64,000 bases of DNA from NCBI RefSeq assembly GCF_013415885.1, contig NZ_CP058910.1, positions 4,340,001 to 4,404,000 on the forward strand. The letters run 5' to 3'. The translations under genes and the position numbers were made by a program. Below the pieces are notes generated by a model that was given only the letters and a program-made list of their open reading frames with translations, was not told the origin of the DNA and did no database searches. Position 1 is the stretch's first letter; each line of letters begins with the position of its first letter. Of this stretch, positions 1 through 64,000 are shown piece by piece. Source of the stretch: Halosimplex rubrum. GTDB taxonomy: Archaea; Halobacteriota; Halobacteria; Halobacteriales; Haloarculaceae.

Positions 1-196
1 GGGTCGCGACGACGGTCGCGCCGAGGACCGTCGTGAGGAAGCCGTGAACCGGCCCGCCGAGCGGACCGAAGACGACGAGCGCCGCTCGCACGTCGATCAC
101 GACGCTGGCGATCAGCAGCGTCGGGAGGTCCAGCCGGCGCGGTGCGAGCGCGCCGAGGAACAGCGCCGGGCCGAGGTGGAAGGGGGTGAGTGGCAT
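1..196 (-). CDS. Partial membrane protein (N-terminus only)
   Basis: An open frame reads from an ATG at 196 off the left edge, giving about 65 residues. It begins MPLTPFHLGPALFLGAL and continues with hydrophobic stretches separated by an RRLDLP turn and a VVIDV segment. This N-terminus resembles haloarchaeal membrane proteins loosely annotated as membrane-bound hydrolases (YdjM-like); that link is from memory and only tentative. It starts 43 bases downstream of the YgfZ-like gene on the same strand, so the two may be co-transcribed. The C-terminus is outside the window. Confidence 0.5.
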   Translation of the reverse strand, partial: MPLTPFHLGPALFLGALAPRRLDLPTLLIASVVIDVRAALVVFGPLGGPVHGFLTTVLGATVVAT

Positions 197-239
197 GGGT
201 GGTCTGCGGCGTCGAAGCGGAGCGTACCGGAGCCCGACC

Positions 240-1379
240 TCACTCGTCGAGGTACCGCGGTCGGCGGACCGACTCGTCGCTGCCCTCGACGAAGGGGAGC
301 GCGGCGCGGGTCGCGGGGCGTTCCTCGCCGTCGACGCGGACCGCGAGCGAGTCGCCGACCGCCGTCTCGTCGCTGTCGACGGCGGCCAGCGCGACGGGCT
401 CGTCGCGGGTCGGGCTGTCGGCGGCGCGGGTCACTTCCCCGACGGCGGCGTCGCCGGCGAACACCGCCGCGCCGCCCTCGGGGACGGCGCCCCCCGCGTC
501 GGCCGTGCCGTCTTCGACAGCCGCGTCGACGACGAGTCCGACGAGCCGCTGGCTCGGCCGCCCGCGGTTCTCGACGCGGGAGACGACCTCCTGGCCGACG
601 TAACAGCCCTTCTCGAAGTCCAGGGCGTTGCGGACGCCGCAGACGTTGGGGATCCGACCGGATAGCTCGGTCTCGAAGAGGGGGGTGCCGGCCTCTAGCG
701 TCAGCGTCTCCCAGGTGCGATAGCCGAAGGGCGCGGCTGCCTGGCCGCGGTTCTCCAGGGTGTCGAACACGTCGGCGGCCTCGCTCGCGGCGCAGACCAC
801 CTCGTAGCCCTCCTCGCCGGCCAGCCCGTCGTCGCGGATCACGGTGACGCCGGCGTCGGCCATCGTCCCGCGAACGAACGAGAGGGGGCGCTCGGGCGAG
901 GCGGCCTTGTTGAGGACGCTCGCGATCTTCTCGGTGGCCTGGGGGCCGTAGACGCCGAAGACGCCGAAGTCGTCGGAGGCGTCGGTGATCGTCACGTCCT
1001 GGATGAACGTTTTGCCCTGCCAGTCCTCGGCGACGCGCTCGTGCTCGGAGGCCGGGAGGAAGACGAGCAGGCGGTCGCCGGCGGCGGCGTTGTAGACGTA
1101 CATGTCGGTCTCGGCTTTCCCCTGCGGGTCCAGCAGGAGTGCGTAGCAGCCCTCGCCGTCCGCCGTCGGGACGCGGTTCGAGACGGCGTTGTCGACGAAC
1201 TCGACGCGGTCGTCGCCCTCGACGGTGAGGACGCCGTAGCCCCGTTCCGTGACGCCGACGACGTTGCGGACGGCGGCGTGGCTCCGCTCGGGGCGGCCGT
1301 AGTGGGCCACCACCCGGCGGTCGCCCCGTTCTGCGAACGTCGCGCCGTGGTCCGCGTGGACCGACTCGATGACCGTCAT
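240..1379 (-). CDS. ygfZ: YgfZ/GcvT-like folate-binding protein
   Basis: A 379-residue protein of the aminomethyltransferase fold. The family signature K-G-C-[YF]-x-G-Q-E-x-x-x-R is present as EKGCYVGQEVVSR around residue 258. This is the YgfZ/IBA57 hallmark, with a conserved Cys, and is not typical of true glycine-cleavage T protein. YgfZ proteins bind folate and help assemble or repair certain Fe-S enzymes. The N-terminal half carries the folate-binding GcvT fold and the C-terminus the barrel-like domain. No other gcv genes are nearby, which supports the stand-alone YgfZ reading over gcvT. The ATG at 1379 gives a normal-length protein. Confidence 0.8.
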   Translation of the reverse strand: MTVIESVHADHGATFAERGDRRVVAHYGRPERSHAAVRNVVGVTERGYGVLTVEGDDRVEFVDNAVSNRVPTADGEGCYALLLDPQGKAETDMYVYNAAAGDRLLVFLPASEHERVAEDWQGKTFIQDVTITDASDDFGVFGVYGPQATEKIASVLNKAASPERPLSFVRGTMADAGVTVIRDDGLAGEEGYEVVCAASEAADVFDTLENRGQAAAPFGYRTWETLTLEAGTPLFETELSGRIPNVCGVRNALDFEKGCYVGQEVVSRVENRGRPSQRLVGLVVDAAVEDGTADAGGAVPEGGAAVFAGDAAVGEVTRAADSPTRDEPVALAAVDSDETAVGDSLAVRVDGEERPATRAALPFVEGSDESVRRPRYLDE

Positions 1380-1463
1380 TGCCCGATTTGGGGCCGGTGT
1401 CGGGTTACGTCTTGCGGAGCGGGAAACGGTCGGGACCCGCGGCGAGTCGCGAGGGGACCGGGC

Positions 1464-1503
1464 GCGTCACCGCATCACCGCGTCACCGCGTCACCGCGTC
1501 GCG
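1464..1503. repeat. Short octamer tandem repeat
   Basis: GCGTCACC is repeated about four times (one copy GCATCACC), with a degenerate fifth copy ending in GCGTCGCG, between the ygfZ-like gene and the small membrane protein gene. It slightly overlaps the 3' end of the latter. This is simple-sequence DNA with no evident function. Confidence 0.6.
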
Positions 1504-1691
1504 CCGGCGCGGTACTGTCCGTGCGCGACGCCGATCGCCAGACAGATCAGTCCGAAGACGATCATCGACGGCGCGACCATCATCAGGATCGTATCGGTTC
1601 CCATCGGGATCGGCGCACCGACCAGTCCACCCACGCCGACCGCGATCAGGGCGACGAACGCCACAGCCGTCTTCGGCAAGTCGAGTTCCAT
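1491..1691 (-). CDS. Small two-helix membrane protein
   Basis: A 66-residue protein from the ATG at 1691 (MELDLPKTAVAFVAL...). It has two predicted membrane spans, roughly residues 9-26 and 37-56, joined by a short loop with APIPMGTDT. An upstream in-frame ATG at 1715 would add eight residues; the later start is preferred because the core hydrophobic protein begins there. It resembles small conserved haloarchaeal membrane proteins of unknown function. It lies between, and on the same strand as, the geranylgeranyl-reductase-like gene and ygfZ. Confidence 0.65.
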   Translation of the reverse strand: MELDLPKTAVAFVALIAVGVGGLVGAPIPMGTDTILMMVAPSMIVFGLICLAIGVAHGQYRAGATR

Positions 1692-1776
1692 AGCGGCCGT
1701 TCGGAACCCTCTCAAATCAGCGTTGCGACGATTCTCACCCGTCCGTTCGAGTCCCGAACTTCAGTCGACTCGGCGC

Positions 1777-2967
1777 TCACCCACGTAACAGCGACTTGAG
1801 CTGGTCGAACGAGAAGACGGTCGTCGGTCGGTCCATGTGGACGCCGATCTCGCCGGCGAACGCCCGGAAGCCGACCCGCTGGACGGGCTCGGGCAGCGAG
1901 TAGGCCCGCCGGACCCAGTGGCCGAGTTCGATCTCGCGTTCGAGGTCGTCGCGCCACGCGGCCTCGTAGGCGGCCAGCGTCGCCGGATCGCGGGGGGCGA
2001 TCTGCCGGGCGGCGTGGTCGGCGGCGGTCATGCCGTAGCGGATGCCGCCGCCGGTGAACGGTTTGGTCTGGGCGGCGGCGTCGCCGACCAGAAACGCCCG
2101 GCGGCTCGTCACCGAGTCGGGCGGGCCGACGGGGATCAGGCCCGAACAGCGGCGGTCGGTCTCGACGCCGTAGTCGGCGGTGAACCGGTCGAACCGCTCG
2201 CGCACGTCCGCGCTCGGCGGCGTCGCCAGGCCGTACTCCACGCCGGCCCCCCCGCGGGGGATGCGCCAGGCGAAAAAGTCCGGGACGGTGAGGTGGACGT
2301 CGACGAAGTCGGTGGCGTCGTCCTCGTCGCTGAACCCGAGGACGCCGTGGAGCAGTTCGTCGGGTTCGGGCATGTCGAGCTCGCGCCGGACCCGCGATTT
2401 CGGCCCGTCGCAGCCGGCGACCATCCGCGCCTCGTGGGTCTCGACGCCGTCCGGTCCCCGCACCTCGACTTCGACGCGGTCGCGGAACTCGGCGACGCCG
2501 ACGACGGTGTGGTTCTCCCGGAGGTCGACTCCCGCCTCACGGGCGGCGTCGGCCAGCTCCCGGTCGAGGCCGACGCGGTCGATGACGTTCGACACCTGTT
2601 CGTCCTTGTAGAAGGGGTAAGCGGTGGCCGGGAACTCGCCGTCGCGGTCGGTCGAGGGAGCGCGCTCGTCGGCAGCGGTGCCGTCGCGGCCGGGGGGTGC
2701 GCGGCCGTTCGGACGGGGGTCGCCCGGCGGGCCGCCCCGCGGGGCGCCGAGGTGGAAGCGGGCGCCGTAGACGACGTTCTGCAGGAGCCGGTCGCGGGCG
2801 CCCGCCGGAGTGAACTCCCAGACGTCGGTGGAGACGTGGCCCGAGCAGGCCAGCGGCTCCCCGACGTCGCCCTGCTCGAAGGCGAGCACGTCGTGCCCCC
2901 GCTCGGCGGCGCGGCGGGCGAACCGCGAGCCGGCGGGACCGCACCCGACGACGACGAAGTCGTGCAT
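1777..2967 (-). CDS. Geranylgeranyl reductase family FAD-dependent oxidoreductase
   Basis: A 396-residue flavoprotein. The N-terminus MHDFVVVGCGPAGSRFARRA is a classical GxGxxG Rossmann dinucleotide-binding motif. A second FAD motif, RAFLVGDAAAQTKPFTGGGI, lies near residue 275. This is the GD motif plus the P-x-x-GGGI sequence typical of digeranylgeranylglycerophospholipid reductases and related FAD monooxygenase-fold enzymes. These enzymes saturate isoprenoid chains of archaeal lipids or of quinones. Which substrate this paralogue uses cannot be told. A Pro/Gly/Arg-rich insert around residues 75-105 is unusual. The ATG at 2967 places the FAD motif at the very N-terminus; the upstream ATG at 2988 adds seven unlikely residues. 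Confidence 0.8.
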   Translation of the reverse strand: MHDFVVVGCGPAGSRFARRAAERGHDVLAFEQGDVGEPLACSGHVSTDVWEFTPAGARDRLLQNVVYGARFHLGAPRGGPPGDPRPNGRAPPGRDGTAADERAPSTDRDGEFPATAYPFYKDEQVSNVIDRVGLDRELADAAREAGVDLRENHTVVGVAEFRDRVEVEVRGPDGVETHEARMVAGCDGPKSRVRRELDMPEPDELLHGVLGFSDEDDATDFVDVHLTVPDFFAWRIPRGGAGVEYGLATPPSADVRERFDRFTADYGVETDRRCSGLIPVGPPDSVTSRRAFLVGDAAAQTKPFTGGGIRYGMTAADHAARQIAPRDPATLAAYEAAWRDDLEREIELGHWVRRAYSLPEPVQRVGFRAFAGEIGVHMDRPTTVFSFDQLKSLLRG

Positions 2968-3098
2968 ACACGCTCCGTCGCGTGTCACGATGAAATATCT
3001 TTCAGTCCGGCCGGCGTGCCGCCGGCCGCCGTCGGCCCCGTCTCGGCTCCGGTCTCGCCCACGCGTGGGTTTATCGGCGGCCTCGGCGTACCGCCGTC

Positions 3099-3635
3099 AT
3101 GGAGTGGCGCAACGAGCCGCCGTCGTGGAACCGCTCGAGCGACCGACTGACCGTCGACGCGGCCGGCGAGACGGACTTCTGGCGGACGACGAAACACGGC
3201 TTCGTCGCCGACGACGGGCACTTCTGCCACCGCGAAGTCGCCGGGGACTTCACCGCGACGGTCGAGGTCGCGGGCGAGTACGACACGCTGTACGACCAGG
3301 CGGGGCTCATGGTCCGCGAGGACGCCGAGACCTGGCTGAAATGCGGCGTCGAGTACGTCGACGGCGTCCAGCAGGTCGGCGCCGTCGTGACGAGGGGCGT
3401 CTCCGACTGGTCGAAGTCGCCGCTGGACGACGACCCCGACTCCGTCTGGGTCCGGGTCGAGCGCACCGGCCCGACCGTCGAGGTGTCGTTCTCCCCCGAC
3501 GGCGACGCGTACACGATGATCCGACAGGCGACGCTGAGCGACGCCGAACGGCTGCTGGTCGGGCCGATGGCGGCCGCACCGAAAGGCGACGGGTTCCGAA
3601 GCGTCTTCGAGGGGTTCACCGTCGAACGGGCGTGA
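3099..3635 (+). CDS. DUF1349 family concanavalin A-like protein
   Basis: A 178-residue soluble protein beginning MEWRNEPPSW. The segment order GDFTATVEVAGEYDTLYDQAGLMVRED, then KCGVEYVDGVQQVGAVVT, then SDWSKSP matches the DUF1349 family (YesU-like, concanavalin A-like jelly roll). These are generally small proteins of unclear, possibly carbohydrate-related, function. No signal peptide is seen, so it is probably cytoplasmic. A TATA-like GTTTATCG about 30 bases upstream fits a leaderless transcript. Confidence 0.75.
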   Translation: MEWRNEPPSWNRSSDRLTVDAAGETDFWRTTKHGFVADDGHFCHREVAGDFTATVEVAGEYDTLYDQAGLMVREDAETWLKCGVEYVDGVQQVGAVVTRGVSDWSKSPLDDDPDSVWVRVERTGPTVEVSFSPDGDAYTMIRQATLSDAERLLVGPMAAAPKGDGFRSVFEGFTVERA

Positions 3636-3735
3636 CCGCCGGGACTCGGCGACCGGGGAGTCACGCGGTCCATCGGTCGGCGTACCGACGCTGTTTGCTG
3701 GTGGGCTTATACCGGGTCGGTCCACAGACACGGTC

Positions 3736-4122
3736 GTGAGCGAGTATCAGCCGGGCGTCTGCAACATCGGGCGCGACGAGCGGCGCAAGCGACGGACGCT
3801 GGGTGCGGTCTCCTTTCTCGCGGCGGCGGCGTACGTCGGCGTCGTCCTCGGGACGGGCCGCCCTGCCGGACTCCTGCTGGGGTCGTTCCCGCTACTCTTC
3901 GGCGGGTTCGTGGGCGTCGTCCAGGACCGGATGGGCTTCTGCGCGGGCTTCGGCGCGCTGGCCCGCTACGACCTCTCGGGGTCTGGCGGCGGCGCCGGGT
4001 CGGTCGCCGAGGAGGAAGCCGTGAAACAGGACCGGATCAAGGCGTTTCAGGTGGTCGCCGTCGCGGCGGCCGCGGCCGTCCTGGCGACGATGGCGGTCTA
4101 CGGCGTCGGCGCGGCGCTGTGA
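3736..4122 (+). CDS. Small integral membrane protein
   Basis: A 128-residue protein from a GTG start. Hydrophobic segments lie at about residues 22-40, 44-62 and 103-123. Two short Cys-containing motifs frame the first hairpin: GVCNIGRDE near the N-terminus and RMGFCAGFG near residue 75. The spacing suggests a paired Cys function, but none is known to me. A Gly/Ser then acidic loop precedes the last helix. The TATA-like TTATACC at about 3709 sits 25-30 bases before the start. Confidence 0.65.
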   Translation: MSEYQPGVCNIGRDERRKRRTLGAVSFLAAAAYVGVVLGTGRPAGLLLGSFPLLFGGFVGVVQDRMGFCAGFGALARYDLSGSGGGAGSVAEEEAVKQDRIKAFQVVAVAAAAAVLATMAVYGVGAAL

Positions 4123-4156
4123 GCGGCCGGGCGCGAGCCGGGTCGACGGCTCCCGC

Positions 4157-5236
4157 TCAGACGACGGCCAGCCCGCGCGGGGTCTGTGACTCGTAGGCGT
4201 CGGGCCACGCCAGCGGAAGCCGCTCCCACGACGCGCCGGCGTCGGCCGAGCGGTAGCACCCGCGGTTGTTGAGCGCGAACAGGACCGACCCGCCGGCGGC
4301 GGCGAACACCGACCGAACGGTGCCCTCGGGCTCGGGGAGGCCGTCCATCGCGAGGGTCCACTCCGCCGGGTCGTCGCCGCCGGCGTTCGTCGTCCGGTAG
4401 ACGTACGCCTCGGCGGTCGATACGGTGTGAGCGCTCCGGGCGCCGCCGGCCGCGCTCACGACGACGGTGTCGGGGTCGGCCCGCGGGACGGCCAGCCCCC
4501 AGACGTAGCCGTGGTCGAGCCCGTCCGTCGGGTAGGCCCAGGTGTCGCCGCCGTCCTCGGACTGGGCGTAGCCGTCGCCGGCGGCGGTGTAGAGTCGGCC
4601 CTCGGCGTCGGAATGGGTGGCGAGCGTGTGGTTGTCGTAGCGGGCACCCGCCGGTCGGTCCCGCCAGGTTTCGGTACCGTCGACGTCGTCCGCCGCCGCG
4701 GCCCCGAGCGCGTCGTCGGTCCGGACGAGCGCGCCGGCCTCGATGGCGACGTACAGTCGGTCGGGGTCGCCCGGGTCCGGTTCCAGCCAGCGGACGTGGT
4801 GGGTGTGGGGTCGCGGCGGGAACGACCACTCCGATTCGGAGGGCAGCCCGGTCAGCGGCGGGAGCGCGACCCACGAGTCGCCCCCGTCGGCCGAGCGATA
4901 GACGGCCGAGGGCTCGGTCCCGGCCCACACCGTGTCGGGGTCGTGCGGGCCGACGGCCAGCGCGGTGACGCGGTCGTCGACGGTCGGCGCGACCCGTTCC
5001 CAGGTGTCGCCGCCGTCGCCGGTTCGGTGGACCCCCGACTCGACGGTGCCGACGAACGCCCGGCCGGGCCGCTCCGGGCTCGCGGCGACGCACTGGAAGT
5101 CGCGGCCGACGAGGCGTTCGGTAGCGGTCCAGTCGCTGTCGTCCGCCGAGCGCTCGTCGTCGGTCGAGTCGGACGCGTCCCCGCGGACGACCAGCACGCG
5201 GTCGCCGAGCGCGGCGTAGACGGTGGAGTCGGCCAT
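4157..5236 (-). CDS. BNR/sialidase-like beta-propeller protein
   Basis: A 359-residue protein with repeated blades containing the BNR/Asp-box pattern S-x-D-G-G-x-T/S-W: HRTGDGGDTWERV, YRSADGGDSWVAL, AQSEDGGDTWAYP, YRTTNAGGDD and YRSADAGASWERL. The fold is like that of sortilin/Ycf48-type propellers. No signal peptide is visible at MADSTVYAALGD, so it appears cytoplasmic, unlike most sialidases. Catalytic residues of sialidases are not recognisable, so a binding or scaffold role is more likely. It is convergent with the upstream membrane protein gene. Confidence 0.75.
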   Translation of the reverse strand: MADSTVYAALGDRVLVVRGDASDSTDDERSADDSDWTATERLVGRDFQCVAASPERPGRAFVGTVESGVHRTGDGGDTWERVAPTVDDRVTALAVGPHDPDTVWAGTEPSAVYRSADGGDSWVALPPLTGLPSESEWSFPPRPHTHHVRWLEPDPGDPDRLYVAIEAGALVRTDDALGAAAADDVDGTETWRDRPAGARYDNHTLATHSDAEGRLYTAAGDGYAQSEDGGDTWAYPTDGLDHGYVWGLAVPRADPDTVVVSAAGGARSAHTVSTAEAYVYRTTNAGGDDPAEWTLAMDGLPEPEGTVRSVFAAAGGSVLFALNNRGCYRSADAGASWERLPLAWPDAYESQTPRGLAVV

Positions 5237-5311
5237 AGCCGATCGGAGTGCCGCGACGCTCTTAACGGCTCGCCGAAACCGATTTCGGGACTGCGCCGGC
5301 CGCGCCGCCGG

Positions 5312-6205
5312 TCACCGCGACGTGCCGTCCCACACCGACAGGTCCGCGACCCCCTCGACGGCGTCGCCGCGGGTCACCGCCGACCAGAGCCCGTCGAACG
5401 GCGGCCGGTCCACGTCCGTCTCGGTCGTCTGTCCGTCCCACGCATCGAGGCGTCGGCCCTCGGCCGACGACCCGGCCGCGTCCGCGCCATCTGAGACGCC
5501 GACGCCGGTCGAGTCGTCACCGGTACCGTCCGCGTCGAGACCCCCGCCGGCACCCCCGGTATTCGGGTCCAGTCCGTCGGGGCCGTCGTCCAGCCCGATC
5601 CCGGTCGCGCCGGCCGGTTCGGACCCACCGGTCCCCCCGTCGCCGATGTCGTCGCCGACCCCCTCGTCACCGTCGGGCGGCGACAGCCCGTCGTCGGCGT
5701 CCGTCGACCCGACCAGCGGGTCGTCCTCCGGCGTCCCCTCGGCCAGTTCGCCGTCGAGCGCGTCCGCGACCGGCTCGCCGGCGGGCGCGTCATCGACGCC
5801 GAGTTTCGACCGGAGGTCGTCGCCGTCGGCGACGGTCACGTCGTGGGCCGCGGCGGCCGACTCGGCGACGCCGCCCGCGCCGACGGTCAGGCAGACCGCC
5901 GAGTCGGCACCGGTCTTCCCGGCGAGCGCGTCGAGCTGTCCCAGCTGGGCCGAGTCGACGGCTCGCTCGCCGGCGACCCAGACGATCTCGCCGCGCACCT
6001 CGCCGTCGTCCCGCCGTTTCGCGAAGACGAAGACGTGCGAGCCGTGCTCTTTGACGCTCGTCCGGAACCCCGCTTCGGTCCACGCCTCGGCGACGAGGGC
6101 CGCGAGGTCCGCGTCGTCGACGCCCGTCAGGTCAGCGGGGTCGACGGGGTACTCATCAGCGAGTCCCTCGCCGGACTCGTCGGGCGGGTCGGGGTCAGCG
6201 GCCAT
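5312..6205 (-). CDS. Mrr-like (PD-(D/E)XK-fold) protein, probably degenerate
   Basis: A 297-residue protein starting at the ATG at 6205, inside the 3' end of the upstream membrane-protein gene. The upstream start at 6541 would read through that gene in a shadow frame and is rejected. Residues ~25-130 look like an Mrr-type restriction-endonuclease-like domain: LVAEAWTEAGFRTSVKEHG, then GEIVWVAGERAVDSAQLGQL, and a conserved GADSAVCLTVG strand. The usual D...(E/Q)xK catalytic pattern is absent (GEIVWV is where QxK or ExK is expected), so nuclease activity is unlikely. The C-terminal ~150 residues are Gly/Asp-rich low complexity. The 11-base overlap with the membrane protein argues for translational coupling. 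Confidence 0.6.
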   Translation of the reverse strand: MAADPDPPDESGEGLADEYPVDPADLTGVDDADLAALVAEAWTEAGFRTSVKEHGSHVFVFAKRRDDGEVRGEIVWVAGERAVDSAQLGQLDALAGKTGADSAVCLTVGAGGVAESAAAAHDVTVADGDDLRSKLGVDDAPAGEPVADALDGELAEGTPEDDPLVGSTDADDGLSPPDGDEGVGDDIGDGGTGGSEPAGATGIGLDDGPDGLDPNTGGAGGGLDADGTGDDSTGVGVSDGADAAGSSAEGRRLDAWDGQTTETDVDRPPFDGLWSAVTRGDAVEGVADLSVWDGTSR

Positions 6206-7394
6206 TCGTGCTGGCGGCCACTCGTTCGCGGGTCGGTTCGTCGACGACGGTGTAGCTGTTCTCGGCAGCCACGTCGTCGAGTCGCTCGACGAAGTCCTCG
6301 AAGTCGGCGGCCAGGCGGTCCTCGGCGAAGTACACCGAGTGTTTCGCGCCGAGCGTGACGAGCAGCTCCGTCGAGGACTCGGCGGCAGAGACCGCGGGCT
6401 CGTGGTGGACGACGCCCTCGCCGGGGGGTTCGCCGTCGTGGACCGCCGCCGTCGGCGTGTAGACGGTTCCCTCCTCGATGCAGTACAGTTCGGCCCACTG
6501 GCGGGTCCGGCGGACGTAGTCGTAGAGGAAGGCGACCGCACCGACCAGCAACAGCGGCACGCCGGCGACCTGCGGGCCGGTCACGAGGAGCGAGACGCCG
6601 ACGGCGACCAGCGACAGGCTGGCCGTCGTGAGGTTGAGGACCTCTGCCATCGGCGAGTCGTCGGGCAGCGGACTCAGCGACGACTCGAACGGTCGCTTGC
6701 GGACCTTGAAGCCGCCCTTCGAGAGGTACACTTCCTCGTCGAAGGCGGCCGCGGAGCCGCCCCGGCCGGGCGAGGTGTCGCTGGTCGGAACGTAGCCGAG
6801 GTCCTCCGTGATCTGTCGGAGGTGAACGTGAAAGGAGTGCAGCGAGAAGAGATCGGGGATCCGGACCGACACGCGGTGGGTGTAGTCGGCGGCGACCTCC
6901 TCGCCGTCGGTCCGCGAGGTCACCACGACCGCCAGCCCCAGCAGGATCGCACCGAACCACAGCAGCGACATCGCGCCGCCGGGGATCCCGCCGGTCTCCT
7001 CGGAGTTACCGGCCGTCAGCGAGACGAGCAGCGCGACCGTCCCGGCGACGGTCAGCGCGACGCCCAGCGACCGGCGCAGTCGGATCCAGTTGAGCCGTTT
7101 CCAGTTGGTCGCTTCGATGATCTCGTAGCGGTTCAGCGGGACGGTCCGCGACCCGCCCAGCACGCCGCCGACGCCGTCGCCGCGCCCGCCGAGCAGCCGC
7201 CCGACCGTCCCGCGGTCGATCAGGTAGAGGACGACCGCGAGGACGACCAGCGGGACCGAGAGGTCGATCAGCGCCGTCATCCAGTTCGGCCGCTCGGCGA
7301 ACCGACTCGGCGGCGGCGGGAGTATCTGTCCCAACAGCCCGAACCCGATGCCCGCGAGCCCCGAGAGCACGGCGCCCGTTCGTGCGAGTCTCAT
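6195..7394 (-). CDS. Multi-pass membrane protein with cytoplasmic domain
   Basis: A 399-residue protein with hydrophobic pairs at about residues 5-25 and 42-61, 108-127 and 140-160, and 260-300. Between these are charged soluble segments and a C-terminal soluble domain that ends in an LAADFEDFVERLDDVAAEN helix. The pattern resembles bacterial-PH-type membrane proteins in which short membrane hairpins alternate with small domains, but no family is certain. It is translationally coupled to the Mrr-like gene (overlap 6195-6205), suggesting a two-component membrane plus soluble module. Confidence 0.6.
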   Translation of the reverse strand: MRLARTGAVLSGLAGIGFGLLGQILPPPPSRFAERPNWMTALIDLSVPLVVLAVVLYLIDRGTVGRLLGGRGDGVGGVLGGSRTVPLNRYEIIEATNWKRLNWIRLRRSLGVALTVAGTVALLVSLTAGNSEETGGIPGGAMSLLWFGAILLGLAVVVTSRTDGEEVAADYTHRVSVRIPDLFSLHSFHVHLRQITEDLGYVPTSDTSPGRGGSAAAFDEEVYLSKGGFKVRKRPFESSLSPLPDDSPMAEVLNLTTASLSLVAVGVSLLVTGPQVAGVPLLLVGAVAFLYDYVRRTRQWAELYCIEEGTVYTPTAAVHDGEPPGEGVVHHEPAVSAAESSTELLVTLGAKHSVYFAEDRLAADFEDFVERLDDVAAENSYTVVDEPTRERVAASTNGR

Positions 7395-7506
7395 CTCGGG
7401 TGGGCCACTCGCCTGTCAGTAGTTATAGCTGTCCGCGCAGATTTCAGATGTGATAGCTGTCCGCCGCGGGCGAACGCCCCGAGTTCGGCCGGGCGAACCC
7501 CCGGGC

Positions 7507-10518
<3,012 letters not shown>

Positions 10519-10584
10519 CTATCCTTCGTCACGGCTCGGTGGTGTGAAACACTGTCGGTTTCCCGGTCGACCCGAACGGGGTCG

Positions 10585-11805
10585 TCAGTCCCCGGACTCG
10601 TCGCCCAGGTTCGCCCGGATCCGCGCGACGACGTGGTCGGCCTCGTCGTCGGTGAGACACATCGGACTCACAGTGAAGGTCCCTCGATCGACCCCGTCGG
10701 CGCCCACGAACACCCGAGGGTCCTCCCGTCTGAGTGCCAAGACGAGGTCGGCCGCCGAGGTGCCCGCTCCCTCGGGGTCCACGGCGACGGCGACCGTCGG
10801 CGCGACGGACTTCGCGCCGTCCTCGATCGTCGTCGAGAGGCCGTCGACGCCGCCGATGTCTCCGGCGATCCGCTCGGCGCGCTCGCGCCACTCCCGAGCG
10901 ATCGCCTCGTGGTCCTCCGCCAGGAAGGCGTCCAGCGCGGCCAGCAGGCCGACGAGTTCCTCCTTGCCGACCTTGAGCGGGCGGCCGACGCCCTGCCGGG
11001 GGACGCCGTCGAACCGCTCCGTATCGAGCAGGCGCTCGGGCGGGTCCCAGACCGACGCGGTGGCGTGGGTGTCGAGGTGCTGAGCGGCGACCGACTCGAC
11101 CAGGTCCGCGCGGCCGGCGAGGATACCCGTCGTCTGGGGGCCCCGGATCCCCTTGCCGCCGCTGAAGGCGACCAGATCGGCGCCCTGATCGGTGAACCAC
11201 GAGAGGTTGGCGGCAGGCGGAAGTTCGGCCGCGGCGTCGACGATCACGGGCACATCGTGTTCGTGTGCGACATCGCAGACCTCGGCGAGCGGCGGCCCCT
11301 CGTAGGACTTGTAGACGTGGGCGACGGCGGCGGTGTCCTCGCCGATAGCGTCGGCGTACTCCCAGGGCTCGACGTTGCGGGCGCCGGTGCCGAGGGTCGC
11401 GTCGTTGGTCCCCACGTCGACGATCGTCGCGCCCGCCGTCCGGAGCGCGTGATCGTAGCCGGTGCGGTGGGTGCGAGGCATCACGATCTCGTCGGCGACG
11501 CCGTCGGTGTCGGGGAGACGGGCCATCGTTCCGGGCTCCGTGCCGGCGATACTGGCGGCCGCGGCCAGCAGCAGCGCGCCCGCCGCGCCGTTGGTGACGT
11601 AGCCGGCCTCGGCGCCCGTGACCTCGGCGATACGGTCGCTCGCAGCGGCCTGGAGGTCCGAGAGCCGGACGAACGACTCGGCGGCTCGGTCCATCGCCTC
11701 GCGCGCTTCGGGACGGATGCGGCTGCCGCCGATGCGCGTCTTCGTCCCCGCGGCGTTGACGACCGTCGGGACGCCCAGTTCCGCGTAGACGCCGTCCGAT
11801 GACAT
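10585..11805 (-). CDS. SelA/DgaE-like PLP-dependent enzyme
   Basis: A 406-residue fold-type I PLP enzyme related to L-seryl-tRNA(Sec) selenium transferase. It starts at the ATG at 11805 (MSSDGVYAELGVPTVVNAAG), where the VVNAAGT opening is a family hallmark. The likely Schiff-base Lys lies in LVAFSGGKGIRGPQTTG near residue 215, and the catalytic-pocket Asp in VPVIVDAAAELPP. Haloarchaea generally lack selenocysteine, so this is more likely a sugar/amino-acid lyase of the D-glucosaminate-6-phosphate ammonia-lyase or racemase type than true SelA. It sits beside a glycosidase-like and a deacetylase gene, consistent with amino-sugar or acid-sugar metabolism. Confidence 0.7.
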   Translation of the reverse strand: MSSDGVYAELGVPTVVNAAGTKTRIGGSRIRPEAREAMDRAAESFVRLSDLQAAASDRIAEVTGAEAGYVTNGAAGALLLAAAASIAGTEPGTMARLPDTDGVADEIVMPRTHRTGYDHALRTAGATIVDVGTNDATLGTGARNVEPWEYADAIGEDTAAVAHVYKSYEGPPLAEVCDVAHEHDVPVIVDAAAELPPAANLSWFTDQGADLVAFSGGKGIRGPQTTGILAGRADLVESVAAQHLDTHATASVWDPPERLLDTERFDGVPRQGVGRPLKVGKEELVGLLAALDAFLAEDHEAIAREWRERAERIAGDIGGVDGLSTTIEDGAKSVAPTVAVAVDPEGAGTSAADLVLALRREDPRVFVGADGVDRGTFTVSPMCLTDDEADHVVARIRANLGDESGD

Positions 11806-11878
11806 GGCCCCACGTTGTGCGCTTCGGGGCATAAAGTGGCGGTATCGCGGACGTGGGGGCGCCGGAGCGGCCGGTCGA

Positions 11879-12892
11879 TCAGTCGCCGCGTTCCCTGGCA
11901 GCCTGGACCTCGTCGAGGTACGCTCGCCACACCCGTTCGGGCTCCGCGCAGGCGATACTGGAGATGGACGCGCAGCCGTCGTATCCCCACGTGAACACGC
12001 TGTCGACGCCGCGGTCGACGGCTGTCCGCGTCGCCGTCCGGACCGCCTCGTCCGCGTCCGGCCCCAGGCGGAACCCCTGGATCCAGATCTGGCTCCGCAG
12101 CCCGTGGCGGCCGGCGAGGTCGACCACCTTCTCGGCGAAGTAGCCGACGAACGACGCCGGCGAGTCGGCGCCCTCGAAGACGCCCCAGTAGGGGTCGGTG
12201 GCGAGCACGTCGAGGTCGTCGCAGACGGCCAGGGTCTCCCAGTCGGTCAGGCCGTGTTCCGCGTCCTCGCTCGGGAGGAGACAGACGGCGTTCTCCGCGC
12301 CAGCCTCGGCGGTGATCGCCATCATCTCACGGAGAAAGTCCAGGAGCGAGTCGGCCTTGAACGCCCGCACGTCGTCGGTCTCCTCGGAGGGCATCTCGCG
12401 GCCGTATTCGGCCTCGAACGCCGCGCGACAGCGCTCGCAGCGACAGCCCCACGCGCCGTCCGGGAATTCGCGGTCGAACCACTCGGGGATGAACCAGTGT
12501 GGCTCGTCCCAGAACAGCACGTCCGCGCCGAGCCCCGCCGCCGAGCGCGTCCACTCGCGCATGTACTCCCGGAAATCGGGGTGGTTGAAACACGCCGCGG
12601 CGATCCGCTCGCCGTCGCTCGTGACCTGGCAGGCGTCGGGGTTCCGCCCGACGAACTCCGAGAGCGCCTCGCCGCCGAAGACGCGGCCGACGCTCCAGGG
12701 GTTGACGTAGGTCCGGAAGCCCCGGTCCGCGCTGGCGGCGACGATGTCGGCCATCGTCTCCTCGTAGTACATGCGGTCGCGCTCGCTGTAGGTGTGCAAC
12801 ACGGCGTTCAGTCCCTCGTCCGCGAAGCGGTCGAGGTCCCGCACCGCGTGGTCCCGGTTCCGCACACCGAAGTAGCTCGTTCCGTATTCCAT
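11879..12892 (-). CDS. TIM-barrel glycoside-hydrolase-like protein
   Basis: A 337-residue cytoplasmic protein from the ATG at 12892 (MEYGTSYFGVRN). The strand/helix rhythm of a TIM barrel is visible: GLNAVLHTYS, FRTYVNPWSVG, ADVLFWDEPHWF, LDVLATDPYWG, RSQIWIQGF and VDSVFTWGYDG. DEPH and the later acidic residues are candidates for catalysis. A WGCRCERCRAAFEAEYG motif near residue 155 is typical of several uncharacterised glycosidase-like families that carry a C-x-C-x2-C knot after the fourth strand. No exact GH family can be assigned. The 12893-13050 gap separates it from a divergent PIG-L deacetylase gene. Confidence 0.6.
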   Translation of the reverse strand: MEYGTSYFGVRNRDHAVRDLDRFADEGLNAVLHTYSERDRMYYEETMADIVAASADRGFRTYVNPWSVGRVFGGEALSEFVGRNPDACQVTSDGERIAAACFNHPDFREYMREWTRSAAGLGADVLFWDEPHWFIPEWFDREFPDGAWGCRCERCRAAFEAEYGREMPSEETDDVRAFKADSLLDFLREMMAITAEAGAENAVCLLPSEDAEHGLTDWETLAVCDDLDVLATDPYWGVFEGADSPASFVGYFAEKVVDLAGRHGLRSQIWIQGFRLGPDADEAVRTATRTAVDRGVDSVFTWGYDGCASISSIACAEPERVWRAYLDEVQAARERGD

Positions 12893-13053
12893 GGTGGGGT
12901 CCCGACGCGCCAGAACGGTCGCCGTCGGATACGCGACGTAGGTCCTCCGCCACAAAAAACGCGAGTCCCCCGGTAGTTCTCTCCCCCTGGCGCGGCGACC
13001 GGTGGTCGAGACGGGGCGCAACGGTTTCGGTCGTCCGGGTCAGAGACGGGAGC

Positions 13054-13881
13054 GTGACCGACCCCAGCCTCCTCGTCGTCGGCGCCCACCCGGACGACTG
13101 CGCGATCAAGGCCGGCGGCATCGCCGCGGAGTACGTCGACGCCGGCCGCGACGTGACCTTCCTCTCGGTGACCGACGGGAGCGCGGGCCACCACGAGGAC
13201 GACCGCGAGACCGTCGCCGCCCGCCGCAAGCGCGAGACCGAGGCCGTCGCCGAGACGCTCGGGATCGACTACGAGGTGTTCGACATCCCCGACGGCGAAC
13301 TCGAACCGTCGCTCGAACACCGCCACCGGCTGACCCGGTTCGTCCGCGAGGTCGAACCCGACCTCGTCCTGGGCCCGCGACCGAACGACTACCACCCCGA
13401 CCACCGCTACACCGCCGAACTACTGCGAGACACCGCATACATGCTGATCGTCCCGAACGTCTGTCCCGACACGCCGCCGCTGGACGACGACCCCGTCTTC
13501 GGCTACGTCGCCGACGGCTTCGGCAAGCCCGCGCCGTTCGAGCCCGACGTCGTGTTGGACGTATCCGACGCCGCCGAGCGGAAATTCGACGCGCTGGACT
13601 GCCACGAGTCGCAGATGTACGAGTGGCTCCCCTACACCTTCGGCGCCCTCGACGAGGTGCCCGACGGCGACGACGAACGCCGCGAGTGGCTCGCGACGGC
13701 GGGGATCGACCACTTCTCGGCGAACACCGAGGTGAACGTCGCCGACCGCTTCCGGACCGAACTGAGAGAGCGCTACGGCGACGACCGCGGTGCGGCCGTC
13801 GACCACGCCGAGGCGGTCGAAATCTCGGAGTACGGCGCGCCGCTGACCGACGACCGGCGCGAGGAACTGTTCTTCTTCTGA
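13054..13881 (+). CDS. PIG-L/LmbE family deacetylase
   Basis: A 275-residue Zn-dependent deacetylase of the PIG-L family, from a GTG start. The metal-binding AHPDD motif (LLVVGAHPDDCAIKAGG) lies at residues ~10-14 and the third ligand motif HPDH (NDYHPDHRYTAELL) near residue 113. The family removes acetyl groups from N-acetylglucosaminyl or related substrates. AHPDDCAIKAGG with Cys-Ala replaces the more common E-x-x-x-G context but keeps the metal ligands. It is divergent from the glycosidase-like gene, so both may act on amino-sugar substrates (inference). Confidence 0.85.
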   Translation: MTDPSLLVVGAHPDDCAIKAGGIAAEYVDAGRDVTFLSVTDGSAGHHEDDRETVAARRKRETEAVAETLGIDYEVFDIPDGELEPSLEHRHRLTRFVREVEPDLVLGPRPNDYHPDHRYTAELLRDTAYMLIVPNVCPDTPPLDDDPVFGYVADGFGKPAPFEPDVVLDVSDAAERKFDALDCHESQMYEWLPYTFGALDEVPDGDDERREWLATAGIDHFSANTEVNVADRFRTELRERYGDDRGAAVDHAEAVEISEYGAPLTDDRREELFFF

Positions 13882-13940
13882 CCGGCGCCGGGGGCGGCGG
13901 CCGCCGAGACGGGCCGAGACCGGTCTACTGACGCCGAGAT

Positions 13941-13947
13941 TTAAATA
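13941..13947 (+). promoter_or_regulatory. TATA box of LURP-one gene
   Basis: TTAAATA lies 27-33 bases before the ATG at 13974. This is the spacing expected for an archaeal TATA box serving a leaderless or very short-leader transcript. Confidence 0.55.
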
Positions 13948-13973
13948 CCAGGGGTGGAACAGTTAGGGCGTAC

Positions 13974-14549
13974 ATGGCTGGGAGTTACGATATCACGGGG
14001 ATCGAGCTGGGAGACGACAGCTACACCGTCGAACAGTCGCTGATACGGAACAAGTACAAGGCGATGGACGCGGCGGGCAACGTCGTCCTCCGGGGCAAAC
14101 AGAAGATGCTGAAGATGAAAGAGGAGTTCCCGTTCACGGACGGGAACGACAACGAGGTGTTCACCGTCAAGGCCGGCGGCATCATCGACGTGGCCGGCAA
14201 CTACGTCCTCTCGGACGCCCAGACGGGCGAGGACCTGGTCGTCCTCGACAACGACTACTCGCTGCTGCAGGACACCTGGAAGATCCGCGACGCCCGCGAC
14301 GAGTCGAAACTCGCGGAGATCAACTCCCGCGGCGCGCTGGTGACGATGGCACGGAACCTCGTCCCCTTCGGCGGCTGGATCCCCCACAAGTACGAGATCA
14401 CCGACCTCGACGGCAACCACGTCGGCTCAATCGACGGGCAGTTCTCGCTGAAGGACCGCTACGAGATCACCATCGACGACGCCAGCAGCGTCCCGAAAGA
14501 GCCCATCGTCGCCGCCGCGATGGTCATCGACGCGATCCAGGGGAACTGA
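13974..14549 (+). CDS. LURP-one-related / scramblase-like protein
   Basis: A 191-residue protein with the LURP-one/tubby-like (DUF567) beta-barrel pattern: YTVEQSLIRNKYKAMDAAGNVVLRGKQKMLKMKEEF (read in pieces), then VFTVKAGGIIDVAGNYVLSDAQTG, then KYEITDLDGNHVGSIDGQFSLKDRYEI. The family is widespread in haloarchaea; its function is unproven, with a membrane or lipid association suspected from its phospholipid-scramblase relatives. No signal peptide or transmembrane helix is present. The hydrophobic C-terminal EPIVAAAMVIDAI resembles the buried helix of the tubby fold. Confidence 0.8.
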   Translation: MAGSYDITGIELGDDSYTVEQSLIRNKYKAMDAAGNVVLRGKQKMLKMKEEFPFTDGNDNEVFTVKAGGIIDVAGNYVLSDAQTGEDLVVLDNDYSLLQDTWKIRDARDESKLAEINSRGALVTMARNLVPFGGWIPHKYEITDLDGNHVGSIDGQFSLKDRYEITIDDASSVPKEPIVAAAMVIDAIQGN

Positions 14550-14580
14550 CGCCGCTCCCGTCGGGTTCGGGGTCCGCCGC

Positions 14581-14697
14581 GACCGGCCGGGCACGGCGGA
14601 CGATGCCGTCGAGCGGCGCGACCGGCCGGGCACGGCGGACGATGCCGTCGAGCGGCGCGACCGGCCGGGCACGGCGGACGATGCCGTCGAGCGGCGC
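14581..14697. repeat. 39-bp tandem repeat, three perfect copies
   Basis: A 39-base unit begins GACCGGCCGGGCACGGCGGA and ends GTCGAGCGGCGC. It is repeated three times at 14581, 14620 and 14659, followed by the first six bases of a fourth copy. It lies in the convergent intergenic space between the LURP-one gene and the next minus-strand gene. The unit is a multiple of three, but no convincing gene reads through it. Confidence 0.9.
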
Positions 14698-14735
14698 GAC
14701 CGGACGACCGCTCGCCGATCCGCTTCCGTCGGGAC

Positions 14736-15143
14736 TCACTCCGGGTCGGCGTCGTGCTTCCACTCGCGCTTCTGGCGGCGCTCGGCGACGTGGTGGCGGC
14801 CGTCGGCCAGGTCACCCCGGGCGCGGTCGGCCACCCCGCTCACGTCGGCCATGAAGTCCCGTTCGAACGACGCCAGCACGTCGTACGACCAGCGGTCCTC
14901 GTCGACGACGCCGCGGGGGAGATGACTGTCACGGATCTCGTCGGCGAGGTCCGTGTGGCCGCTCTCGCGGAGCAACGCCTCGGCCGATTCGAGGTGCTCC
15001 ATCGCGTGGCCGGTGTTGTGGTGGAACGCGACGAGTTTCCCGTGTGCTCGCCGGAGCCACTCGACACCGAGTTCGACCTCGTGGAGCGCCTCGACTTCCC
15101 GTTCGGTCAGGTCGTCGCCCGGCCGTTCGTCGTCGGAGTCCAT
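14736..15143 (-). CDS. Hypothetical acidic helical protein
   Basis: A 135-residue protein from the ATG at 15143 (MDSDDERPGDDLTEREVEALHEVELG). It is predicted to be mostly helical, with a long amphipathic His-containing segment (LRRAHGKLVAFHHNTGHAMEHLESAEALL) and a later DRWSYDVLASFERDFMADV helix. The clustered His and Glu residues could bind metal, as in four-helix-bundle proteins, but this is speculation. I do not recognise a family. The start at 15158 would add five residues and is less likely. Confidence 0.6.
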   Translation of the reverse strand: MDSDDERPGDDLTEREVEALHEVELGVEWLRRAHGKLVAFHHNTGHAMEHLESAEALLRESGHTDLADEIRDSHLPRGVVDEDRWSYDVLASFERDFMADVSGVADRARGDLADGRHHVAERRQKREWKHDADPE

Positions 15144-15189
15144 GCGAACGTCTAGCAACCGGGCGGAGAAAGGGCTGTCGCCGCCGTTC

Positions 15190-16548
15190 TCAGGCGTAGG
15201 CGGCGAACTCCTCGCCGAAGACGAGGAAGTACGCGACCCCGGCGATGCCCACGACGGTCGCGACGGAGAAGGCCAGTTCCGGACCGGCGGTCAGCGTCGC
15301 CAGCGGACCTGCGGGCAGGTCGACCGTCCAGGCGCTGTCGTAGAGATACCCCCCCAGGGCGGCGCTGGGGATCACGATGGCGTTCCGGAGGAGGTAGTAC
15401 GCCCCGGTCACGCGGCCGCCGGCGTCGCGCTCGGCGGGCCCGACGATGAGCGCCTTGTGCGAGGGGAGCCCGGCGAACCGCAGTCCCGAAAAGGCGAACA
15501 GGACGGTGACGACCAGCGGGTCGGCCGGGGCGAAGATGAGCAGGGCCGGGAAGACGGCGTAGACGGCGAACCCGAGCGCGACGACGGGCTTGAGGCCGAC
15601 GCGCTCGGCGGCGAGCGCCGCCGGTGCCATCGAGACGAGCGCGACGACCATCTCGACGCCCAGCAGGACGCCGAAGAACACGGCCGGACTGAGATAGAAG
15701 CCGGCGACGGTCGCGTCGAGTTCCCAGATGCGGGTGATCACGAGGATGAAGAAGCCGTACACCATGCCGTTGGCGAACCGCACCAGCGTGTCGGCGACCA
15801 GCAGCGGCCGGAGCGGGTCGGGCAACTCGGCGAGGTCGCTCCGGATCTGGGAGAGGCCTTCGAACTCCGTGCCGAACGAGTCGGCGTCGGCCTCGTAGCT
15901 GACGTGCTGGATCGCCGTGGCGACGACGCCGAAGACGACCGCGACGCCGAGGACGTACAGGAAACCGGGGAGGATGCTCGACTCGCTCCCCCCGCCGACG
16001 AGAAAGAGGAGGCCGGCGGCCAGCAGCGGACCGACCAGGAAAGCCGTCCGGCGGAACGTCTCCGTGCTGGCGAACCCGCGGGCCAGCCGGTCGTCGGGCA
16101 CGCTCTGTTTGACGATAGCGAACGTCGCGCCCAGCCCGAACGACTTCCAGGCCTGGGCGAGCACGAGGCCGACGAAGATCCAGAGCCAGGGTTCGAGGAC
16201 GACCGCGCCGAGGTCGATGGGACCGACGAGCGGCGCGACCAGCCAGAACAGGAACCCCAGCGTCGAGAGCAGGCCGAACAGCGTCAGGGCGTAGCGCGAC
16301 CCGACGCGGTCGGAGAAGACGCCGCCGGCGTAGGGGTAGACCGCGCTGATGACGTTACCGAACGAGCCGTAGAGCCCGACGACGAAGGGGGAGGCGCCGA
16401 GGACGACCAGGTACTCCGAGAGGTAGCGGCCGGTCATCTGGAAGCCGAGGCTGAAGGCGAACATCGCCAGCGAGAGGACGAGCACGTCCCGCTCCAGCGA
16501 GACGAACTGCCGCACCGTCGACCGGACGCTCGGCGACTCCGTTGCCAT
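15190..16548 (-). CDS. MFS transporter
   Basis: A 452-residue integral membrane protein with about twelve hydrophobic helices and the major-facilitator loop 2-3 motif GGVFSDRVGSRYALTLFG near residue 80 (G-x-x-x-D-R-x-G-x-R). A central cytoplasmic loop (YEADADSFGTEFEGLSQIRSDLAELP) separates the two six-helix halves. The substrate cannot be inferred; neighbours give no clue. There is no signal peptide, but a cytoplasmic N-terminal tail, MATESPSVRSTVRQFV. Confidence 0.85.
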   Translation of the reverse strand: MATESPSVRSTVRQFVSLERDVLVLSLAMFAFSLGFQMTGRYLSEYLVVLGASPFVVGLYGSFGNVISAVYPYAGGVFSDRVGSRYALTLFGLLSTLGFLFWLVAPLVGPIDLGAVVLEPWLWIFVGLVLAQAWKSFGLGATFAIVKQSVPDDRLARGFASTETFRRTAFLVGPLLAAGLLFLVGGGSESSILPGFLYVLGVAVVFGVVATAIQHVSYEADADSFGTEFEGLSQIRSDLAELPDPLRPLLVADTLVRFANGMVYGFFILVITRIWELDATVAGFYLSPAVFFGVLLGVEMVVALVSMAPAALAAERVGLKPVVALGFAVYAVFPALLIFAPADPLVVTVLFAFSGLRFAGLPSHKALIVGPAERDAGGRVTGAYYLLRNAIVIPSAALGGYLYDSAWTVDLPAGPLATLTAGPELAFSVATVVGIAGVAYFLVFGEEFAAYA

Positions 16549-16709
16549 GGTCGGGAGTTCACTCCCCCCGACCTAAACCTCGGCGACGCGGCGACGATTT
16601 CCGGTTTCACGCTCCCCTGCGGGACGGTCTCGACCGCTCGGCGATACAGTCGGCCGGGGGGCTTCGGTGGCGGTCCGGTGCCGGTCGCCGCGCCGTCCGG
16701 GTCCGACGG

Positions 16710-17948
16710 TCACTCGCCGCGGCGCCGTGCGGCCAGAGCGCCGACGAGGAGCGCGACGAGCGCGCCCGCGACGCCGAAGCCCGGCCCCAGTCCGCCGGCG
16801 GTTTCGGCCGGCGTTCCAGTGACCGTGGGCGAGGCGGTCGCCGTTCCCGTCGCGGTCGCGGTCGCCGCGCCGCCCGACCCGACGCCCTCGACGGTGACCG
16901 TCGCTTCGCGGCCGTCGGCTTCGGCCGCGATCGTGACGTTCCCGGGGCTCTCGACCGGGACGCTGATGACGCCGTCGCCGTCGGTCTCGCCGACGGTCGT
17001 GCCCGCTCGGTCCACCGATGCGTTGGGGACGGGGTTGCCGTACTCGTCGGTGACGGTCACCCGGACCGACTCGCCGACGACGACCCGATCGTTGTCGGCG
17101 CGGAGGCTGATAGCGGAGGTCCGCTGGATGGTCGCGTTCAGCGTGGTCTCGGACTCGCGGACGCGGAGCCGCTCGGTGACCGAGTCGTACCCGGGCTTGG
17201 TGACCGTGACCTCGTAGGCGCCGTTGACGGGGACGCTCACGCTGACGGTTCCGGTCCCCTGGGTGGTCACGTCGGCGACGCCCGGGACGGTGACGTTCGC
17301 GTTCGTCACCGCCCGCGGCGGGTCGAAGTGGTCGTCGCTGACCGCGAACGTGACCAGCACCGACTCCTGGCGGATCCCCATCCGTTCGCTGACCTCCCCG
17401 TCGACGGTCAGCGTCGTCCGGTTGCGCAGGTACCCCTCCTTGAACGTGACGAGCGTGTAGTTGCCCTGCTCGATCTCGGGCGTCGTGAGCCGGCCGTCCG
17501 CGGCCGTCCGCTCGTTGAGGACCGGCTGGCCGTCGTGGAACATGCGGACGATGGCGTTCCCGACCGGACCGCTCGCCCCCTCGACGGTGACCGTCGCCCG
17601 GCCGGCCTGGGCGACTTCGATCGTCACGTCGCCCTCGCTGGCGTTCTCGACGACGTAGGGCTGGTTTCGGACGTAGTGCGGGTGGTCGACCCGGATGGTC
17701 ACGTCGGCGCCCTCGTCCACGTCGACGAACGCCTTGCCGTTGCCGGCGGTAGTGCGGTTGACCGGCCCCCCGTCGTCCCACGTGGCAATCAGCTCCGCGT
17801 CGCTCAGCGGGTTCCCCCCCTCGTCGACGACGGTGACGGTGAGTGTGACGCTGTCCGACGACTGCGCGCCGACTCCCCCGACGAACGACGCGCTGGCGAC
17901 GAACACCGCGAACGCGATCGTAACTACCTTCGTGCGTCCCCGTGACAT
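16710..17948 (-). CDS. Secreted carboxypeptidase-regulatory-like protein with PGF-CTERM
   Basis: A 412-residue exported protein. The N-terminus MSRGRTKVVTIAFAVFVASASFVGGVGAQ is a Sec-type signal peptide (start at 17948; the ATG at 17975 adds nine residues). The body is built from four or five beta-sandwich repeats of the type V-T-V-x-D-E-x-G-N-P-L/V-x-x-A, as in carboxypeptidase regulatory-like or PEGA/Big domains, ending VTVEGVGSGG. A Thr/Ala-rich spacer, probably O-glycosylated, then precedes GLGPGFGVAGALVALLVGALAARRR. This is the PGF-CTERM sorting signal processed by archaeosortase A for lipid anchoring. It is likely an S-layer-associated surface protein. Confidence 0.8.
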   Translation of the reverse strand: MSRGRTKVVTIAFAVFVASASFVGGVGAQSSDSVTLTVTVVDEGGNPLSDAELIATWDDGGPVNRTTAGNGKAFVDVDEGADVTIRVDHPHYVRNQPYVVENASEGDVTIEVAQAGRATVTVEGASGPVGNAIVRMFHDGQPVLNERTAADGRLTTPEIEQGNYTLVTFKEGYLRNRTTLTVDGEVSERMGIRQESVLVTFAVSDDHFDPPRAVTNANVTVPGVADVTTQGTGTVSVSVPVNGAYEVTVTKPGYDSVTERLRVRESETTLNATIQRTSAISLRADNDRVVVGESVRVTVTDEYGNPVPNASVDRAGTTVGETDGDGVISVPVESPGNVTIAAEADGREATVTVEGVGSGGAATATATGTATASPTVTGTPAETAGGLGPGFGVAGALVALLVGALAARRRGE

Positions 17949-18080
17949 AGCTGGACCCTCGACTGGCCACCTCATATCTCTGTCGGCATTTCACCGTCGC
18001 CCCGTCCCGCGCATCCGCGGGCTCCCGACCCCCGGGCCGTCCAGCCCGCCGCGCCCGTTGGGCGGCGAAGCCGCGGTCGG

Positions 18081-18210
18081 CGACCGCCCTCGAAGTCCTC
18101 GGTCAGCGACCGCCGTCGAGGTCCTCGGTCAGCGACCGCCCTCGAAGTCCTCGGTCAGCGACCGCCGTCGAGGTCCTCGGTCAGCGACCGCCGTCGAGGT
18201 CCTCGGCCAG
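18081..18210. repeat. 26-bp tandem repeat that duplicates the 3' end of the kinase gene
   Basis: Five copies spaced exactly 26 bases apart start at 18081, 18107, 18133, 18159 and 18185 (CGACCGCC[C/G]TCGA[A/G]GTCCTCGG). The rightmost copy is the true end of the kinase gene: on the minus strand it encodes EDLDGGR followed by TGA. Each further copy, past the stop, repeats the same coding end plus stop, with two alternating sequence variants. It looks like slippage or recombination expansion of a gene terminus. Confidence 0.9.
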
Positions 18211-19122
18211 CGACTCGACCTCTTCGCGGCTCGCGGTCGTCATCGCGCCGGGGATCGTCCGCGCCAGCGTCGCGCTCGCCACGCCGTAGGTGAGCGCCTC
18301 GCTCGCGCCCGCACCCGAGAGCACCCGTTCGAGGAAGGCGCCGGTGAAGGCCTCGTGCTGGCCCGTCGGGTCGACCGCGTCGACCTCGATGCCGTCCTGC
18401 TCGTGGATCACGCCGTCGCTGCAGACCAGCGCCCCGCGTTCGCTCCGCGTGATCACGACCGTGTCGAACGACCGCTTGGAGGCGATGGCGTGGGCGAACT
18501 TCCGGGGTTCGTCGGTCCGGTCGAATATCGTCCGGGCCTGGTCTTCGTTGGCGATCAGCACGTCGACGGCGTCGAACACCCCGTCCATCGTCTCGCGGGC
18601 CGCCTCGACCGACCAGAGACCGGGCTGGAAGTCGAGATCCATCGCGACGAGGCCGTTGCCCGCCGCCCGGAGGACCGCCTCGGCGGTCTCGACGATATCG
18701 CCCGATAGCGAGAGCGTGCTCCCGGCGACGAAGGTGGCGTCGGCCCGCTGGATCCGGTCCATCGGCAACTCGCCGGGCGTCACCGAGGCCGCGGCGGCCC
18801 GGTCGCGGTCCTGCAACAGCCGGTCCGTCCGCGGGGTCGGCCCCTGTTCGGCGAACTGGAGTCCCTGCCGGCCCGCCTCGGCCCACGCGATCTCCGTGTC
18901 GACGCCGTGGGCGTGCAGCGTCCGCTCGACCCGCCGACCCAGCGGCGAGTCCGGCAGTTTCGACAGCCACGTCGCGTCGGTCCCCATCGCGCTCGCCGCC
19001 ACCGCGACGTTGCTCTCCGTGCCCGATACCCGCATCCGCACGTCCTCGGCCGTCTCGAGTCGCTCCTCGCCGACCGGCGACAGCCGCAACGAGGTCTCAC
19101 CGAACGTAACCAGCTCTGTCAT
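18181..19122 (-). CDS. kdgK: PfkB-family sugar kinase, KDG-kinase-like
   Basis: A 313-residue ribokinase-fold protein. N-terminal family features are MTELVTFGETSLRLSP, then SGTESNVAVAASAMG (the substrate-binding G-x-x-x-N-x-A), and MDLDFQPGLW in the middle. The C-terminal PfkB signature, normally D-T-x-G-A-G-D-x-F-x-x-G, reads DPTGQHEAFTGAF around residue 255, so the usual GAGD becomes GQHE. Haloarchaeal 2-keto-3-deoxy-gluconate kinases feed the semi-phosphorylative Entner-Doudoroff pathway; the assignment rests on overall resemblance and is moderately sure. The gene ends within a 26-bp tandem repeat array. Confidence 0.6.
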   Translation of the reverse strand: MTELVTFGETSLRLSPVGEERLETAEDVRMRVSGTESNVAVAASAMGTDATWLSKLPDSPLGRRVERTLHAHGVDTEIAWAEAGRQGLQFAEQGPTPRTDRLLQDRDRAAAASVTPGELPMDRIQRADATFVAGSTLSLSGDIVETAEAVLRAAGNGLVAMDLDFQPGLWSVEAARETMDGVFDAVDVLIANEDQARTIFDRTDEPRKFAHAIASKRSFDTVVITRSERGALVCSDGVIHEQDGIEVDAVDPTGQHEAFTGAFLERVLSGAGASEALTYGVASATLARTIPGAMTTASREEVESLAEDLDGGR

Positions 19123-19233
19123 ACCCCTCCGATCGGTAGCATCCGGTTTAGTTCATTTGGCGTTCGATAGTCGCGGCCAGGTGTTCGTCCGAGGGGGGCC
19201 GCCCTCGCCACTGGTTCCCCCGGAGACGCGCTC

Positions 19234-21531
19234 TCAGTGCCGTCTGCCGCCGTGGCCGGGGTAATCCCGTTCGAAGCGGGCCTCGATCTCGTCGCGGTCG
19301 AACTCGACGACGACGGGGCGGCCGTGGGGGCAGGCCCACGGGTTCTCGCAGTCGTCGAGCCGAGCGAGGAGATCCGTCACCGACCCCTCCGTCAGCGAGG
19401 TGTTACCCGTGATCGAGGGGTAGCAGGCGAGGTCCGACAGCAGCTCGTCGGCGGCGGCCTCGACGGTCTCGGCGGCCGACCCCTCGCCGTCGACGAACGC
19501 TGCCAGCGCGTCGCGCAACAGGTCGGGATCGGCCGTGTCGGCCACCAGCGAGGGGACGGTTCGCACTTCGACCGCACGGTCGCCGACCCGTTCGGCGCGA
19601 AAGCCCAGCGTCGACAGCGCCTCGCCGTAGGTCTCGAACAGCTCGGCCTCGCGAGCCGTCAGCGAGAGTTCGACCGGCCGTGCGAGCGCCTGCGTCGTCG
19701 TCTCGCCGGCGAACTGCTCGCGCAGCCGCTCGTAGTTGATCCGCTCGTCGGCGGCGTGCTGGTCGACCATGACCAGCCCGTCGTCGGTCTCGGCGAGGAC
19801 GTACGTCCCGTGGAGCTGGCCCAGCACCCGCATCGAGGGCAGGGCGTCGAACGCCCGCGACTCCGCCGCGGCGTCCTCGACCGGCTCGCCGTCGCCGAGC
19901 CGGGCCTGGTCGTGGCCGCCGCCGAACTTTCGAGCGCGGCCGTCCCGGTCGCCCGGCGCCGTCGCGTCGGCCGACGCCTCGCCACGGGTGGTCGGCTCCG
20001 GGGTCGATTCGGCGTCGGTGACCGGCCCCGGAGTCGAAGCGGCGTCGTCCGAGTCCGCGGCCGCTCCCCCGTTGTCCGGCCCAGCCCCCGCGCTCGCACC
20101 CGCGTCCGCAGTGGTCGTGCCCCCGCCGGTCGAGCCCTCGCCGTCTTGGGCGCCGGATTCCTTCGACGGGTCCCGGTCCGACGCCGGTGTCGAGCGGGGC
20201 GACGGCGCCGACGGGTCCGAGGAGAACGTCGGCCCCGTCGTCGAGGCGGTCGTCGAATCGACCGTCTCGTCGGAGCCCGGTTCGCGCGATCCGGCGGCCG
20301 TTCGGCCGTCGTCCGTCGATCCCGTCGCGTCCGACGATCCGGTCCCGGGAAGGGACTCGTCGGGGACCGCCGGCTCGTCTGTGGGGTCGCCGTCCGGTCC
20401 CTCGTCGGTTTCACCGCGTTCGGGCGCGATCTCGGCCTGTTCGGGCGCGGACTTGCCGCGGGGGGCACCGCTGCGGAGCAGCCCCTCGTCGAGCAGCGCC
20501 GACTCGACGGCAGTCTCGATCTGTTCGCGGACGCCTTCCTCGTCGGCGAAGCGGACCTCCAGTTTCCGGGGGTGGACGTTCACGTCCACGTCGCCGGCGG
20601 GCACGTCGAGAAAGAGGACGGCGAAGGGGAACCGATCCGGCGCGAGTTGGTGGCCGTAGGCGGAGACGACGGCGTCGCGGACGGCGCTCGCCGTCACGTA
20701 CCGACCGTTGACGTACGTCGAGCAGTACTCGCGGGTGCTCCGGGTGGTCTCGGGGTGGCTCACCAGCCCGGACACGCCGTCGAGCGGGCCGTCGGGGAGG
20801 GTGCCGTCCTCGTCGCCGCCGTCCGCCTCGTACCCCGCCGAGACTTCGACCATCGACTCGGCCACGTCGCGGCCGTAGACGGCCATGACGGCCGCGCGGC
20901 GGTCGCCCTGGCCCGTCGTGGCGAACGTCTCGCGGCCGTCGTGCGTCAGCGAGACGGCGATCGACGGGTTGGCGAGCGCGTAGCTCGTGACGACCGTGTT
21001 GACGTGGGCGAACTCCGTGCCGTCCTGCTTGAGGTACTTCCGGCGGGCCGGGACGTTGAAAAAGAGGTCGTCGACCTCGATGGTGGTGCCCTCCGGGCAG
21101 CCGACGGGTTCGACGCTCGTCACCTCGCCGCCCTCGACGGTGAGTTTCGTGCCGCGGTGGCTGTCCACGTCGCGGTCGCTCCGGGGCCGGGTCGTGATCG
21201 TGAGCCGGGAGACGGCGCCGACGGCGTGCAGCGCCTCGCCGCGGAAGCCCAGGGTGCCGACGCCCGACTCGAGGTCGTCGATGTCGCGGATCTTCGAGGT
21301 AGTGTGTTCCTCGACGGCGCGGGTGACCTCCGCCTCGGTCATGCCGATCCCGTCGTCGGCGACGGTGACGCCGTCTTTGCCGCCGCGCTCGACGGTCACG
21401 TCGACGCGGGTGGCGTCGGCGTCGAGGCTGTTCTCGACGAGTTCCTTCACGACCGACGAGGGGCGTTCGACCACCTCGCCCGCGGCGATGCGCTCGACGG
21501 TCGCATCGTCGAGGCGGCGTATATCGACCAT
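19234..21531 (-). CDS. mutL: DNA mismatch repair protein MutL
   Basis: A 765-residue MutL with an intact GHKL ATPase: VVKELVENSLDA (E/N catalytic region), DDGIGM, and TLGFRGEALH. A long Ser/Thr/Pro/Asp-rich linker covers about residues 345-560. The C-terminal endonuclease motif DQHA-x2-E-x4-E is complete as DQHAADERINYE near residue 590, and the metal-site CPHGRP motif is present near the C-terminus. This is therefore an endonuclease-type MutL, as in organisms lacking MutH. The partner mutS is cut at 58.9 kb in this window. The ATG at 21531 (MVDIRRLDD) is preferred over 21537. Confidence 0.95.
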   Translation of the reverse strand: MVDIRRLDDATVERIAAGEVVERPSSVVKELVENSLDADATRVDVTVERGGKDGVTVADDGIGMTEAEVTRAVEEHTTSKIRDIDDLESGVGTLGFRGEALHAVGAVSRLTITTRPRSDRDVDSHRGTKLTVEGGEVTSVEPVGCPEGTTIEVDDLFFNVPARRKYLKQDGTEFAHVNTVVTSYALANPSIAVSLTHDGRETFATTGQGDRRAAVMAVYGRDVAESMVEVSAGYEADGGDEDGTLPDGPLDGVSGLVSHPETTRSTREYCSTYVNGRYVTASAVRDAVVSAYGHQLAPDRFPFAVLFLDVPAGDVDVNVHPRKLEVRFADEEGVREQIETAVESALLDEGLLRSGAPRGKSAPEQAEIAPERGETDEGPDGDPTDEPAVPDESLPGTGSSDATGSTDDGRTAAGSREPGSDETVDSTTASTTGPTFSSDPSAPSPRSTPASDRDPSKESGAQDGEGSTGGGTTTADAGASAGAGPDNGGAAADSDDAASTPGPVTDAESTPEPTTRGEASADATAPGDRDGRARKFGGGHDQARLGDGEPVEDAAAESRAFDALPSMRVLGQLHGTYVLAETDDGLVMVDQHAADERINYERLREQFAGETTTQALARPVELSLTAREAELFETYGEALSTLGFRAERVGDRAVEVRTVPSLVADTADPDLLRDALAAFVDGEGSAAETVEAAADELLSDLACYPSITGNTSLTEGSVTDLLARLDDCENPWACPHGRPVVVEFDRDEIEARFERDYPGHGGRRH

Positions 21532-21628
21532 CACCACCCCGTCCGGGCGGCGTCCTCAAAACACTCCCGGAGCGGCGGCCGTGGGTGCGCCATCCGGGGT
21601 CGCACCGACTACCGACCCGGCAACCGAA

Positions 21629-22075
21629 TCACTCCCCGTCGGGGCCTTCGGTCTCGGCGGTCCACTCGGCGGCCTGATGGTTCGCTACCGCGCGTTCGAC
21701 GGCCGTCTCCAGGGACTTGAAGTGCATCTCCTCGACGGCGCCGTCGGGCGTGTACCAGCAGAAGTCGTCGTGTTCCTCGCCCAGGTCCACGTCGCGGCTG
21801 CGGGCCTGCACGCGGTACAGCACCGCGTACACCGGCTCGTCGCCGCTGCCCCAGATGTCGGTCACCGTCTTGACCGGCTCCTCGACGGTCGTGTGGAGTC
21901 CCACCCGCTCGTAGAGCGTCCGCCGGAGCGCCGCTTCCGGGTCCGCCTCCGCCTCGATCCGTCCCCCCGGAAACGTCCACGGACGCAGACCACTCGTCAC
22001 GAGCAACACGTCACCGCGCGGGCCGAAGACGATCCCCCGCTGAGTCACGTGCCCCCTGAAGTACGACTCGCCCAT
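21629..22075 (-). CDS. Nudix-fold protein with altered Nudix box
   Basis: A 148-residue protein with the Nudix fold: TQRGIVFGPRGDVLLVTS, then WTFPGGRIEAEADPEAALRRTLYERVG, then PVYAVLYRVQA. The canonical box G-x5-E-x7-R-E-U-x-E-E-x-G-U is changed at key acidic positions (RTLYERVG for REUxEExG), so Mg2+ binding and hydrolysis may be weak or lost. The substrate is unknown. It is divergent from a Gfo/Idh/MocA gene across an AT-rich control region. Confidence 0.75.
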   Translation of the reverse strand: MGESYFRGHVTQRGIVFGPRGDVLLVTSGLRPWTFPGGRIEAEADPEAALRRTLYERVGLHTTVEEPVKTVTDIWGSGDEPVYAVLYRVQARSRDVDLGEEHDDFCWYTPDGAVEEMHFKSLETAVERAVANHQAAEWTAETEGPDGE

Positions 22076-22311
22076 GGTAGTGGGAATCTGGTCGTATCAC
22101 CGTCAACGTTTCCCTCCGGACTATCGCCGCCACGAACCGTCTGCCGCGCTCACTGCCGTCGTCGGTACCGGACGGGCCCCCTTCGAAATACGATTACTAT
22201 TCTTATATTTACGGGGAAAGATACCCGAACAGATAGTATCGTCGGTGGGTGGCCTCGCGGTGGCTGGGCGGTGACCAAAACCCATACGTCGGTCGGCCCG
22301 GAGAGTCGGCT

Positions 22312-23403
22312 ATGGACGACGACGCCCCCCGGATGGACATCGGACTCGTCGGGCTCGGCGAGCACGGGGAGACCCACGCGGAGTTTCTGGAGGAGCTGAA
22401 CCACACGGTCCACGCGGTGGACCTGGACCCGCGGGCGAAAGAGCGCTTTCGCGACCGCTACGACGCGACGATGTACGAGGGGCTGGACGAGCTGTACGCG
22501 GCGGGCATCGACGCCGCGATCATCTCGACGCCGAACAAGTTCCACGAGACGGCGGCGCTGAAGGCCTTCGAGGCCGGACTGGACGTGCTGATCGAGAAAC
22601 CGCTGGCCCACGACCTGTCGAGCGCCGAGCGCATCGTCGAGCGCGCCGCGGAGACCGACAGCATCTGCATGTGCGGCTACTTCCACCGCTTTCGAAACCG
22701 CTGCCGGCTGGCGAAGGCCTACGTCGAGAGCGGGCGGCTGGGCGAGGTCACGCACGTCGACGCCCGCTACATGCGCAGGCGCGGCGTCCCCGGAATGGGC
22801 ACGTGGTACACCTCTCGCGAGATCGCGGGCGGCGGCGCGCTCATCGACGTGGGGTCGTTCGTCGTCGACCTCGTGCTGGACTTCTACGACTGGCCGGAGC
22901 TGGAGGAGGTGATCGCGACCACCCGGTCGGACTTCGGCGACCGCGAGGACTACGCCTACCTCGAGATGTGGGGCGAGGACGACGAGGCGAAGATGTACGA
23001 CGTCGAGGACTCGGTGACCGCCTTCTGCGAGTTCGAGGGCGGTCGAACCGCCCACCTCGAGGTCGCGTGGGCCGCAAACGCCCGTCGCCGGCACGAGTAC
23101 AACATCCGCGGCACCGAGGCCGGGGTCTCGCTGGACATCACGACGCCCCTGGAGTCGGTCGACCCGTCGGGTCGCAACCACCGCGACTTCCGGCTGTACG
23201 AGGCCCGCAGCGACGTGGTCGACCACTACGTCGACAGCGAGCTCGTCCCGCCCGCGAACGACCCGTTTCGGGACGAACTCGCGACCTTCCTCGCGGCCGT
23301 CGAGACCGGCGAGTCGCCCGACCGCTGCACCGCCGAGGAGGCGCTGGCCGTCCAGCGCGTCGTCGACCGGATCTACGAGGCCGCCGACCGCGGGCGGGTC
23401 TGA
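22312..23403 (+). CDS. Gfo/Idh/MocA family sugar oxidoreductase
   Basis: A 363-residue NAD(P)-dependent oxidoreductase. The Rossmann motif IGLVGLGEHGETHAEFL is at the N-terminus. The family EKP motif is seen as VLIEKPLAHDLSSAE near residue 95, and the catalytic-domain segment IAGGGALIDVGSFVVDLVL near 175 has the D expected before the dimer strand. The start at 22312 (MDDDAPRMDIG) is used; an inner ATG at 22333 is also possible. Together with the IclR regulator 82 bases downstream on the same strand it forms a small sugar-metabolism unit. The substrate is unknown. Confidence 0.8.
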   Translation: MDDDAPRMDIGLVGLGEHGETHAEFLEELNHTVHAVDLDPRAKERFRDRYDATMYEGLDELYAAGIDAAIISTPNKFHETAALKAFEAGLDVLIEKPLAHDLSSAERIVERAAETDSICMCGYFHRFRNRCRLAKAYVESGRLGEVTHVDARYMRRRGVPGMGTWYTSREIAGGGALIDVGSFVVDLVLDFYDWPELEEVIATTRSDFGDREDYAYLEMWGEDDEAKMYDVEDSVTAFCEFEGGRTAHLEVAWAANARRRHEYNIRGTEAGVSLDITTPLESVDPSGRNHRDFRLYEARSDVVDHYVDSELVPPANDPFRDELATFLAAVETGESPDRCTAEEALAVQRVVDRIYEAADRGRV

Positions 23404-23485
23404 CCCGTCGGGCGGTCGGTCGTCCCGCAGCGACGACCGACCGCCAGCGGGACACGGTTAAGTGTCGACCGGGACAGTGAGGGAC

Positions 23486-24280
23486 ATGAACGACGGTGAC
23501 ACCGGGCGGGGCGGGGACCGGATCGCCTCGGTCGGGACGGCCTTTCGAATCCTCGAAGCGGTGCGGGAACGCGACAGCGTCGGCGTGACGGAACTCGCCG
23601 AGGCGCTCGACCTCCCGAAGAGCACCGTCCACCACTACCTCGCCACGCTGGCCGACGACGGCTACCTCGCCGCCGAGGACGGCCGCTACCGGCTCGGACT
23701 CGGGCTGTTCACGCTCGGCGCGACCGCGCGGACGGGCGAGCGGCTCTTCCACGTGGCCAAGCCGAACGTCGACCGACTGGCCGAGGCGACGGGCGAGCAG
23801 GCGCGGCTGATCGTCGTCCGCGACGGCCGCGCGATCACCCTCTACCAGGCGACCGGCGAGGCGGTCGACGACCCGCCGACCTACGCCGGCACCGTCGAAG
23901 ACCTCCACTGCACGGCCGCGGGGAAGGCCTACCTCGCCGAACTGCCCGACGAGCGCCTCGAGGAGTTCCTCGCGGACGAGCCGCTGCCCCGACGGACCGC
24001 GAACACCATCACCGACCCCGACGAGCTGCGGGCCGCTCTCTCGACCATCCGCGACCGCGGCGTCGCGTTCGACGACGAGGAGCGCGACGAGGGCGTCCGC
24101 TGCGTCGCCTCGGCCGTCTCCGACCGCTCGGGCGAGTTGCTCGGCGCGATCAGCGTCTCCGCCCCCCTCGACCGCATGCCCGACGACCGGTTCCGCTCGG
24201 AGATCCCCTCGCGGCTCCACAACGTCGTCGGCGTCGTCGAGTTCAACACCACCTACTCCGAGTGGTCCGACGCCCTGTAG
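23486..24280 (+). CDS. IclR family transcriptional regulator
   Basis: A 264-residue regulator. An N-terminal winged helix-turn-helix (SVGTAFRILEAVRERDSVGVTELAEALDLPKSTVHHYLATL) is followed by the IclR effector domain: LHCTAAGKAYLAELP near residue 140, RGVAFDDEERDEGVRCVASAV, and ISVSAPLDRMPDD. The family binds sugar acids or aromatic acids and acts as a local repressor or activator. The gene follows the Gfo/Idh/MocA gene and precedes the secreted arabinofuranosidase, so either could be its target. The ATG at 23486 is chosen because the upstream start at 23462 adds residues unlike the family. Confidence 0.85.
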   Translation: MNDGDTGRGGDRIASVGTAFRILEAVRERDSVGVTELAEALDLPKSTVHHYLATLADDGYLAAEDGRYRLGLGLFTLGATARTGERLFHVAKPNVDRLAEATGEQARLIVVRDGRAITLYQATGEAVDDPPTYAGTVEDLHCTAAGKAYLAELPDERLEEFLADEPLPRRTANTITDPDELRAALSTIRDRGVAFDDEERDEGVRCVASAVSDRSGELLGAISVSAPLDRMPDDRFRSEIPSRLHNVVGVVEFNTTYSEWSDAL

Positions 24281-24697
24281 CCGCCCGCCTTCCGCCCGCG
24301 GCGGCCGACGGCCGACCGACGTCCGTATCCCAGATCCATCATATCTACAGGTATCACTGAGAAGTGTTAATTCTGCCCGAATCGAGCCGGCGACACCGCT
24401 CCGGGCCGAGCCGCCGCGGCGGCCTCGAAAGAGGGGAGAGACGCAAGTGTGGCAGGCGATCCGTGACGCATGGTTGTGCTTCCGAGCGACGTGTGGGGAT
24501 GTCGTCCTACGGGAGACGTAGGAGTCGTTCGGTCTGACAGTGGTCGACTACGCGCCTGCCGTCGGATAGTCGAACCGGCCAGTACTTATATTTTTCCTAG
24601 GTTAGATTATATTTGGGCCGCACGCGGGATCGGGACCGGACATAGATAAGATATATTCCATAATTGTTTTGTATAGTGTTTACTATGTGCGTGGCGT
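24281..24697. other. Intergenic control region before the secreted GH51 gene
   Basis: No gene is seen in this stretch. The left half is GC-rich. The last ~120 bases are strikingly AT-rich with several TATA-like runs (TACTTATATTTTTCC near 24585, GATAAGATATATTCC near 24650). A hairpin-capable inverted repeat lies at 24505-24523. The length and AT content suggest a regulated promoter for the arabinofuranosidase gene. Confidence 0.5.
24505..24523. promoter_or_regulatory. Inverted repeat TCCTACG-N5-CGTAGGA
   Basis: Perfect 7-base arms separated by GGAGA lie about 175 bases before the secreted GH51 gene. It may be a regulator-binding site or the terminator hairpin of the preceding IclR gene; no T-run follows it, so a binding site is slightly favoured. 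Confidence 0.4.
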
Positions 24698-27316
24698 ATG
24701 GGTAGCGATCCCGAAGCCCGCGGGCGAGCGAGTAGCAACGGCAGCGAATCGAGCGGACTGTCGCGACGGCGATTCATGGCGCTACAGGCGGCGGTGGTGG
24801 CCGGTGCCGGAGCCGGGTCGGTCGCGAGCGCGTCCCCGACGGACGGCGAGGGAACCGACGCGAGCGTCGGCAACACCGTCTCCGTCGACCTCGACGACCG
24901 AACGGACGAGCCCGTCTCGGATGGGCTGTTCGGTCGGCTCTCCGAGCACTACGAGTCGGGGACCATCTACCCGGGAGTGTACTCCGAGCACGTCAAGAAC
25001 CCGGCGTTCTACCCGCGGTCGTGGTCCGAGGACGACTACTTCGGCCCGCGAACCTTCTATCCGGCCGCGGACATCGAGCGCGCCGACGGCGTCCCGTTCC
25101 CCTGGGAGCCTGTCGGCGGCGACGGCGTCACCTTCGAACAACGCTCGGGCGGCGTCGCGGCCGTCGACACCACCGACTACCAGCGGGTCGCCCTCGACGG
25201 CGCGCGCGGTGGTATCTCGCAGAAGATCGTCCTGCCGGACTTCCGGACCCACGGCTACGACCTCTCGGTGTCGGTCCGCGGTGCCGGCCCCGAGACCGTC
25301 AGAGCCGCCCTCACCGCGCTCGACGGCGAGCAACTGGCCGCGACCGAGCTGGACGTGACCGAGGAGTGGACGCGCCACGAGGTCCACCTCGAACTGGACG
25401 ACGACAGCGGCGACCAGTACGTCGCCGGCGGCACCGACGTGGACACCCCGTACGGCAAGTACGTCCTGGAGTTCACCGCGGAGGGCGAGGGTCGCGTCGA
25501 CCTCGACTGGGTGAACCTCGCGGCCGACGACGCGGTCCGCGGGAAGTTCAACCCCAGCACGGTCGAGCTGATGCGCGAGCAGGACACGACCTGGCTGAAG
25601 TGGCCCGGCGGCAACTTCACCAGCCAGTACAACTGGCGCGACGGGGTCGGCCCGAAGTCGGAGCGGCCGGTCCGGTTCAACCACGCCTGGGGCGGCATCA
25701 ACCCGAACTACTTCGGGACCGCCGAGTATCTCGAACTCTGCGAGGTGGCCGGCCTCACGCCGCGTCTCACGATCGGCTGGTGGGACAACCCGCCCGAGTG
25801 GGCCTCGGAGCGCCAGATCCTCCCCGAGGACGCCGCCGACTGGGTCGAGTACGTCAACGGCTCGACGGACACCGAGATGGGCGCCCTGCGGGCCGAACAC
25901 GGCTACGAGGAACCCTGGGACGTGACCCACTGGGAGGTCGGCAACGAGGTGTGGGGGCCCTGGCAGCGCGGCTCGACCCAGAACCCCTCGGAGTACGCCA
26001 GCGGCTCCGACGCGCGCGTCGGGTTCACCACCTACTACGACGCGATGACCGACGTCGACGACGACATCGTGGTCTACGCCGACGCGATGGACCCGGGCTA
26101 CGACGAGGCGAACACCCCCGACCCCGACGCGTGGAACGAGACCCTGTTCACCGAGGCGGGCGACCGCCTCGACGGCGTCGACCTGCACCGCTACAACTGG
26201 GGCATCGAGAACCAGGCGGACCGGGACGCCTGGTACGACCGCAACGGCGCCGACCCCATCGACTACAACGAGGTGCTCGTGATGTTCCCCACGCAGTTCG
26301 ACCGGCTGATGGCGAATCTGAGCGACCGGGCGAGCGACGCGGGCATCGACGACTTCCGGGTCAACGTCGGCGAATACGGCCTGTTCCCGACCGTCGACGC
26401 GGGAGCGCCGTACCCCGGACCGGAGACGATGCCCGGCGGGTCGTACATCGCGGGGATGCTCAACGCCTTCATCCGCCGCAGCGACACGGTCAAGGAGGCC
26501 TCACAGACGTGGTGGCCGGTGCGGATGTTCCCGCCGGCCGACGAGGAGGCCCCGCCGGACCCGAACCCGCTCGCGCCCGCGGGCACGGTCACCGCCCTCT
26601 ACGGGGCCGTGTTCGACGGACACTCGGAGTGGCACGCCGTCGACGTTGGGGTCGACGGCGACTCGCGGACCATCCCCGAGACCGGCCCGCGCGTCGACCG
26701 CATGGAGGACGTACACTACGTCGACGCCGCGGCGATGCAGAACAAGCGGGGCGAGGAACTGGCCGTGTTCCTCACGAACCGCAACCTCCGCGAGTCCGCC
26801 GAGGCGACCGTCGAAGTCGGCGAACGCTACGCCGGCAGTTCCGTCGAGGTGGTCGCGGTGGTCCCGACCGCCGAGGAGCGACCGCTCCCCCACGCCTTTA
26901 CCACCTCGTGGTCGACGCCGGACAACTACGTCGCCGAGACGACCGTCGAGACCGTCGGCGACGACGGGACGCTCTCGCTCGACCTGCCCCCGGCGGCGGT
27001 CGTCCGCTGCTACGTGGACAACGACCGCGGCCGACCGGACAGGGTCGGCGACAACGGCGTCTGGCACGGCATCGAGGTCGCGCCCGACGGCGAACCCTAC
27101 CACGAGGACTTCTGCGGCGGCGGCCACGAGCGCGGCGGTCCCGGAAACGGCCGCGGTAACGGAAACGGGAATAACGGCAACGGCAACGGGAATAACGGCA
27201 ACGGCAATGGCAACGGGAATAACGGCAACGGCAACGGGAATAACGGCAACGGCAACGGGAATAACGGCAACGGTGGAGACGACGAAAGCGGCGAAAACGG
27301 AGACGGCGACGACTGA
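24698..27316 (+). CDS. Secreted GH51-like alpha-L-arabinofuranosidase
   Basis: An 872-residue exported glycosidase. A Tat signal is seen at residues ~23-50 (LSRRRFMALQAAVVAGAGAGSVASA). The catalytic core shows GH51 landmarks: VSDGLFGRLSEHYESG, WLKWPGGNFTSQYNWRDGVGP, the acid/base Glu in HWEVGNEVWGPW, and the nucleophile Glu in RVNVGEYGLFP. Between residues ~115 and 280 there is an inserted carbohydrate-binding-like beta domain. The C-terminus ends in a long Asn/Gly tail built from 21-bp DNA repeats and then an acidic end. It probably releases arabinose side chains from arabinan or arabinoxylan outside the cell. It is divergent in function from, but complementary to, the intracellular GH51 at 36.5 kb. 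Confidence 0.85.
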   Translation: MGSDPEARGRASSNGSESSGLSRRRFMALQAAVVAGAGAGSVASASPTDGEGTDASVGNTVSVDLDDRTDEPVSDGLFGRLSEHYESGTIYPGVYSEHVKNPAFYPRSWSEDDYFGPRTFYPAADIERADGVPFPWEPVGGDGVTFEQRSGGVAAVDTTDYQRVALDGARGGISQKIVLPDFRTHGYDLSVSVRGAGPETVRAALTALDGEQLAATELDVTEEWTRHEVHLELDDDSGDQYVAGGTDVDTPYGKYVLEFTAEGEGRVDLDWVNLAADDAVRGKFNPSTVELMREQDTTWLKWPGGNFTSQYNWRDGVGPKSERPVRFNHAWGGINPNYFGTAEYLELCEVAGLTPRLTIGWWDNPPEWASERQILPEDAADWVEYVNGSTDTEMGALRAEHGYEEPWDVTHWEVGNEVWGPWQRGSTQNPSEYASGSDARVGFTTYYDAMTDVDDDIVVYADAMDPGYDEANTPDPDAWNETLFTEAGDRLDGVDLHRYNWGIENQADRDAWYDRNGADPIDYNEVLVMFPTQFDRLMANLSDRASDAGIDDFRVNVGEYGLFPTVDAGAPYPGPETMPGGSYIAGMLNAFIRRSDTVKEASQTWWPVRMFPPADEEAPPDPNPLAPAGTVTALYGAVFDGHSEWHAVDVGVDGDSRTIPETGPRVDRMEDVHYVDAAAMQNKRGEELAVFLTNRNLRESAEATVEVGERYAGSSVEVVAVVPTAEERPLPHAFTTSWSTPDNYVAETTVETVGDDGTLSLDLPPAAVVRCYVDNDRGRPDRVGDNGVWHGIEVAPDGEPYHEDFCGGGHERGGPGNGRGNGNGNNGNGNGNNGNGNGNGNNGNGNGNNGNGNGNNGNGGDDESGENGDGDD
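27164..27274. repeat. 21-bp coding repeat (Asn/Gly tail)
   Basis: AACGGGAATAACGGCAACGG-type units start at 27164, 27185, 27212, 27233 and 27254. The spacing is 21 bases, except for one 27-base unit with two extra codons. They encode N-G-N-N-G-N-G repeats at the C-terminus of the secreted arabinofuranosidase. Nearly identical codons imply recent expansion by slippage. Confidence 0.9.
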
Positions 27317-27365
27317 TCGCTCGACCGCCGCCGGATCACCCGCGTCCGCGGTCCCGGGGCGCGGG

Positions 27366-29279
27366 TCAGGTCCGGCGGTGCCAGACCGCCATCGCGCCTG
27401 ACTCGCGGTTGTCCCAGGCGTAGTACGGGACCAGTTCGAGGTCCGATTCTTCCCGCTCGGTCTCGCCGACCGGGCGATACAGTTCTCCGTCCCAGCCGTC
27501 GAGGGCCGGCACCGTCGCGTCGGCTTCGAGGACGGTCACGCCGTCGAGCGCGTCCGCCTCGCCGGCCGCGCGGACGGTCGCGTCGTCGTCGACGGCGTAC
27601 TGGTGCAGCGGTCGCTCGTTGTCGACCGCCTCGGCGCAGTAGACCAGCGGGCCCCGCTCGACGGCCACCCGGCCGGCGTCGGCCTCGACCGACGGATGGG
27701 CCGCGACCAGTTCGGGCTCCATGCCGAACGTCAGTTCGACCCGCTCGCCGTCCCACTCGCGCTCGACGCGGACGAAGCCGCTCCCGTCGTGGCTCACGTC
27801 CTCGCCGTCGACGGCGACCGTCGCCTCGGTGGCCCACTCGGGGATCCGGAAGTTGACCGCGACGGGACCGTCGGCGTCGACATCGACGGCCACCTCGCCG
27901 TCCCACGGCAGGTCGCTCTCCTGGTCGAGTTCGACGCTCGTCCCGTCGACCGTCGTCGAGAGGCTGCCCCCGACGTACTGGGCGACGTACAGCTCGCCGC
28001 CGGTCGTCGAGTAGCAGTACTGGCCGAGCGAGGCGAACAGCCGGGCGGCGTTGGGCGGACAGCAGGCACAGGTGAACCAGCCGCTGCGGTGGTGGTCGCC
28101 GTCGCTGGCGAGGGGGTTGACGTAGAAGAACGCCTCGCCGTCCATCCCGACGCCGGCGAGGAAGCCGTTGTACAGCGTCCGCTCGATCAGGTCGGCGTAG
28201 GCGGGGTCGGGCTCTAACTCGAACAGCCGCTGGTTCCAGAAGACGCTCCCGACGGCCGCGCAGGTCTCGGCGTAGGCCGATTCGTTGGGAAGGTCGTAGT
28301 CGTCGGTGAACCCCTCGTGTTCGTGGGCGGAGCCGATCCCGCCGGTGACGTACATCCGCTTCTCCGTCATGTTGGTCCACAGGCGGTCCAGCGCCGCGCG
28401 CAGTTCCTCGTCGCCGCGCTCGGCGACCAGGTCGGTGACGCCGGCGTAGAGGTACATCGCCCGCACGGAGTGGCCCTCGACGGCCTCCTGTTCGCGGACG
28501 GGCGCCTGCGCCTGTGCGTACGTGCCGACGTACTCGCCTTCGTCGTCGAGAAAGAGGCTCCCGCCGCCCTCCGCGGGGACGAGCGCCCCGTCGTCCCACG
28601 AGGCGCCGCCGATCTCCTCGGAGTTGTCGAGCTCCCACGCCAGGCGGTCGTCGTGGCCCCGGAGGTCGACGAAGTAGGCGGCCAGGTCGAGATAGCGCTC
28701 CTCGTCGGTGACGCGGTACAGCCGTACGAGCGCGAGTTCGATCCCCTCGTGACCGGGGACGCCGTCGATCTCGTCGCCGAAGATATCGTCGACGTGGTCG
28801 GCGAAGGCGACGGCCACGTCGAGCAGCGACCGCTCGCCGGTGGCCTCGTGGTGGGCGACCGCGGCCTCGATCAGGTGGCCGGCGCAGTACAGCTCGTGCA
28901 TGATGTTGAGGTTCGTCCACCGATTCTCGGGCTCGACGAGCTGGAAGTACGTGTCGAGGTAGCCCGACTCCTCCTGGGCGCGGGCGACCAGATCGATCAC
29001 CTCGTCGACCCGCTCGCGCAGGTCGGGGTCGTCGGCCTTCGCCAGCTCGTAACTCGCCGCCTCGATCCACTTGTAGGCGTCCGTGTCCTGGAACCACATC
29101 CCCTGGAACCCGCCCGACTTCCCGTCGATGGCCCGGCGGAAGTTCTCCAGGGTCCCCGACTCCTCGAGTTGCTCGTACTGGTACTCGACGGTCACGTCGC
29201 GGTTGCGGTCGATCCACGGCGACCAGAACGCGTCGTCGACGGTCACCTCGTCGACGCCGACGGTGTACTGACTGGGCAT
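27366..29279 (-). CDS. GH127 beta-L-arabinofuranosidase
   Basis: A 637-residue cytoplasmic enzyme with no signal peptide. GH127 landmarks known from HypBA1 are all visible: GGFQGMWFQDTDAYKWIEA near the N-terminus, the acid/base-region HEHEGFTDDYDLPN, the zinc pair in AYAETCAAVG (E-x-C), and the FTCACCPPNAARL motif that supplies the nucleophile Cys and another zinc ligand. The family cleaves beta-L-arabinofuranosyl residues using a Cys nucleophile. Normal length, intact motifs. A TATA-like AATAGAATTATT lies about 35 bases upstream. It is convergent with the secreted GH51 gene, and both probably act on the same plant polymer. Confidence 0.88.
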   Translation of the reverse strand: MPSQYTVGVDEVTVDDAFWSPWIDRNRDVTVEYQYEQLEESGTLENFRRAIDGKSGGFQGMWFQDTDAYKWIEAASYELAKADDPDLRERVDEVIDLVARAQEESGYLDTYFQLVEPENRWTNLNIMHELYCAGHLIEAAVAHHEATGERSLLDVAVAFADHVDDIFGDEIDGVPGHEGIELALVRLYRVTDEERYLDLAAYFVDLRGHDDRLAWELDNSEEIGGASWDDGALVPAEGGGSLFLDDEGEYVGTYAQAQAPVREQEAVEGHSVRAMYLYAGVTDLVAERGDEELRAALDRLWTNMTEKRMYVTGGIGSAHEHEGFTDDYDLPNESAYAETCAAVGSVFWNQRLFELEPDPAYADLIERTLYNGFLAGVGMDGEAFFYVNPLASDGDHHRSGWFTCACCPPNAARLFASLGQYCYSTTGGELYVAQYVGGSLSTTVDGTSVELDQESDLPWDGEVAVDVDADGPVAVNFRIPEWATEATVAVDGEDVSHDGSGFVRVEREWDGERVELTFGMEPELVAAHPSVEADAGRVAVERGPLVYCAEAVDNERPLHQYAVDDDATVRAAGEADALDGVTVLEADATVPALDGWDGELYRPVGETEREESDLELVPYYAWDNRESGAMAVWHRRT

Positions 29280-29420
29280 GCGAGTACTCGGGGTTGCGCT
29301 ACCGGGAGAATAATTCTATTGGTCGGGCCGACAGCGATGTCCGCGATCACGACCGGGTCGCGGTCTGCGACCGGTAGTTCACATCGTGAAACGCAGCCCG
29401 CCGAGTCGGCGGCTCGTCGG

Positions 29421-29633
29421 TCACTCCTCGACGATCGAGGCCAGCGGGTCCCACCCGAAGTAGAGTCCGGCCGCGCCGAGCAGCACCATCACGACCTGGG
29501 CGGCCAGCGAGACGACGGTGACGGCGTACCCGCCGGTGCCGGGTTCCTGAAGCGTGAACAGGCCGGCCGTGAGCACCAACAGCGCCAGGCCGATGGCGAG
29601 CAGCGCGCGGAAGGCCCCTTCGCTCGCGTTCAT
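29421..29633 (-). CDS. Small two-helix membrane protein
   Basis: A 70-residue protein (MNASEGAFRALLAIGLALLVLTAGL) with hydrophobic spans at about residues 8-27 and 37-58 and a DPLASIVEE tail. It lies between the GH127 gene and the ABC importer operon on the same strand. Function unknown. Confidence 0.6.
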   Translation of the reverse strand: MNASEGAFRALLAIGLALLVLTAGLFTLQEPGTGGYAVTVVSLAAQVVMVLLGAAGLYFGWDPLASIVEE

Positions 29634-29727
29634 GGACTGTTCGTTGCCGGTTGGACGGTAAAGAACTACTGGACGCGCGCTTCGCGGGAGGCGACCGGCG
29701 AGGCCGAGCCGACTCCCGACGGCCGTG

Positions 29728-30823
<1,096 letters not shown>

Positions 30824-30831
<8 letters not shown>

Positions 30832-31876
30832 CGATGGTCACCTCCTGGAGCGTCAGGGGCACCTCCTCCGGCACGCGGTCGACGTGGTGGCAGGCGGCCG
30901 CGTGGCCGTCGGCGTCGTCGGTCAGCGGCGGGTCCTCGCGGAGGCAGGTGTCGTCGGCCAGCGGACACCGCGGGTGGTACGAACACCCCTCGGGGACGTT
31001 CACCGGGTCCGGCGCCGACCCCTCGATCGGCCGCATCTCCTCGCGGGGCGTGTCGAGGTTCGGCGTCGCGTTCAACAACGCTCTGGTGTAGGGGTGTTTC
31101 GCCCCGGTCAGGATGTCATCGGCCGGACCGACCTCGACGAACTCGAAGGCGTACAGCACCGCGAGCCGGTCGGCGAGGTTCGCGACCAGCGGCAGGTCGT
31201 GCGTGATGAACACGATGGTGAGGTCGCGCTCGTCGGCGATCTCCCGGATGAGTTCGATGATCGACCGCTGCATCAGCAGGTCGAGGGCGGCGGTCGGCTC
31301 GTCCATCACGAGCGCCTCGGGTTCGAGCACGAGCGCCAGCGCGATCAGCGCCCGCTGGCTCATCCCGCCCGACAGCTCGTGGGGGTACGACCCCAGCACC
31401 TGGTCGGCCTCCAGATACAGGTCCGAGAGGAGCTGCCGGGCGCGTTCCATCCCCTCCTCGACGTCGTAGTCGTGGACCGAGAGCGTCTCCCGGAAGTGGT
31501 CCTCGACGCTCATAGTGGGGTTGAACGAGCTCATCGCGCCCTGGAACACCATGGAGATCTGCCGCCAGCGGATGTCCTTGATGTCGACCCCGTCGCGGTC
31601 GAGCAGGTCGATCGGCGGGCCGTCCTCCGGATTGAATCGGATGTCGCCGGTCAGCACGCCCGGGTCGACGACGGCGTCGAGCAGCGCGGAGGCGAACATC
31701 GACTTGCCCGAGCCGCTCTCCCCGACGACGCCGAGGATCTCGCCGCGCTCGATGTCCATGTCCACCTCGTCGAGCACGCGCGATTCCCCGCGGTCCATGT
31801 CGAAGGAGACGGAGATGTCTCGCACTTCGAAGATCGGGTCGCTGACTGCGGCGGTGTGTGTCTGTTGCATCGTCAT
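30824..31876 (-). CDS. ABC importer ATP-binding protein (OppD/DppD type)
   Basis: A 350-residue ATPase from the ATG at 31876 (MTMQQTHTAAVSDPIFEVRD). Further upstream the frame is only a shadow of the permease gene. Walker A GESGSGKSMFASALLDAV, signature LSGGMSQRALIALALVL, Walker B LVMDEPTAALDL, and C-terminal GCSYHPRCPLADDTCL. It overlaps the upstream permease gene by 4 bases (ATGA type) and the downstream ATPase by 8, so all four importer proteins are likely translationally coupled. It pairs with the DppF-type ATPase as the energising heterodimer. Confidence 0.9.
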
Positions 31877-32859
31877 TGTTGGTGGGGTGCGGTGTCGTCT
31901 TCGACGGTCTCGGCGTGGCGCGCCCGGATGCGCGGGTTGAACAGCTTCTCGGTCCCCTGGGCGAACAGGACGAACCCGAAGGAGATGCCGATGATGGCGA
32001 TCATCGGGACGAACAGCCAGTGGACCACCTGCAGCGAGTAGATGGCGCCGCCGTTGTAGGCGCCGTCGAGCATGATCCCCCAGTTCTCGTGGGTGCCGCC
32101 GAGCAGGCCGAGGTAGTACAGCCCGACGGACCCGAAGATCACGTTGCGGGCGGAGTTGACGAAGTTGATCAGGACGTACGGCATGATGTTCGGGATGATG
32201 TCGTCGACGAGGATGCGCCGCGTCGGCGCGCCCATGATGCGCGAGGCCTCCACGTAGGAGTGGTCGCGCAGCGACAGCACCTGCGAACGGATCGACCGGG
32301 CGAGGCCCGCCCACGCGTTGATCGTGATGAGGATCCCGATCACCGCCGGGTTGGTCGGCTCGAACAGCGCGGCCAGCAGGATGATCAGCGGCAGCCCCGG
32401 GATCGTCATCGCGATGTCGGTGAGCGTCGTCAGGACCCGGTCGGTGAGCCCGCCCTTGTAGCCGGAGACGGTGCCGATGACCGTGGCGAGGGCCGTCGAG
32501 AACACCGCCCCGGCGGCGATCATCTGGAGCATCGGCGGCGTCGCGTGGACGGTCGCCGACAGGATACTCTCTCCGATGTCGTTCGTCCCCAGCGGCACCG
32601 ACCAGTCCTGGAACGCGGGGGTCAGCCGCGGCCCCTGGCCCTGGTTGGGCGGGTCGACCAACACGACGCCGACGGAACCCATCAACAGGTAGAACGCGAT
32701 GATGATCGACCCGACCTGGGTGCGCCAGTCGTCCCAGGCGACGCGGATCGGCGTGAGCACGGCCATGTCGAGCCACTCGCGGTAGAGGTCGGTGCGGGTG
32801 GCGCCCTGTCCGCCGGCCGACCCGTCGGACTGGCTGAACGAGGAGTTCTTCTCGGCCAT
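31873..32859 (-). CDS. ABC importer permease (OppC/DppC type)
   Basis: A 328-residue permease with a cytoplasmic N-terminal tail, a first helix at about residues 47-68, and five further helices after residue 125. The binding-protein-dependent transport EAA loop is visible as VEASRIMGAPTRRILVDDIIPN, which docks onto the ATPases. GTNDIGESILSATVHATPP is the periplasm-facing segment typical of OppC homologues. A single base separates its start from the end of the OppB-type gene. Confidence 0.9.
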   Translation of the reverse strand: MAEKNSSFSQSDGSAGGQGATRTDLYREWLDMAVLTPIRVAWDDWRTQVGSIIIAFYLLMGSVGVVLVDPPNQGQGPRLTPAFQDWSVPLGTNDIGESILSATVHATPPMLQMIAAGAVFSTALATVIGTVSGYKGGLTDRVLTTLTDIAMTIPGLPLIILLAALFEPTNPAVIGILITINAWAGLARSIRSQVLSLRDHSYVEASRIMGAPTRRILVDDIIPNIMPYVLINFVNSARNVIFGSVGLYYLGLLGGTHENWGIMLDGAYNGGAIYSLQVVHWLFVPMIAIIGISFGFVLFAQGTEKLFNPRIRARHAETVEDDTAPHQQ

Positions 32860-32860
32860 G

Positions 32861-33871
32861 TCAGTACGCCTCCCGGGAGCCCTGGTCGCTGATGCGCGGG
32901 TCGATCTTGCTGTAGGTCAGGTCGGCGATCAGGATGCAGATCAGCACCGCCAGCGAGATGATGAGGAACGTCCCCATCATCAGCGGGTAGTCACGGGCCT
33001 CGATCGCCTGCAGGAGATACAGTCCGAGCCCCTCGTAGGCGAAGATCTCCTCCAGGATGACCGACCCGCCGAACATGAAGCCGACGGCGATCATGAAGTT
33101 CGTGTACATCGGGAGGACGGCGTTGCGGCCGACGTAGCGGGTCGCGATCCGCTTGCCGGGGACGCCCCGCAGGTGGGCCACGCGGATGTAGTCCTCGCCG
33201 ATCTCCTGGACCGCGTTGCCCCGCATCGTGATGGCGACGCCGCCGAAGCCCGTGGCGACCAGCGACACGATGGGGAGGATCGCGTGGCGGAACACGCTGA
33301 CGATGAACTCGACGTTCAGTCCGGGGTCGAGCCCGGACGCGAACCGCCCGGACTGTGGGAGCATCCCCAGCTGGATCGAGACGACGTACACCAGGAAGAT
33401 CGCGGCGATGTAGTACGGCACCGAGTTCAGGAACATCGAGACGACCGTCGAGCTGCTGTCGAAGCGGGTCCCCTCGAGATAGGCCATGACCGCCCCGAGG
33501 ACGATCCCGATCGCGAAGGTGAGCAGGATCGAGATGGTCAACAGGAATATGGTCCACGGCGCGGCGTCCGCGATGATGTCCGCCACCGGTCTGCTGTACC
33601 AGACCGACGTCCCGAGGTCCCCCTGGAGGACGCTGGTGAGGTAGTTGAAGTACTGGACGTGCAGCGGCGTCGACGGGTCGATGTTCGTGTACGACTCGAC
33701 CAGCGAGTTGATCTCGCTCATGCTGACCTCGCTGGAGCCGCCGGCCTGCATCACCTGTGCCCTGATGAAGTCGGCGGGCCCACCCGGGATCGCCCGCACC
33801 AGCGCGAACGTGATGGTGACGACAGACACGAACGTGACGAACGCCTGTGCCACTCGTTTGACTACGTACAT
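32861..33871 (-). CDS. ABC importer permease (OppB/DppB type)
   Basis: A 336-residue permease opening MYVVKRVAQAFVTFVSVVTITFALVRAIPGGP, the characteristic first helix plus P-G-x-P loop of OppB/DppB. The EAA loop reads YIRVAHLRGVPGKRIATRYVGRNAVLP. Six helices are predicted. It follows the binding-protein gene by 77 bases and precedes the OppC gene by one base. With its partner it forms the membrane channel. Confidence 0.9.
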   Translation of the reverse strand: MYVVKRVAQAFVTFVSVVTITFALVRAIPGGPADFIRAQVMQAGGSSEVSMSEINSLVESYTNIDPSTPLHVQYFNYLTSVLQGDLGTSVWYSRPVADIIADAAPWTIFLLTISILLTFAIGIVLGAVMAYLEGTRFDSSSTVVSMFLNSVPYYIAAIFLVYVVSIQLGMLPQSGRFASGLDPGLNVEFIVSVFRHAILPIVSLVATGFGGVAITMRGNAVQEIGEDYIRVAHLRGVPGKRIATRYVGRNAVLPMYTNFMIAVGFMFGGSVILEEIFAYEGLGLYLLQAIEARDYPLMMGTFLIISLAVLICILIADLTYSKIDPRISDQGSREAY

Positions 33872-33948
33872 CGATTATCGAAAATGGTGGTATGAGATAT
33901 CATAACTGTTTCGCTCGATGCGTCGTGTGGGAACGGGGCGGGGTGGCC

Positions 33949-35805
33949 TCAGGCGGACTTGGCCTGCAGTTCACCCATCCGTGGGAGCCACCAGAGCGGG
34001 AACTTGGCCTGGTAGGCCTGGTCGTCCATCGGCGGGATCTCCCAGTTGTCGGTGCGGAACCAGGCGGCGTCGTTGATCTCGTGGATCTGCAGCATCGGCA
34101 GCGTCTGGTTGGTGATCCACGCGAGCTGGTCGGTCAGCTCCTGGTAGCGGTCGCCGCGGGCGGTCAGCAGCTCCGAGTGGATCTGGGTGACGTCGTGTTC
34201 CTGGAGCTCGCCGTCGGGCTCGCCGACCGGCGGCGCCATCACGCTCGTCGGGTCGATCCCGAGGAAGTTCACGTCGACGTTGTAGTACTGGTCCCAGACG
34301 TAGTAGGGGCTCGAACGCTGGAGCGTCCAGCCGGTGGCGGCGACCTGGTACTCGTTGGCGAGGTAGTGGTCCGACCAGTAGGTCGTCGTCTCGATGGTCT
34401 GCATCTGGGATTCGATGCCCTCGCTGGAGAGGTTGTCGGCGATGGTCTGGTACAGCGGGTGCCAGTCGTTGTGGGTGGGCACCTTGATCGTGAGCTCGAA
34501 GGGGTCGCCGTTGGGCTTGTACCACGTGCCGTCGTCCTTCTGGTAGTCCTGATCGCGGAGCAGCTGCCGACCGCGCTCGGGGTCGCGGTAGCGGTGGAGC
34601 GTGTCGGCCATCTCGTCGGAGACCTTGTTCCGCCAGCGGTCGGTCTGCTCGTTCTGGCCGTTGATGTTGCCCACGAGTCCGCTGGGCGCCTCGACCGGCT
34701 GGCCCCAGCGACCGTAGTTGTTCGCCGCGGCCTCGCGGTCGATGAACTCCGTGACCGCCTGCCGGACGCGGACGTTCTGGAAGTCCTCGTCGTTGTGGTT
34801 GAACGGGAGCGACTGACCCCACAGCGCGGGCAGCGCCGCCGCCTCCATCTGGTCGGGGACGTTCTCGAAGACGGACTGGGGCGGGTTGTAGTTGCGGAAG
34901 GCGTCGACCTCCATCCCGACCAGGACGCTCGCGGTGTCGGTCGACACGCGCTCGAGGTCCCAGTAGTCCCAGTTGATGTTGTCCGCGTCCGGGTGGTGGT
35001 CGTACTTCTCCATCCGGATGCGGCTGCCGGAGATATCCGTGACCTGGAACGGGCCGTTGCCGTGGGGCTCGTCGAAGGCGTCGCCCCGGAGGTCGGTCCG
35101 GACGTCGTCGGTCTCGGACGCGGTCGTCGCGTCCTCCCAGCGCTCGACGTAGCTCTTGTACTTGCGCCAGGGCGTGTCGATCTGGTAGTAGTTCAGGCCG
35201 TCGTCGAACAGCTCCCTGGCGACGGTCCCGTCGAGCGTGAGTTCGATGGACCTGTCGCCGGCGCGGCTGACATCGGACCACAGCTTCCCGAGCGTACCGT
35301 TCGTGACGGTGTCGGTCACGAACTTCGCGTAGAGGTCGTCGGCGTTCACCGGGTCACCGGGGTCACCGTTGTGCCAGGTGAGTCCCTCGCGGACCTGCAG
35401 GGTCGCCGACTCGCCCTCGAAGTCCGTGACTTCCAGCGCGTACGGCTCGATCTCCTCGCTGGCGATGTTGTAGCGCTGGAACCAGTCGACCTGCATGTCG
35501 TGGCTGAACGGCTGGGTCAGGTTGAGCGGGTTGAACTGGTAGTTGGTCGGGTTGACGGTGACCCCTTCGGTCATGGCGTTGTCGGCCGGCTCGAAGTCGC
35601 CGCCGGCGGTCCCGTCGCCGCCGGCGGTCCCGTCGCCGCCGTCGCCGTCGCCGCCGTCGCCGTCGCCACCGTCGCCACCGTCGCCGTTGTTCGAACACCC
35701 CGCAAGTGCGAGGGCACCACCCATCGCACCCGCTCGAAGCAGATGCCGTCGCGACACCCGTCGACGCTTCGCTGCACTTTCCGTTGGCTTGCCATCAGAT
35801 GGCAT
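33949..35805 (-). CDS. ABC importer substrate-binding lipoprotein (family 5)
   Basis: A 618-residue exported binding protein. The N-terminus has a Tat motif with a lipobox: RRRVSRRHLLRAGAMGGALALAGCSNN, with Cys about residue 37 as the lipid-anchored residue. A Gly/Asp-rich linker with short DNA repeats follows, then the SBP_bac_5 body (REGLTWHNGDPGDPVNADDLYAKF, and VRVRQAVTEFIDREAAANNYGRWG). It is the first gene of the importer operon. Haloarchaeal family-5 systems transport peptides or oligosaccharides; the arabinosidase neighbours favour sugar oligomers. Confidence 0.88.
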   Translation of the reverse strand: MPSDGKPTESAAKRRRVSRRHLLRAGAMGGALALAGCSNNGDGGDGGDGDGGDGDGGDGTAGGDGTAGGDFEPADNAMTEGVTVNPTNYQFNPLNLTQPFSHDMQVDWFQRYNIASEEIEPYALEVTDFEGESATLQVREGLTWHNGDPGDPVNADDLYAKFVTDTVTNGTLGKLWSDVSRAGDRSIELTLDGTVARELFDDGLNYYQIDTPWRKYKSYVERWEDATTASETDDVRTDLRGDAFDEPHGNGPFQVTDISGSRIRMEKYDHHPDADNINWDYWDLERVSTDTASVLVGMEVDAFRNYNPPQSVFENVPDQMEAAALPALWGQSLPFNHNDEDFQNVRVRQAVTEFIDREAAANNYGRWGQPVEAPSGLVGNINGQNEQTDRWRNKVSDEMADTLHRYRDPERGRQLLRDQDYQKDDGTWYKPNGDPFELTIKVPTHNDWHPLYQTIADNLSSEGIESQMQTIETTTYWSDHYLANEYQVAATGWTLQRSSPYYVWDQYYNVDVNFLGIDPTSVMAPPVGEPDGELQEHDVTQIHSELLTARGDRYQELTDQLAWITNQTLPMLQIHEINDAAWFRTDNWEIPPMDDQAYQAKFPLWWLPRMGELQAKSA

Positions 35806-35826
35806 GGGCTACCGTTCTGAATTAAT

Positions 35827-35837
35827 GGTATATAAAT
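35827..35837 (-). promoter_or_regulatory. TATA box of the ABC importer operon
   Basis: ATTTATATACC on the minus strand lies 22-32 bases before the binding-protein start at 35805. This places transcription initiation at or next to the start codon (leaderless). Confidence 0.65.
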
Positions 35838-36075
35838 CATGTGGTACAGAGGGGTGCAGGGCACCCTCTCGGCCGCCGATCCGGGTCAACGTGTCGGACT
35901 ACCGTCAAACGTCCGATCGGTCGTCACGAAATGACGTACTGGCGTTTCGAATGGCGTAACTCGCGTTCACCTAGCGAGGAACTCGGTTTCGAAATACCGT
36001 TCGGCCGGACCGGCGGTCGCTCCCGCGCGGTCACCGATCGGATCGTTGATCGACTCGCTCGACGGTGGCGAAACC

Positions 36076-36399
36076 ATGGTTTCGATCAGCGGTCCCGATG
36101 GGGAGATATCCGCGGCGATCGACCCGGCCGGACGGGTGACCGTCGAGCGGTGCGGCGAGCGCGTCATCGACCCCTCACCGTTCGGGCTGGAGACGCCCGA
36201 CAGCCAATTCCCCGAGGCGTTCGACCTAGTCGACACCGAGACGTGGACGGTCGCGTTTCTCGACGGCGACGCGACGGCGACGGTCACCACCGACGCCGAC
36301 GGCGGGGCCGCGCTCACCGAGTACGAGGTGGCGGTCGCACCGGGTGAGACGCTCTCCGTCGACATCGCCGAGAACGGCGGCTTCGTCGTCAGGTTCTGA
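36076..36399 (+). pseudogene. GH97 remnant: N- and C-terminal ends joined
   Basis: A 107-residue frame from the ATG at 36076. Residues ~1-50 (SGPDGEISAAIDPAGRVTVE, then VIDPSPFGLETPDSQFP) look like the start of a GH97 N-terminal domain. Residues ~55-107 (VAFLDGDATATVTTDADGG, then YEVAVAPGETLSVDIAENGG) look like the very end of a GH97 protein, whose C-terminal beta domain closes with a tL-x-ap-GGGF-like strand. The roughly 500 residues expected between them are missing without a frame break. I infer an in-frame internal deletion of a glycosidase gene. It could still be expressed; no function is expected. Confidence 0.5.
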
Positions 36400-36539
36400 C
36401 CGCGGACGGTTCTCGCGACCGGTAGCGACTCCGGACGCTCATCGGAGAGCGACCGCTGTCGGGCGTTCGAGTCCTCCGAGAAGAATGGTCGCCGGGGACG
36501 GCGACCAGGGACAGACACGTCCGGAGGCCGGCGGTGGCC

Positions 36540-38036
36540 TTACTCGACGGCGATACCGGCGACCGTCGCGGGGGCCAGCTCCGCGGTCACGGTGCCGTCG
36601 CCGTCGACGCTCACGTCGAGGTCGTCGGCGGCGAACGCGTCGGCGTTGTCGGCGTCGACTTCCAGGTCGGGCTCCTGACCCTCGAAGAGGACCTGTGCAT
36701 CGACGTCGTCACCCGTCGCGTCCTCGACGGTGAACTCGACGGTGTGGCTCGCGCGGGTGTCGAGGTTCGTCGCGGTGACGTACACCTCGCCGTCGTCGTC
36801 GACCGACGCGGAGGCGCCGACCAGCGGCAGCTCCTCGTCGTCGACCTCGCGGGTCGGCGTCTCGATGGAGGTGGTGACGGCCTCGTTGCCCTTGTGGGGG
36901 GCGTACAGATCGTAGACGCGGTAGGTCGGGCGCGCGAAGGCGTCGTCGCCCTGAGTCTCGATCAGACACTGGAGGACGTTGACCGTCTGGGCGATGTTGG
37001 ACATCGTCATCACGTCGGCGTGGTCGTTGAAGATGTCGAGCACCGCGGCGGCCGACAGGGCGTCGAGGACGGTGCCGGGCTGTTCGAGGCCGCTCCCGCC
37101 CTGGGCCTCGGGGTGCCACGACCCCCACTCGTCGATGATGACGCCGATGTCGCGGGTCGTCGAGAAGGCGTTGATGGCGGAGGCCAGGCGCTCGATGTGG
37201 TGGTCCATCTCCAGCGCCTCGACGAGGAACTGGTCGTAATCGTCCTCGTCGGACTCCGAGACGGTCATCGTCCGGCCGTAGTAGTGGTGCAGGGTCAGGT
37301 GGTCCAGCGGGAACTCGACGCCCCACTTGGGGTCGGAGACCTCCTCCATGAAGCGGTGGTTCCACTCGTGGTTCTCGAACCCGCAGGCGATCAGATCCAG
37401 GTCGTAGTCGAGCATGTGGGCGCTCTGGGTGCCGACGTAGGTGGCGAACCGCCGGTACTCGCGAGCGTACTGCTCGGGGGACATCTGGCCGCCACAGCCC
37501 CAGTTCTCGTTGCCCAGACCCCAGTATTTCACGTCGTAAGGCTCCTCGCGACCGTTCTCGCGACGGCGGTCGGCGAGTTCGGTGTCGCCGTCGTAGTTGA
37601 CGTACTCGACCCAGTTGGCGGCCTCCTGCGGGTCGCCCGAGCCGACGTTGGCGGCGAGGTACGGCTCGGTACCGATGCGCTCGCAGAGTTCGAGGAACTC
37701 GTCGGTGCCGAAGGCGTTGGACTCCTCGGGGATCATCTCGCGACCCTGCCCCCAGAAGAGGTTCCGGCGTCGCGGGCGGTCCTCACGCGGACCGACGCCG
37801 TCCTCCCAGTGGTAGTCGTCGGCGAAACAGCCGCCGGGCCAGCGCAGCACCGGCAGCTCCAGGTCGGCGAGCAGTTCGACGACGCCTTCGCGGAACCCCT
37901 CCTCGTCGACGCTGTCGTCGGTCCAGACCCCGTCGTAGATACAGCGACCGAGGTGTTCGGCGAAGTGCCCGTGGACCTCGGGCTCGATACGGTCGATTCC
38001 GGCTTCTGTGTGTACTGTAACGCGAGCGTCCGTCAT
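36540..38036 (-). CDS. abfA: Intracellular GH51 alpha-L-arabinofuranosidase
   Basis: A 498-residue enzyme of standard GH51 length without signal peptide. Hallmarks: HGHFAEHLGRCIYDGVW, LRWPGGCFADDYHWEDGVGP, the acid/base Glu in YWGLGNENWGCGG, the HHYYGRT loop, and the nucleophile Glu in GVIIDEWGSWH. It hydrolyses terminal alpha-L-arabinofuranosyl groups from imported oligosaccharides, releasing L-arabinose. The flanking importer and xac-type genes make this role coherent. A TATA box lies 25-35 bases upstream, implying its own leaderless transcript. Confidence 0.92.
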   Translation of the reverse strand: MTDARVTVHTEAGIDRIEPEVHGHFAEHLGRCIYDGVWTDDSVDEEGFREGVVELLADLELPVLRWPGGCFADDYHWEDGVGPREDRPRRRNLFWGQGREMIPEESNAFGTDEFLELCERIGTEPYLAANVGSGDPQEAANWVEYVNYDGDTELADRRRENGREEPYDVKYWGLGNENWGCGGQMSPEQYAREYRRFATYVGTQSAHMLDYDLDLIACGFENHEWNHRFMEEVSDPKWGVEFPLDHLTLHHYYGRTMTVSESDEDDYDQFLVEALEMDHHIERLASAINAFSTTRDIGVIIDEWGSWHPEAQGGSGLEQPGTVLDALSAAAVLDIFNDHADVMTMSNIAQTVNVLQCLIETQGDDAFARPTYRVYDLYAPHKGNEAVTTSIETPTREVDDEELPLVGASASVDDDGEVYVTATNLDTRASHTVEFTVEDATGDDVDAQVLFEGQEPDLEVDADNADAFAADDLDVSVDGDGTVTAELAPATVAGIAVE

Positions 38037-38060
38037 GCAGTCGTATGGTATTCGATAGCG

Positions 38061-38071
38061 GTATTATAAAA
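38061..38071 (-). promoter_or_regulatory. TATA box of intracellular GH51 gene
   Basis: Minus-strand TTTTATAATAC is centred about 30 bases before the ATG at 38036, the geometry of a leaderless haloarchaeal promoter. Confidence 0.6.
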
Positions 38072-38207
38072 CGATCGGTCGGTAGGGCCGGCGGGACGGC
38101 CGCGGCGGCCGGCGATGCGTCTCTCCTCGGGCCAAAGCGTCTCTGTCAGGGTCGATGGGCGCTCTCTCGGCCGCCGTGTGTCTCCCGAGTAGCGGGTGAA
38201 ACCGGGC

Positions 38208-39077
38208 TTAGAGCTGTTCGACGGTGTTGGTGAGGACGCCGATGTCCTCGATCTCGATGTGGATCACGTCGTCTTCCTCGAGAGAGACGTCGTCCGGGAC
38301 CATGATCGAGGTGCCGGTCAGCAGGACGCTCGCCTCGGGGACCTCGTTGTAGCGAGTGTAGTAGTCGACCAGTTCCTCGCAGGTCCGGACCAGCTCGGCG
38401 GTCGAGGTCCCCTCCTCGAAGACCGTCTCGCCGTCGCGCTCGATCGACATGTGCATCTCCAGGTCGAGCGGGTCGCCGACCGTCTCGCTGGTGGCGATAC
38501 AGGGGCCGATGGCGCAGTTCTTGGCGTAGATCTTGCTCTGGGGCAGGTACAGCAGGTTCTCCCGCTCGATCGAGCGGCTACACATGTCGTTGCCGACGGT
38601 GAACCCGACGATCTCCTCGTCGTAGAGGACGATCGTCATCTCCGGCTCGGGCGCGTCCCAGTCGGAGTCGCCGCGGATCCCGACGCGGTCGTTCGGGCCG
38701 ACGGTCCGACTCGGGGTCGCCTTGAAGTACACCTCCGGGCGGTCGCCCTCGTAGGCCTCCAGGTAGGACTCGGCGAGCCCGCCTTCCTCCTGACGGGCCT
38801 CCTGGCTGATGGAGTAGGTGACCCCGGCCGCCCAGATCTCGTCGGGGTCGAACGGGCGAACGAGGTCGTCCTCGATCGAGGCGAGTTCGACCGTCGGCGC
38901 CTCCTCTAGCAGGCCGCGAGCCACGTCGTCGACGGTCTTGTCGGTCAGCGACGCGGCCGACGCGAGTTCGAGAAACGAAGTCGGCTCGGCCTCCGTCTCC
39001 GAGAGATCGTACGCGGCCGAGTCGTCCGCTGCGATCAGTGAGATGGATCCGTTCCCGTCACTGCGATAGTAACGCAT
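38208..39077 (-). CDS. xacE: FAH-family 2-keto-3-deoxy-pentonate dehydratase
   Basis: A 289-residue member of the fumarylacetoacetate hydrolase superfamily, from the ATG at 39077 (MRYYRSDGNGSISL). The longer frame to 39215 adds an unlikely basic N-terminus. FAH metal-site features are visible: DAPEPEMTIVLYDEEIVGFTVGNDMCSRSIE (E-x-E and D ligands), VYFKATPSRTVGP, and KIYAKNCAIGP. In Haloferax volcanii a protein of this family, XacE, dehydrates 2-keto-3-deoxy-xylonate/arabinonate to alpha-ketoglutarate semialdehyde. The adjacent XacR-, XacD- and XacA-like genes support that role here. Confidence 0.75.
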   Translation of the reverse strand: MRYYRSDGNGSISLIAADDSAAYDLSETEAEPTSFLELASAASLTDKTVDDVARGLLEEAPTVELASIEDDLVRPFDPDEIWAAGVTYSISQEARQEEGGLAESYLEAYEGDRPEVYFKATPSRTVGPNDRVGIRGDSDWDAPEPEMTIVLYDEEIVGFTVGNDMCSRSIERENLLYLPQSKIYAKNCAIGPCIATSETVGDPLDLEMHMSIERDGETVFEEGTSTAELVRTCEELVDYYTRYNEVPEASVLLTGTSIMVPDDVSLEEDDVIHIEIEDIGVLTNTVEQL

Positions 39078-39099
39078 ACTGCCCCATCGTGAGTTAGAC

Positions 39100-39110
39100 A
39101 ATATAAACTT
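39100..39110 (-). promoter_or_regulatory. TATA box of xacE-like gene
   Basis: Minus-strand AAGTTTATATT lies 23-33 bases before the ATG at 39077, consistent with a leaderless transcript. Confidence 0.6.
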
Positions 39111-39235
39111 TGTTATCGAATCGATTTCACGTTCACGGACCGACGGATCGACGCGCCGTCCCGCAGATCTCCTCGTCGTCCGACTATCCCGGATTGGCGT
39201 GTGAGGAGTCCGCACGCGGCGGCCGTGCGGGTCGC

Positions 39236-39997
39236 TCAGGCGTGCTGGAGGTTGACTTCGATGATGTTCGCGGTGGAGAGCACCTCGGAGGGGATCTCCT
39301 CCTCGAAGCGCTGGCCGTTCATCCGGCTCTTGGGGGCGGAGACGCTGAGGGCGCCGACCACTCCGTCGTCGGTCGTGACGGGGGCGGCGACACAGCGGAC
39401 GCCGTCGACGCGCTCCTCGTCGTCGATCGCGTAGCCCCGCTCGCGGATCTCAGACAGCTCCGCTTCGAGCGTGTCGCGGTCGGTGATCGTCTCGGAGGTC
39501 ACCGGTTCGAGACCGTGTTCGTCCACGATGGCGTCCCGCTTCTCCGGCGACAGTTCCGCGAGGATCGCCTTGCCCATCGCCGTGGTGTGCAGGTCGACCT
39601 CCATCCCCTCGTAGGTGTCCAGATACACCGACTGGGAGCCTTTGACCTTGTAGAGGAAGATGCCGCGGCCGTTCTCCTCGACCATCAGGTTCGCGTGCTC
39701 GCCGGTGTCGCTCGCCAGCTCCCGCATCTCGGCCTCCGCGACCTGAAACAGTTGTGACCGCGCGCGTGCGCGACCCCCGAGATTGAGAAAGCGGACGCTC
39801 ACGCGGAACTCGCGACCGTCCTTGACCAGATACCCCGAGTCCGCGAGCGTCTTCAGGTGGTCGTGGACCGTGCTCTGGGGCTTCTCGAACTGCTCGACGA
39901 CCTCCGAGAGTGTCGCGCCGCCCATCCCGTGGACCGCCTCGATGATATCGAGACTCATCGCGGTCGATTTGATGGGCGGGTCGCGTTCGGCGTGCAT
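39236..39997 (-). CDS. xacR: IclR family pentose-pathway regulator
   Basis: A 253-residue IclR regulator starting MHAERDPPIKSTAMSLDIIEAV at 39997. The winged helix includes ATLSEVVEQFEKPQSTVHDHLKTLADSGYL. The effector domain shows LHTTAMGKAILAELSPEKRD, RGYAIDDEERVDGVRCVAAPV and LSVSAPKSRMNGQRF. It lies between and divergent from the xacD-like gene, as does XacR, the IclR-type pentose regulator of Haloferax, so it is the probable regulator of this locus. Which pentose intermediate it senses is unknown. Confidence 0.75.
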   Translation of the reverse strand: MHAERDPPIKSTAMSLDIIEAVHGMGGATLSEVVEQFEKPQSTVHDHLKTLADSGYLVKDGREFRVSVRFLNLGGRARARSQLFQVAEAEMRELASDTGEHANLMVEENGRGIFLYKVKGSQSVYLDTYEGMEVDLHTTAMGKAILAELSPEKRDAIVDEHGLEPVTSETITDRDTLEAELSEIRERGYAIDDEERVDGVRCVAAPVTTDDGVVGALSVSAPKSRMNGQRFEEEIPSEVLSTANIIEVNLQHA

Positions 39998-40028
39998 ACC
40001 GATCGTACGGAACTGGGACCACATTAAT

Positions 40029-40047
40029 CGTCCGGCATCGTCGGACG
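40029..40047. promoter_or_regulatory. Inverted repeat CGTCCG-N7-CGGACG in divergent promoter
   Basis: Six-base perfect arms lie in the 117-base space between the xacR-like and xacD-like start codons. They could be an IclR-type operator for either direction. Arms this short in GC-rich DNA can occur by chance. Confidence 0.3.
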
Positions 40048-40083
40048 GACCGCGAGCCGTAGTAACGCGTCCCGGACCGATGG

Positions 40084-40094
40084 ATTTAATATAT
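40084..40094 (+). promoter_or_regulatory. TATA box of xacD-like gene
   Basis: TTTAATATATT lies 21-31 bases before the ATG at 40115, matching a leaderless promoter. Confidence 0.65.
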
Positions 40095-40107
40095 TGCTCG
40101 GGAGCAA
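40094..40107. promoter_or_regulatory. Palindrome TTGCTC-GG-GAGCAA, putative operator
   Basis: A perfect 6-2-6 inverted repeat begins at the end of the TATA box and stops seven bases before the xacD-like ATG, so it covers the expected transcription start. A protein bound there would block initiation. The divergent IclR-type gene makes it a natural candidate site. Confidence 0.5.
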
Positions 40108-40114
40108 CCGAAGT

Positions 40115-41290
40115 ATGTCGGACGTAGAAATCACCGGCGTCGAGACGTACCTGGTAGCCAACCCGTGGAAGCCGTGGGTCTTCGTCCAGCTGGAGACCGA
40201 CGCGGGCGTGACGGGCCTCGCGGAGGCGACCACACACGACAAACCCCGCACCGTCGCGGCGGCCATCGAGGAGATGTCGGACTTCTTCATCGGCCGGGAC
40301 CCCTTCGACACGGAGTCGCTCTGGCTGGAGATGTACCGCGACGAGTGGTTCTCGAAGAACGTCATCAACACGACGGTCGTCTCGGCGGTCGACATGGCCT
40401 GCTGGGACATCAAGGGCAAGGTGCTCGACCAGCCGGTCTACGACCTGCTGGGCGGCCCGGTCCACGGCAAAGAGCTGCGCGCGTACGCCAACGGCTGGTA
40501 CACCGACGCCGACGGCGAACCGGAGGGCTTCGCCCGCGCCGCCGAGCGCGTCGTCGACGACGGCTACGAGGCGATGAAGTTCGACCCGTTCGGGACCGCC
40601 TGGCAGTCGATGACCACCGAGGAGAAAAATCACGCCGTCGACATCGTCGGCGCCGTCCGCGAGGCCGTCGGCCCGGACGTCGAACTCCTGATCGAGTGTC
40701 ACGGCCGCTTCTCGGCGGCGCAGGCCGTCGACATCGCGAAGAAGCTCGACCAGTTCGACCCGGCCTGGTACGAGGAGCCGTGCCCGCCGGACTCGATCAA
40801 CAGCCTCGCCGAGGTCGCCCGGAAGTCGCCCATCCCGGTCGTCACCGGCGAGCGCCACATGACCAAGTACGACTTCTTCGAGCTGGTCACCCGCACCGAC
40901 ATCGACGTGTTCCAGCCCGACCTGATGAACACGGGCGGGATCACCGAGGGCAAGAAGATCGCCGGCCTCGCCGAGGCCGACCACGTCGACATCGCGCCGC
41001 ACAACCCGCAGGGCCCGGTCGCCGGCGCCATCTACTCGCACTTCTGCACTTCCATCCCGAACTTCCGCATCCAGGAGATGTTCCAGACCTACGACGAGCC
41101 GTGGGTCGACGAGCTCCTGACCGACCCGCTGACGGTCGAGGACGGCTACGTGCAGGTCCCCGAGGGCCCCGGCTTCGGTATCGAGCTCGACATGGACGTC
41201 GTCCGCGAGCACGAGTACACCGAGGACGCGGTCCACACCATCGACCTCTGGGAAGAGGACTGGGAGAAGCGCGCCGACGAACTGCGGTAA
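40115..41290 (+). CDS. xacD: Enolase-superfamily pentonate dehydratase
   Basis: A 391-residue enolase-superfamily (mandelate racemase subgroup) enzyme from the ATG at 40115. An in-frame ATG at 40094 falls in the TATA region and is rejected. Barrel motifs: YEAMKFDPFG (catalytic Lys region), the metal ligands in LLIECHGRFS, AWYEEPCPP and VVTGERHMTKY, and the general base His region VDIAPHNPQGPVAG. In Haloferax volcanii XacD of this family dehydrates D-xylonate and L-arabinonate. The divergent IclR gene and the neighbouring FAH and Gfo/Idh genes strongly suggest the same pathway. Confidence 0.8.
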   Translation: MSDVEITGVETYLVANPWKPWVFVQLETDAGVTGLAEATTHDKPRTVAAAIEEMSDFFIGRDPFDTESLWLEMYRDEWFSKNVINTTVVSAVDMACWDIKGKVLDQPVYDLLGGPVHGKELRAYANGWYTDADGEPEGFARAAERVVDDGYEAMKFDPFGTAWQSMTTEEKNHAVDIVGAVREAVGPDVELLIECHGRFSAAQAVDIAKKLDQFDPAWYEEPCPPDSINSLAEVARKSPIPVVTGERHMTKYDFFELVTRTDIDVFQPDLMNTGGITEGKKIAGLAEADHVDIAPHNPQGPVAGAIYSHFCTSIPNFRIQEMFQTYDEPWVDELLTDPLTVEDGYVQVPEGPGFGIELDMDVVREHEYTEDAVHTIDLWEEDWEKRADELR

Positions 41291-41361
41291 CTCGCGGCAC
41301 GCGCTTTCGACCCCGGATACATCGTCGGTCCGTTTCCGAACCGTAGAAAACCGCGACGGCC

Positions 41362-41369
41362 GCTTTTTT
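41362..41369 (+). terminator. Poly-T terminator after xacD-like gene
   Basis: A GC-rich stretch (CCGCGACGGCCGC) is followed by six T residues about 75 bases after the xacD stop codon. Poly-T is the usual archaeal termination signal. It overlaps the very end of the convergent xacA-like gene. Confidence 0.45.
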
Positions 41370-42435
41370 ACTCGATATCGACCGTCTCGCCCGATTCGGC
41401 AGCCTCGTGGATCGCGGCGATCGCCTTCATGTCCGCGAGCCCGTGCTCGCCGTCGGCGTGTACGGGCTCGTCCGCGAGCACGCGCTGGGCGAAGTACTCG
41501 AACTCCTCGGCCATCTGGTCGACGCCCTCGGTGTCGAACGCGACCGTCTCGCCGTCGCGCTCGACGGTCAGCTGCGTCTCCATGTGGAAGGCCGGCTCGA
41601 GTTCGAGACGGCCCTCGGTGCCGACGACCTCCAGACGCGTGTGGTCGGCGGCGTGCTGTGACGAGGAACAGGCCGCGTGAGTGCCGTCGTCGAAGACGAC
41701 CGAGAACGTCGCAACCTGGTCGGGCACCTCGTCGAACGCCTCGTGGGTGGAGTCCATCGTCGACTGGACGCGGACGGGGTCGGCGTCGAGGACGAACCGC
41801 GCGGTGTTGAGCGGGTAAATCCCCAGGTCCATCACGGACGTGCCGTAGCCGGTCAGGTCGGGGTTCAGCCGCCACTGGTCGGGGTCGTCGATCATCTCCA
41901 GGAGCGGCTGGGAGTTCTCGCCGTGGACGAGAACGGGCTCGCCGATGACGCCGTCGCGGATCAGCGCACGCGCCCGGCGGACCGCCGGCTCCGTGTGCAT
42001 CCGGTAGGCGACCATCAGTGGCACGTCGGCCTCTCCGCAGGCGTCGACGAGACGCTCGGCGCGCTCGACGGTCGCCTCCATGGGCTTCTCGCAGAGGACG
42101 GCCTTCCCGAGGGCCGCCGCGGCCTCGACGTGTTCGAGGTGGGTCGCGTTCGGCGTGCAGACGTAGACGGCGTCGTAGGCGTCGGCCGCTTCGCCGTCGG
42201 CGAACTCGTCGTAGGTCACCCCCCGCTCGACGGTCTCGTACTCGGCGCGGACGCGGTCGGTCTTCTCGGTCGAGCTACTGACGACGGTCGTCGCCACGCA
42301 GCCGTCGGTCGTCTCGATCGCGGGCAGGACGAACTCCGTCGTCCACCACCCGACGCCGACGAGCGCGAACCGAAGGCGCCCGTCCGTGTTCGTTCGCCAG
42401 TCTCTCGGCTCGTAGTCGAACAGCGAACTCGACAT
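41368..42435 (-). CDS. xacA: Gfo/Idh/MocA pentose 1-dehydrogenase
   Basis: A 355-residue oxidoreductase starting MSSSLFDYEPRDW at 42435. It has a Rossmann motif FALVGVGWWTTEFVLPAIE, the family motif VLCEKPMEATVERAE near residue 110, and GYGTSVMDLGIYPLNTARF in the catalytic domain. The N-terminus with the GWWT sequence is like haloarchaeal xylose/arabinose dehydrogenases (XacA), which oxidise D-xylose and L-arabinose with NADP+. The locus context fits. It is convergent with the xacD-like gene. Confidence 0.7.
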   Translation of the reverse strand: MSSSLFDYEPRDWRTNTDGRLRFALVGVGWWTTEFVLPAIETTDGCVATTVVSSSTEKTDRVRAEYETVERGVTYDEFADGEAADAYDAVYVCTPNATHLEHVEAAAALGKAVLCEKPMEATVERAERLVDACGEADVPLMVAYRMHTEPAVRRARALIRDGVIGEPVLVHGENSQPLLEMIDDPDQWRLNPDLTGYGTSVMDLGIYPLNTARFVLDADPVRVQSTMDSTHEAFDEVPDQVATFSVVFDDGTHAACSSSQHAADHTRLEVVGTEGRLELEPAFHMETQLTVERDGETVAFDTEGVDQMAEEFEYFAQRVLADEPVHADGEHGLADMKAIAAIHEAAESGETVDIE

Positions 42436-42526
42436 GACGTGCGAGCATCGCCCGCGAGCCGACATAACTGTATCCCTCCTCGCTCGTCCTTCCGCGTCCC
42501 CCGTTCCCACGACAGTCCACAATTAT

Positions 42527-42539
42527 CCGGTAATACCGG
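42527..42539. promoter_or_regulatory. Inverted repeat CCGGTA-A-TACCGG upstream of xacA-like gene
   Basis: Perfect 6-base arms around a single central A, embedded in an AT-richer patch (ACAATTATCC before, AGTTAC after). It is a possible regulator site or upstream activating sequence for the xacA-like gene. Confidence 0.35.
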
Positions 42540-43110
42540 AGTTACTGGACCCGCCCGTTCCGTCGGCCACGTGATTACACCGATAGAACTGTAATTACAG
42601 CGCCGATCCGGAGCAGTACGGCCGGTCGAGGGCGCGAATCACCCCGTTCCGAGCCACCGCTCCGGCGCCGTTCTTCGGCGGTCGGGCGCCGTCACCTCGA
42701 CGCCGGTCACCCCACGCGGTGGTTCCCACCGGACCGACCGACTCCCCGAAACGGCCGATACATGGACCGTAGAGCCCCGAAACCCGTGTTCCGACAATCT
42801 CGGACGAATCTGCTTCCGTCGGAGTTCGCCCGGAGCGTCGGCGACCCGCGCCGGACGTTCCATACTATGAAATACACCGCGCCGCGGTCGGCGAACGTGC
42901 GCGGTCCGTCCGCGTCGAAATTACAGATATACTATCGGAATTTCAGGCCGCCGATCGCGTTCAGGAACGCGCGTTCGGTCCGGTTGGACTGGATCGATGC
43001 GGTCAGCTCCCCGTATTCGTTTCTCAATTTGAAACTCGATGGGGCGAACCGGCCGTGCTTTCGGTGGACCGGACCGACCGTTCCACAGTGCCGGGAGCAG
43101 TCACGTGCAA

Positions 43111-43120
43111 AAGTTTATGT
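43111..43120 (+). promoter_or_regulatory. TATA box of orphan binding-protein gene
   Basis: AAGTTTATGT lies 25-34 bases before the ATG at 43145, compatible with a leaderless transcript. Confidence 0.55.
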
Positions 43121-43144
43121 ACTATCCGTGGAACCCTGGGACGT

Positions 43145-45307
43145 ATGCGGGATAGTACCAGTCTGCGTGACCAGCTGTCACGTCGTCAGTACGCACAGTT
43201 GTTGGCCGGAGTGGGCGCGGTGGGCCTGGCCGGGTGTCCGTCGGGGAGCGGCGGAGACTCGACGGACGAACCGGAGGAGACGGACGACCCCGCGGCGACA
43301 CCGACCGCGACGCCGACCGACGAGGCGGACGGGTCGGAGACCGACTCGGGCACCGAGAGTCCGACGCCGCTGGGCGAGCCCGCGACCGACGTGGTTCGGG
43401 TGTTCCAGGCCAACTCGCCGGACGTCTTCGACGGGAACGTCTGGGCGCCCCAGGACAACACGACCGGGATCGCGTTCATGACGGATCTCCAGGCGGTGCG
43501 GAACGTCCACACGCGCCAGATGGCCTACAGCGGCGTCGAGTTCGAGACGCCGTGGAAGCCCCGAACCGACAGCGTCTCCGTCATGACCTGGTACAGCGGG
43601 TACGAGGTCGACGCGCCCTACGACGTCTACGAGACCCACGACGACCGGGCGACGTACTGGAACGGCGACCCGCTCGACGCCGAGGCCCGCGAGACGCACT
43701 TCCACGTCGACTACTTCCAGGCGGGCAACAAGTTCACCGAGGACACCGCCTTCACGCAGGAGGCGGCCAGCCAGTGGGAGTACCACTGGTGGAACACCGA
43801 CGGGAGCGACGGGCTCCCGGACGACGCGCAGGCGGAACACGTTCTGGCGTCGCAGGCGGCGCCCAACGACGGGGACATGCCGATCCACCCGGACTTCACG
43901 CAGCCCTATCTCGAACAGTATCAGGACGCCAGCAGCACGGACGAGGTCTCGTCGGTGACGGACGAGCTGGTGAGCGACCGCATCTCGCTGCAGCGGCTGA
44001 TGGAGAACGGCTGGGGGAGCGGCCCCTACGAGATCCGCTCGGAAGACGGCATCGGGTCGGCGGAGCTCACGCTGCGTCTGCGCGACGAGGCCGCCGCCGA
44101 GGCGGGCGACACGGCGACCGCGCACCCCAACGCCGCCAACACGAACGTCCCGAAGCTGGCGATCCAGTGGGGCGACGGCGAACGCCGACAGACGCTGGCG
44201 AGCAACGGCGCACTCGACCTCAACGGCAACATCGTCGCGCCGAACGGCCTCTACTCGCGCGAGACGCTCCCCGACCACATGCAGGAGCTGACTCGCTGGC
44301 TGCGCTCGGAGGGCGGTGACAAGTGGCGGCTCAACTGGAACAACCCGCACCTCCAGAACCTCTGGGTGCGCCGCGCGCTGGTCGCCGCGGTCGACTGGAA
44401 CGCGGCCGGGGCCAACGGCTGGGGCGACGCCCGGTCGGTCCCCATCGAGAACCACACCTACATGCTCGACGCCCAGTCGCAGTCGGTGTTCTCCGGGGAG
44501 TTCCTCGACAGCCTCCACGCGTGGCCGATGGAGTCCGACACCGAGGCGGCCGCCGAGTACCTCCGACGGGGCGGCTACAGCAAGCAGGGCGGCCAGTGGG
44601 TCGACGCCACCGGCAACCCCGCGACGATCGACGTCATCTTCCCCTCCTCCATCGCCGACTACGCCGGCGCCGCCCAGACGATCCGGGCGAACCTCTCGAA
44701 CTTCGGCTTCGGCGTCAACTTCTCCAGTCAGGGGTGGTCGACCTGGTCGAACAACCTCAGGGCCGACAACGGTCTCAACTACGATTCGTCCGTCTTCTGG
44801 CACGGCTACGGCGAACCGTTCAACTACTACAACTCCAGCGCCGGCTGGGTCTCCGGCTCCCTCGTGATGGGCAAGGCCGACGCCCCGACCCAGCGGGTCG
44901 ACCCCGACACCGAGACGGACGCCCAGGGCAAGCCCCTGCAGGTCGAGATCCCCTCGGAGGTCGGCTCCATCGAGGCGCCCGACGAGGCGGGGATCGACCC
45001 CGACCTCTCGGACGGCGAGGAGATCAACCTCGCCAGCATCGTCCACGAGATCCGCGAGCCCGGCGCCACCGAGGAGGAGATCCAGGAGCTGTACCGCAAG
45101 TGCGCCCGGTACTACAACTACTACCTCCCGCACTTCGTGTTCCACCAGTACAACTGGGGCGCCTGGGGCAACGTCCGGGACTTCGAGTGGCCGGACCCCG
45201 GCCACCGCGGGTTCGACTTCGAGCGCGGCTTCGGCATCAGCACCGCCCTGATCCTCGGCGGCCTCGTCGAAGCCAGCTACGACACGGAGTTCCAGCTGCC
45301 GGAGTGA
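43145..45307 (+). CDS. Orphan family-5 substrate-binding lipoprotein
   Basis: A 720-residue exported lipoprotein from the ATG at 43145. The N-terminal SRRQYAQLLAGVGAVGLAGC is a Tat-like signal with a lipobox Cys near residue 29, followed by an acidic Ser/Thr/Glu linker. The body is of SBP_bac_5 type (WNGDPLDAEARETHFHVDYF, NNPHLQNLWVRRALVAAVDWNAA). It is longer than the binding protein at 34-35.8 kb and only distantly similar. No permease or ATPase accompanies it, so it may share the importer encoded at 29.7-33.9 kb or work with one encoded elsewhere. Confidence 0.8.
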   Translation: MRDSTSLRDQLSRRQYAQLLAGVGAVGLAGCPSGSGGDSTDEPEETDDPAATPTATPTDEADGSETDSGTESPTPLGEPATDVVRVFQANSPDVFDGNVWAPQDNTTGIAFMTDLQAVRNVHTRQMAYSGVEFETPWKPRTDSVSVMTWYSGYEVDAPYDVYETHDDRATYWNGDPLDAEARETHFHVDYFQAGNKFTEDTAFTQEAASQWEYHWWNTDGSDGLPDDAQAEHVLASQAAPNDGDMPIHPDFTQPYLEQYQDASSTDEVSSVTDELVSDRISLQRLMENGWGSGPYEIRSEDGIGSAELTLRLRDEAAAEAGDTATAHPNAANTNVPKLAIQWGDGERRQTLASNGALDLNGNIVAPNGLYSRETLPDHMQELTRWLRSEGGDKWRLNWNNPHLQNLWVRRALVAAVDWNAAGANGWGDARSVPIENHTYMLDAQSQSVFSGEFLDSLHAWPMESDTEAAAEYLRRGGYSKQGGQWVDATGNPATIDVIFPSSIADYAGAAQTIRANLSNFGFGVNFSSQGWSTWSNNLRADNGLNYDSSVFWHGYGEPFNYYNSSAGWVSGSLVMGKADAPTQRVDPDTETDAQGKPLQVEIPSEVGSIEAPDEAGIDPDLSDGEEINLASIVHEIREPGATEEEIQELYRKCARYYNYYLPHFVFHQYNWGAWGNVRDFEWPDPGHRGFDFERGFGISTALILGGLVEASYDTEFQLPE

Positions 45308-45816
45308 ACGCGACCGCCCGGCACGCCCGGGCGGCCGCCGCCGGACCCATCGGTCCCGAAACCGGCGTCCTCCGGGAAGGGGCCGCCCACACCGCCTGAT
45401 GCCCACCGGCTCGACGCCCCGCCGACGCATCGGATCGTCACCCGGACCCGTCCGGCCGCACTCCGCCACCGCGGAACCGGGTCCCGAACCACTCCTTGTC
45501 ACCACCACCGACCGTCGAAAATACAAATAAGAATTGCATTATATTCAAGTTCCTCCCAGATGAGTTTCGATATCGGTCGGATCTGGAGTCGAACCGCGAA
45601 AGTGCCCTGATAGACCAGTATCGACAGTTTCACGACTGTTTTCTAATTTTCCAGTCAGAATCGCTCGCCGATCGATTCGGAGCTGTTTTCGTCGCGTTAA
45701 TCGCGGAAGGACACCGCTACGGCCGATTCCTTCGATCCGGCGTCTATCTTCGGTCGATCACAGCTTCAGACAAACAATATGTGTTCGAGATCGATAGGAT
45801 TCGACTTTCGAGGTGA
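45308..45816. other. Convergent intergenic region, AT-rich on the right
   Basis: The first ~200 bases are GC-rich and the last ~300 notably AT-rich for this genome. A 106-codon plus-strand frame (45496-45816) exists but starts without a clear signal and shows no recognisable family; I do not call it a gene. The region may be remnant DNA from an insertion. Confidence 0.4.
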
Positions 45817-46437
45817 TCAACCGCCGTAGTCGCGGCCGGCGGCGGCGGTGTCGAGGTCGCGTTCTTCGGCGTCGATCCCGAGGTCGTCGAGAGCGGCGCG
45901 CACGTGCTTCGAGGCGACGAACTCGGCGCCGTCGTCAACGCGGCGTGCGTGGGCGCGGGCGAGCACCTCGCCGCGGCGGTCGTCGGGGATCGCGAACTTG
46001 TCGGCGACGAGTTCGACGGTGAGGCCGTTGTTGTCCTCGGTGTACAGCGCGTGGAAGGCGCCGCGGTCGTACTCGTCGACGGGGTAGCCCGCCTCGCGGA
46101 GGTCGTCGCGGATCTCCGCGACGCGGCGGTGGTCGATCCGGTAGGCGACGTGGTGGACGTCGCCGCGGTCGGGGTCGTGGTCGTCGGTCGACTCGCGCTC
46201 CTCGGAGACGAACGCCGTGAGCAGGCGCCCGTCGCCGGTATCGAAGTAGAGGTGGGTCAGTTCGCTCCGGTCGAGGTTGGGCTGGCGGAGCACGAGCGCC
46301 ATGCCGAGGATGTCGCGGTAGAACTCGACGGTGTCTTCGACGCTCGTCCCCTCGATCGTGACGTGGTCGGTGCCCTCGACGCCGACGACGCTGTCGGGTC
46401 GGTCGGCGCCCACGGGCGGGTCTGTCGGGTCGGACAC
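45817..46437 (-). CDS. VOC-family (glyoxalase/dioxygenase) protein
   Basis: A 206-residue vicinal-oxygen-chelate protein from a GTG at 46437 (MSDPTDPPVGADR). It shows the beta-alpha-beta3 module: GTDHVTIEGTSVEDTVEFYRDILGMALVLRQ with a metal His, LTHLYFDTGDGRLLTAF, GDVHHVAYRI with a second metal His, and the metal Glu in NNGLTVELVADKF. The C-terminal tail (residues ~150-206) is an extension typical of haloarchaeal glyoxalase-like proteins. It is divergent from the iron alcohol dehydrogenase gene with about 100 bases between them, hinting at a shared catabolic role. Confidence 0.8.
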   Translation of the reverse strand: MSDPTDPPVGADRPDSVVGVEGTDHVTIEGTSVEDTVEFYRDILGMALVLRQPNLDRSELTHLYFDTGDGRLLTAFVSEERESTDDHDPDRGDVHHVAYRIDHRRVAEIRDDLREAGYPVDEYDRGAFHALYTEDNNGLTVELVADKFAIPDDRRGEVLARAHARRVDDGAEFVASKHVRAALDDLGIDAEERDLDTAAAGRDYGG

Positions 46438-46539
46438 GACGGCGGTTACTACGGGAGCGCGCGAATATACCTTGCGACCGCGAGCGTCGGCGGACCGCGG
46501 CCCGGTGGACTTATGCCTCGATCGGCCGAATTCGCGGGC

Positions 46540-47775
46540 ATGACTCCCGGTGGCGGCGGCTCCGAGCGTCGATTCGTCTTCGACTACGACCCCGGCGAAC
46601 TCCGGTGTCGCCGGGGTGCGGTCGCGGACCTGGGCGAGGTGCTCGCCGACCGCGAGCGCGGCGACGCGCTCGTGGTCACCGGCTCGAACGTCGGCGCCAA
46701 CCGCGACGTGATGGCCCCCGTCGAGGCCGGCCTCGGCGACCGCCTCGCCGGCGTCTTCGACGAGACGACGCCCGAGAAGTACCTCCGGACGGGGCTCGAC
46801 GCGGCCGAGCGCGTCCGCGAGGACGACGTCGACGCCCTCGTCGCCGTCGGGAGCGGCAGCAGCCTCGACGTGGCGAAGGTCGCCAGCGCGCTCTCGACCC
46901 ACGACGACCTCCGTGCGGCCGCCGAGCGGTCGGTCGAGTCGGGCGCGGTGGCGGTCGCCGAAGACCGCGACCCGACCCCGATCGTCGCCGTGCCGACGAC
47001 GCTCGCCGGCGCGGATCTGTCGGTCATCGCGGGCGTGAGCCTCTCACTCGACCCCGCGGGCGTCCCCGACCGCGAGATCCCCAACGGGTCGGTCGGCGAC
47101 CGCCGGCTGATGCCGACGGCGCTGGTCTACGACCTGGCGCTGTTCGAGACGACGCCGAAGGGCGTGCTCTGTGCCTCGGCGATGAACGGCTTCGACAAGG
47201 CCGTCGAGTGTCTGTACTCCCCCTATCGCACGCCCGTCACCGACGGCACCGCGACCCGCGCGCTCTCGCTCATGAGGTCCGGCTTCGAGACGCTCCCCGA
47301 CGCGGAGATGGACGAGGACGACCTCTACGACGCGGTCGCCGGCGTCGTCCTCGCGCAGTACGGCATCTCGACGCCCGACGTGTATCGCGCCTCCGTGATC
47401 CACGCCTTCGGCCACGGCTTCTCCCACGACTACGACGCCCACCAGGGGACCGTCCACGGCATCCTCGCGCCGCACGTCCTCCGGTACGTCTTCGGCGAGG
47501 TCGACGGCCGCCGGGAGTTACTCGCCGAAGCGTTCGGCGTCGACGACGACGGGGCGACCGACGACGACCTCGCCGAGAACGTGATCGACGCGGTCGCCGC
47601 CGTCAGCGACGACCTGGGACTGCCCGACCGACTCCGCGACCTCGACGGCCTCTCCCGCGAGGACTTCCCCGCCATCGCCGCGGAGATCCGCGACGACGGC
47701 CTGATGGCGTCCGCGCCGGAGGGGCTGGACCCCACGACCGACGACATCGAGGGCGTCCTCGACGACGCCTGGTGA
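46540..47775 (+). CDS. Iron-containing alcohol dehydrogenase family protein
   Basis: A 411-residue member of the Fe-ADH/maleylacetate-reductase family. NAD-binding region: VDALVAVGSGSSLDVAKVASAL (GGGS-type loop). Metal site: NGFDKAVECLYSP (Asp and nearby residues) and VIHAFGHGFSHDYDAHQGTVHGILAPHVL, with several His ligands near residues 288-308. The start at 46540 gives MTPGGGGSERRFVFDYDPG; an ATG at 46513 would add nine residues. A TATA-like GAATATAC near 46465 serves it or the divergent VOC gene. Substrate unknown. Confidence 0.8.
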   Translation: MTPGGGGSERRFVFDYDPGELRCRRGAVADLGEVLADRERGDALVVTGSNVGANRDVMAPVEAGLGDRLAGVFDETTPEKYLRTGLDAAERVREDDVDALVAVGSGSSLDVAKVASALSTHDDLRAAAERSVESGAVAVAEDRDPTPIVAVPTTLAGADLSVIAGVSLSLDPAGVPDREIPNGSVGDRRLMPTALVYDLALFETTPKGVLCASAMNGFDKAVECLYSPYRTPVTDGTATRALSLMRSGFETLPDAEMDEDDLYDAVAGVVLAQYGISTPDVYRASVIHAFGHGFSHDYDAHQGTVHGILAPHVLRYVFGEVDGRRELLAEAFGVDDDGATDDDLAENVIDAVAAVSDDLGLPDRLRDLDGLSREDFPAIAAEIRDDGLMASAPEGLDPTTDDIEGVLDDAW

Positions 47776-47812
47776 ACGGACCGGACTCGACGAAGCCTGG
47801 TGAACAGGTGTA

Positions 47813-48262
47813 GTGGCGCGCGCTGTCGAGCGTGCCCGCCTCGTGGCGGGCCGCTCGAACTAGTCGTGCGAGGGATGAGAAGCGCAGCTTGCGAGCATCG
47901 CAATCGGTTGGGGAGGCTCGTGGCCGTCTTTGGTTGCTGTCGCAGTGCAGTTCCTGGCGGACTGAAAGGGCGAGGCGCGCTCGCGTTCATGTAGTCGCCT
48001 GAGCGGGCCCTATCCGCGCGGGCGGTGCGGAGAGCGCGGATATCCCGTCTCAGCGACCGCGAGAGCGAGGGCGACCGGAGGGAGCCCTCGTCAACGCGAA
48101 CGGGGAGCGAAGTGACCCGTGAGCGAGCGCGACGAGGGCTTTCATCGCTTGCTGTCTCCTGCGGTCGATCCGACAGCTAGCGAGCGCGTCGAGGGCTTTC
48201 GACGCTTGCTGGTTCCTGCGGTTTCGACTCCAGCTAGCGAGCTAACCGTGAACGTTCCTCGA
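47813..48262 (+). repeat. Long dispersed repeat, copy A
   Basis: About 450 bases of non-coding DNA downstream of the alcohol dehydrogenase, related in inverted orientation to copy B at 49205-49615. Matching blocks, in the same order: 47813-47829 with GTGGCGCGCGCTGTCG, 47891-47916 around CAATCGGTTGGGGAGG, 47953-47977 around GGCGGACTGAAAGGGCGAGG, and 48039-48140 around CAGCGACCGCGAGAGCGAGG. The right part of this copy contains a 57-bp tandem duplication. No gene or inverted terminal repeats are seen. Confidence 0.8.
48122..48241. repeat. 57-bp tandem duplication inside repeat copy A
   Basis: Units start at 48122 and 48179, with a partial third at 48236 (AGCGAGC). The copies differ at several positions but share CGAGGGCTTTC, GCTTGCTG and TCCTGCGGT in order. 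Confidence 0.7.
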
Positions 48263-48272
48263 ACGTCACGAT

Positions 48273-49028
48273 TTACTCCACGAAGGGGCCGCGCTGGACG
48301 ATCGGCTCGCCGTGCGGTGCGCCGGCGATAGCGGCCAGCCGAACTCCCTCGTCGCTCTCGACGGTGACGCGCGTCTCCTCAGTGATACCGTCCAGCAGCG
48401 CGAACTCCTCGGTGCCGAACTCCGCCCCGTCCACGGTCCCCGACCCGTCGACCCCGTAGAGGAAGCCCGACCAGCCAGCCGGCGGGTCCCAGGTCCACGA
48501 CCCCTCGACGGTCACGTCGAGGTATGTCACGTCGGTCGCCAGCTCGATCGGCGAGCCCTCGCCGACGACGGTCGTCACCGTCGCGTCCCCGGCGTCTTCG
48601 GTCGGTAGATCGTCGCCGCTTACGTCCTGAAACACGGGGTCGTCGTCCTTGCGGTCGCGGGGGAGGTTCACCCACAGTTGGAGCCCGTTGCAGGGCGCGC
48701 CGTCGGCCGGGAGTTCGGAGTGCTCGATGCCGCTCCCGGTCGTGATCCGCATCGCGTCACCCGGGTAGGCGGTGTGGGATTCGCCCAGCGAGTCCTCGTG
48801 GACCATCCCGCCCTCGACCATGTACGAGACGATCTCGAACCCGCGATGGGGGTGGGTCGAAAAGCCCTGGTCGGCCGCGATGAAGAAGCGCTCGAAGACG
48901 ACGAACGGGTCGAGGTGGTCCCGGACCGGCGTCGGCATCACCCGGTTCCCGCGCATCCCGCCTTGATGCGTGATGTCCGTCGCAGTCTGTACCCCGACGC
49001 CCTCGCCCGCCCGCTCGTTCGGTTCCAT
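48273..49028 (-). CDS. Pirin family protein
   Basis: A 251-residue bicupin. The N-terminal cupin has the pirin metal motif FSTHPHRGFEIVSYMVEGGMVHEDSLG (His-x-His) and GSGIEHSELP (His and Glu), completing the four-ligand site. Pirins bind Fe and act as quercetinases or redox-linked transcription cofactors. Normal length. It is bracketed by two inverted copies of a dispersed repeat and preceded by a strong palindrome that touches its start codon, so its expression looks regulated. Confidence 0.9.
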   Translation of the reverse strand: MEPNERAGEGVGVQTATDITHQGGMRGNRVMPTPVRDHLDPFVVFERFFIAADQGFSTHPHRGFEIVSYMVEGGMVHEDSLGESHTAYPGDAMRITTGSGIEHSELPADGAPCNGLQLWVNLPRDRKDDDPVFQDVSGDDLPTEDAGDATVTTVVGEGSPIELATDVTYLDVTVEGSWTWDPPAGWSGFLYGVDGSGTVDGAEFGTEEFALLDGITEETRVTVESDEGVRLAAIAGAPHGEPIVQRGPFVE

Positions 49029-49043
49029 TTACCGTCTGGTAAA
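49028..49043. promoter_or_regulatory. Palindrome TTTACC-N4-GGTAAA, putative operator of the pirin gene
   Basis: Perfect 6-base arms with a GTCT spacer begin at the first base of the pirin start codon and extend upstream, between the ATG and a minus-strand TATA-like GTATTAGT at about 49053-49060. A dimeric helix-turn-helix repressor bound there would cover the transcription start. Confidence 0.55.
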
Positions 49044-49204
49044 GTCCGGGCGAACTAATACTCCGCGGTCGATGACGGACCCGCGCATTTATATATACTA
49101 TCTTAATATTGGAAGATCTAGTCTGATTTCTGTCTTATTTCGGTCGTCGTGTGAGCGTGTTTGTTGAGCAGATGTTTCAGCAGATCGATGCACGAATCGA
49201 AGTC
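49044..49204. other. AT-rich promoter-side intergenic segment
   Basis: Unlike its surroundings this segment is AT-rich (GCATTTATATATACTATC around 49085-49102). It may hold a second, upstream promoter for the pirin gene. No gene is seen. Confidence 0.4.
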
Positions 49205-49615
49205 GAGTGACAGCGGCCACCGGGACTGCGGAGAGTCGAAAGCCCTCGGCGCGCTCGCTCACGGTTCGCTTCGCTCACCGTTCGCGTTGACGAGGGCTTC
49301 CTTCGGTCGCCCTCGCTCTCGCGGTTGCTGAGCGGGATATCCTCACTTCGTTCGGATAGTGCCGGCTCAGCAACGCTGTTCACTCCGTTCACCGCGAGCC
49401 CGCCTCGCCCTTCAGTCCGCCAGGTGATTCCGCTACCGCATGGCCCAGCACCGCGCCACACACCTCCCCAACCGATTGCGGTGCTCGCTTCGCTGCGCTC
49501 CTCATCCACCGACGGAGCGAGCTCCGACGAGCCTTCGCTCGTGAACTCGCGAAGACCTCGCACGGCTCTGTCGCGGCACGGAGGCCGCGACAGCGCGCGC
49601 CACCGCAACCGCTAA
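49205..49615 (-). repeat. Long dispersed repeat, copy B (inverted relative to copy A)
   Basis: Read on the minus strand it matches copy A block by block: 49588-49604, 49463-49488, 49401-49424 and 49240-49341. Insertions and deletions lie between the blocks, including an extra ~60 bases around 49500-49580. It is non-coding. The pair flanks the pirin gene. Confidence 0.8.
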
Positions 49616-49750
49616 CTGCATCACCTGCACCGTCCATTGGAGGGAAACTAGTCAGAAGTTTTTGTATAAGTGATTTATTATGTGTATCGAAACGGGGCGC
49701 GGACTTCCGGGAGTCGCACACTTAACTCGGACGCGCCCGGGCGGGGAGCC

Positions 49751-50731
49751 ATGGACGTGAACGCGAGTTCGCTGCCGCGGTGGCGCGGGTTCAACCTGCA
49801 GGCGAAGTTTATGGCGGACGACGAGGAGCGCTTCCGCGAGGAAGACTTCGAGTGGATGGCCGAGTGGGGCTTCGACTTCGCCCGGCTACCGATGGACTAC
49901 CGCTGCTGGACCGGCGACGACTGGCTCGACTTCGACGAGGACGCCCTCGAAGAGATCGACGAGGCCGTCGAGTACGGTCGGAAACACGGGGTTCACGTCA
50001 ACCTCAACTTCCACCGCGGGCCGGGCTTTACCGTCGCCGACCCGCCCGAGGAGACGGATCTCTGGACCGACGCCGAGACGCAGGCGGCGTTCGCCGAGCA
50101 CTGGCGCCGGTTCGCCGAGCGCTACGAGGGAATCCCGAGCGAGGAGCTGAGCTTCGACCTGATCAACGAGCCGGCGGAGACGAGCCACGGCGCCTACGCC
50201 GAGGTGGTTCGGGACACCGTCGCGGCGATCCACGCGGTCGACCCCGACCGGCTCGTCGTGGCCGACGGGATGCGCTACGGTCGCGAACCCGTCTTCGAAC
50301 TCGCCGACGTGGACTGCGTGCAGTCGACCCGCGGCTACGACCCGTTTCCGCTCACCCACCACGAGGCCGAGTGGACAGACGTGGCCCTCGACGAACCGCC
50401 GACGTGGCCCTACGTCGACGACGCGGGGAAGGTCCACGACCGCGAGTGGCTGCGAGCGACCCGGATCGCCCAGTGGGAGCGCCTCGAATCGACGGGCGTC
50501 GGCGTCCACGTCGGCGAATGGGGCGTCTACAACCACACGCCCCACGACGTGACGCTGGCGTGGATGGAAGACGCCCTCTCGCTGTGGCAGGAAGTCGGCT
50601 GGGGCTGGGCGCTGTGGAACTTCCGCGGCCCCTTCGGGATCCTCGACAGCGAGCGGACCGACGTCGACTACGAGGACTGGCACGGCCACGATCTGGACCG
50701 GGAGATGCTGGAACTGCTGCAGGAGTACTGA
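49751..50731 (+). CDS. GH5-like glycoside hydrolase (cellulase family)
   Basis: A 326-residue cytoplasmic TIM-barrel glycosidase from the ATG at 49751 (MDVNASSLPRWRGFNLQAKF). Landmarks: WMAEWGFDFARLPMDYR, GVHVNLNFHRGPGF, the acid/base Glu in LSFDLINEPAETSH near residue 141, and the nucleophile Glu in GVGVHVGEWGVYNHTPHD near residue 256. No signal peptide, so it acts on imported oligosaccharides. Substrate (cellodextrin, mannan or other) cannot be set. A sugar epimerase gene follows 59 bases later. Confidence 0.85.
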   Translation: MDVNASSLPRWRGFNLQAKFMADDEERFREEDFEWMAEWGFDFARLPMDYRCWTGDDWLDFDEDALEEIDEAVEYGRKHGVHVNLNFHRGPGFTVADPPEETDLWTDAETQAAFAEHWRRFAERYEGIPSEELSFDLINEPAETSHGAYAEVVRDTVAAIHAVDPDRLVVADGMRYGREPVFELADVDCVQSTRGYDPFPLTHHEAEWTDVALDEPPTWPYVDDAGKVHDREWLRATRIAQWERLESTGVGVHVGEWGVYNHTPHDVTLAWMEDALSLWQEVGWGWALWNFRGPFGILDSERTDVDYEDWHGHDLDREMLELLQEY

Positions 50732-50790
50732 GTCACGGTTCGAATTTCCCCGGTCGGTAGCTATTTTCGGCGGTCCGCCCACTCCCGCCC

Positions 50791-51660
50791 ATGAGCATCG
50801 ACCGCGTGGCCGTGACCGGCGGCAACGGCACGATCGGCGAGGCGATCCTCCGCGAGTTCGACGACGCCGGCTACGGGACCGTCGATCTGTCCCGCGGGGA
50901 GCGCCGCGAGGACGTGGCCGATAGCTACCGCACGACCGACCTCCTCGACGCCGGCGAGACCTACGGCTCGCTCGCCGCGAGCGACGCCGACGCGGTCGTC
51001 CACATGGGCACGCTCCCCTCGCCCGTCAGCCACCCCGAACACGTCACCTTCGAGAGCAACGCGATGTCCGCCTACCACGTCCTCGAAGCCGCCACCGAAC
51101 TCGGGCTGGCGGCCGTCGTCCTCCCCTCCAGCATCAACGTCATGGGCGCCGACTACCAGGACGCGCCGACGGACGTGCGCTATCTCCCCGTCGACGAGGA
51201 CCACCCGCTCACGCCGCGGGACCCCTACGCGCTCGGCAAACGCACTACCGAGGTCCTCGGCGACGGGTTCGGCCGCCGCTCGGATGCCCCACAGATCGCC
51301 TCGCTCCGGTACCCCTGGGTCGCGACCGACGAGCGGCTCCGCGAGCGGTTCGGCGAGGCCGACCGCTCGCTGGCCGCCGTGCGCGACAGCGGTCGCTCGA
51401 CGCTGTTCTCCTATCTCCACGTCGCCGACGCGGCGTCCGTCGCCCGCCGGGCCGCCGAGGCCGACTTCGACGGCCACGAGGCGTTCTGGGCCGTCGCCGC
51501 CGACACGAACGTCGACGCGCCCTCCGAGCGGGTCGCCGCCGAGTGCTACCCCGACGCCGAACGTCGCGGCTCGCTCGACGGCCACGAGTCGCTCGTCTCG
51601 ACGGCGAAAGCCCGCGAACTGCTCGGCTGGGAACCCCGACACAGCTGGCGGGACGACTGA
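50791..51660 (+). CDS. NAD-dependent epimerase/dehydratase (uronate-dehydrogenase-like)
   Basis: A 289-residue extended short-chain dehydrogenase. Rossmann motif VAVTGGNGTIGEAILREF, catalytic Ser region VVLPSSINVMGADY, and YxxxK as DPYALGKRTTEVLG near residue 150. The short length and the segment after the Rossmann fold recall uronate or aldose dehydrogenases that act on free sugars. It is likely co-transcribed with the GH5 gene and would process the sugar released there (inference). Confidence 0.75.
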   Translation: MSIDRVAVTGGNGTIGEAILREFDDAGYGTVDLSRGERREDVADSYRTTDLLDAGETYGSLAASDADAVVHMGTLPSPVSHPEHVTFESNAMSAYHVLEAATELGLAAVVLPSSINVMGADYQDAPTDVRYLPVDEDHPLTPRDPYALGKRTTEVLGDGFGRRSDAPQIASLRYPWVATDERLRERFGEADRSLAAVRDSGRSTLFSYLHVADAASVARRAAEADFDGHEAFWAVAADTNVDAPSERVAAECYPDAERRGSLDGHESLVSTAKARELLGWEPRHSWRDD

Positions 51661-51777
51661 GTCCCGTCGAGAGCCGGGGCGACCGGCGCAGTGCGAGTCC
51701 GTCCGGCGAACGAAGCGATCGCTGCGAGGAGTGGGGTGGGACCGCGAAAATCGAACCGCGGGGGTTACTGCCGCTCG

Positions 51778-54318
51778 TTACCGGTCGGCGGCGGCCGCGG
51801 CGGTTCCGGATTCGCTGCCGGAATCGCTCGAATCGCCGCCGGAGCCGCTCGCGGAGCCGCCCGCGGAACTCCCGCCGGAGTCGCCGTCGGAGCCGCTCGA
51901 CTCGTCGCCGTCACCGCCGACGACGCCGCCCTCGTCGGGTTCGCCGGAGTCGTCGGTCGCGTTCGTCGACTCGACGACCTCGACGGGCACGGTGATCGGG
52001 TCGGGGACGGTGTAAGGGGTGCCGTCCTCGCCGACGACCCAGTCGACGCGGAACGTGACGGTGTTGTTGCCGGTCGCGACCGACTCGTCGCCGAAGCGCT
52101 CGGTCCCAACTTCGAGGATGCCGACCTCGACCGACCCGTTGCCGGTGCTCGCATCGAACGCGCTCGTTTCGGTGGTCGCCTCGCCGCCGCCGATACCGGC
52201 ACCGGCGGAGATCCGCGAGGCGTTGACCTGCAGGTTCAGACGCGGGCGAACGGCGGGCTCGCCCGTGCGGTTGGCCGACAGCGACAGCGCGGTGATGGCG
52301 TCGTCGACGCCGGTGAGCGTGACGTTCGCCGCGTCCGTCCCGTCGACGGGGACGGTCAGCGAACTCCGGTTGAGCGAGACGCCGATCTCGCGGCCGGCGT
52401 CCTGGGCGACGACGAGCCGTCCGGTGGTGGCGGCGCCCGCCTCGCGGGTGTCGGGGCTCGCGACGGTGACCTCGTAGAGGCCCGCGTCGAGGGCCGCCGC
52501 GGAGACGTTCAGGCGGAGTTCGTCGACGGTCCCGACCTCGATGCGGGCGACCTGGCGTCCGTCGACCGTCTCGACGCCGTCGAACCCGTCGACGGTCTCG
52601 AAGGCGTTCCGGAGCTCGCCGGCCGAGACGGACTCGCCGTCGCTGTCGGTCACCGAGGCGTGGAGGACGTAGTTCGAGCGCTCGGAGTACAGCGACATGG
52701 AGACGCCGTCCTCGCCGGCGGTCGCGTCGACGAACGTCCGGTTGGTGTCGAGGTGGAAGAAGTCCTGACTGCGCAGGTCGAACGCGGCGGCCTCGCGGTC
52801 ACCGGTGTCGACGACCTCGCCGTCGTCGAGGACGACCGGCTCGCCGTCGGCGTTCCGGAGGACGTACTCCCCGGCGGGGAGCGTCGCCGATTCGAGGACG
52901 GTCTCGCCGTCGTCGAAGGCGAGCCGGCGGACGACGTGTGGCTCGAACTCGTCGTGTTCGCCGGGGAGACGGACGAGCTCGTGCGTGTCGCCGGCGGCGC
53001 TCGCGTCGGCGAACCGGAGGTTCTGCCCGCGGTAGGCCGTCTCGTTGGAGGTCGGTCCGCCGTCGGCCTCGAAGGCGTACTCGCCGTCGTCGCCCCGGGG
53101 CACGTCGACGGACGCCGTGTTCACCGTGTAGTTGCCGACGAGGGCGTTCTCGACGCCGGCCAGCGTGACGGTGTCGGCGCCGAGGTGGGTCGCGGTCACC
53201 GAACCGGTGAACTCGGCGGGCTCGACGAACTGCTGGGCGCCGTCGGCGTCGACGCCGCGGAGGCGCAGGGTCGTCGCGCCGTCGAGCGAGTACTCCCCCC
53301 GTTCGAGCAGGAGGACGCCGCCGTCGCGGGCGACGGCCTGCTGGACGTTCGCGCGGGCGTCGGTGCCGTAGACGCGGCTCCAGCGCGTGACGCCGTCGTC
53401 GTCGAGGCGGCTGACCCAGGCGTTCGAACTGGACGCGCCGCCGAAGGTGGACTGGGTGCCCGCGAGGAGGACGCCGCCGTCGTCGGTCGGGACCGCGCCG
53501 ACGACGCGCTGGTCGACGCTCCCCCGGACGGTCCGGTTGAGTTCGACCGCGCCCGAGGCGCTGGTCTGCAACACCCAGGGGTTCGAGTAGCCGGTCGTCC
53601 CGGCGACGAGGAACCCGTCGTCGGTCGCTCGGAGCGTCGAGGGCTCGGCGGCGATCCCGTAGGTCTCGGACCAGATGGCGTCGCCGCCGGTCAGTTCGGC
53701 CAAGCGGACGCCGTCGCCGCCGGGCAGTGCGTGGGTGACCGCGACGCCCTGGTCGGTCGCGCGGAGCGTCTCACCGGTCGCTCCGACGCCCGCGTAGCCG
53801 CTCGCGTTGATCTCGTGTCGCCAGGTCAGGTCGCCGTCCGCGGTGAGGTGGACGACCTCGGTGGTCGTCTCCGGCGGATACGACTCGACCTCCGACGGCT
53901 GCGTCGAGACGAGCGCGTACACGTCGCCGTCGTCGTCGACTTCGATCTCGGCGATCTGGGTCGTCGCGTTCACGGTCGAGAACGTCCGCTGCCAGACGGT
54001 GCGGTCGTCCTCGACGCGCACGACCGACCCGTTCACCGTCCGGGGCACGTCGCGGACGCTGTAGTTCTCGGGCAGCACCGTGCCGCCGGCGACCGTCGCG
54101 TCGTCGGTCTTCTCGATCGCCGTCGGGACGACGTCTCCGTACGGACTGTTCGACTGGGCGTCGGCCGCGAGCGCGTCCGATCCGGCGGGCGCGTCAGCCG
54201 CTGCCGACGAGTTGGAGGGCCCTGCGGCGAGCGCACCGGCCGGTACCACGGCGACGAGGGTACCGACGACGACCAGTGCGGCCAGCCAGCAGGCTGTCGC
54301 TGTCTGTTCGCGAGGCAT
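51778..54318 (-). CDS. Large secreted surface protein
   Basis: An 846-residue exported protein from the ATG at 54318 (MPREQTATACWLAALVVVGTLVAVVPAGALA), a Sec signal peptide. Residues ~95-350 form a repetitive propeller-like region with W-x-x-x-Y/E blades (DRTVWQRTF, GDLTWRHEI, GDAIWSETYG, GVTRWSRVYG), each followed by a DGG/TDD loop. The remainder is beta-rich, resembling haloarchaeal S-layer-type domains (YRGQNLRFADASAAGDTHELVRLPG). Many N-x-S/T sites suggest N-glycosylation. The C-terminus is a Ser/Gly/Asp tail; the end AAAAADR is not a standard PGF-CTERM anchor, so how it is retained is unclear. Confidence 0.75.
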   Translation of the reverse strand: MPREQTATACWLAALVVVGTLVAVVPAGALAAGPSNSSAAADAPAGSDALAADAQSNSPYGDVVPTAIEKTDDATVAGGTVLPENYSVRDVPRTVNGSVVRVEDDRTVWQRTFSTVNATTQIAEIEVDDDGDVYALVSTQPSEVESYPPETTTEVVHLTADGDLTWRHEINASGYAGVGATGETLRATDQGVAVTHALPGGDGVRLAELTGGDAIWSETYGIAAEPSTLRATDDGFLVAGTTGYSNPWVLQTSASGAVELNRTVRGSVDQRVVGAVPTDDGGVLLAGTQSTFGGASSSNAWVSRLDDDGVTRWSRVYGTDARANVQQAVARDGGVLLLERGEYSLDGATTLRLRGVDADGAQQFVEPAEFTGSVTATHLGADTVTLAGVENALVGNYTVNTASVDVPRGDDGEYAFEADGGPTSNETAYRGQNLRFADASAAGDTHELVRLPGEHDEFEPHVVRRLAFDDGETVLESATLPAGEYVLRNADGEPVVLDDGEVVDTGDREAAAFDLRSQDFFHLDTNRTFVDATAGEDGVSMSLYSERSNYVLHASVTDSDGESVSAGELRNAFETVDGFDGVETVDGRQVARIEVGTVDELRLNVSAAALDAGLYEVTVASPDTREAGAATTGRLVVAQDAGREIGVSLNRSSLTVPVDGTDAANVTLTGVDDAITALSLSANRTGEPAVRPRLNLQVNASRISAGAGIGGGEATTETSAFDASTGNGSVEVGILEVGTERFGDESVATGNNTVTFRVDWVVGEDGTPYTVPDPITVPVEVVESTNATDDSGEPDEGGVVGGDGDESSGSDGDSGGSSAGGSASGSGGDSSDSGSESGTAAAAADR

Positions 54319-54516
54319 GTACACCGACCGACACCGCCACGTACCGAGTAGGTACCGCTTGCTCAAAGAGAGCCTTTAGTCACGGGTTCGCACGCCCGCG
54401 CGGTCGCACGCCAGCGGGGGCGACCGAGCCCGCTCGCCCGACCGAGGCGCCGCCGAGCGGTCCGCCGGCGACCCTCGCGCCCGACGTTTTTATCGGTCGG
54501 GGGCGTAGGTGGACGC

Positions 54517-54939
54517 GTGCCAGTTGGATTCGAGCCCTCCGAGATTCCGTGTTACGAGGACGCGGCCGAGCGCGACGCCGCCTACGAGCGCGCCGAGCGC
54601 GAAGGGACGCCCTTCTTCGCCGTCGAGCGCTACGACGAGGGGTACGCCGTGACGTACGACCTGCTGCCCGCGGGGTGGGAGCTCTCGAAGCCCGCGCGGA
54701 AGGAACTCGACGAACGGCTCACGCGCGAACTGGAGGACCTCGTCGGCGACGAGTCGGTCCCGACGGGGGAGGTGAGCAAGAGCGTCGGCGACTCGCTGGG
54801 GAGCGTCTCGCTGTTCGAGCGCGAGCGGACGGCCCGACGGGTCGCCGCCGTCGCCGCGCGGATCGCACTCGACGAGAGCAACTGGGTCGAGGCCTCGCCG
54901 CCCGAGGACGCGACCGGCACCGAGTTCCGCCGGAACTGA
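54517..54939 (+). CDS. Conserved-looking hypothetical protein
   Basis: A 140-residue acidic protein from a GTG (MPVGFEPSEIPCYEDAAERD), with TTTTTATC about 30 bases upstream as a TATA-like element. Two long helices are predicted (PARKELDERLTRELEDLVGD and ERERTARRVAAVAARIALDES). No signal or membrane segment. I do not recognise the family, but codon use and acidic composition match real genes here. Confidence 0.6.
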   Translation: MPVGFEPSEIPCYEDAAERDAAYERAEREGTPFFAVERYDEGYAVTYDLLPAGWELSKPARKELDERLTRELEDLVGDESVPTGEVSKSVGDSLGSVSLFERERTARRVAAVAARIALDESNWVEASPPEDATGTEFRRN

Positions 54940-54987
54940 GCGCCCGACGGTTCTCCCCCGATCTGCTCCGCCCCGCTCCGGACGCCG

Positions 54988-55941
54988 CTAGGTCGCCTCG
55001 TCGAGCGCGTCCTCGGCCCACGCCGCGGGGACGACGAGCAGCTGATCGTCGGCCGACAGGGCGTCGCTCGTCGCGAAGACGACGCCGTCGCCGCTCTCGA
55101 CGGCCATCGGACCGCCGGAAGCGTCGTCCCAGTGGTCGGTCACCTCGTCGGGGACGGTCAGGACCCGGTCGTCGTCGACAGTCGTGCTGGCGACGTAGTC
55201 GACACCGTCACCGCCCTGAACCGGGTCGAACCGCCCCGAGACGACCACCGTCCCGTCCTCGCGGACCCCCCAGTGGGCCTCCCCGCCGAGCGTGAGAAAC
55301 TCCCGATTGAACGCCACCTGGGGGACCGGGATCTCGTTGCTGTGCTCGTCGAACGCGGCCTCGCCCAGCCGGTCGTAGTCGATCGGTTCGCCGGACTCGG
55401 CGTCGGCGACAGTTTCGCCCTCGTCGACCTCAGCGTCGTCGGCCGCGCCACCGGCCGCTCTCTCTCCGGGCGCCGCGTCGGTATCCGGGCTCGCTTCGTC
55501 GCTCGCGGGGGTCGCCCCGTCGATGTCGGGGGCGGTGTCGACCACGTCCGACGCCGCCTCGCCGCCGGCGTGGTCGGTCCCGTTTCCCGACTCACCCACG
55601 GCGTCGAGGTCGGGACCGGTGTCGACGACCTCCGACTCGTCGATGTCGATGGGCTCGCCGCTCGGTTCGCGGCCGGCGCGCCGCTGGACGGCCGCCACTG
55701 CCAGCAGGGCGCCGCCGACGGCCATCCGACTGAGCCCGCGCGCCCGCTCTCCGGCGCGCAGCGATCGGATCCCCCGAAGGACGGCGGCGCCGCCGAGGAC
55801 GCCGGCCAGCGTTCCCGACTGCGCGTATCCGCGAAGCCGCGTGGACAGCGCCGACGGGACGCCGCTCTCCTCGTCGCCCTCGCCGGACCGTTCCGCGTCT
55901 TCGGTCGCGGCCGTGCCGTAGCTGGTGTCTCCCGGAGTCAT
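54988..55941 (-). CDS. Acidic hypothetical protein with N-terminal hydrophobic hairpin
   Basis: A 317-residue protein from the ATG at 55941 (MTPGDTSYGTAATEDAER). Two short Ala/Gly-rich hydrophobic stretches (residues ~42-60 and ~75-90) could form a membrane hairpin or be packed helices. A long Asp/Glu/Gly/Ala low-complexity linker (residues ~95-195) leads to a compact C-terminal beta domain (IPVPQVAFNREFLTLGGEAHWGVREDGTVVV). No family is recognised. Confidence 0.6.
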   Translation of the reverse strand: MTPGDTSYGTAATEDAERSGEGDEESGVPSALSTRLRGYAQSGTLAGVLGGAAVLRGIRSLRAGERARGLSRMAVGGALLAVAAVQRRAGREPSGEPIDIDESEVVDTGPDLDAVGESGNGTDHAGGEAASDVVDTAPDIDGATPASDEASPDTDAAPGERAAGGAADDAEVDEGETVADAESGEPIDYDRLGEAAFDEHSNEIPVPQVAFNREFLTLGGEAHWGVREDGTVVVSGRFDPVQGGDGVDYVASTTVDDDRVLTVPDEVTDHWDDASGGPMAVESGDGVVFATSDALSADDQLLVVPAAWAEDALDEAT

Positions 55942-56011
55942 GTCTCGCAGTTGGAACGGCGGACGTAAATCCGTGCGGCCGGCCATCGCTCCCGCCCCAC
56001 CCGTCGCCGCC

Positions 56012-56677
56012 TCAGTCCGACGCCGCCGGGTCCGGACCGCTCCGGTCGCCGACTTCGACGGCGCCGTTCCGAACGACGGGCGGGTGACGGAACAGCGCGG
56101 TCGACCCCGCGTCGAGCGGCCGGCGCATCCGGACGGCGCCCATGCGACGGCCGCCCTCGAAGGAGGCCTCGGACTCCGTCTCGAAGCCGAGTTCGTCGTA
56201 GACGTGCCGGGCGGCGCGATTGGTCGGTTCGACGACCAGCGTGAGCGCGTCGCGGTCGGCGACGGCCGCCGCCGCGAGGACGTGTTTGCTCACCTCCGTC
56301 CCGATGCCCCGACCCTGGTAGTCCTGGTGGACGAAGACGGCGAACTCCGGTTCGGCCGCGTCGGTCGGCGTGTACAGCGCGTGGCCGACCGGGCCGTCCT
56401 CGCCGGTCACGACGAAGTTACAGCCGTCTTCGAGACAGTCGTCGACCCACTCTTCGAGCCGCGGGCGGTGGCGCGGCGGCAACCCCTGGGCCTGCTCGCC
56501 CGGCGCGAAGTCGTCGTACATCTCGACCAGCGCCGCCCGGTCGGCGGCCGTCGCCGGCCGAACCACCCACGCCTCGCCCGCCGCGTCGACGAACCGCGGA
56601 CACCGCGGCGGGCAGTGAGCCGTCCCCTCGCACTCCTCGGGCGCCCAGTACGTACACGTCCCGTCGGCGTCGGTCAT
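56012..56677 (-). CDS. GNAT acetyltransferase with N-terminal Cys cluster
   Basis: A 221-residue protein. The C-terminal part is a GNAT domain with the acetyl-CoA pyrophosphate-binding motif HQDYQGRGIGTEVSKHVL (Q-x-x-G-x-G) around residue 140. It is preceded by a short N-terminal region with four Cys (residues 8, 16, 22, 26) and a His at 21, plausibly a small metal site. The closing SerPro-rich tail is not typical. The acetyl acceptor is unknown. Confidence 0.8.
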   Translation of the reverse strand: MTDADGTCTYWAPEECEGTAHCPPRCPRFVDAAGEAWVVRPATAADRAALVEMYDDFAPGEQAQGLPPRHRPRLEEWVDDCLEDGCNFVVTGEDGPVGHALYTPTDAAEPEFAVFVHQDYQGRGIGTEVSKHVLAAAAVADRDALTLVVEPTNRAARHVYDELGFETESEASFEGGRRMGAVRMRRPLDAGSTALFRHPPVVRNGAVEVGDRSGPDPAASD

Positions 56678-56831
56678 ACCCGAACGTCTCTCCCCGACGG
56701 GGTTAAGGGGGGAACCGCGCTCTCAGTCTCCGGGAACGGTCGGACGACCGCAGGTCAGTGACCGCCTTCGGTCTTCAGCGCTCCTTTGATCCTTCAGAAG
56801 GCCCTTTCCGGTACCGGATGTGGGTCCGCAC

Positions 56832-58313
56832 ATGCCGACTCGACGCCGGACCCTCGCGCTCGCCGCGGGGCTGGTCGCCACAGCCGGCTGTCTCGGCGAC
56901 GGTGACGCCGCGACCGGAACCGATCCGCCGAGCGACGACGCGACGCCGACGGACCGCCCGACGACCGGACAGACGGACGACGTCGCTCCCTCCGAGACGC
57001 CCACGCCGGCGCCCGACGGCACGCCCACCGTCGCCGGGACCGACGAGCCGCGGAAGACGGCCGACCGGGCCACGCCCGCACCGCCGGCCACAGTCACCCG
57101 CGTCTCGGGCGAGCTCCCCGACTGGACCGCCGACCGCTGGATCGACACCGACTACGCGCAGGTCCTCGGCCTCGACGCCGGTGACCGACGGCTCTACGTC
57201 ACGATGAGCAACGACGGCGGCCGGTCGGCGGTCGCGGCACTGTCGCCCGACTCCGCCGCATTCGACTGGGTCCAGTCGTTCGCCGGCGAGGCCGAAGCGG
57301 GCTCGCACCACGAACCGACCGACGCCACCGACACCTGGGGCGTGACCGTCGGCGACGGCACCGTCTACAGCGTCCACGGCCGCGGCGAGTCCTACGAGTG
57401 GACCGCACTCCACGCCCTCGACGCGGCGACCGGCACCGAACGCTGGTCGTTCGAGCGCGAGCGCCGCCTCGGCATCGCCGGGTTCCTCGACGGCGCGGTC
57501 GTCGTCCGCGCGACGGAGTTCTTCGAACCCGAACACAGCCACGACACGCCCGAAGAGCCCCTGGAGACGACGGTCCACGCGGTCGACACCGCCGGCGGCG
57601 ACTCGCGGTGGTCGGCGTCGGTCGCCGGGCTGTCGGGGCTCGCGGTGGGGTCCGACGCCGTCTACGCCGCGGGCGGTCGGTCGCTGTCGGCCTACGATGC
57701 CGGCGGCGACAGGTTGTGGGAGCGGGGCCTCGCTGCCCCCGTTCGGTTGGCCACCGTTCTCGGCGACACGCTCGTCTGCTCGGTCGGCGAGTCGGACGAC
57801 GACGCCTCGCTCGTCGGGGTCTCGACCGACGGCGAACGACTGTGGGCGCGCCCGCTGTCGGCGCGGTGGTTCGTGCCGACCGACGACCGGCTGTACGTCG
57901 GAAACGACTCGGTCGCCGCCGTCGCAGCCGACGGCACCGTCGCCTGGCGCGAGCGCGCCTACGCTCACGACCCGTTGCTCGACGCCGACGAGAATCGGCT
58001 GTACACGCGGACCAACCCCCGGATGAACGCCGTCGACGCCTACGACCTGCCCGGCGGCGACCGCCCGTATCGGTTCGTCACTCCCTCGAACAACGGGTGG
58101 CCGGTCGCCGCGACGGCCGGGACGCTCGTCGCCGAGGCGATAACCCCGGAGGAGGCCGACTTCACGAGCCTGTTCGCCGTCGACGCCGCGACCGGCGAAC
58201 CGCGTGCGGTCTACCGCCCGAGCGACTCGGTGTTCAGCGTGACGGGCTTCGAGGGTGCCGTCTACGCCGGCTTCGGAAACGGCAAGCTCGGCGTGTTCCC
58301 GAACGTTCGGTAG
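56832..58313 (+). CDS. PQQ-type beta-propeller lipoprotein
   Basis: A 493-residue exported protein from the ATG at 56832 (MPTRRRTLALAAGLVATAGCLGDG), a Tat signal with a lipobox Cys near residue 20. A Thr/Pro/Asp-rich linker of ~70 residues follows. The body is a propeller with PQQ-like blades, A-x-x-G-x-x-x-W (ALDAATGTERWSFE, AVDTAGGDSRWSAS, AYDAGGDRLWERG, GVSTDGERLWARP, AVAADGTVAWRER). Function unknown; such propellers often bind other surface proteins or cofactors. An in-frame ATG at 56820 is also possible. Confidence 0.8.
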   Translation: MPTRRRTLALAAGLVATAGCLGDGDAATGTDPPSDDATPTDRPTTGQTDDVAPSETPTPAPDGTPTVAGTDEPRKTADRATPAPPATVTRVSGELPDWTADRWIDTDYAQVLGLDAGDRRLYVTMSNDGGRSAVAALSPDSAAFDWVQSFAGEAEAGSHHEPTDATDTWGVTVGDGTVYSVHGRGESYEWTALHALDAATGTERWSFERERRLGIAGFLDGAVVVRATEFFEPEHSHDTPEEPLETTVHAVDTAGGDSRWSASVAGLSGLAVGSDAVYAAGGRSLSAYDAGGDRLWERGLAAPVRLATVLGDTLVCSVGESDDDASLVGVSTDGERLWARPLSARWFVPTDDRLYVGNDSVAAVAADGTVAWRERAYAHDPLLDADENRLYTRTNPRMNAVDAYDLPGGDRPYRFVTPSNNGWPVAATAGTLVAEAITPEEADFTSLFAVDAATGEPRAVYRPSDSVFSVTGFEGAVYAGFGNGKLGVFPNVR

Positions 58314-58357
58314 CGTGCGGTGTCCGCGTCGAAGGCCGCGGCCGTCGACCGCCCCGC

Positions 58358-58923
58358 TCACTCCTCGTCCAACTCGGCCTGCCAGTCCTGCACTTTCGCC
58401 ATCAACTCGACCGGGGGCGTCTCGTTCACGTCCAGATCCCGCAGTTCGTCCAGCACCGCCTCGGTCTCGGGGTCAAGGGCGGGTGTGGCGTCCCCCGCCG
58501 GCTCGTCGACCGCGTGACTGCCGTCGGTCGCCAGTTGTTCGCCGGAGTCCGACCCGACGGCCGACTCGGTGCCGTCTGCGCCGGCGTCGCCCGTCGTGAA
58601 CTGCCCGCTGTTCAGGTCGAAGACGGCTTGCGTGGTGCCCGACCCCGAGTCGCTGCCGCGGACCTCGATGGCCTCCTCCTCGCGCAGCCGGTCGAGCACC
58701 TCCCGCGAGCGGTCGACGACCGGATCGGGCACGCCCGCCAGGTCGGCGACGTGGATCCCGTAGGAGCGGTCGGTCGGCCCGTCTTCGACCGTCCGCAGGA
58801 AGGTCACGTCGCCGTCGCGCTCGTCCGCGGCGACGTGGACGTTCTGGACGCTCGGTAACTCCTCGCCCAGCACCGTCAGTTCGTGGTAGTGCGTGGCGAA
58901 GAGCGTCTTCGCTCGCACCCTCG
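58358..58923 (-). pseudogene. mutS: Truncated mutS (C-terminal fragment)
   Basis: About 187 codons. The fragment begins in the MutS ATPase domain at VRAKTLFATHYHELTVLGEELPSVQNVH, followed by SYGIHVADLAGVPDPVVDRSREVL, an acidic/Ser-rich linker, and the C-terminal PPVELMAKVQDWQAEL. The normal ~700 upstream residues, including mismatch-binding, lever and most of the ATPase, are absent. Reading further upstream in frame leads to a stop at 58955-58957 through unrelated residues, so the break is near 58919-58930. The lost part is not in the rest of the window, so either a large insertion or a rearrangement cut the gene. Confidence 0.9.
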
Positions 58924-60551
58924 TTTCAACTCGACAGGGGCACAGTTCGCCTGACTAGCTGACAGGCCATTTCGGGACCGAAAACCGATTCTTCGGCCTG
59001 CGATTTATTTTCACGATCGGATTTTTTAGCCGGTATAAACAGTCTCTGAGCGGATCTACCAATCGTGTGTGACTGCCCTGCCTGCCGTGGCTCACACCCG
59101 CTTTCAGGGGCCGTGGCCCACAGTGCGGTCAGTCGCGACCGAACGGGGATTGGCGGCGGCGAGCGACGGCGGGGAGACACGACTCGGGAGTGTTCATCGG
59201 TGCGCCGAGCGTGCGGTTTGTTGGGGGACAATCGTGGGCTGCTGGCGCTCGACTTCGCTCGGCGGGCTGGCCGGTTGGCACACGACCGTCAAGGAAGGGT
59301 TGGTGCCGCGGACCGCTGCATACGTCTGGGACGGACGTTGAATGGTCCATCGAGAGGACTGCGAGCGGCACTGGTGTGCCGACCGTTGCAGCCCCCTGGG
59401 GCACACAGTTATATCGGGGGCTCCATTTGCTGAGAAGCGGCGCTATCAGGCCCGCATTTTCGAGGCACTGCCGTCGCCGATCTGTCTGCTATCCGATCGA
59501 ATCTGGTACGACCTCGACACCGTCCTGTGATGGTCCACGAACCGGCAATCCGCGTGGGTAATCGTTTATTACCCGCTCGGCCGACGGGACAGGTACGAGG
59601 CGATCACCGCCGGACCGCGGTGACCGACACGACCAATGACACGTACAGACACGCCAGCGAGTGGCGACACTCGCTCACGCCTGACTCTGGCCGCACATCT
59701 CGCCACGATCAGTTCCGCTATCGTCGTGACGGCGACGTCGATCACGACGATCGCCACCCGATCAGTCGCGGCCATCGCGTTGTTCGTGTCGCTGTCGGTT
59801 GCGATCGGCGGTGGGCTCTATCTCATTACGGAGCACCTGTGGGACACGTAGACCAGTCTCACCCGTGGCGGCTGTGTCCTGCGGGCCGTACATCGACGCC
59901 GATTGGCCGGACCACCGCTGGGTACCCAGTGCTGGTGCGTCCGTCTCGTCGTCGCTGTCCCTGTGAGTTCGACGGGGTGGATCGATCAGTGCCCAGCCAT
60001 CCGAGTAGCCGACTTCCGAAGGCCCCGATTGCGGTGAGTTTCCGAGGCGTCCACCCGCTCCGATCGTGACTCCCCCACGGATTCGATCCAGTCGTCGATC
60101 GTCACATCCGGTCCCCGTCTTGCGATTTTGGTGCCCCGGCTCTGAGTCCGACCGGGTGAGCGGATAGATCTGGGGAGCCGCGCTGGGACTCGCCGCCGAA
60201 TCCTGGCCAGGACACGGCTCTTCGAGGCGATCCTCGCAGGGAGCCATGGCCGACCCATCCAGTGTGTGCGGGCTCACACGCATCCCCCAAACAGCTATGA
60301 GACAGTCTTTACCGGTGGATATCGTCGATCGTGAACGCGGTGGCACGGATCGAGCCCGGCCGACTGCGTCGCTCGTCGGCTACGACTGTGTTTCGCTCAC
60401 TGTGAGGTGACGAGACTCCCTCGTACGTGTCCGCCCCAGATCAGCTAGCGACGTCCCCAGTCTGGTTCACGGGCTTAGTTACACTCCGATTTAGCAGTTA
60501 CAACACACCCTGACTTGGTCGTTCAGTAGACGTGCGTAAATAGTATGGAAG
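58924..60551. other. Gene-poor accessory stretch next to the broken mutS
   Basis: About 1.6 kb with no convincing gene apart from the weak 59636-59851 candidate. GC is moderate and the frames present are shadow-like, rich in Arg, Ser, Cys and Gly. The left end (58933 onwards, GGGGCACAGTTCGCCTGACT) is where core sequence stops; I found no matching inverted copy of it in the window. Probably decayed mobile-element or plasmid-like DNA. Confidence 0.5.
59636..59851 (+). CDS. Possible small two-helix membrane protein
   Basis: A 71-residue frame (MTRTDTPASGDTRSRLTLAAHLATISSAIVVTATS) with two hydrophobic segments at about residues 17-38 and 43-64. A TATA-like TTTATTACC lies ~65 bases upstream. The region is otherwise non-coding and codon use is not decisive, so it may be spurious. 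Confidence 0.3.
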   Translation: MTRTDTPASGDTRSRLTLAAHLATISSAIVVTATSITTIATRSVAAIALFVSLSVAIGGGLYLITEHLWDT

Positions 60552-60860
60552 TTAGAATGTCGGTAAGCCGCCGAGATTGTCCTCCTCTGTATTGTTTTGA
60601 TCTGTGCGGATAAACTTCTGACCGTGGACCTCCAGCACGTGTATCTCGTCACCGAGAGACCATTTTCCCGTCTCCTCGTTTTTGATTGCCGTGGTGTAAT
60701 CGTCCCCCGTTTCGATACCACCTACGACAGTTGAGCGGTCAACCGTCTCAGTATTTGCGAGAACGTCGGGTTTCACTTCTTTCCGCTTCACCTGTTTAAT
60801 CCGACTATCGTCGTAGTTGTATTGAACGGCTGTAATGGCATAGTCGCCCCATTCCGTCAT
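60552..60860 (-). CDS. DUF3892-like protein
   Basis: A 102-residue protein (MTEWGDYAITAVQYNYDDSRIKQVKRKEVKPDVLANTE). The order of an opening Y-x-I-T-x-V strand, I-x-x-V, and later GDDYTTAIKNEETGKWSLGDEIHVLEVHGQKFIRTD is like the small DUF3892 family, which occurs on accessory elements. Function unknown. Base composition is clearly more AT-rich than in the core genes. Confidence 0.6.
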   Translation of the reverse strand: MTEWGDYAITAVQYNYDDSRIKQVKRKEVKPDVLANTETVDRSTVVGGIETGDDYTTAIKNEETGKWSLGDEIHVLEVHGQKFIRTDQNNTEEDNLGGLPTF

Positions 60861-61148
60861 AGAACGTTATTAATAATGCACATTGTTTAAACTAGGGAAT
60901 GCGGGGTGAAAGTAAACACCCAATCCTGAGTCCATAAAATCGATCATTTTTGAGAGCTTGGCACCTATGGTCACAGGCAACCAGTCAGCCTGGCCGGTAC
61001 TGAAAACCGTCCGATAACGAACGTCATTTGCTTACTGACTCAATTCCCTAGATCTATCACTTCAAGCCCTACAAGAAGTATTCTCTGACACGCTGATTGT
61101 GAGTTCGCACCCGCCCGCGTCAAAATACGAGAGCTATCCTCAGATCGA

Positions 61149-61439
61149 CTACCCGACGACACCAATCGCTGTGAGGAATTGCAAAGTGCCAAGCAGAACA
61201 AGAATCACTGAGAGAAGAATCGTCGCACTTGTCATGTACAACGACCGTTTCTTGTAGCTCTCAAGCGAAGATTCGAGCTCTCGAATTTCCGTGATAAGCC
61301 GTCGATTCACTATGATTTGGGCTTTCGGCGTATCCACTAACGGCTTGTAACTGGTATTCCGCTGTGCATCTACTTCGACCTCTTCATCTAAAGCGCGTTG
61401 CACCAGTTCGTCAATCCTGTCATCGTCTAAGTCGTCCAT
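61149..61439 (-). CDS. Small tail-anchored coiled-coil protein
   Basis: A 96-residue protein from the ATG at 61439 (MDDLDDDRIDELVQRALDEE). Residues ~45-70 (RRLITEIRELESSLESYKKR) form a predicted coiled coil and residues ~72-93 (MTSATILLSVILVLLGTLQFL) a single C-terminal membrane anchor. It is divergent, about 200 bases apart, from the nuclease-like gene. The arrangement fits a membrane-tethered partner, but this is only inference. The longer frame to 61628 includes an unlikely N-terminus. Confidence 0.6.
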   Translation of the reverse strand: MDDLDDDRIDELVQRALDEEVEVDAQRNTSYKPLVDTPKAQIIVNRRLITEIRELESSLESYKKRSLYMTSATILLSVILVLLGTLQFLTAIGVVG

Positions 61440-61642
61440 ACAGTGATTCACGGAAGTATAGAATAAATTGTGTTTGTCTTGTTGGCAATACGCGAAGTGT
61501 GACCGGTACTTACCCTGTACTGAGCGAATCGTGAATGCGAGTATATGAACCGCTATATGACTCCCTCCTATCGTGGTTCCTTCGAGTCCTCCCTTTGGCA
61601 CCCCAATATCTTTGTCAGAGGGGCGCAACTACAGAATATCGG
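61440..61642. promoter_or_regulatory. Divergent promoter region between tail-anchored protein and nuclease-like genes
   Basis: This ~200-base gap is AT-rich near its left end (ATAGAATAAATTGTG at 61458-61472, a TATA-like run for the minus-strand gene). No repeats are obvious. The two genes may be co-regulated from it. Confidence 0.4.
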
Positions 61643-63292
61643 ATGCCGTGCGAGAATTGCGGTTGTCTCCGCTGTGTCGATGATGATCGGAGTCTCTTCT
61701 GTCCTCGATGTACTGGCAAGGAGATCGAAACAAAATTCGCGATCCGCGCTGAGGCAAACTGGTTCCTCGAGGACTATTTTTCGGGCGAGAACCTGATCGG
61801 CGTCCTCAAAGAATACGAGAAGACGTCGCTGATCACAACAATTCTGACCCGCCTCGATCACATTGCCTACAATTTCAAGGAGAAGAACGGGTTGCCAGTC
61901 GACGACTTTCGCTATCTTCCGTATTTCATCAAGCTAATCTACGAGAACAACGGCTTTGGCGACAAGCGTGTTGCTTCGCCCGTCGATCTCAATGAGGAAC
62001 TCAATACACTGCTTGAAGGGTACACAACAGTCGTCGAAACAGTGCGCAAAACACGGGACCAGCTCAATGTGGCCATTCGTCGTGATGCGCGCACGGTCGA
62101 CTGGAGCGATCTCCCGTCAAAGTACGAATTCTACACCTCAGAGCGAAGTCTCTGTGCCCGCCGGTGTATCGAGAGTATGTTGTGTGGGGATTTCGGGCAG
62201 TATCCGGATTTTTCATTCGTCGTTGACACCATCAGAGCAGTCCAGAAGACGCCTGTCGACGAGATCGACACGCCATGGGAGTTCGGTGATGGATGGTATC
62301 AGCTGATCATTCAGCTTATCGCGATGGCGGCGATGGACGAATTCGCGGGTGAGGTTTTCTATACGGACTTCCCAGAGACGGTCAGCATTCTGGAGCTGCG
62401 CGAGTTTCTCGACAACCTGGACGCCTGTTTGCCTCCCGGCTTTGAGCACCTCGCAGCAGAGTCGACGGGTGTGCCTATACTCAGTGCGCCGCAAGTCGAA
62501 GCCAGCGGCAGACTCGCCTTTGGCGAGAAGTGGGAGGACGTCAAGCCAACGGTAATTATGAGCGAGACCACTCCGGATGCCCATCCACTGCTGTTCGAAA
62601 TATCGGGACACCAGCAGATCTATAGTCCACTACTCGAATGTAGTCTCGAGCGGGACGTACCGCGATATCTCTATCCACGATTTTTCGCGTTCCTGTTGCA
62701 GTTTCAAGCGTTCCCGCTGCTGCAAAACGGTTCGACAGCGAAGTCAGGGCATGCTCTCTTGACTGATCTCACGGCAAAGCGAGGGAAGGCGGCCGAGAGC
62801 AATCTTTTCAGTATCCTCTCGAAACGAGGTATCGAGTGCTATCATAGCGCCCAACTCCCTCGGAGCGATCCGCACGAGATCGATCTCATCTGTGAGTTGG
62901 ACGATGGCCTCACCTTCATTGAGATGAAGTATTTCCGGCCACCGATTCGGCTGCAATCGGCAGAGGGGCTTCGGATCCTCGCGGAAAAATTCGACGAGAA
63001 GATCTTCAAAATCGAGAGCGACCGGGCACCCGGTAGCCCCAGCGGGAAGCCCTTCCCCGAGAAGGTCGACACGTGGGTGGACCAGCCAGCACACTCGACA
63101 TTTACGTCACTGTCGATGGCTGGTGACCGCGTCGATCAGTCGTTGGATCCTGAGTGGACTGAGACAGATCCGCAGCTGTACGTCGTCTCGAATGTGGTGC
63201 CGCCATATTTCACGAAGCGTAATGTTCGCTTCCTGACGGACGTTGAGTTCTTCAAACTCGTGGCCCATGGTGCAGATGATGTGCTAATTTAG
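61643..63292 (+). CDS. Zinc-ribbon plus PD-(D/E)XK nuclease-like protein
   Basis: A 549-residue protein from the ATG at 61643. Residues 3-23 hold a Cys cluster, MPCENCGCLRC then LFCPRCTG, fitting a small zinc ribbon. The middle (~30-340) is mostly helical with no family I recognise. Residues ~380-440 look like a PD-(D/E)XK nuclease core: E385 in the KAAESNLFSIL helix, then ECYHSAQLPRSDPHEIDLIC with D414, and FIEMKYFRPP with E427 and K429. The D...E-x-K spacing is right and all residues are present, so activity is plausible. The C-terminal ~100 residues are a further mixed domain (LYVVSNVVPPYFTKRNVRFL). It stands in accessory DNA, so a defence or mobile-element role is possible but unproven. 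Confidence 0.65.
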   Translation: MPCENCGCLRCVDDDRSLFCPRCTGKEIETKFAIRAEANWFLEDYFSGENLIGVLKEYEKTSLITTILTRLDHIAYNFKEKNGLPVDDFRYLPYFIKLIYENNGFGDKRVASPVDLNEELNTLLEGYTTVVETVRKTRDQLNVAIRRDARTVDWSDLPSKYEFYTSERSLCARRCIESMLCGDFGQYPDFSFVVDTIRAVQKTPVDEIDTPWEFGDGWYQLIIQLIAMAAMDEFAGEVFYTDFPETVSILELREFLDNLDACLPPGFEHLAAESTGVPILSAPQVEASGRLAFGEKWEDVKPTVIMSETTPDAHPLLFEISGHQQIYSPLLECSLERDVPRYLYPRFFAFLLQFQAFPLLQNGSTAKSGHALLTDLTAKRGKAAESNLFSILSKRGIECYHSAQLPRSDPHEIDLICELDDGLTFIEMKYFRPPIRLQSAEGLRILAEKFDEKIFKIESDRAPGSPSGKPFPEKVDTWVDQPAHSTFTSLSMAGDRVDQSLDPEWTETDPQLYVVSNVVPPYFTKRNVRFLTDVEFFKLVAHGADDVLI

Positions 63293-63405
63293 CGATCGTG
63301 GATTCCACTCTGGGAGATCGATTTGCCGGCGAGGCTGCGGAGCTCCGATCCAGCTAGCCGCAAGCGATCTCATTTTTATCGGTTCCGTGTCTGGCTCTCA
63401 TCGAG

Positions 63406-64000
63406 ATGGGCCGACTGCGCAGCGGAAGGTGGATCTTCACGCTCCTCTTGCTCCTCGATTCGCTGCTCTCCGTCTCGGACGAATTCCTCACGGCAACGGT
63501 CCTGGGTTCAAAGGCCGTGCTCTCACTCTCCGGGAATCTTGTTGGCGAGCTCGACCTCGTCATGAACGGGCTCGTCCTGGGGGCTGGCGCATTCCTGCTA
63601 TCCGAGCGCCTGTTCACACGTGCGTGGGCTTCACGGCTGTCGTATCGGCTAATTTTCACAGGCTCCTCGTTTCTGTCGTATCTCGTGTTGGTGTCCAATA
63701 TCGGTGGCAACACCGTCGTTTTCTTCGGAGCATTCCCGATCGTGGTCCAGTGGATCGTGAACTACGTCATCAGTGTCTTCGGTCCCTATTGCGCTTTCGC
63801 GGTGTTATTCTCGAGATGTACCACTCTTGGCTCCCCCACAACTCGGGTTGCTACACTCCGGCTCTCTGCCGTTGTCCTCTCCGCCACGATGCTCTTCGGG
63901 ACGTCATTCTTCGTTCTCGGAAATTTCCTGCCGGTCTTCGAACTGGTCACGGCGATCGGACTGCTCCTCGAGAGCCGGTACGGGAACAGCATCGCCGTCC
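63406..64000 (+). CDS. Partial multi-pass membrane protein
   Basis: An open frame from an ATG at 63406 runs off the right edge with no stop (~198 residues). It begins MGRLRSGRWIFTLLLLLDSLL and has about five hydrophobic segments (around residues 8-24, 42-70, 82-105, 113-140, 155-185) with few acidic residues. It lies 113 bases downstream of, and co-oriented with, the nuclease-like gene, so the two may belong to one operon. No family is recognised. Confidence 0.55.
   Translation, partial: MGRLRSGRWIFTLLLLLDSLLSVSDEFLTATVLGSKAVLSLSGNLVGELDLVMNGLVLGAGAFLLSERLFTRAWASRLSYRLIFTGSSFLSYLVLVSNIGGNTVVFFGAFPIVVQWIVNYVISVFGPYCAFAVLFSRCTTLGSPTTRVATLRLSAVVLSATMLFGTSFFVLGNFLPVFELVTAIGLLLESRYGNSIAV

Follow-up and report, generated by a model that had tools for sequence, protein, structure and literature searches.

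A plasmid-like island with a very probable attachment site in the 3′ part of mutS in Halosimplex rubrum

The window, a stretch of 64,000 nucleotides from Halosimplex rubrum (G000:C1:4340001-4404000; G000 is the source genome, one contig of 4,480,147 bp), carries the 3′ end of a mutS gene towards its right side (Table 1). Translation of positions 58358-58960 on the minus strand yields 186 in-frame mutS codons from V-R-A-K-T-L-F onwards, preceded by an unrelated frame with a stop (S, stop, SGELCPCRVETR, then VRAKTLF), just as an earlier note on this DNA had described in placing a cut within the ATPase domain. The fragment, hereafter the stub, is genuine MutS sequence (PF00488, positions 107-187 of 188, E 5.6e-23), lacks its own start and breaks off abruptly. 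The fall in GC content recorded in the same note is also seen, the values being 0.70-0.74 as far as ~58 kb, then 0.63 between 59 and 60 kb and 0.49-0.58 from 60 to 64 kb, and the distant mutL was located as a MutL_C match at G000:4359393-4359824 (window 19393-19824, minus strand) in a 773-aa frame ~38 kb away.

Table 1. Features at the mutS junction (window coordinates).
Feature	Position	Strand	Remarks
Host GNAT-like gene (by eye), next marker downstream of mutS	56012..56677	-	Downstream of mutS in G091, G092, G094, G090 and G093
Beta-propeller-like lipoprotein gene (by eye) of the host, beside the native 3′ end of mutS	56820..58313	+	Host-side marker of the junction; counterpart beside mutS in G091, beside the stub in G093 and beside the remnant in G090
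Putative displaced tail of host mutS (S-type, 186 codons)	58358..58918	-	Runs on into host downstream DNA; intact mutS of G091/G092 has a colinear 3′ end
Putative attachment-core block in mutS, codons V-x-A-K-T-L-F-A-T-H-Y-H-E-L-T-x-L-G-E	58863..58918	-	Also with the element end off mutS in G063/G065, and in the remnant in G090
Putative right end of integrative element, touching the core	58919..59072		82% identical over query 5-154 in G090; 71% over 1-120 in G063
In-window part of island	58919..64000		Extends past the window to G000:4438482
Hypothetical ORF in island, 102 aa	60552..60860	-	
585-aa cargo protein	61535..63292	+	No Pfam, PADLOC, NCBIfam or PHROG match
507-aa hydrophobic membrane-like cargo protein, start	63406..64000	+	Runs past the window; no family match

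The earlier note had read the break as an insertion or rearrangement junction and proposed a search for the missing part of mutS. This part was found at the far end of a low-GC island of 40 kb, and the insertion reading is upheld. Here, at G000:4438504, lies a full mutS on the same strand as the stub, with a 968-aa frame, all five Pfam MutS domains (I-V) and a C-terminal part 76% identical to the stub. Two mutS 3′ ends are therefore present in direct orientation, one at each end of the island, and mutS is not broken: a displaced tail sits at one end and the whole gene 40 kb away. Moreover, a second MutS of 977 aa is encoded at 2010588. The full-length gene and this second MutS rule out a loss of mutS, and the mutator strain that the note had raised conditionally is unsupported.

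A tyrosine integrase gene (4437024-4438490, plus strand; PF00589, E 1e-8, with a PHROG integrase match) occupies the full-mutS end of the island. It is convergent with mutS and overlaps it by 8 nt at the mutS stop, the two stop codons overlapping in TCAGCTGA. R187, the HxxR motif (H307/R310) and tyrosines around 349-361 are near-invariant across 26 relatives of the protein. Other island genes encode a HerA/VirD4-like ATPase (1301 aa), TFB, SWIM, DUF6735, CAAX protease, ArdC-like and RPA-like proteins, and defence or modification is represented by type I restriction-modification, an N6 methylase and a candidate defence protein, PDC-M11A. The backbone of ATPase, TFB, SWIM, DUF6735, ArdC-like and RPA-like genes resembles that of haloarchaeal HerA/TFB-bearing plasmid-like elements, and relatives of the HerA/VirD4-like ATPase occur in 69 of 142 genomes of the family. 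Virion structural families were matched neither by the larger island proteins (Pfam) nor by eight proteins compared with PHROGs; the island is best described as a plasmid-like integrative element. By eye, PDC-M11A (L009:12586-14079, minus strand) has a PIN-like start, with a GNAT domain, and the 585-aa cargo protein has a Cys-rich N-terminus and a nuclease-like C-terminus. A second N6 DNA methylase, HsdM-like, lies at L009:16827-18758 (minus strand) with no HsdS or HsdR neighbours visible.

The two copies of mutS were compared across the junctions. Read in the mutS sense, 2-6 of 15 bases match upstream of a shared core, and 13/15 and 14/15 match from AAGAC[G/C]CTCTTCGC on, so that the stub and the full gene part company exactly at the codons KTLFATHYHEL. 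These codons align with the LFATHYFELT loop of solved bacterial MutS, which is the ABC-ATPase switch-histidine loop. The strictly conserved heart of the core block spans 58877-58909. As direct repeats the cores lie at 4398877-4398909 and 4438993-4439025, with 27 of the first 30 bases identical and a distance between them of 40,116 bp. The island ends share ~560 bp of mutS homology, at 83% identity where it is conserved. Dyad symmetry was sought in the core, where the best imperfect repeats fell within the range of shuffles and none was significant.

Comparison with other genomes revealed empty, occupied and remnant loci. Two congeners, G091 and G092, have an intact mutS and no island; their gene matches the source genome from 4441264 to ~4438766 and then passes directly to 4398912, through the stub and into the host genes. 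The stub side is host DNA, because the stub and the gene behind it are orthologous with the intact mutS and its neighbour in G091 over 2.2 kb. The intact orthologues in congeners also exclude a naturally short family member, which the note had listed as a refuting alternative. In a third congener, G093, the locus is occupied: a stub (89% identical) and a full mutS lie 54 kb apart around a related island, whose backbone genes are colinear with those of the source genome and encode proteins of 80% (ATPase), 88% (RPA-like) and ~85% (ArdC-like) identity. The integrase of this island is eroded to its C-terminus and the cargo differs, with Pbe-type and methyltransferase genes. By eye, the cargo (G093:C1:5106400-5160000, L072-L074) includes a PbeC-like phosphorothioation-defence protein, methyltransferases and a GHKL-type ATPase. 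Behind mutS in a fourth congener, G090, there is a remnant of only 3.4 kb that retains the right end of the element and 57 bp of core, so the mutS locus is a used site in these two genomes too. In G089 and G094 mutS is intact and the element absent at the locus.

The right end of the element together with the ~55-bp mutS-like core was also found off mutS, on other contigs of a sister genus (G063, G065). The combined pattern occurs without mismatches at G063:C2:23666, ~440 bp from an ATPase with 76% identity across its full length, with one mismatch at G065:C2:344052 and with two at G063:C12:37837, where it is readable as SKTRFATHYHKLTPL; two-mismatch matches were near the control rate overall and were used only if confirmed by translation. 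The constant left border of these off-mutS elements argues for an attachment core rather than random capture. At two of these places (L218 on G063:C12 and L219 on G065:C2) the core has a HerA-like ATPase and an aRF1-like gene (by eye) close by and ends in a short in-frame stop, and integration would truncate MutS.

Relatives of the integrase adjoin other genes, and none was found beside mutS elsewhere. A tRNA-targeting integrase was ruled out, as no tRNA lies within 1.5 kb of any of 29 sampled relatives. Searches with the integrase gave no match in phage and viral collections and three distant matches in plasmids, and a free mutS 3′ fragment of the right kind was not found on plasmids. Viral contigs bearing mutS were set aside, their genes being full length, only 32-40% identical to this mutS and non-haloarchaeal in appearance, with no integrase relative. 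Some bacterial proviruses in IMG/VR (L087, L088, L089, L098, L099) start with a full mutS, which is followed by an integrase-like protein of ~430-475 aa (by eye); a tRNA-like stretch separates the two in at least one of them, so that a tRNA gene located after mutS may be the site.

The 3′ part of mutS exists in two types, here called S and E. In a tree of the N-terminal part the genus is monophyletic (100/100). The tree of the C-terminal part contains an S clade (100/97), comprising the stubs of G000 and G093 and the intact genes of G091 and G092, and an E clade (100/99), comprising the full genes of G000, G093, G090, G089 and G094 together with the sister genus. At third codon positions, G000 and G091/G092 are mostly 70-79% identical upstream and ~50% identical in the 3′ part, where comparisons of S with S remain higher. 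The E-type end, including its -SDADVS tail, is consistent with vertical inheritance in this genus and its sister genus, and the S-type appears foreign. Because of this, the origin of the element-borne 3′ end was left to junction geometry, in which host genes adjoin the stub just as they adjoin mutS in G091; this points to the stub as the host's own end. The codons just before the core are SEYIVNNVAA in G091/G092 and TEYLAN(Q/R)IQA in the full genes of G000/G093. Had one integration hit a gene like that of G091/G092, the former would have been left, and the latter are seen; therefore, either an unsampled hybrid host allele or a later conversion has to be supposed. As the codons upstream of the junction misfit one integration, at least two exchanges of the mutS 3′ end are needed.

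Both stubs, in G000 and G093, are free of stop codons, and dN/dS between them is 0.16 overall and 0.05 over the first 91 codons, resembling functional genes. Therefore, the stubs have probably not been dead sequence for long; either the insertions may be recent, or excision may have repeatedly exposed the stubs to selection.

Very probably, the island is a site-specific integrative element for which the 3′ part of mutS serves as attachment site and which brings a replacement 3′ end with it. The stub would be the original 3′ end of the host gene, displaced to the right junction (attR) of the ~40-kb element. At the opposite end, the tyrosine integrase would recombine the ~55-bp core encoding the MutS switch-histidine loop, the element bearing its own mutS 3′ end (~180 codons) beside the integrase gene. 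Integration would regenerate a full-length MutS of chimeric type at the left junction (attL) and leave the original 3′ end orphaned among its old neighbours. Three predictions follow from this scheme: action of the integrase on the KTLFATHYHEL core, excision of the element, and a functional regenerated MutS.

A similar arrangement could be produced by Campbell-type homologous recombination between a plasmid-borne mutS 3′ fragment and the chromosomal gene, with the integrase a bystander of another site. The mutS homology at the two island ends is sufficient for such an event, and both the other genes adjoined by integrase relatives and the core without a significant dyad agree with it. However, the left limit of mutS homology is identical in G000, G093, G090 and the off-mutS elements of G063 and G065, as a fixed core predicts, and the integrase sits exactly at the attL border, overlapping the mutS stop; we consider recombination of this kind improbable. 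We also think it unlikely that the E-type full mutS was never interrupted, the block from integrase to stub having been inserted just past its stop and the S-type stub being a captured fragment. The fit of the E-type ends to vertical descent accords with this, as do the likewise E-type codons upstream in the full gene, but the 2.2-kb orthology with G091 across the link from stub to host gene places the stub on the host side, and an extra event would be required to put an S-type 3′ end there. An assembly error or a decayed tandem mutS duplication without a mobile element, to which the startless and abruptly ending stub might point, is already refuted by the unoccupied sites in G091 and G092, by the integrase and plasmid-like backbone between the copies, and by the matching layout of stub, island and full mutS in the independent, single-contig G093, which also excludes the assembly join that the note had named as its other alternative.

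Site-specific integration at mutS might further constitute an active switch between two versions of the MutS C-terminus, the element's 3′ end being used when integrated and the host's own when excised, with both under selection. We regard this as a rather unlikely extension; if true, swapping the MutS ATPase tail could adjust mismatch repair or how strongly recombination between species is hindered.

Integrative elements that target the 3′ part of a protein-coding gene and regenerate it are known from Escherichia coli, where e14 and phage 21 lie in icd. Among thaumarchaeal elements, 3′-distal parts of protein-coding genes are used in 14 of 68 (PMC6563490). The island is like both in that a conserved gene is hit, an alternative 3′ end supplied and the displaced end found at the other junction, and in that the proof comes from empty versus occupied loci; it is unlike them in its target, mutS, in the ~180 codons replaced, which belong to the catalytic ATPase domain and the C-terminal tail, and in its core, the switch-histidine loop. 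Archaeal integrases use mostly tRNA genes, and mutS is not among the few protein-coding targets listed (PMC8371274, section 19). A phrase search for integration into mutS found no report among the papers covered, which is no proof of absence. Islander-type tDNA islands (PMC4383910) differ in that the target here is protein-coding, and the 29 sampled integrase relatives are likewise without an adjoining tRNA. In Streptococcus pyogenes, SpyCI islands occupy the 5′ end of mutL, silencing the gene in a growth-phase mutator switch (PMC3430984, PMC4689407). They share with the present island an attachment site in a mismatch-repair gene; however, here it is the 3′ part of mutS, the host is archaeal and a full-length gene is regenerated, so that mutS keeps its length and all its domains while the element is integrated. 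Among HerA/TFB plasmid-like elements, a position at mutS was seen for the copies in G000 and G093 and for the remnant in G090, and for no others.

The mobile element itself is of a common kind and its address is the unusual part: a repair gene is regenerated there and not destroyed. Truncated mutS copies in haloarchaeal genomes need not imply mutator status. The mismatch-repair gene mutS would be an attachment site for mobile elements in archaea, with the crossover in its most conserved catalytic loop. A fifth of the MutS protein would be exchanged, which offers a concrete route by which a core repair enzyme may become a mosaic of alleles, and the island provides a ready system in which to test the effects of such elements on mutation or recombination rates.
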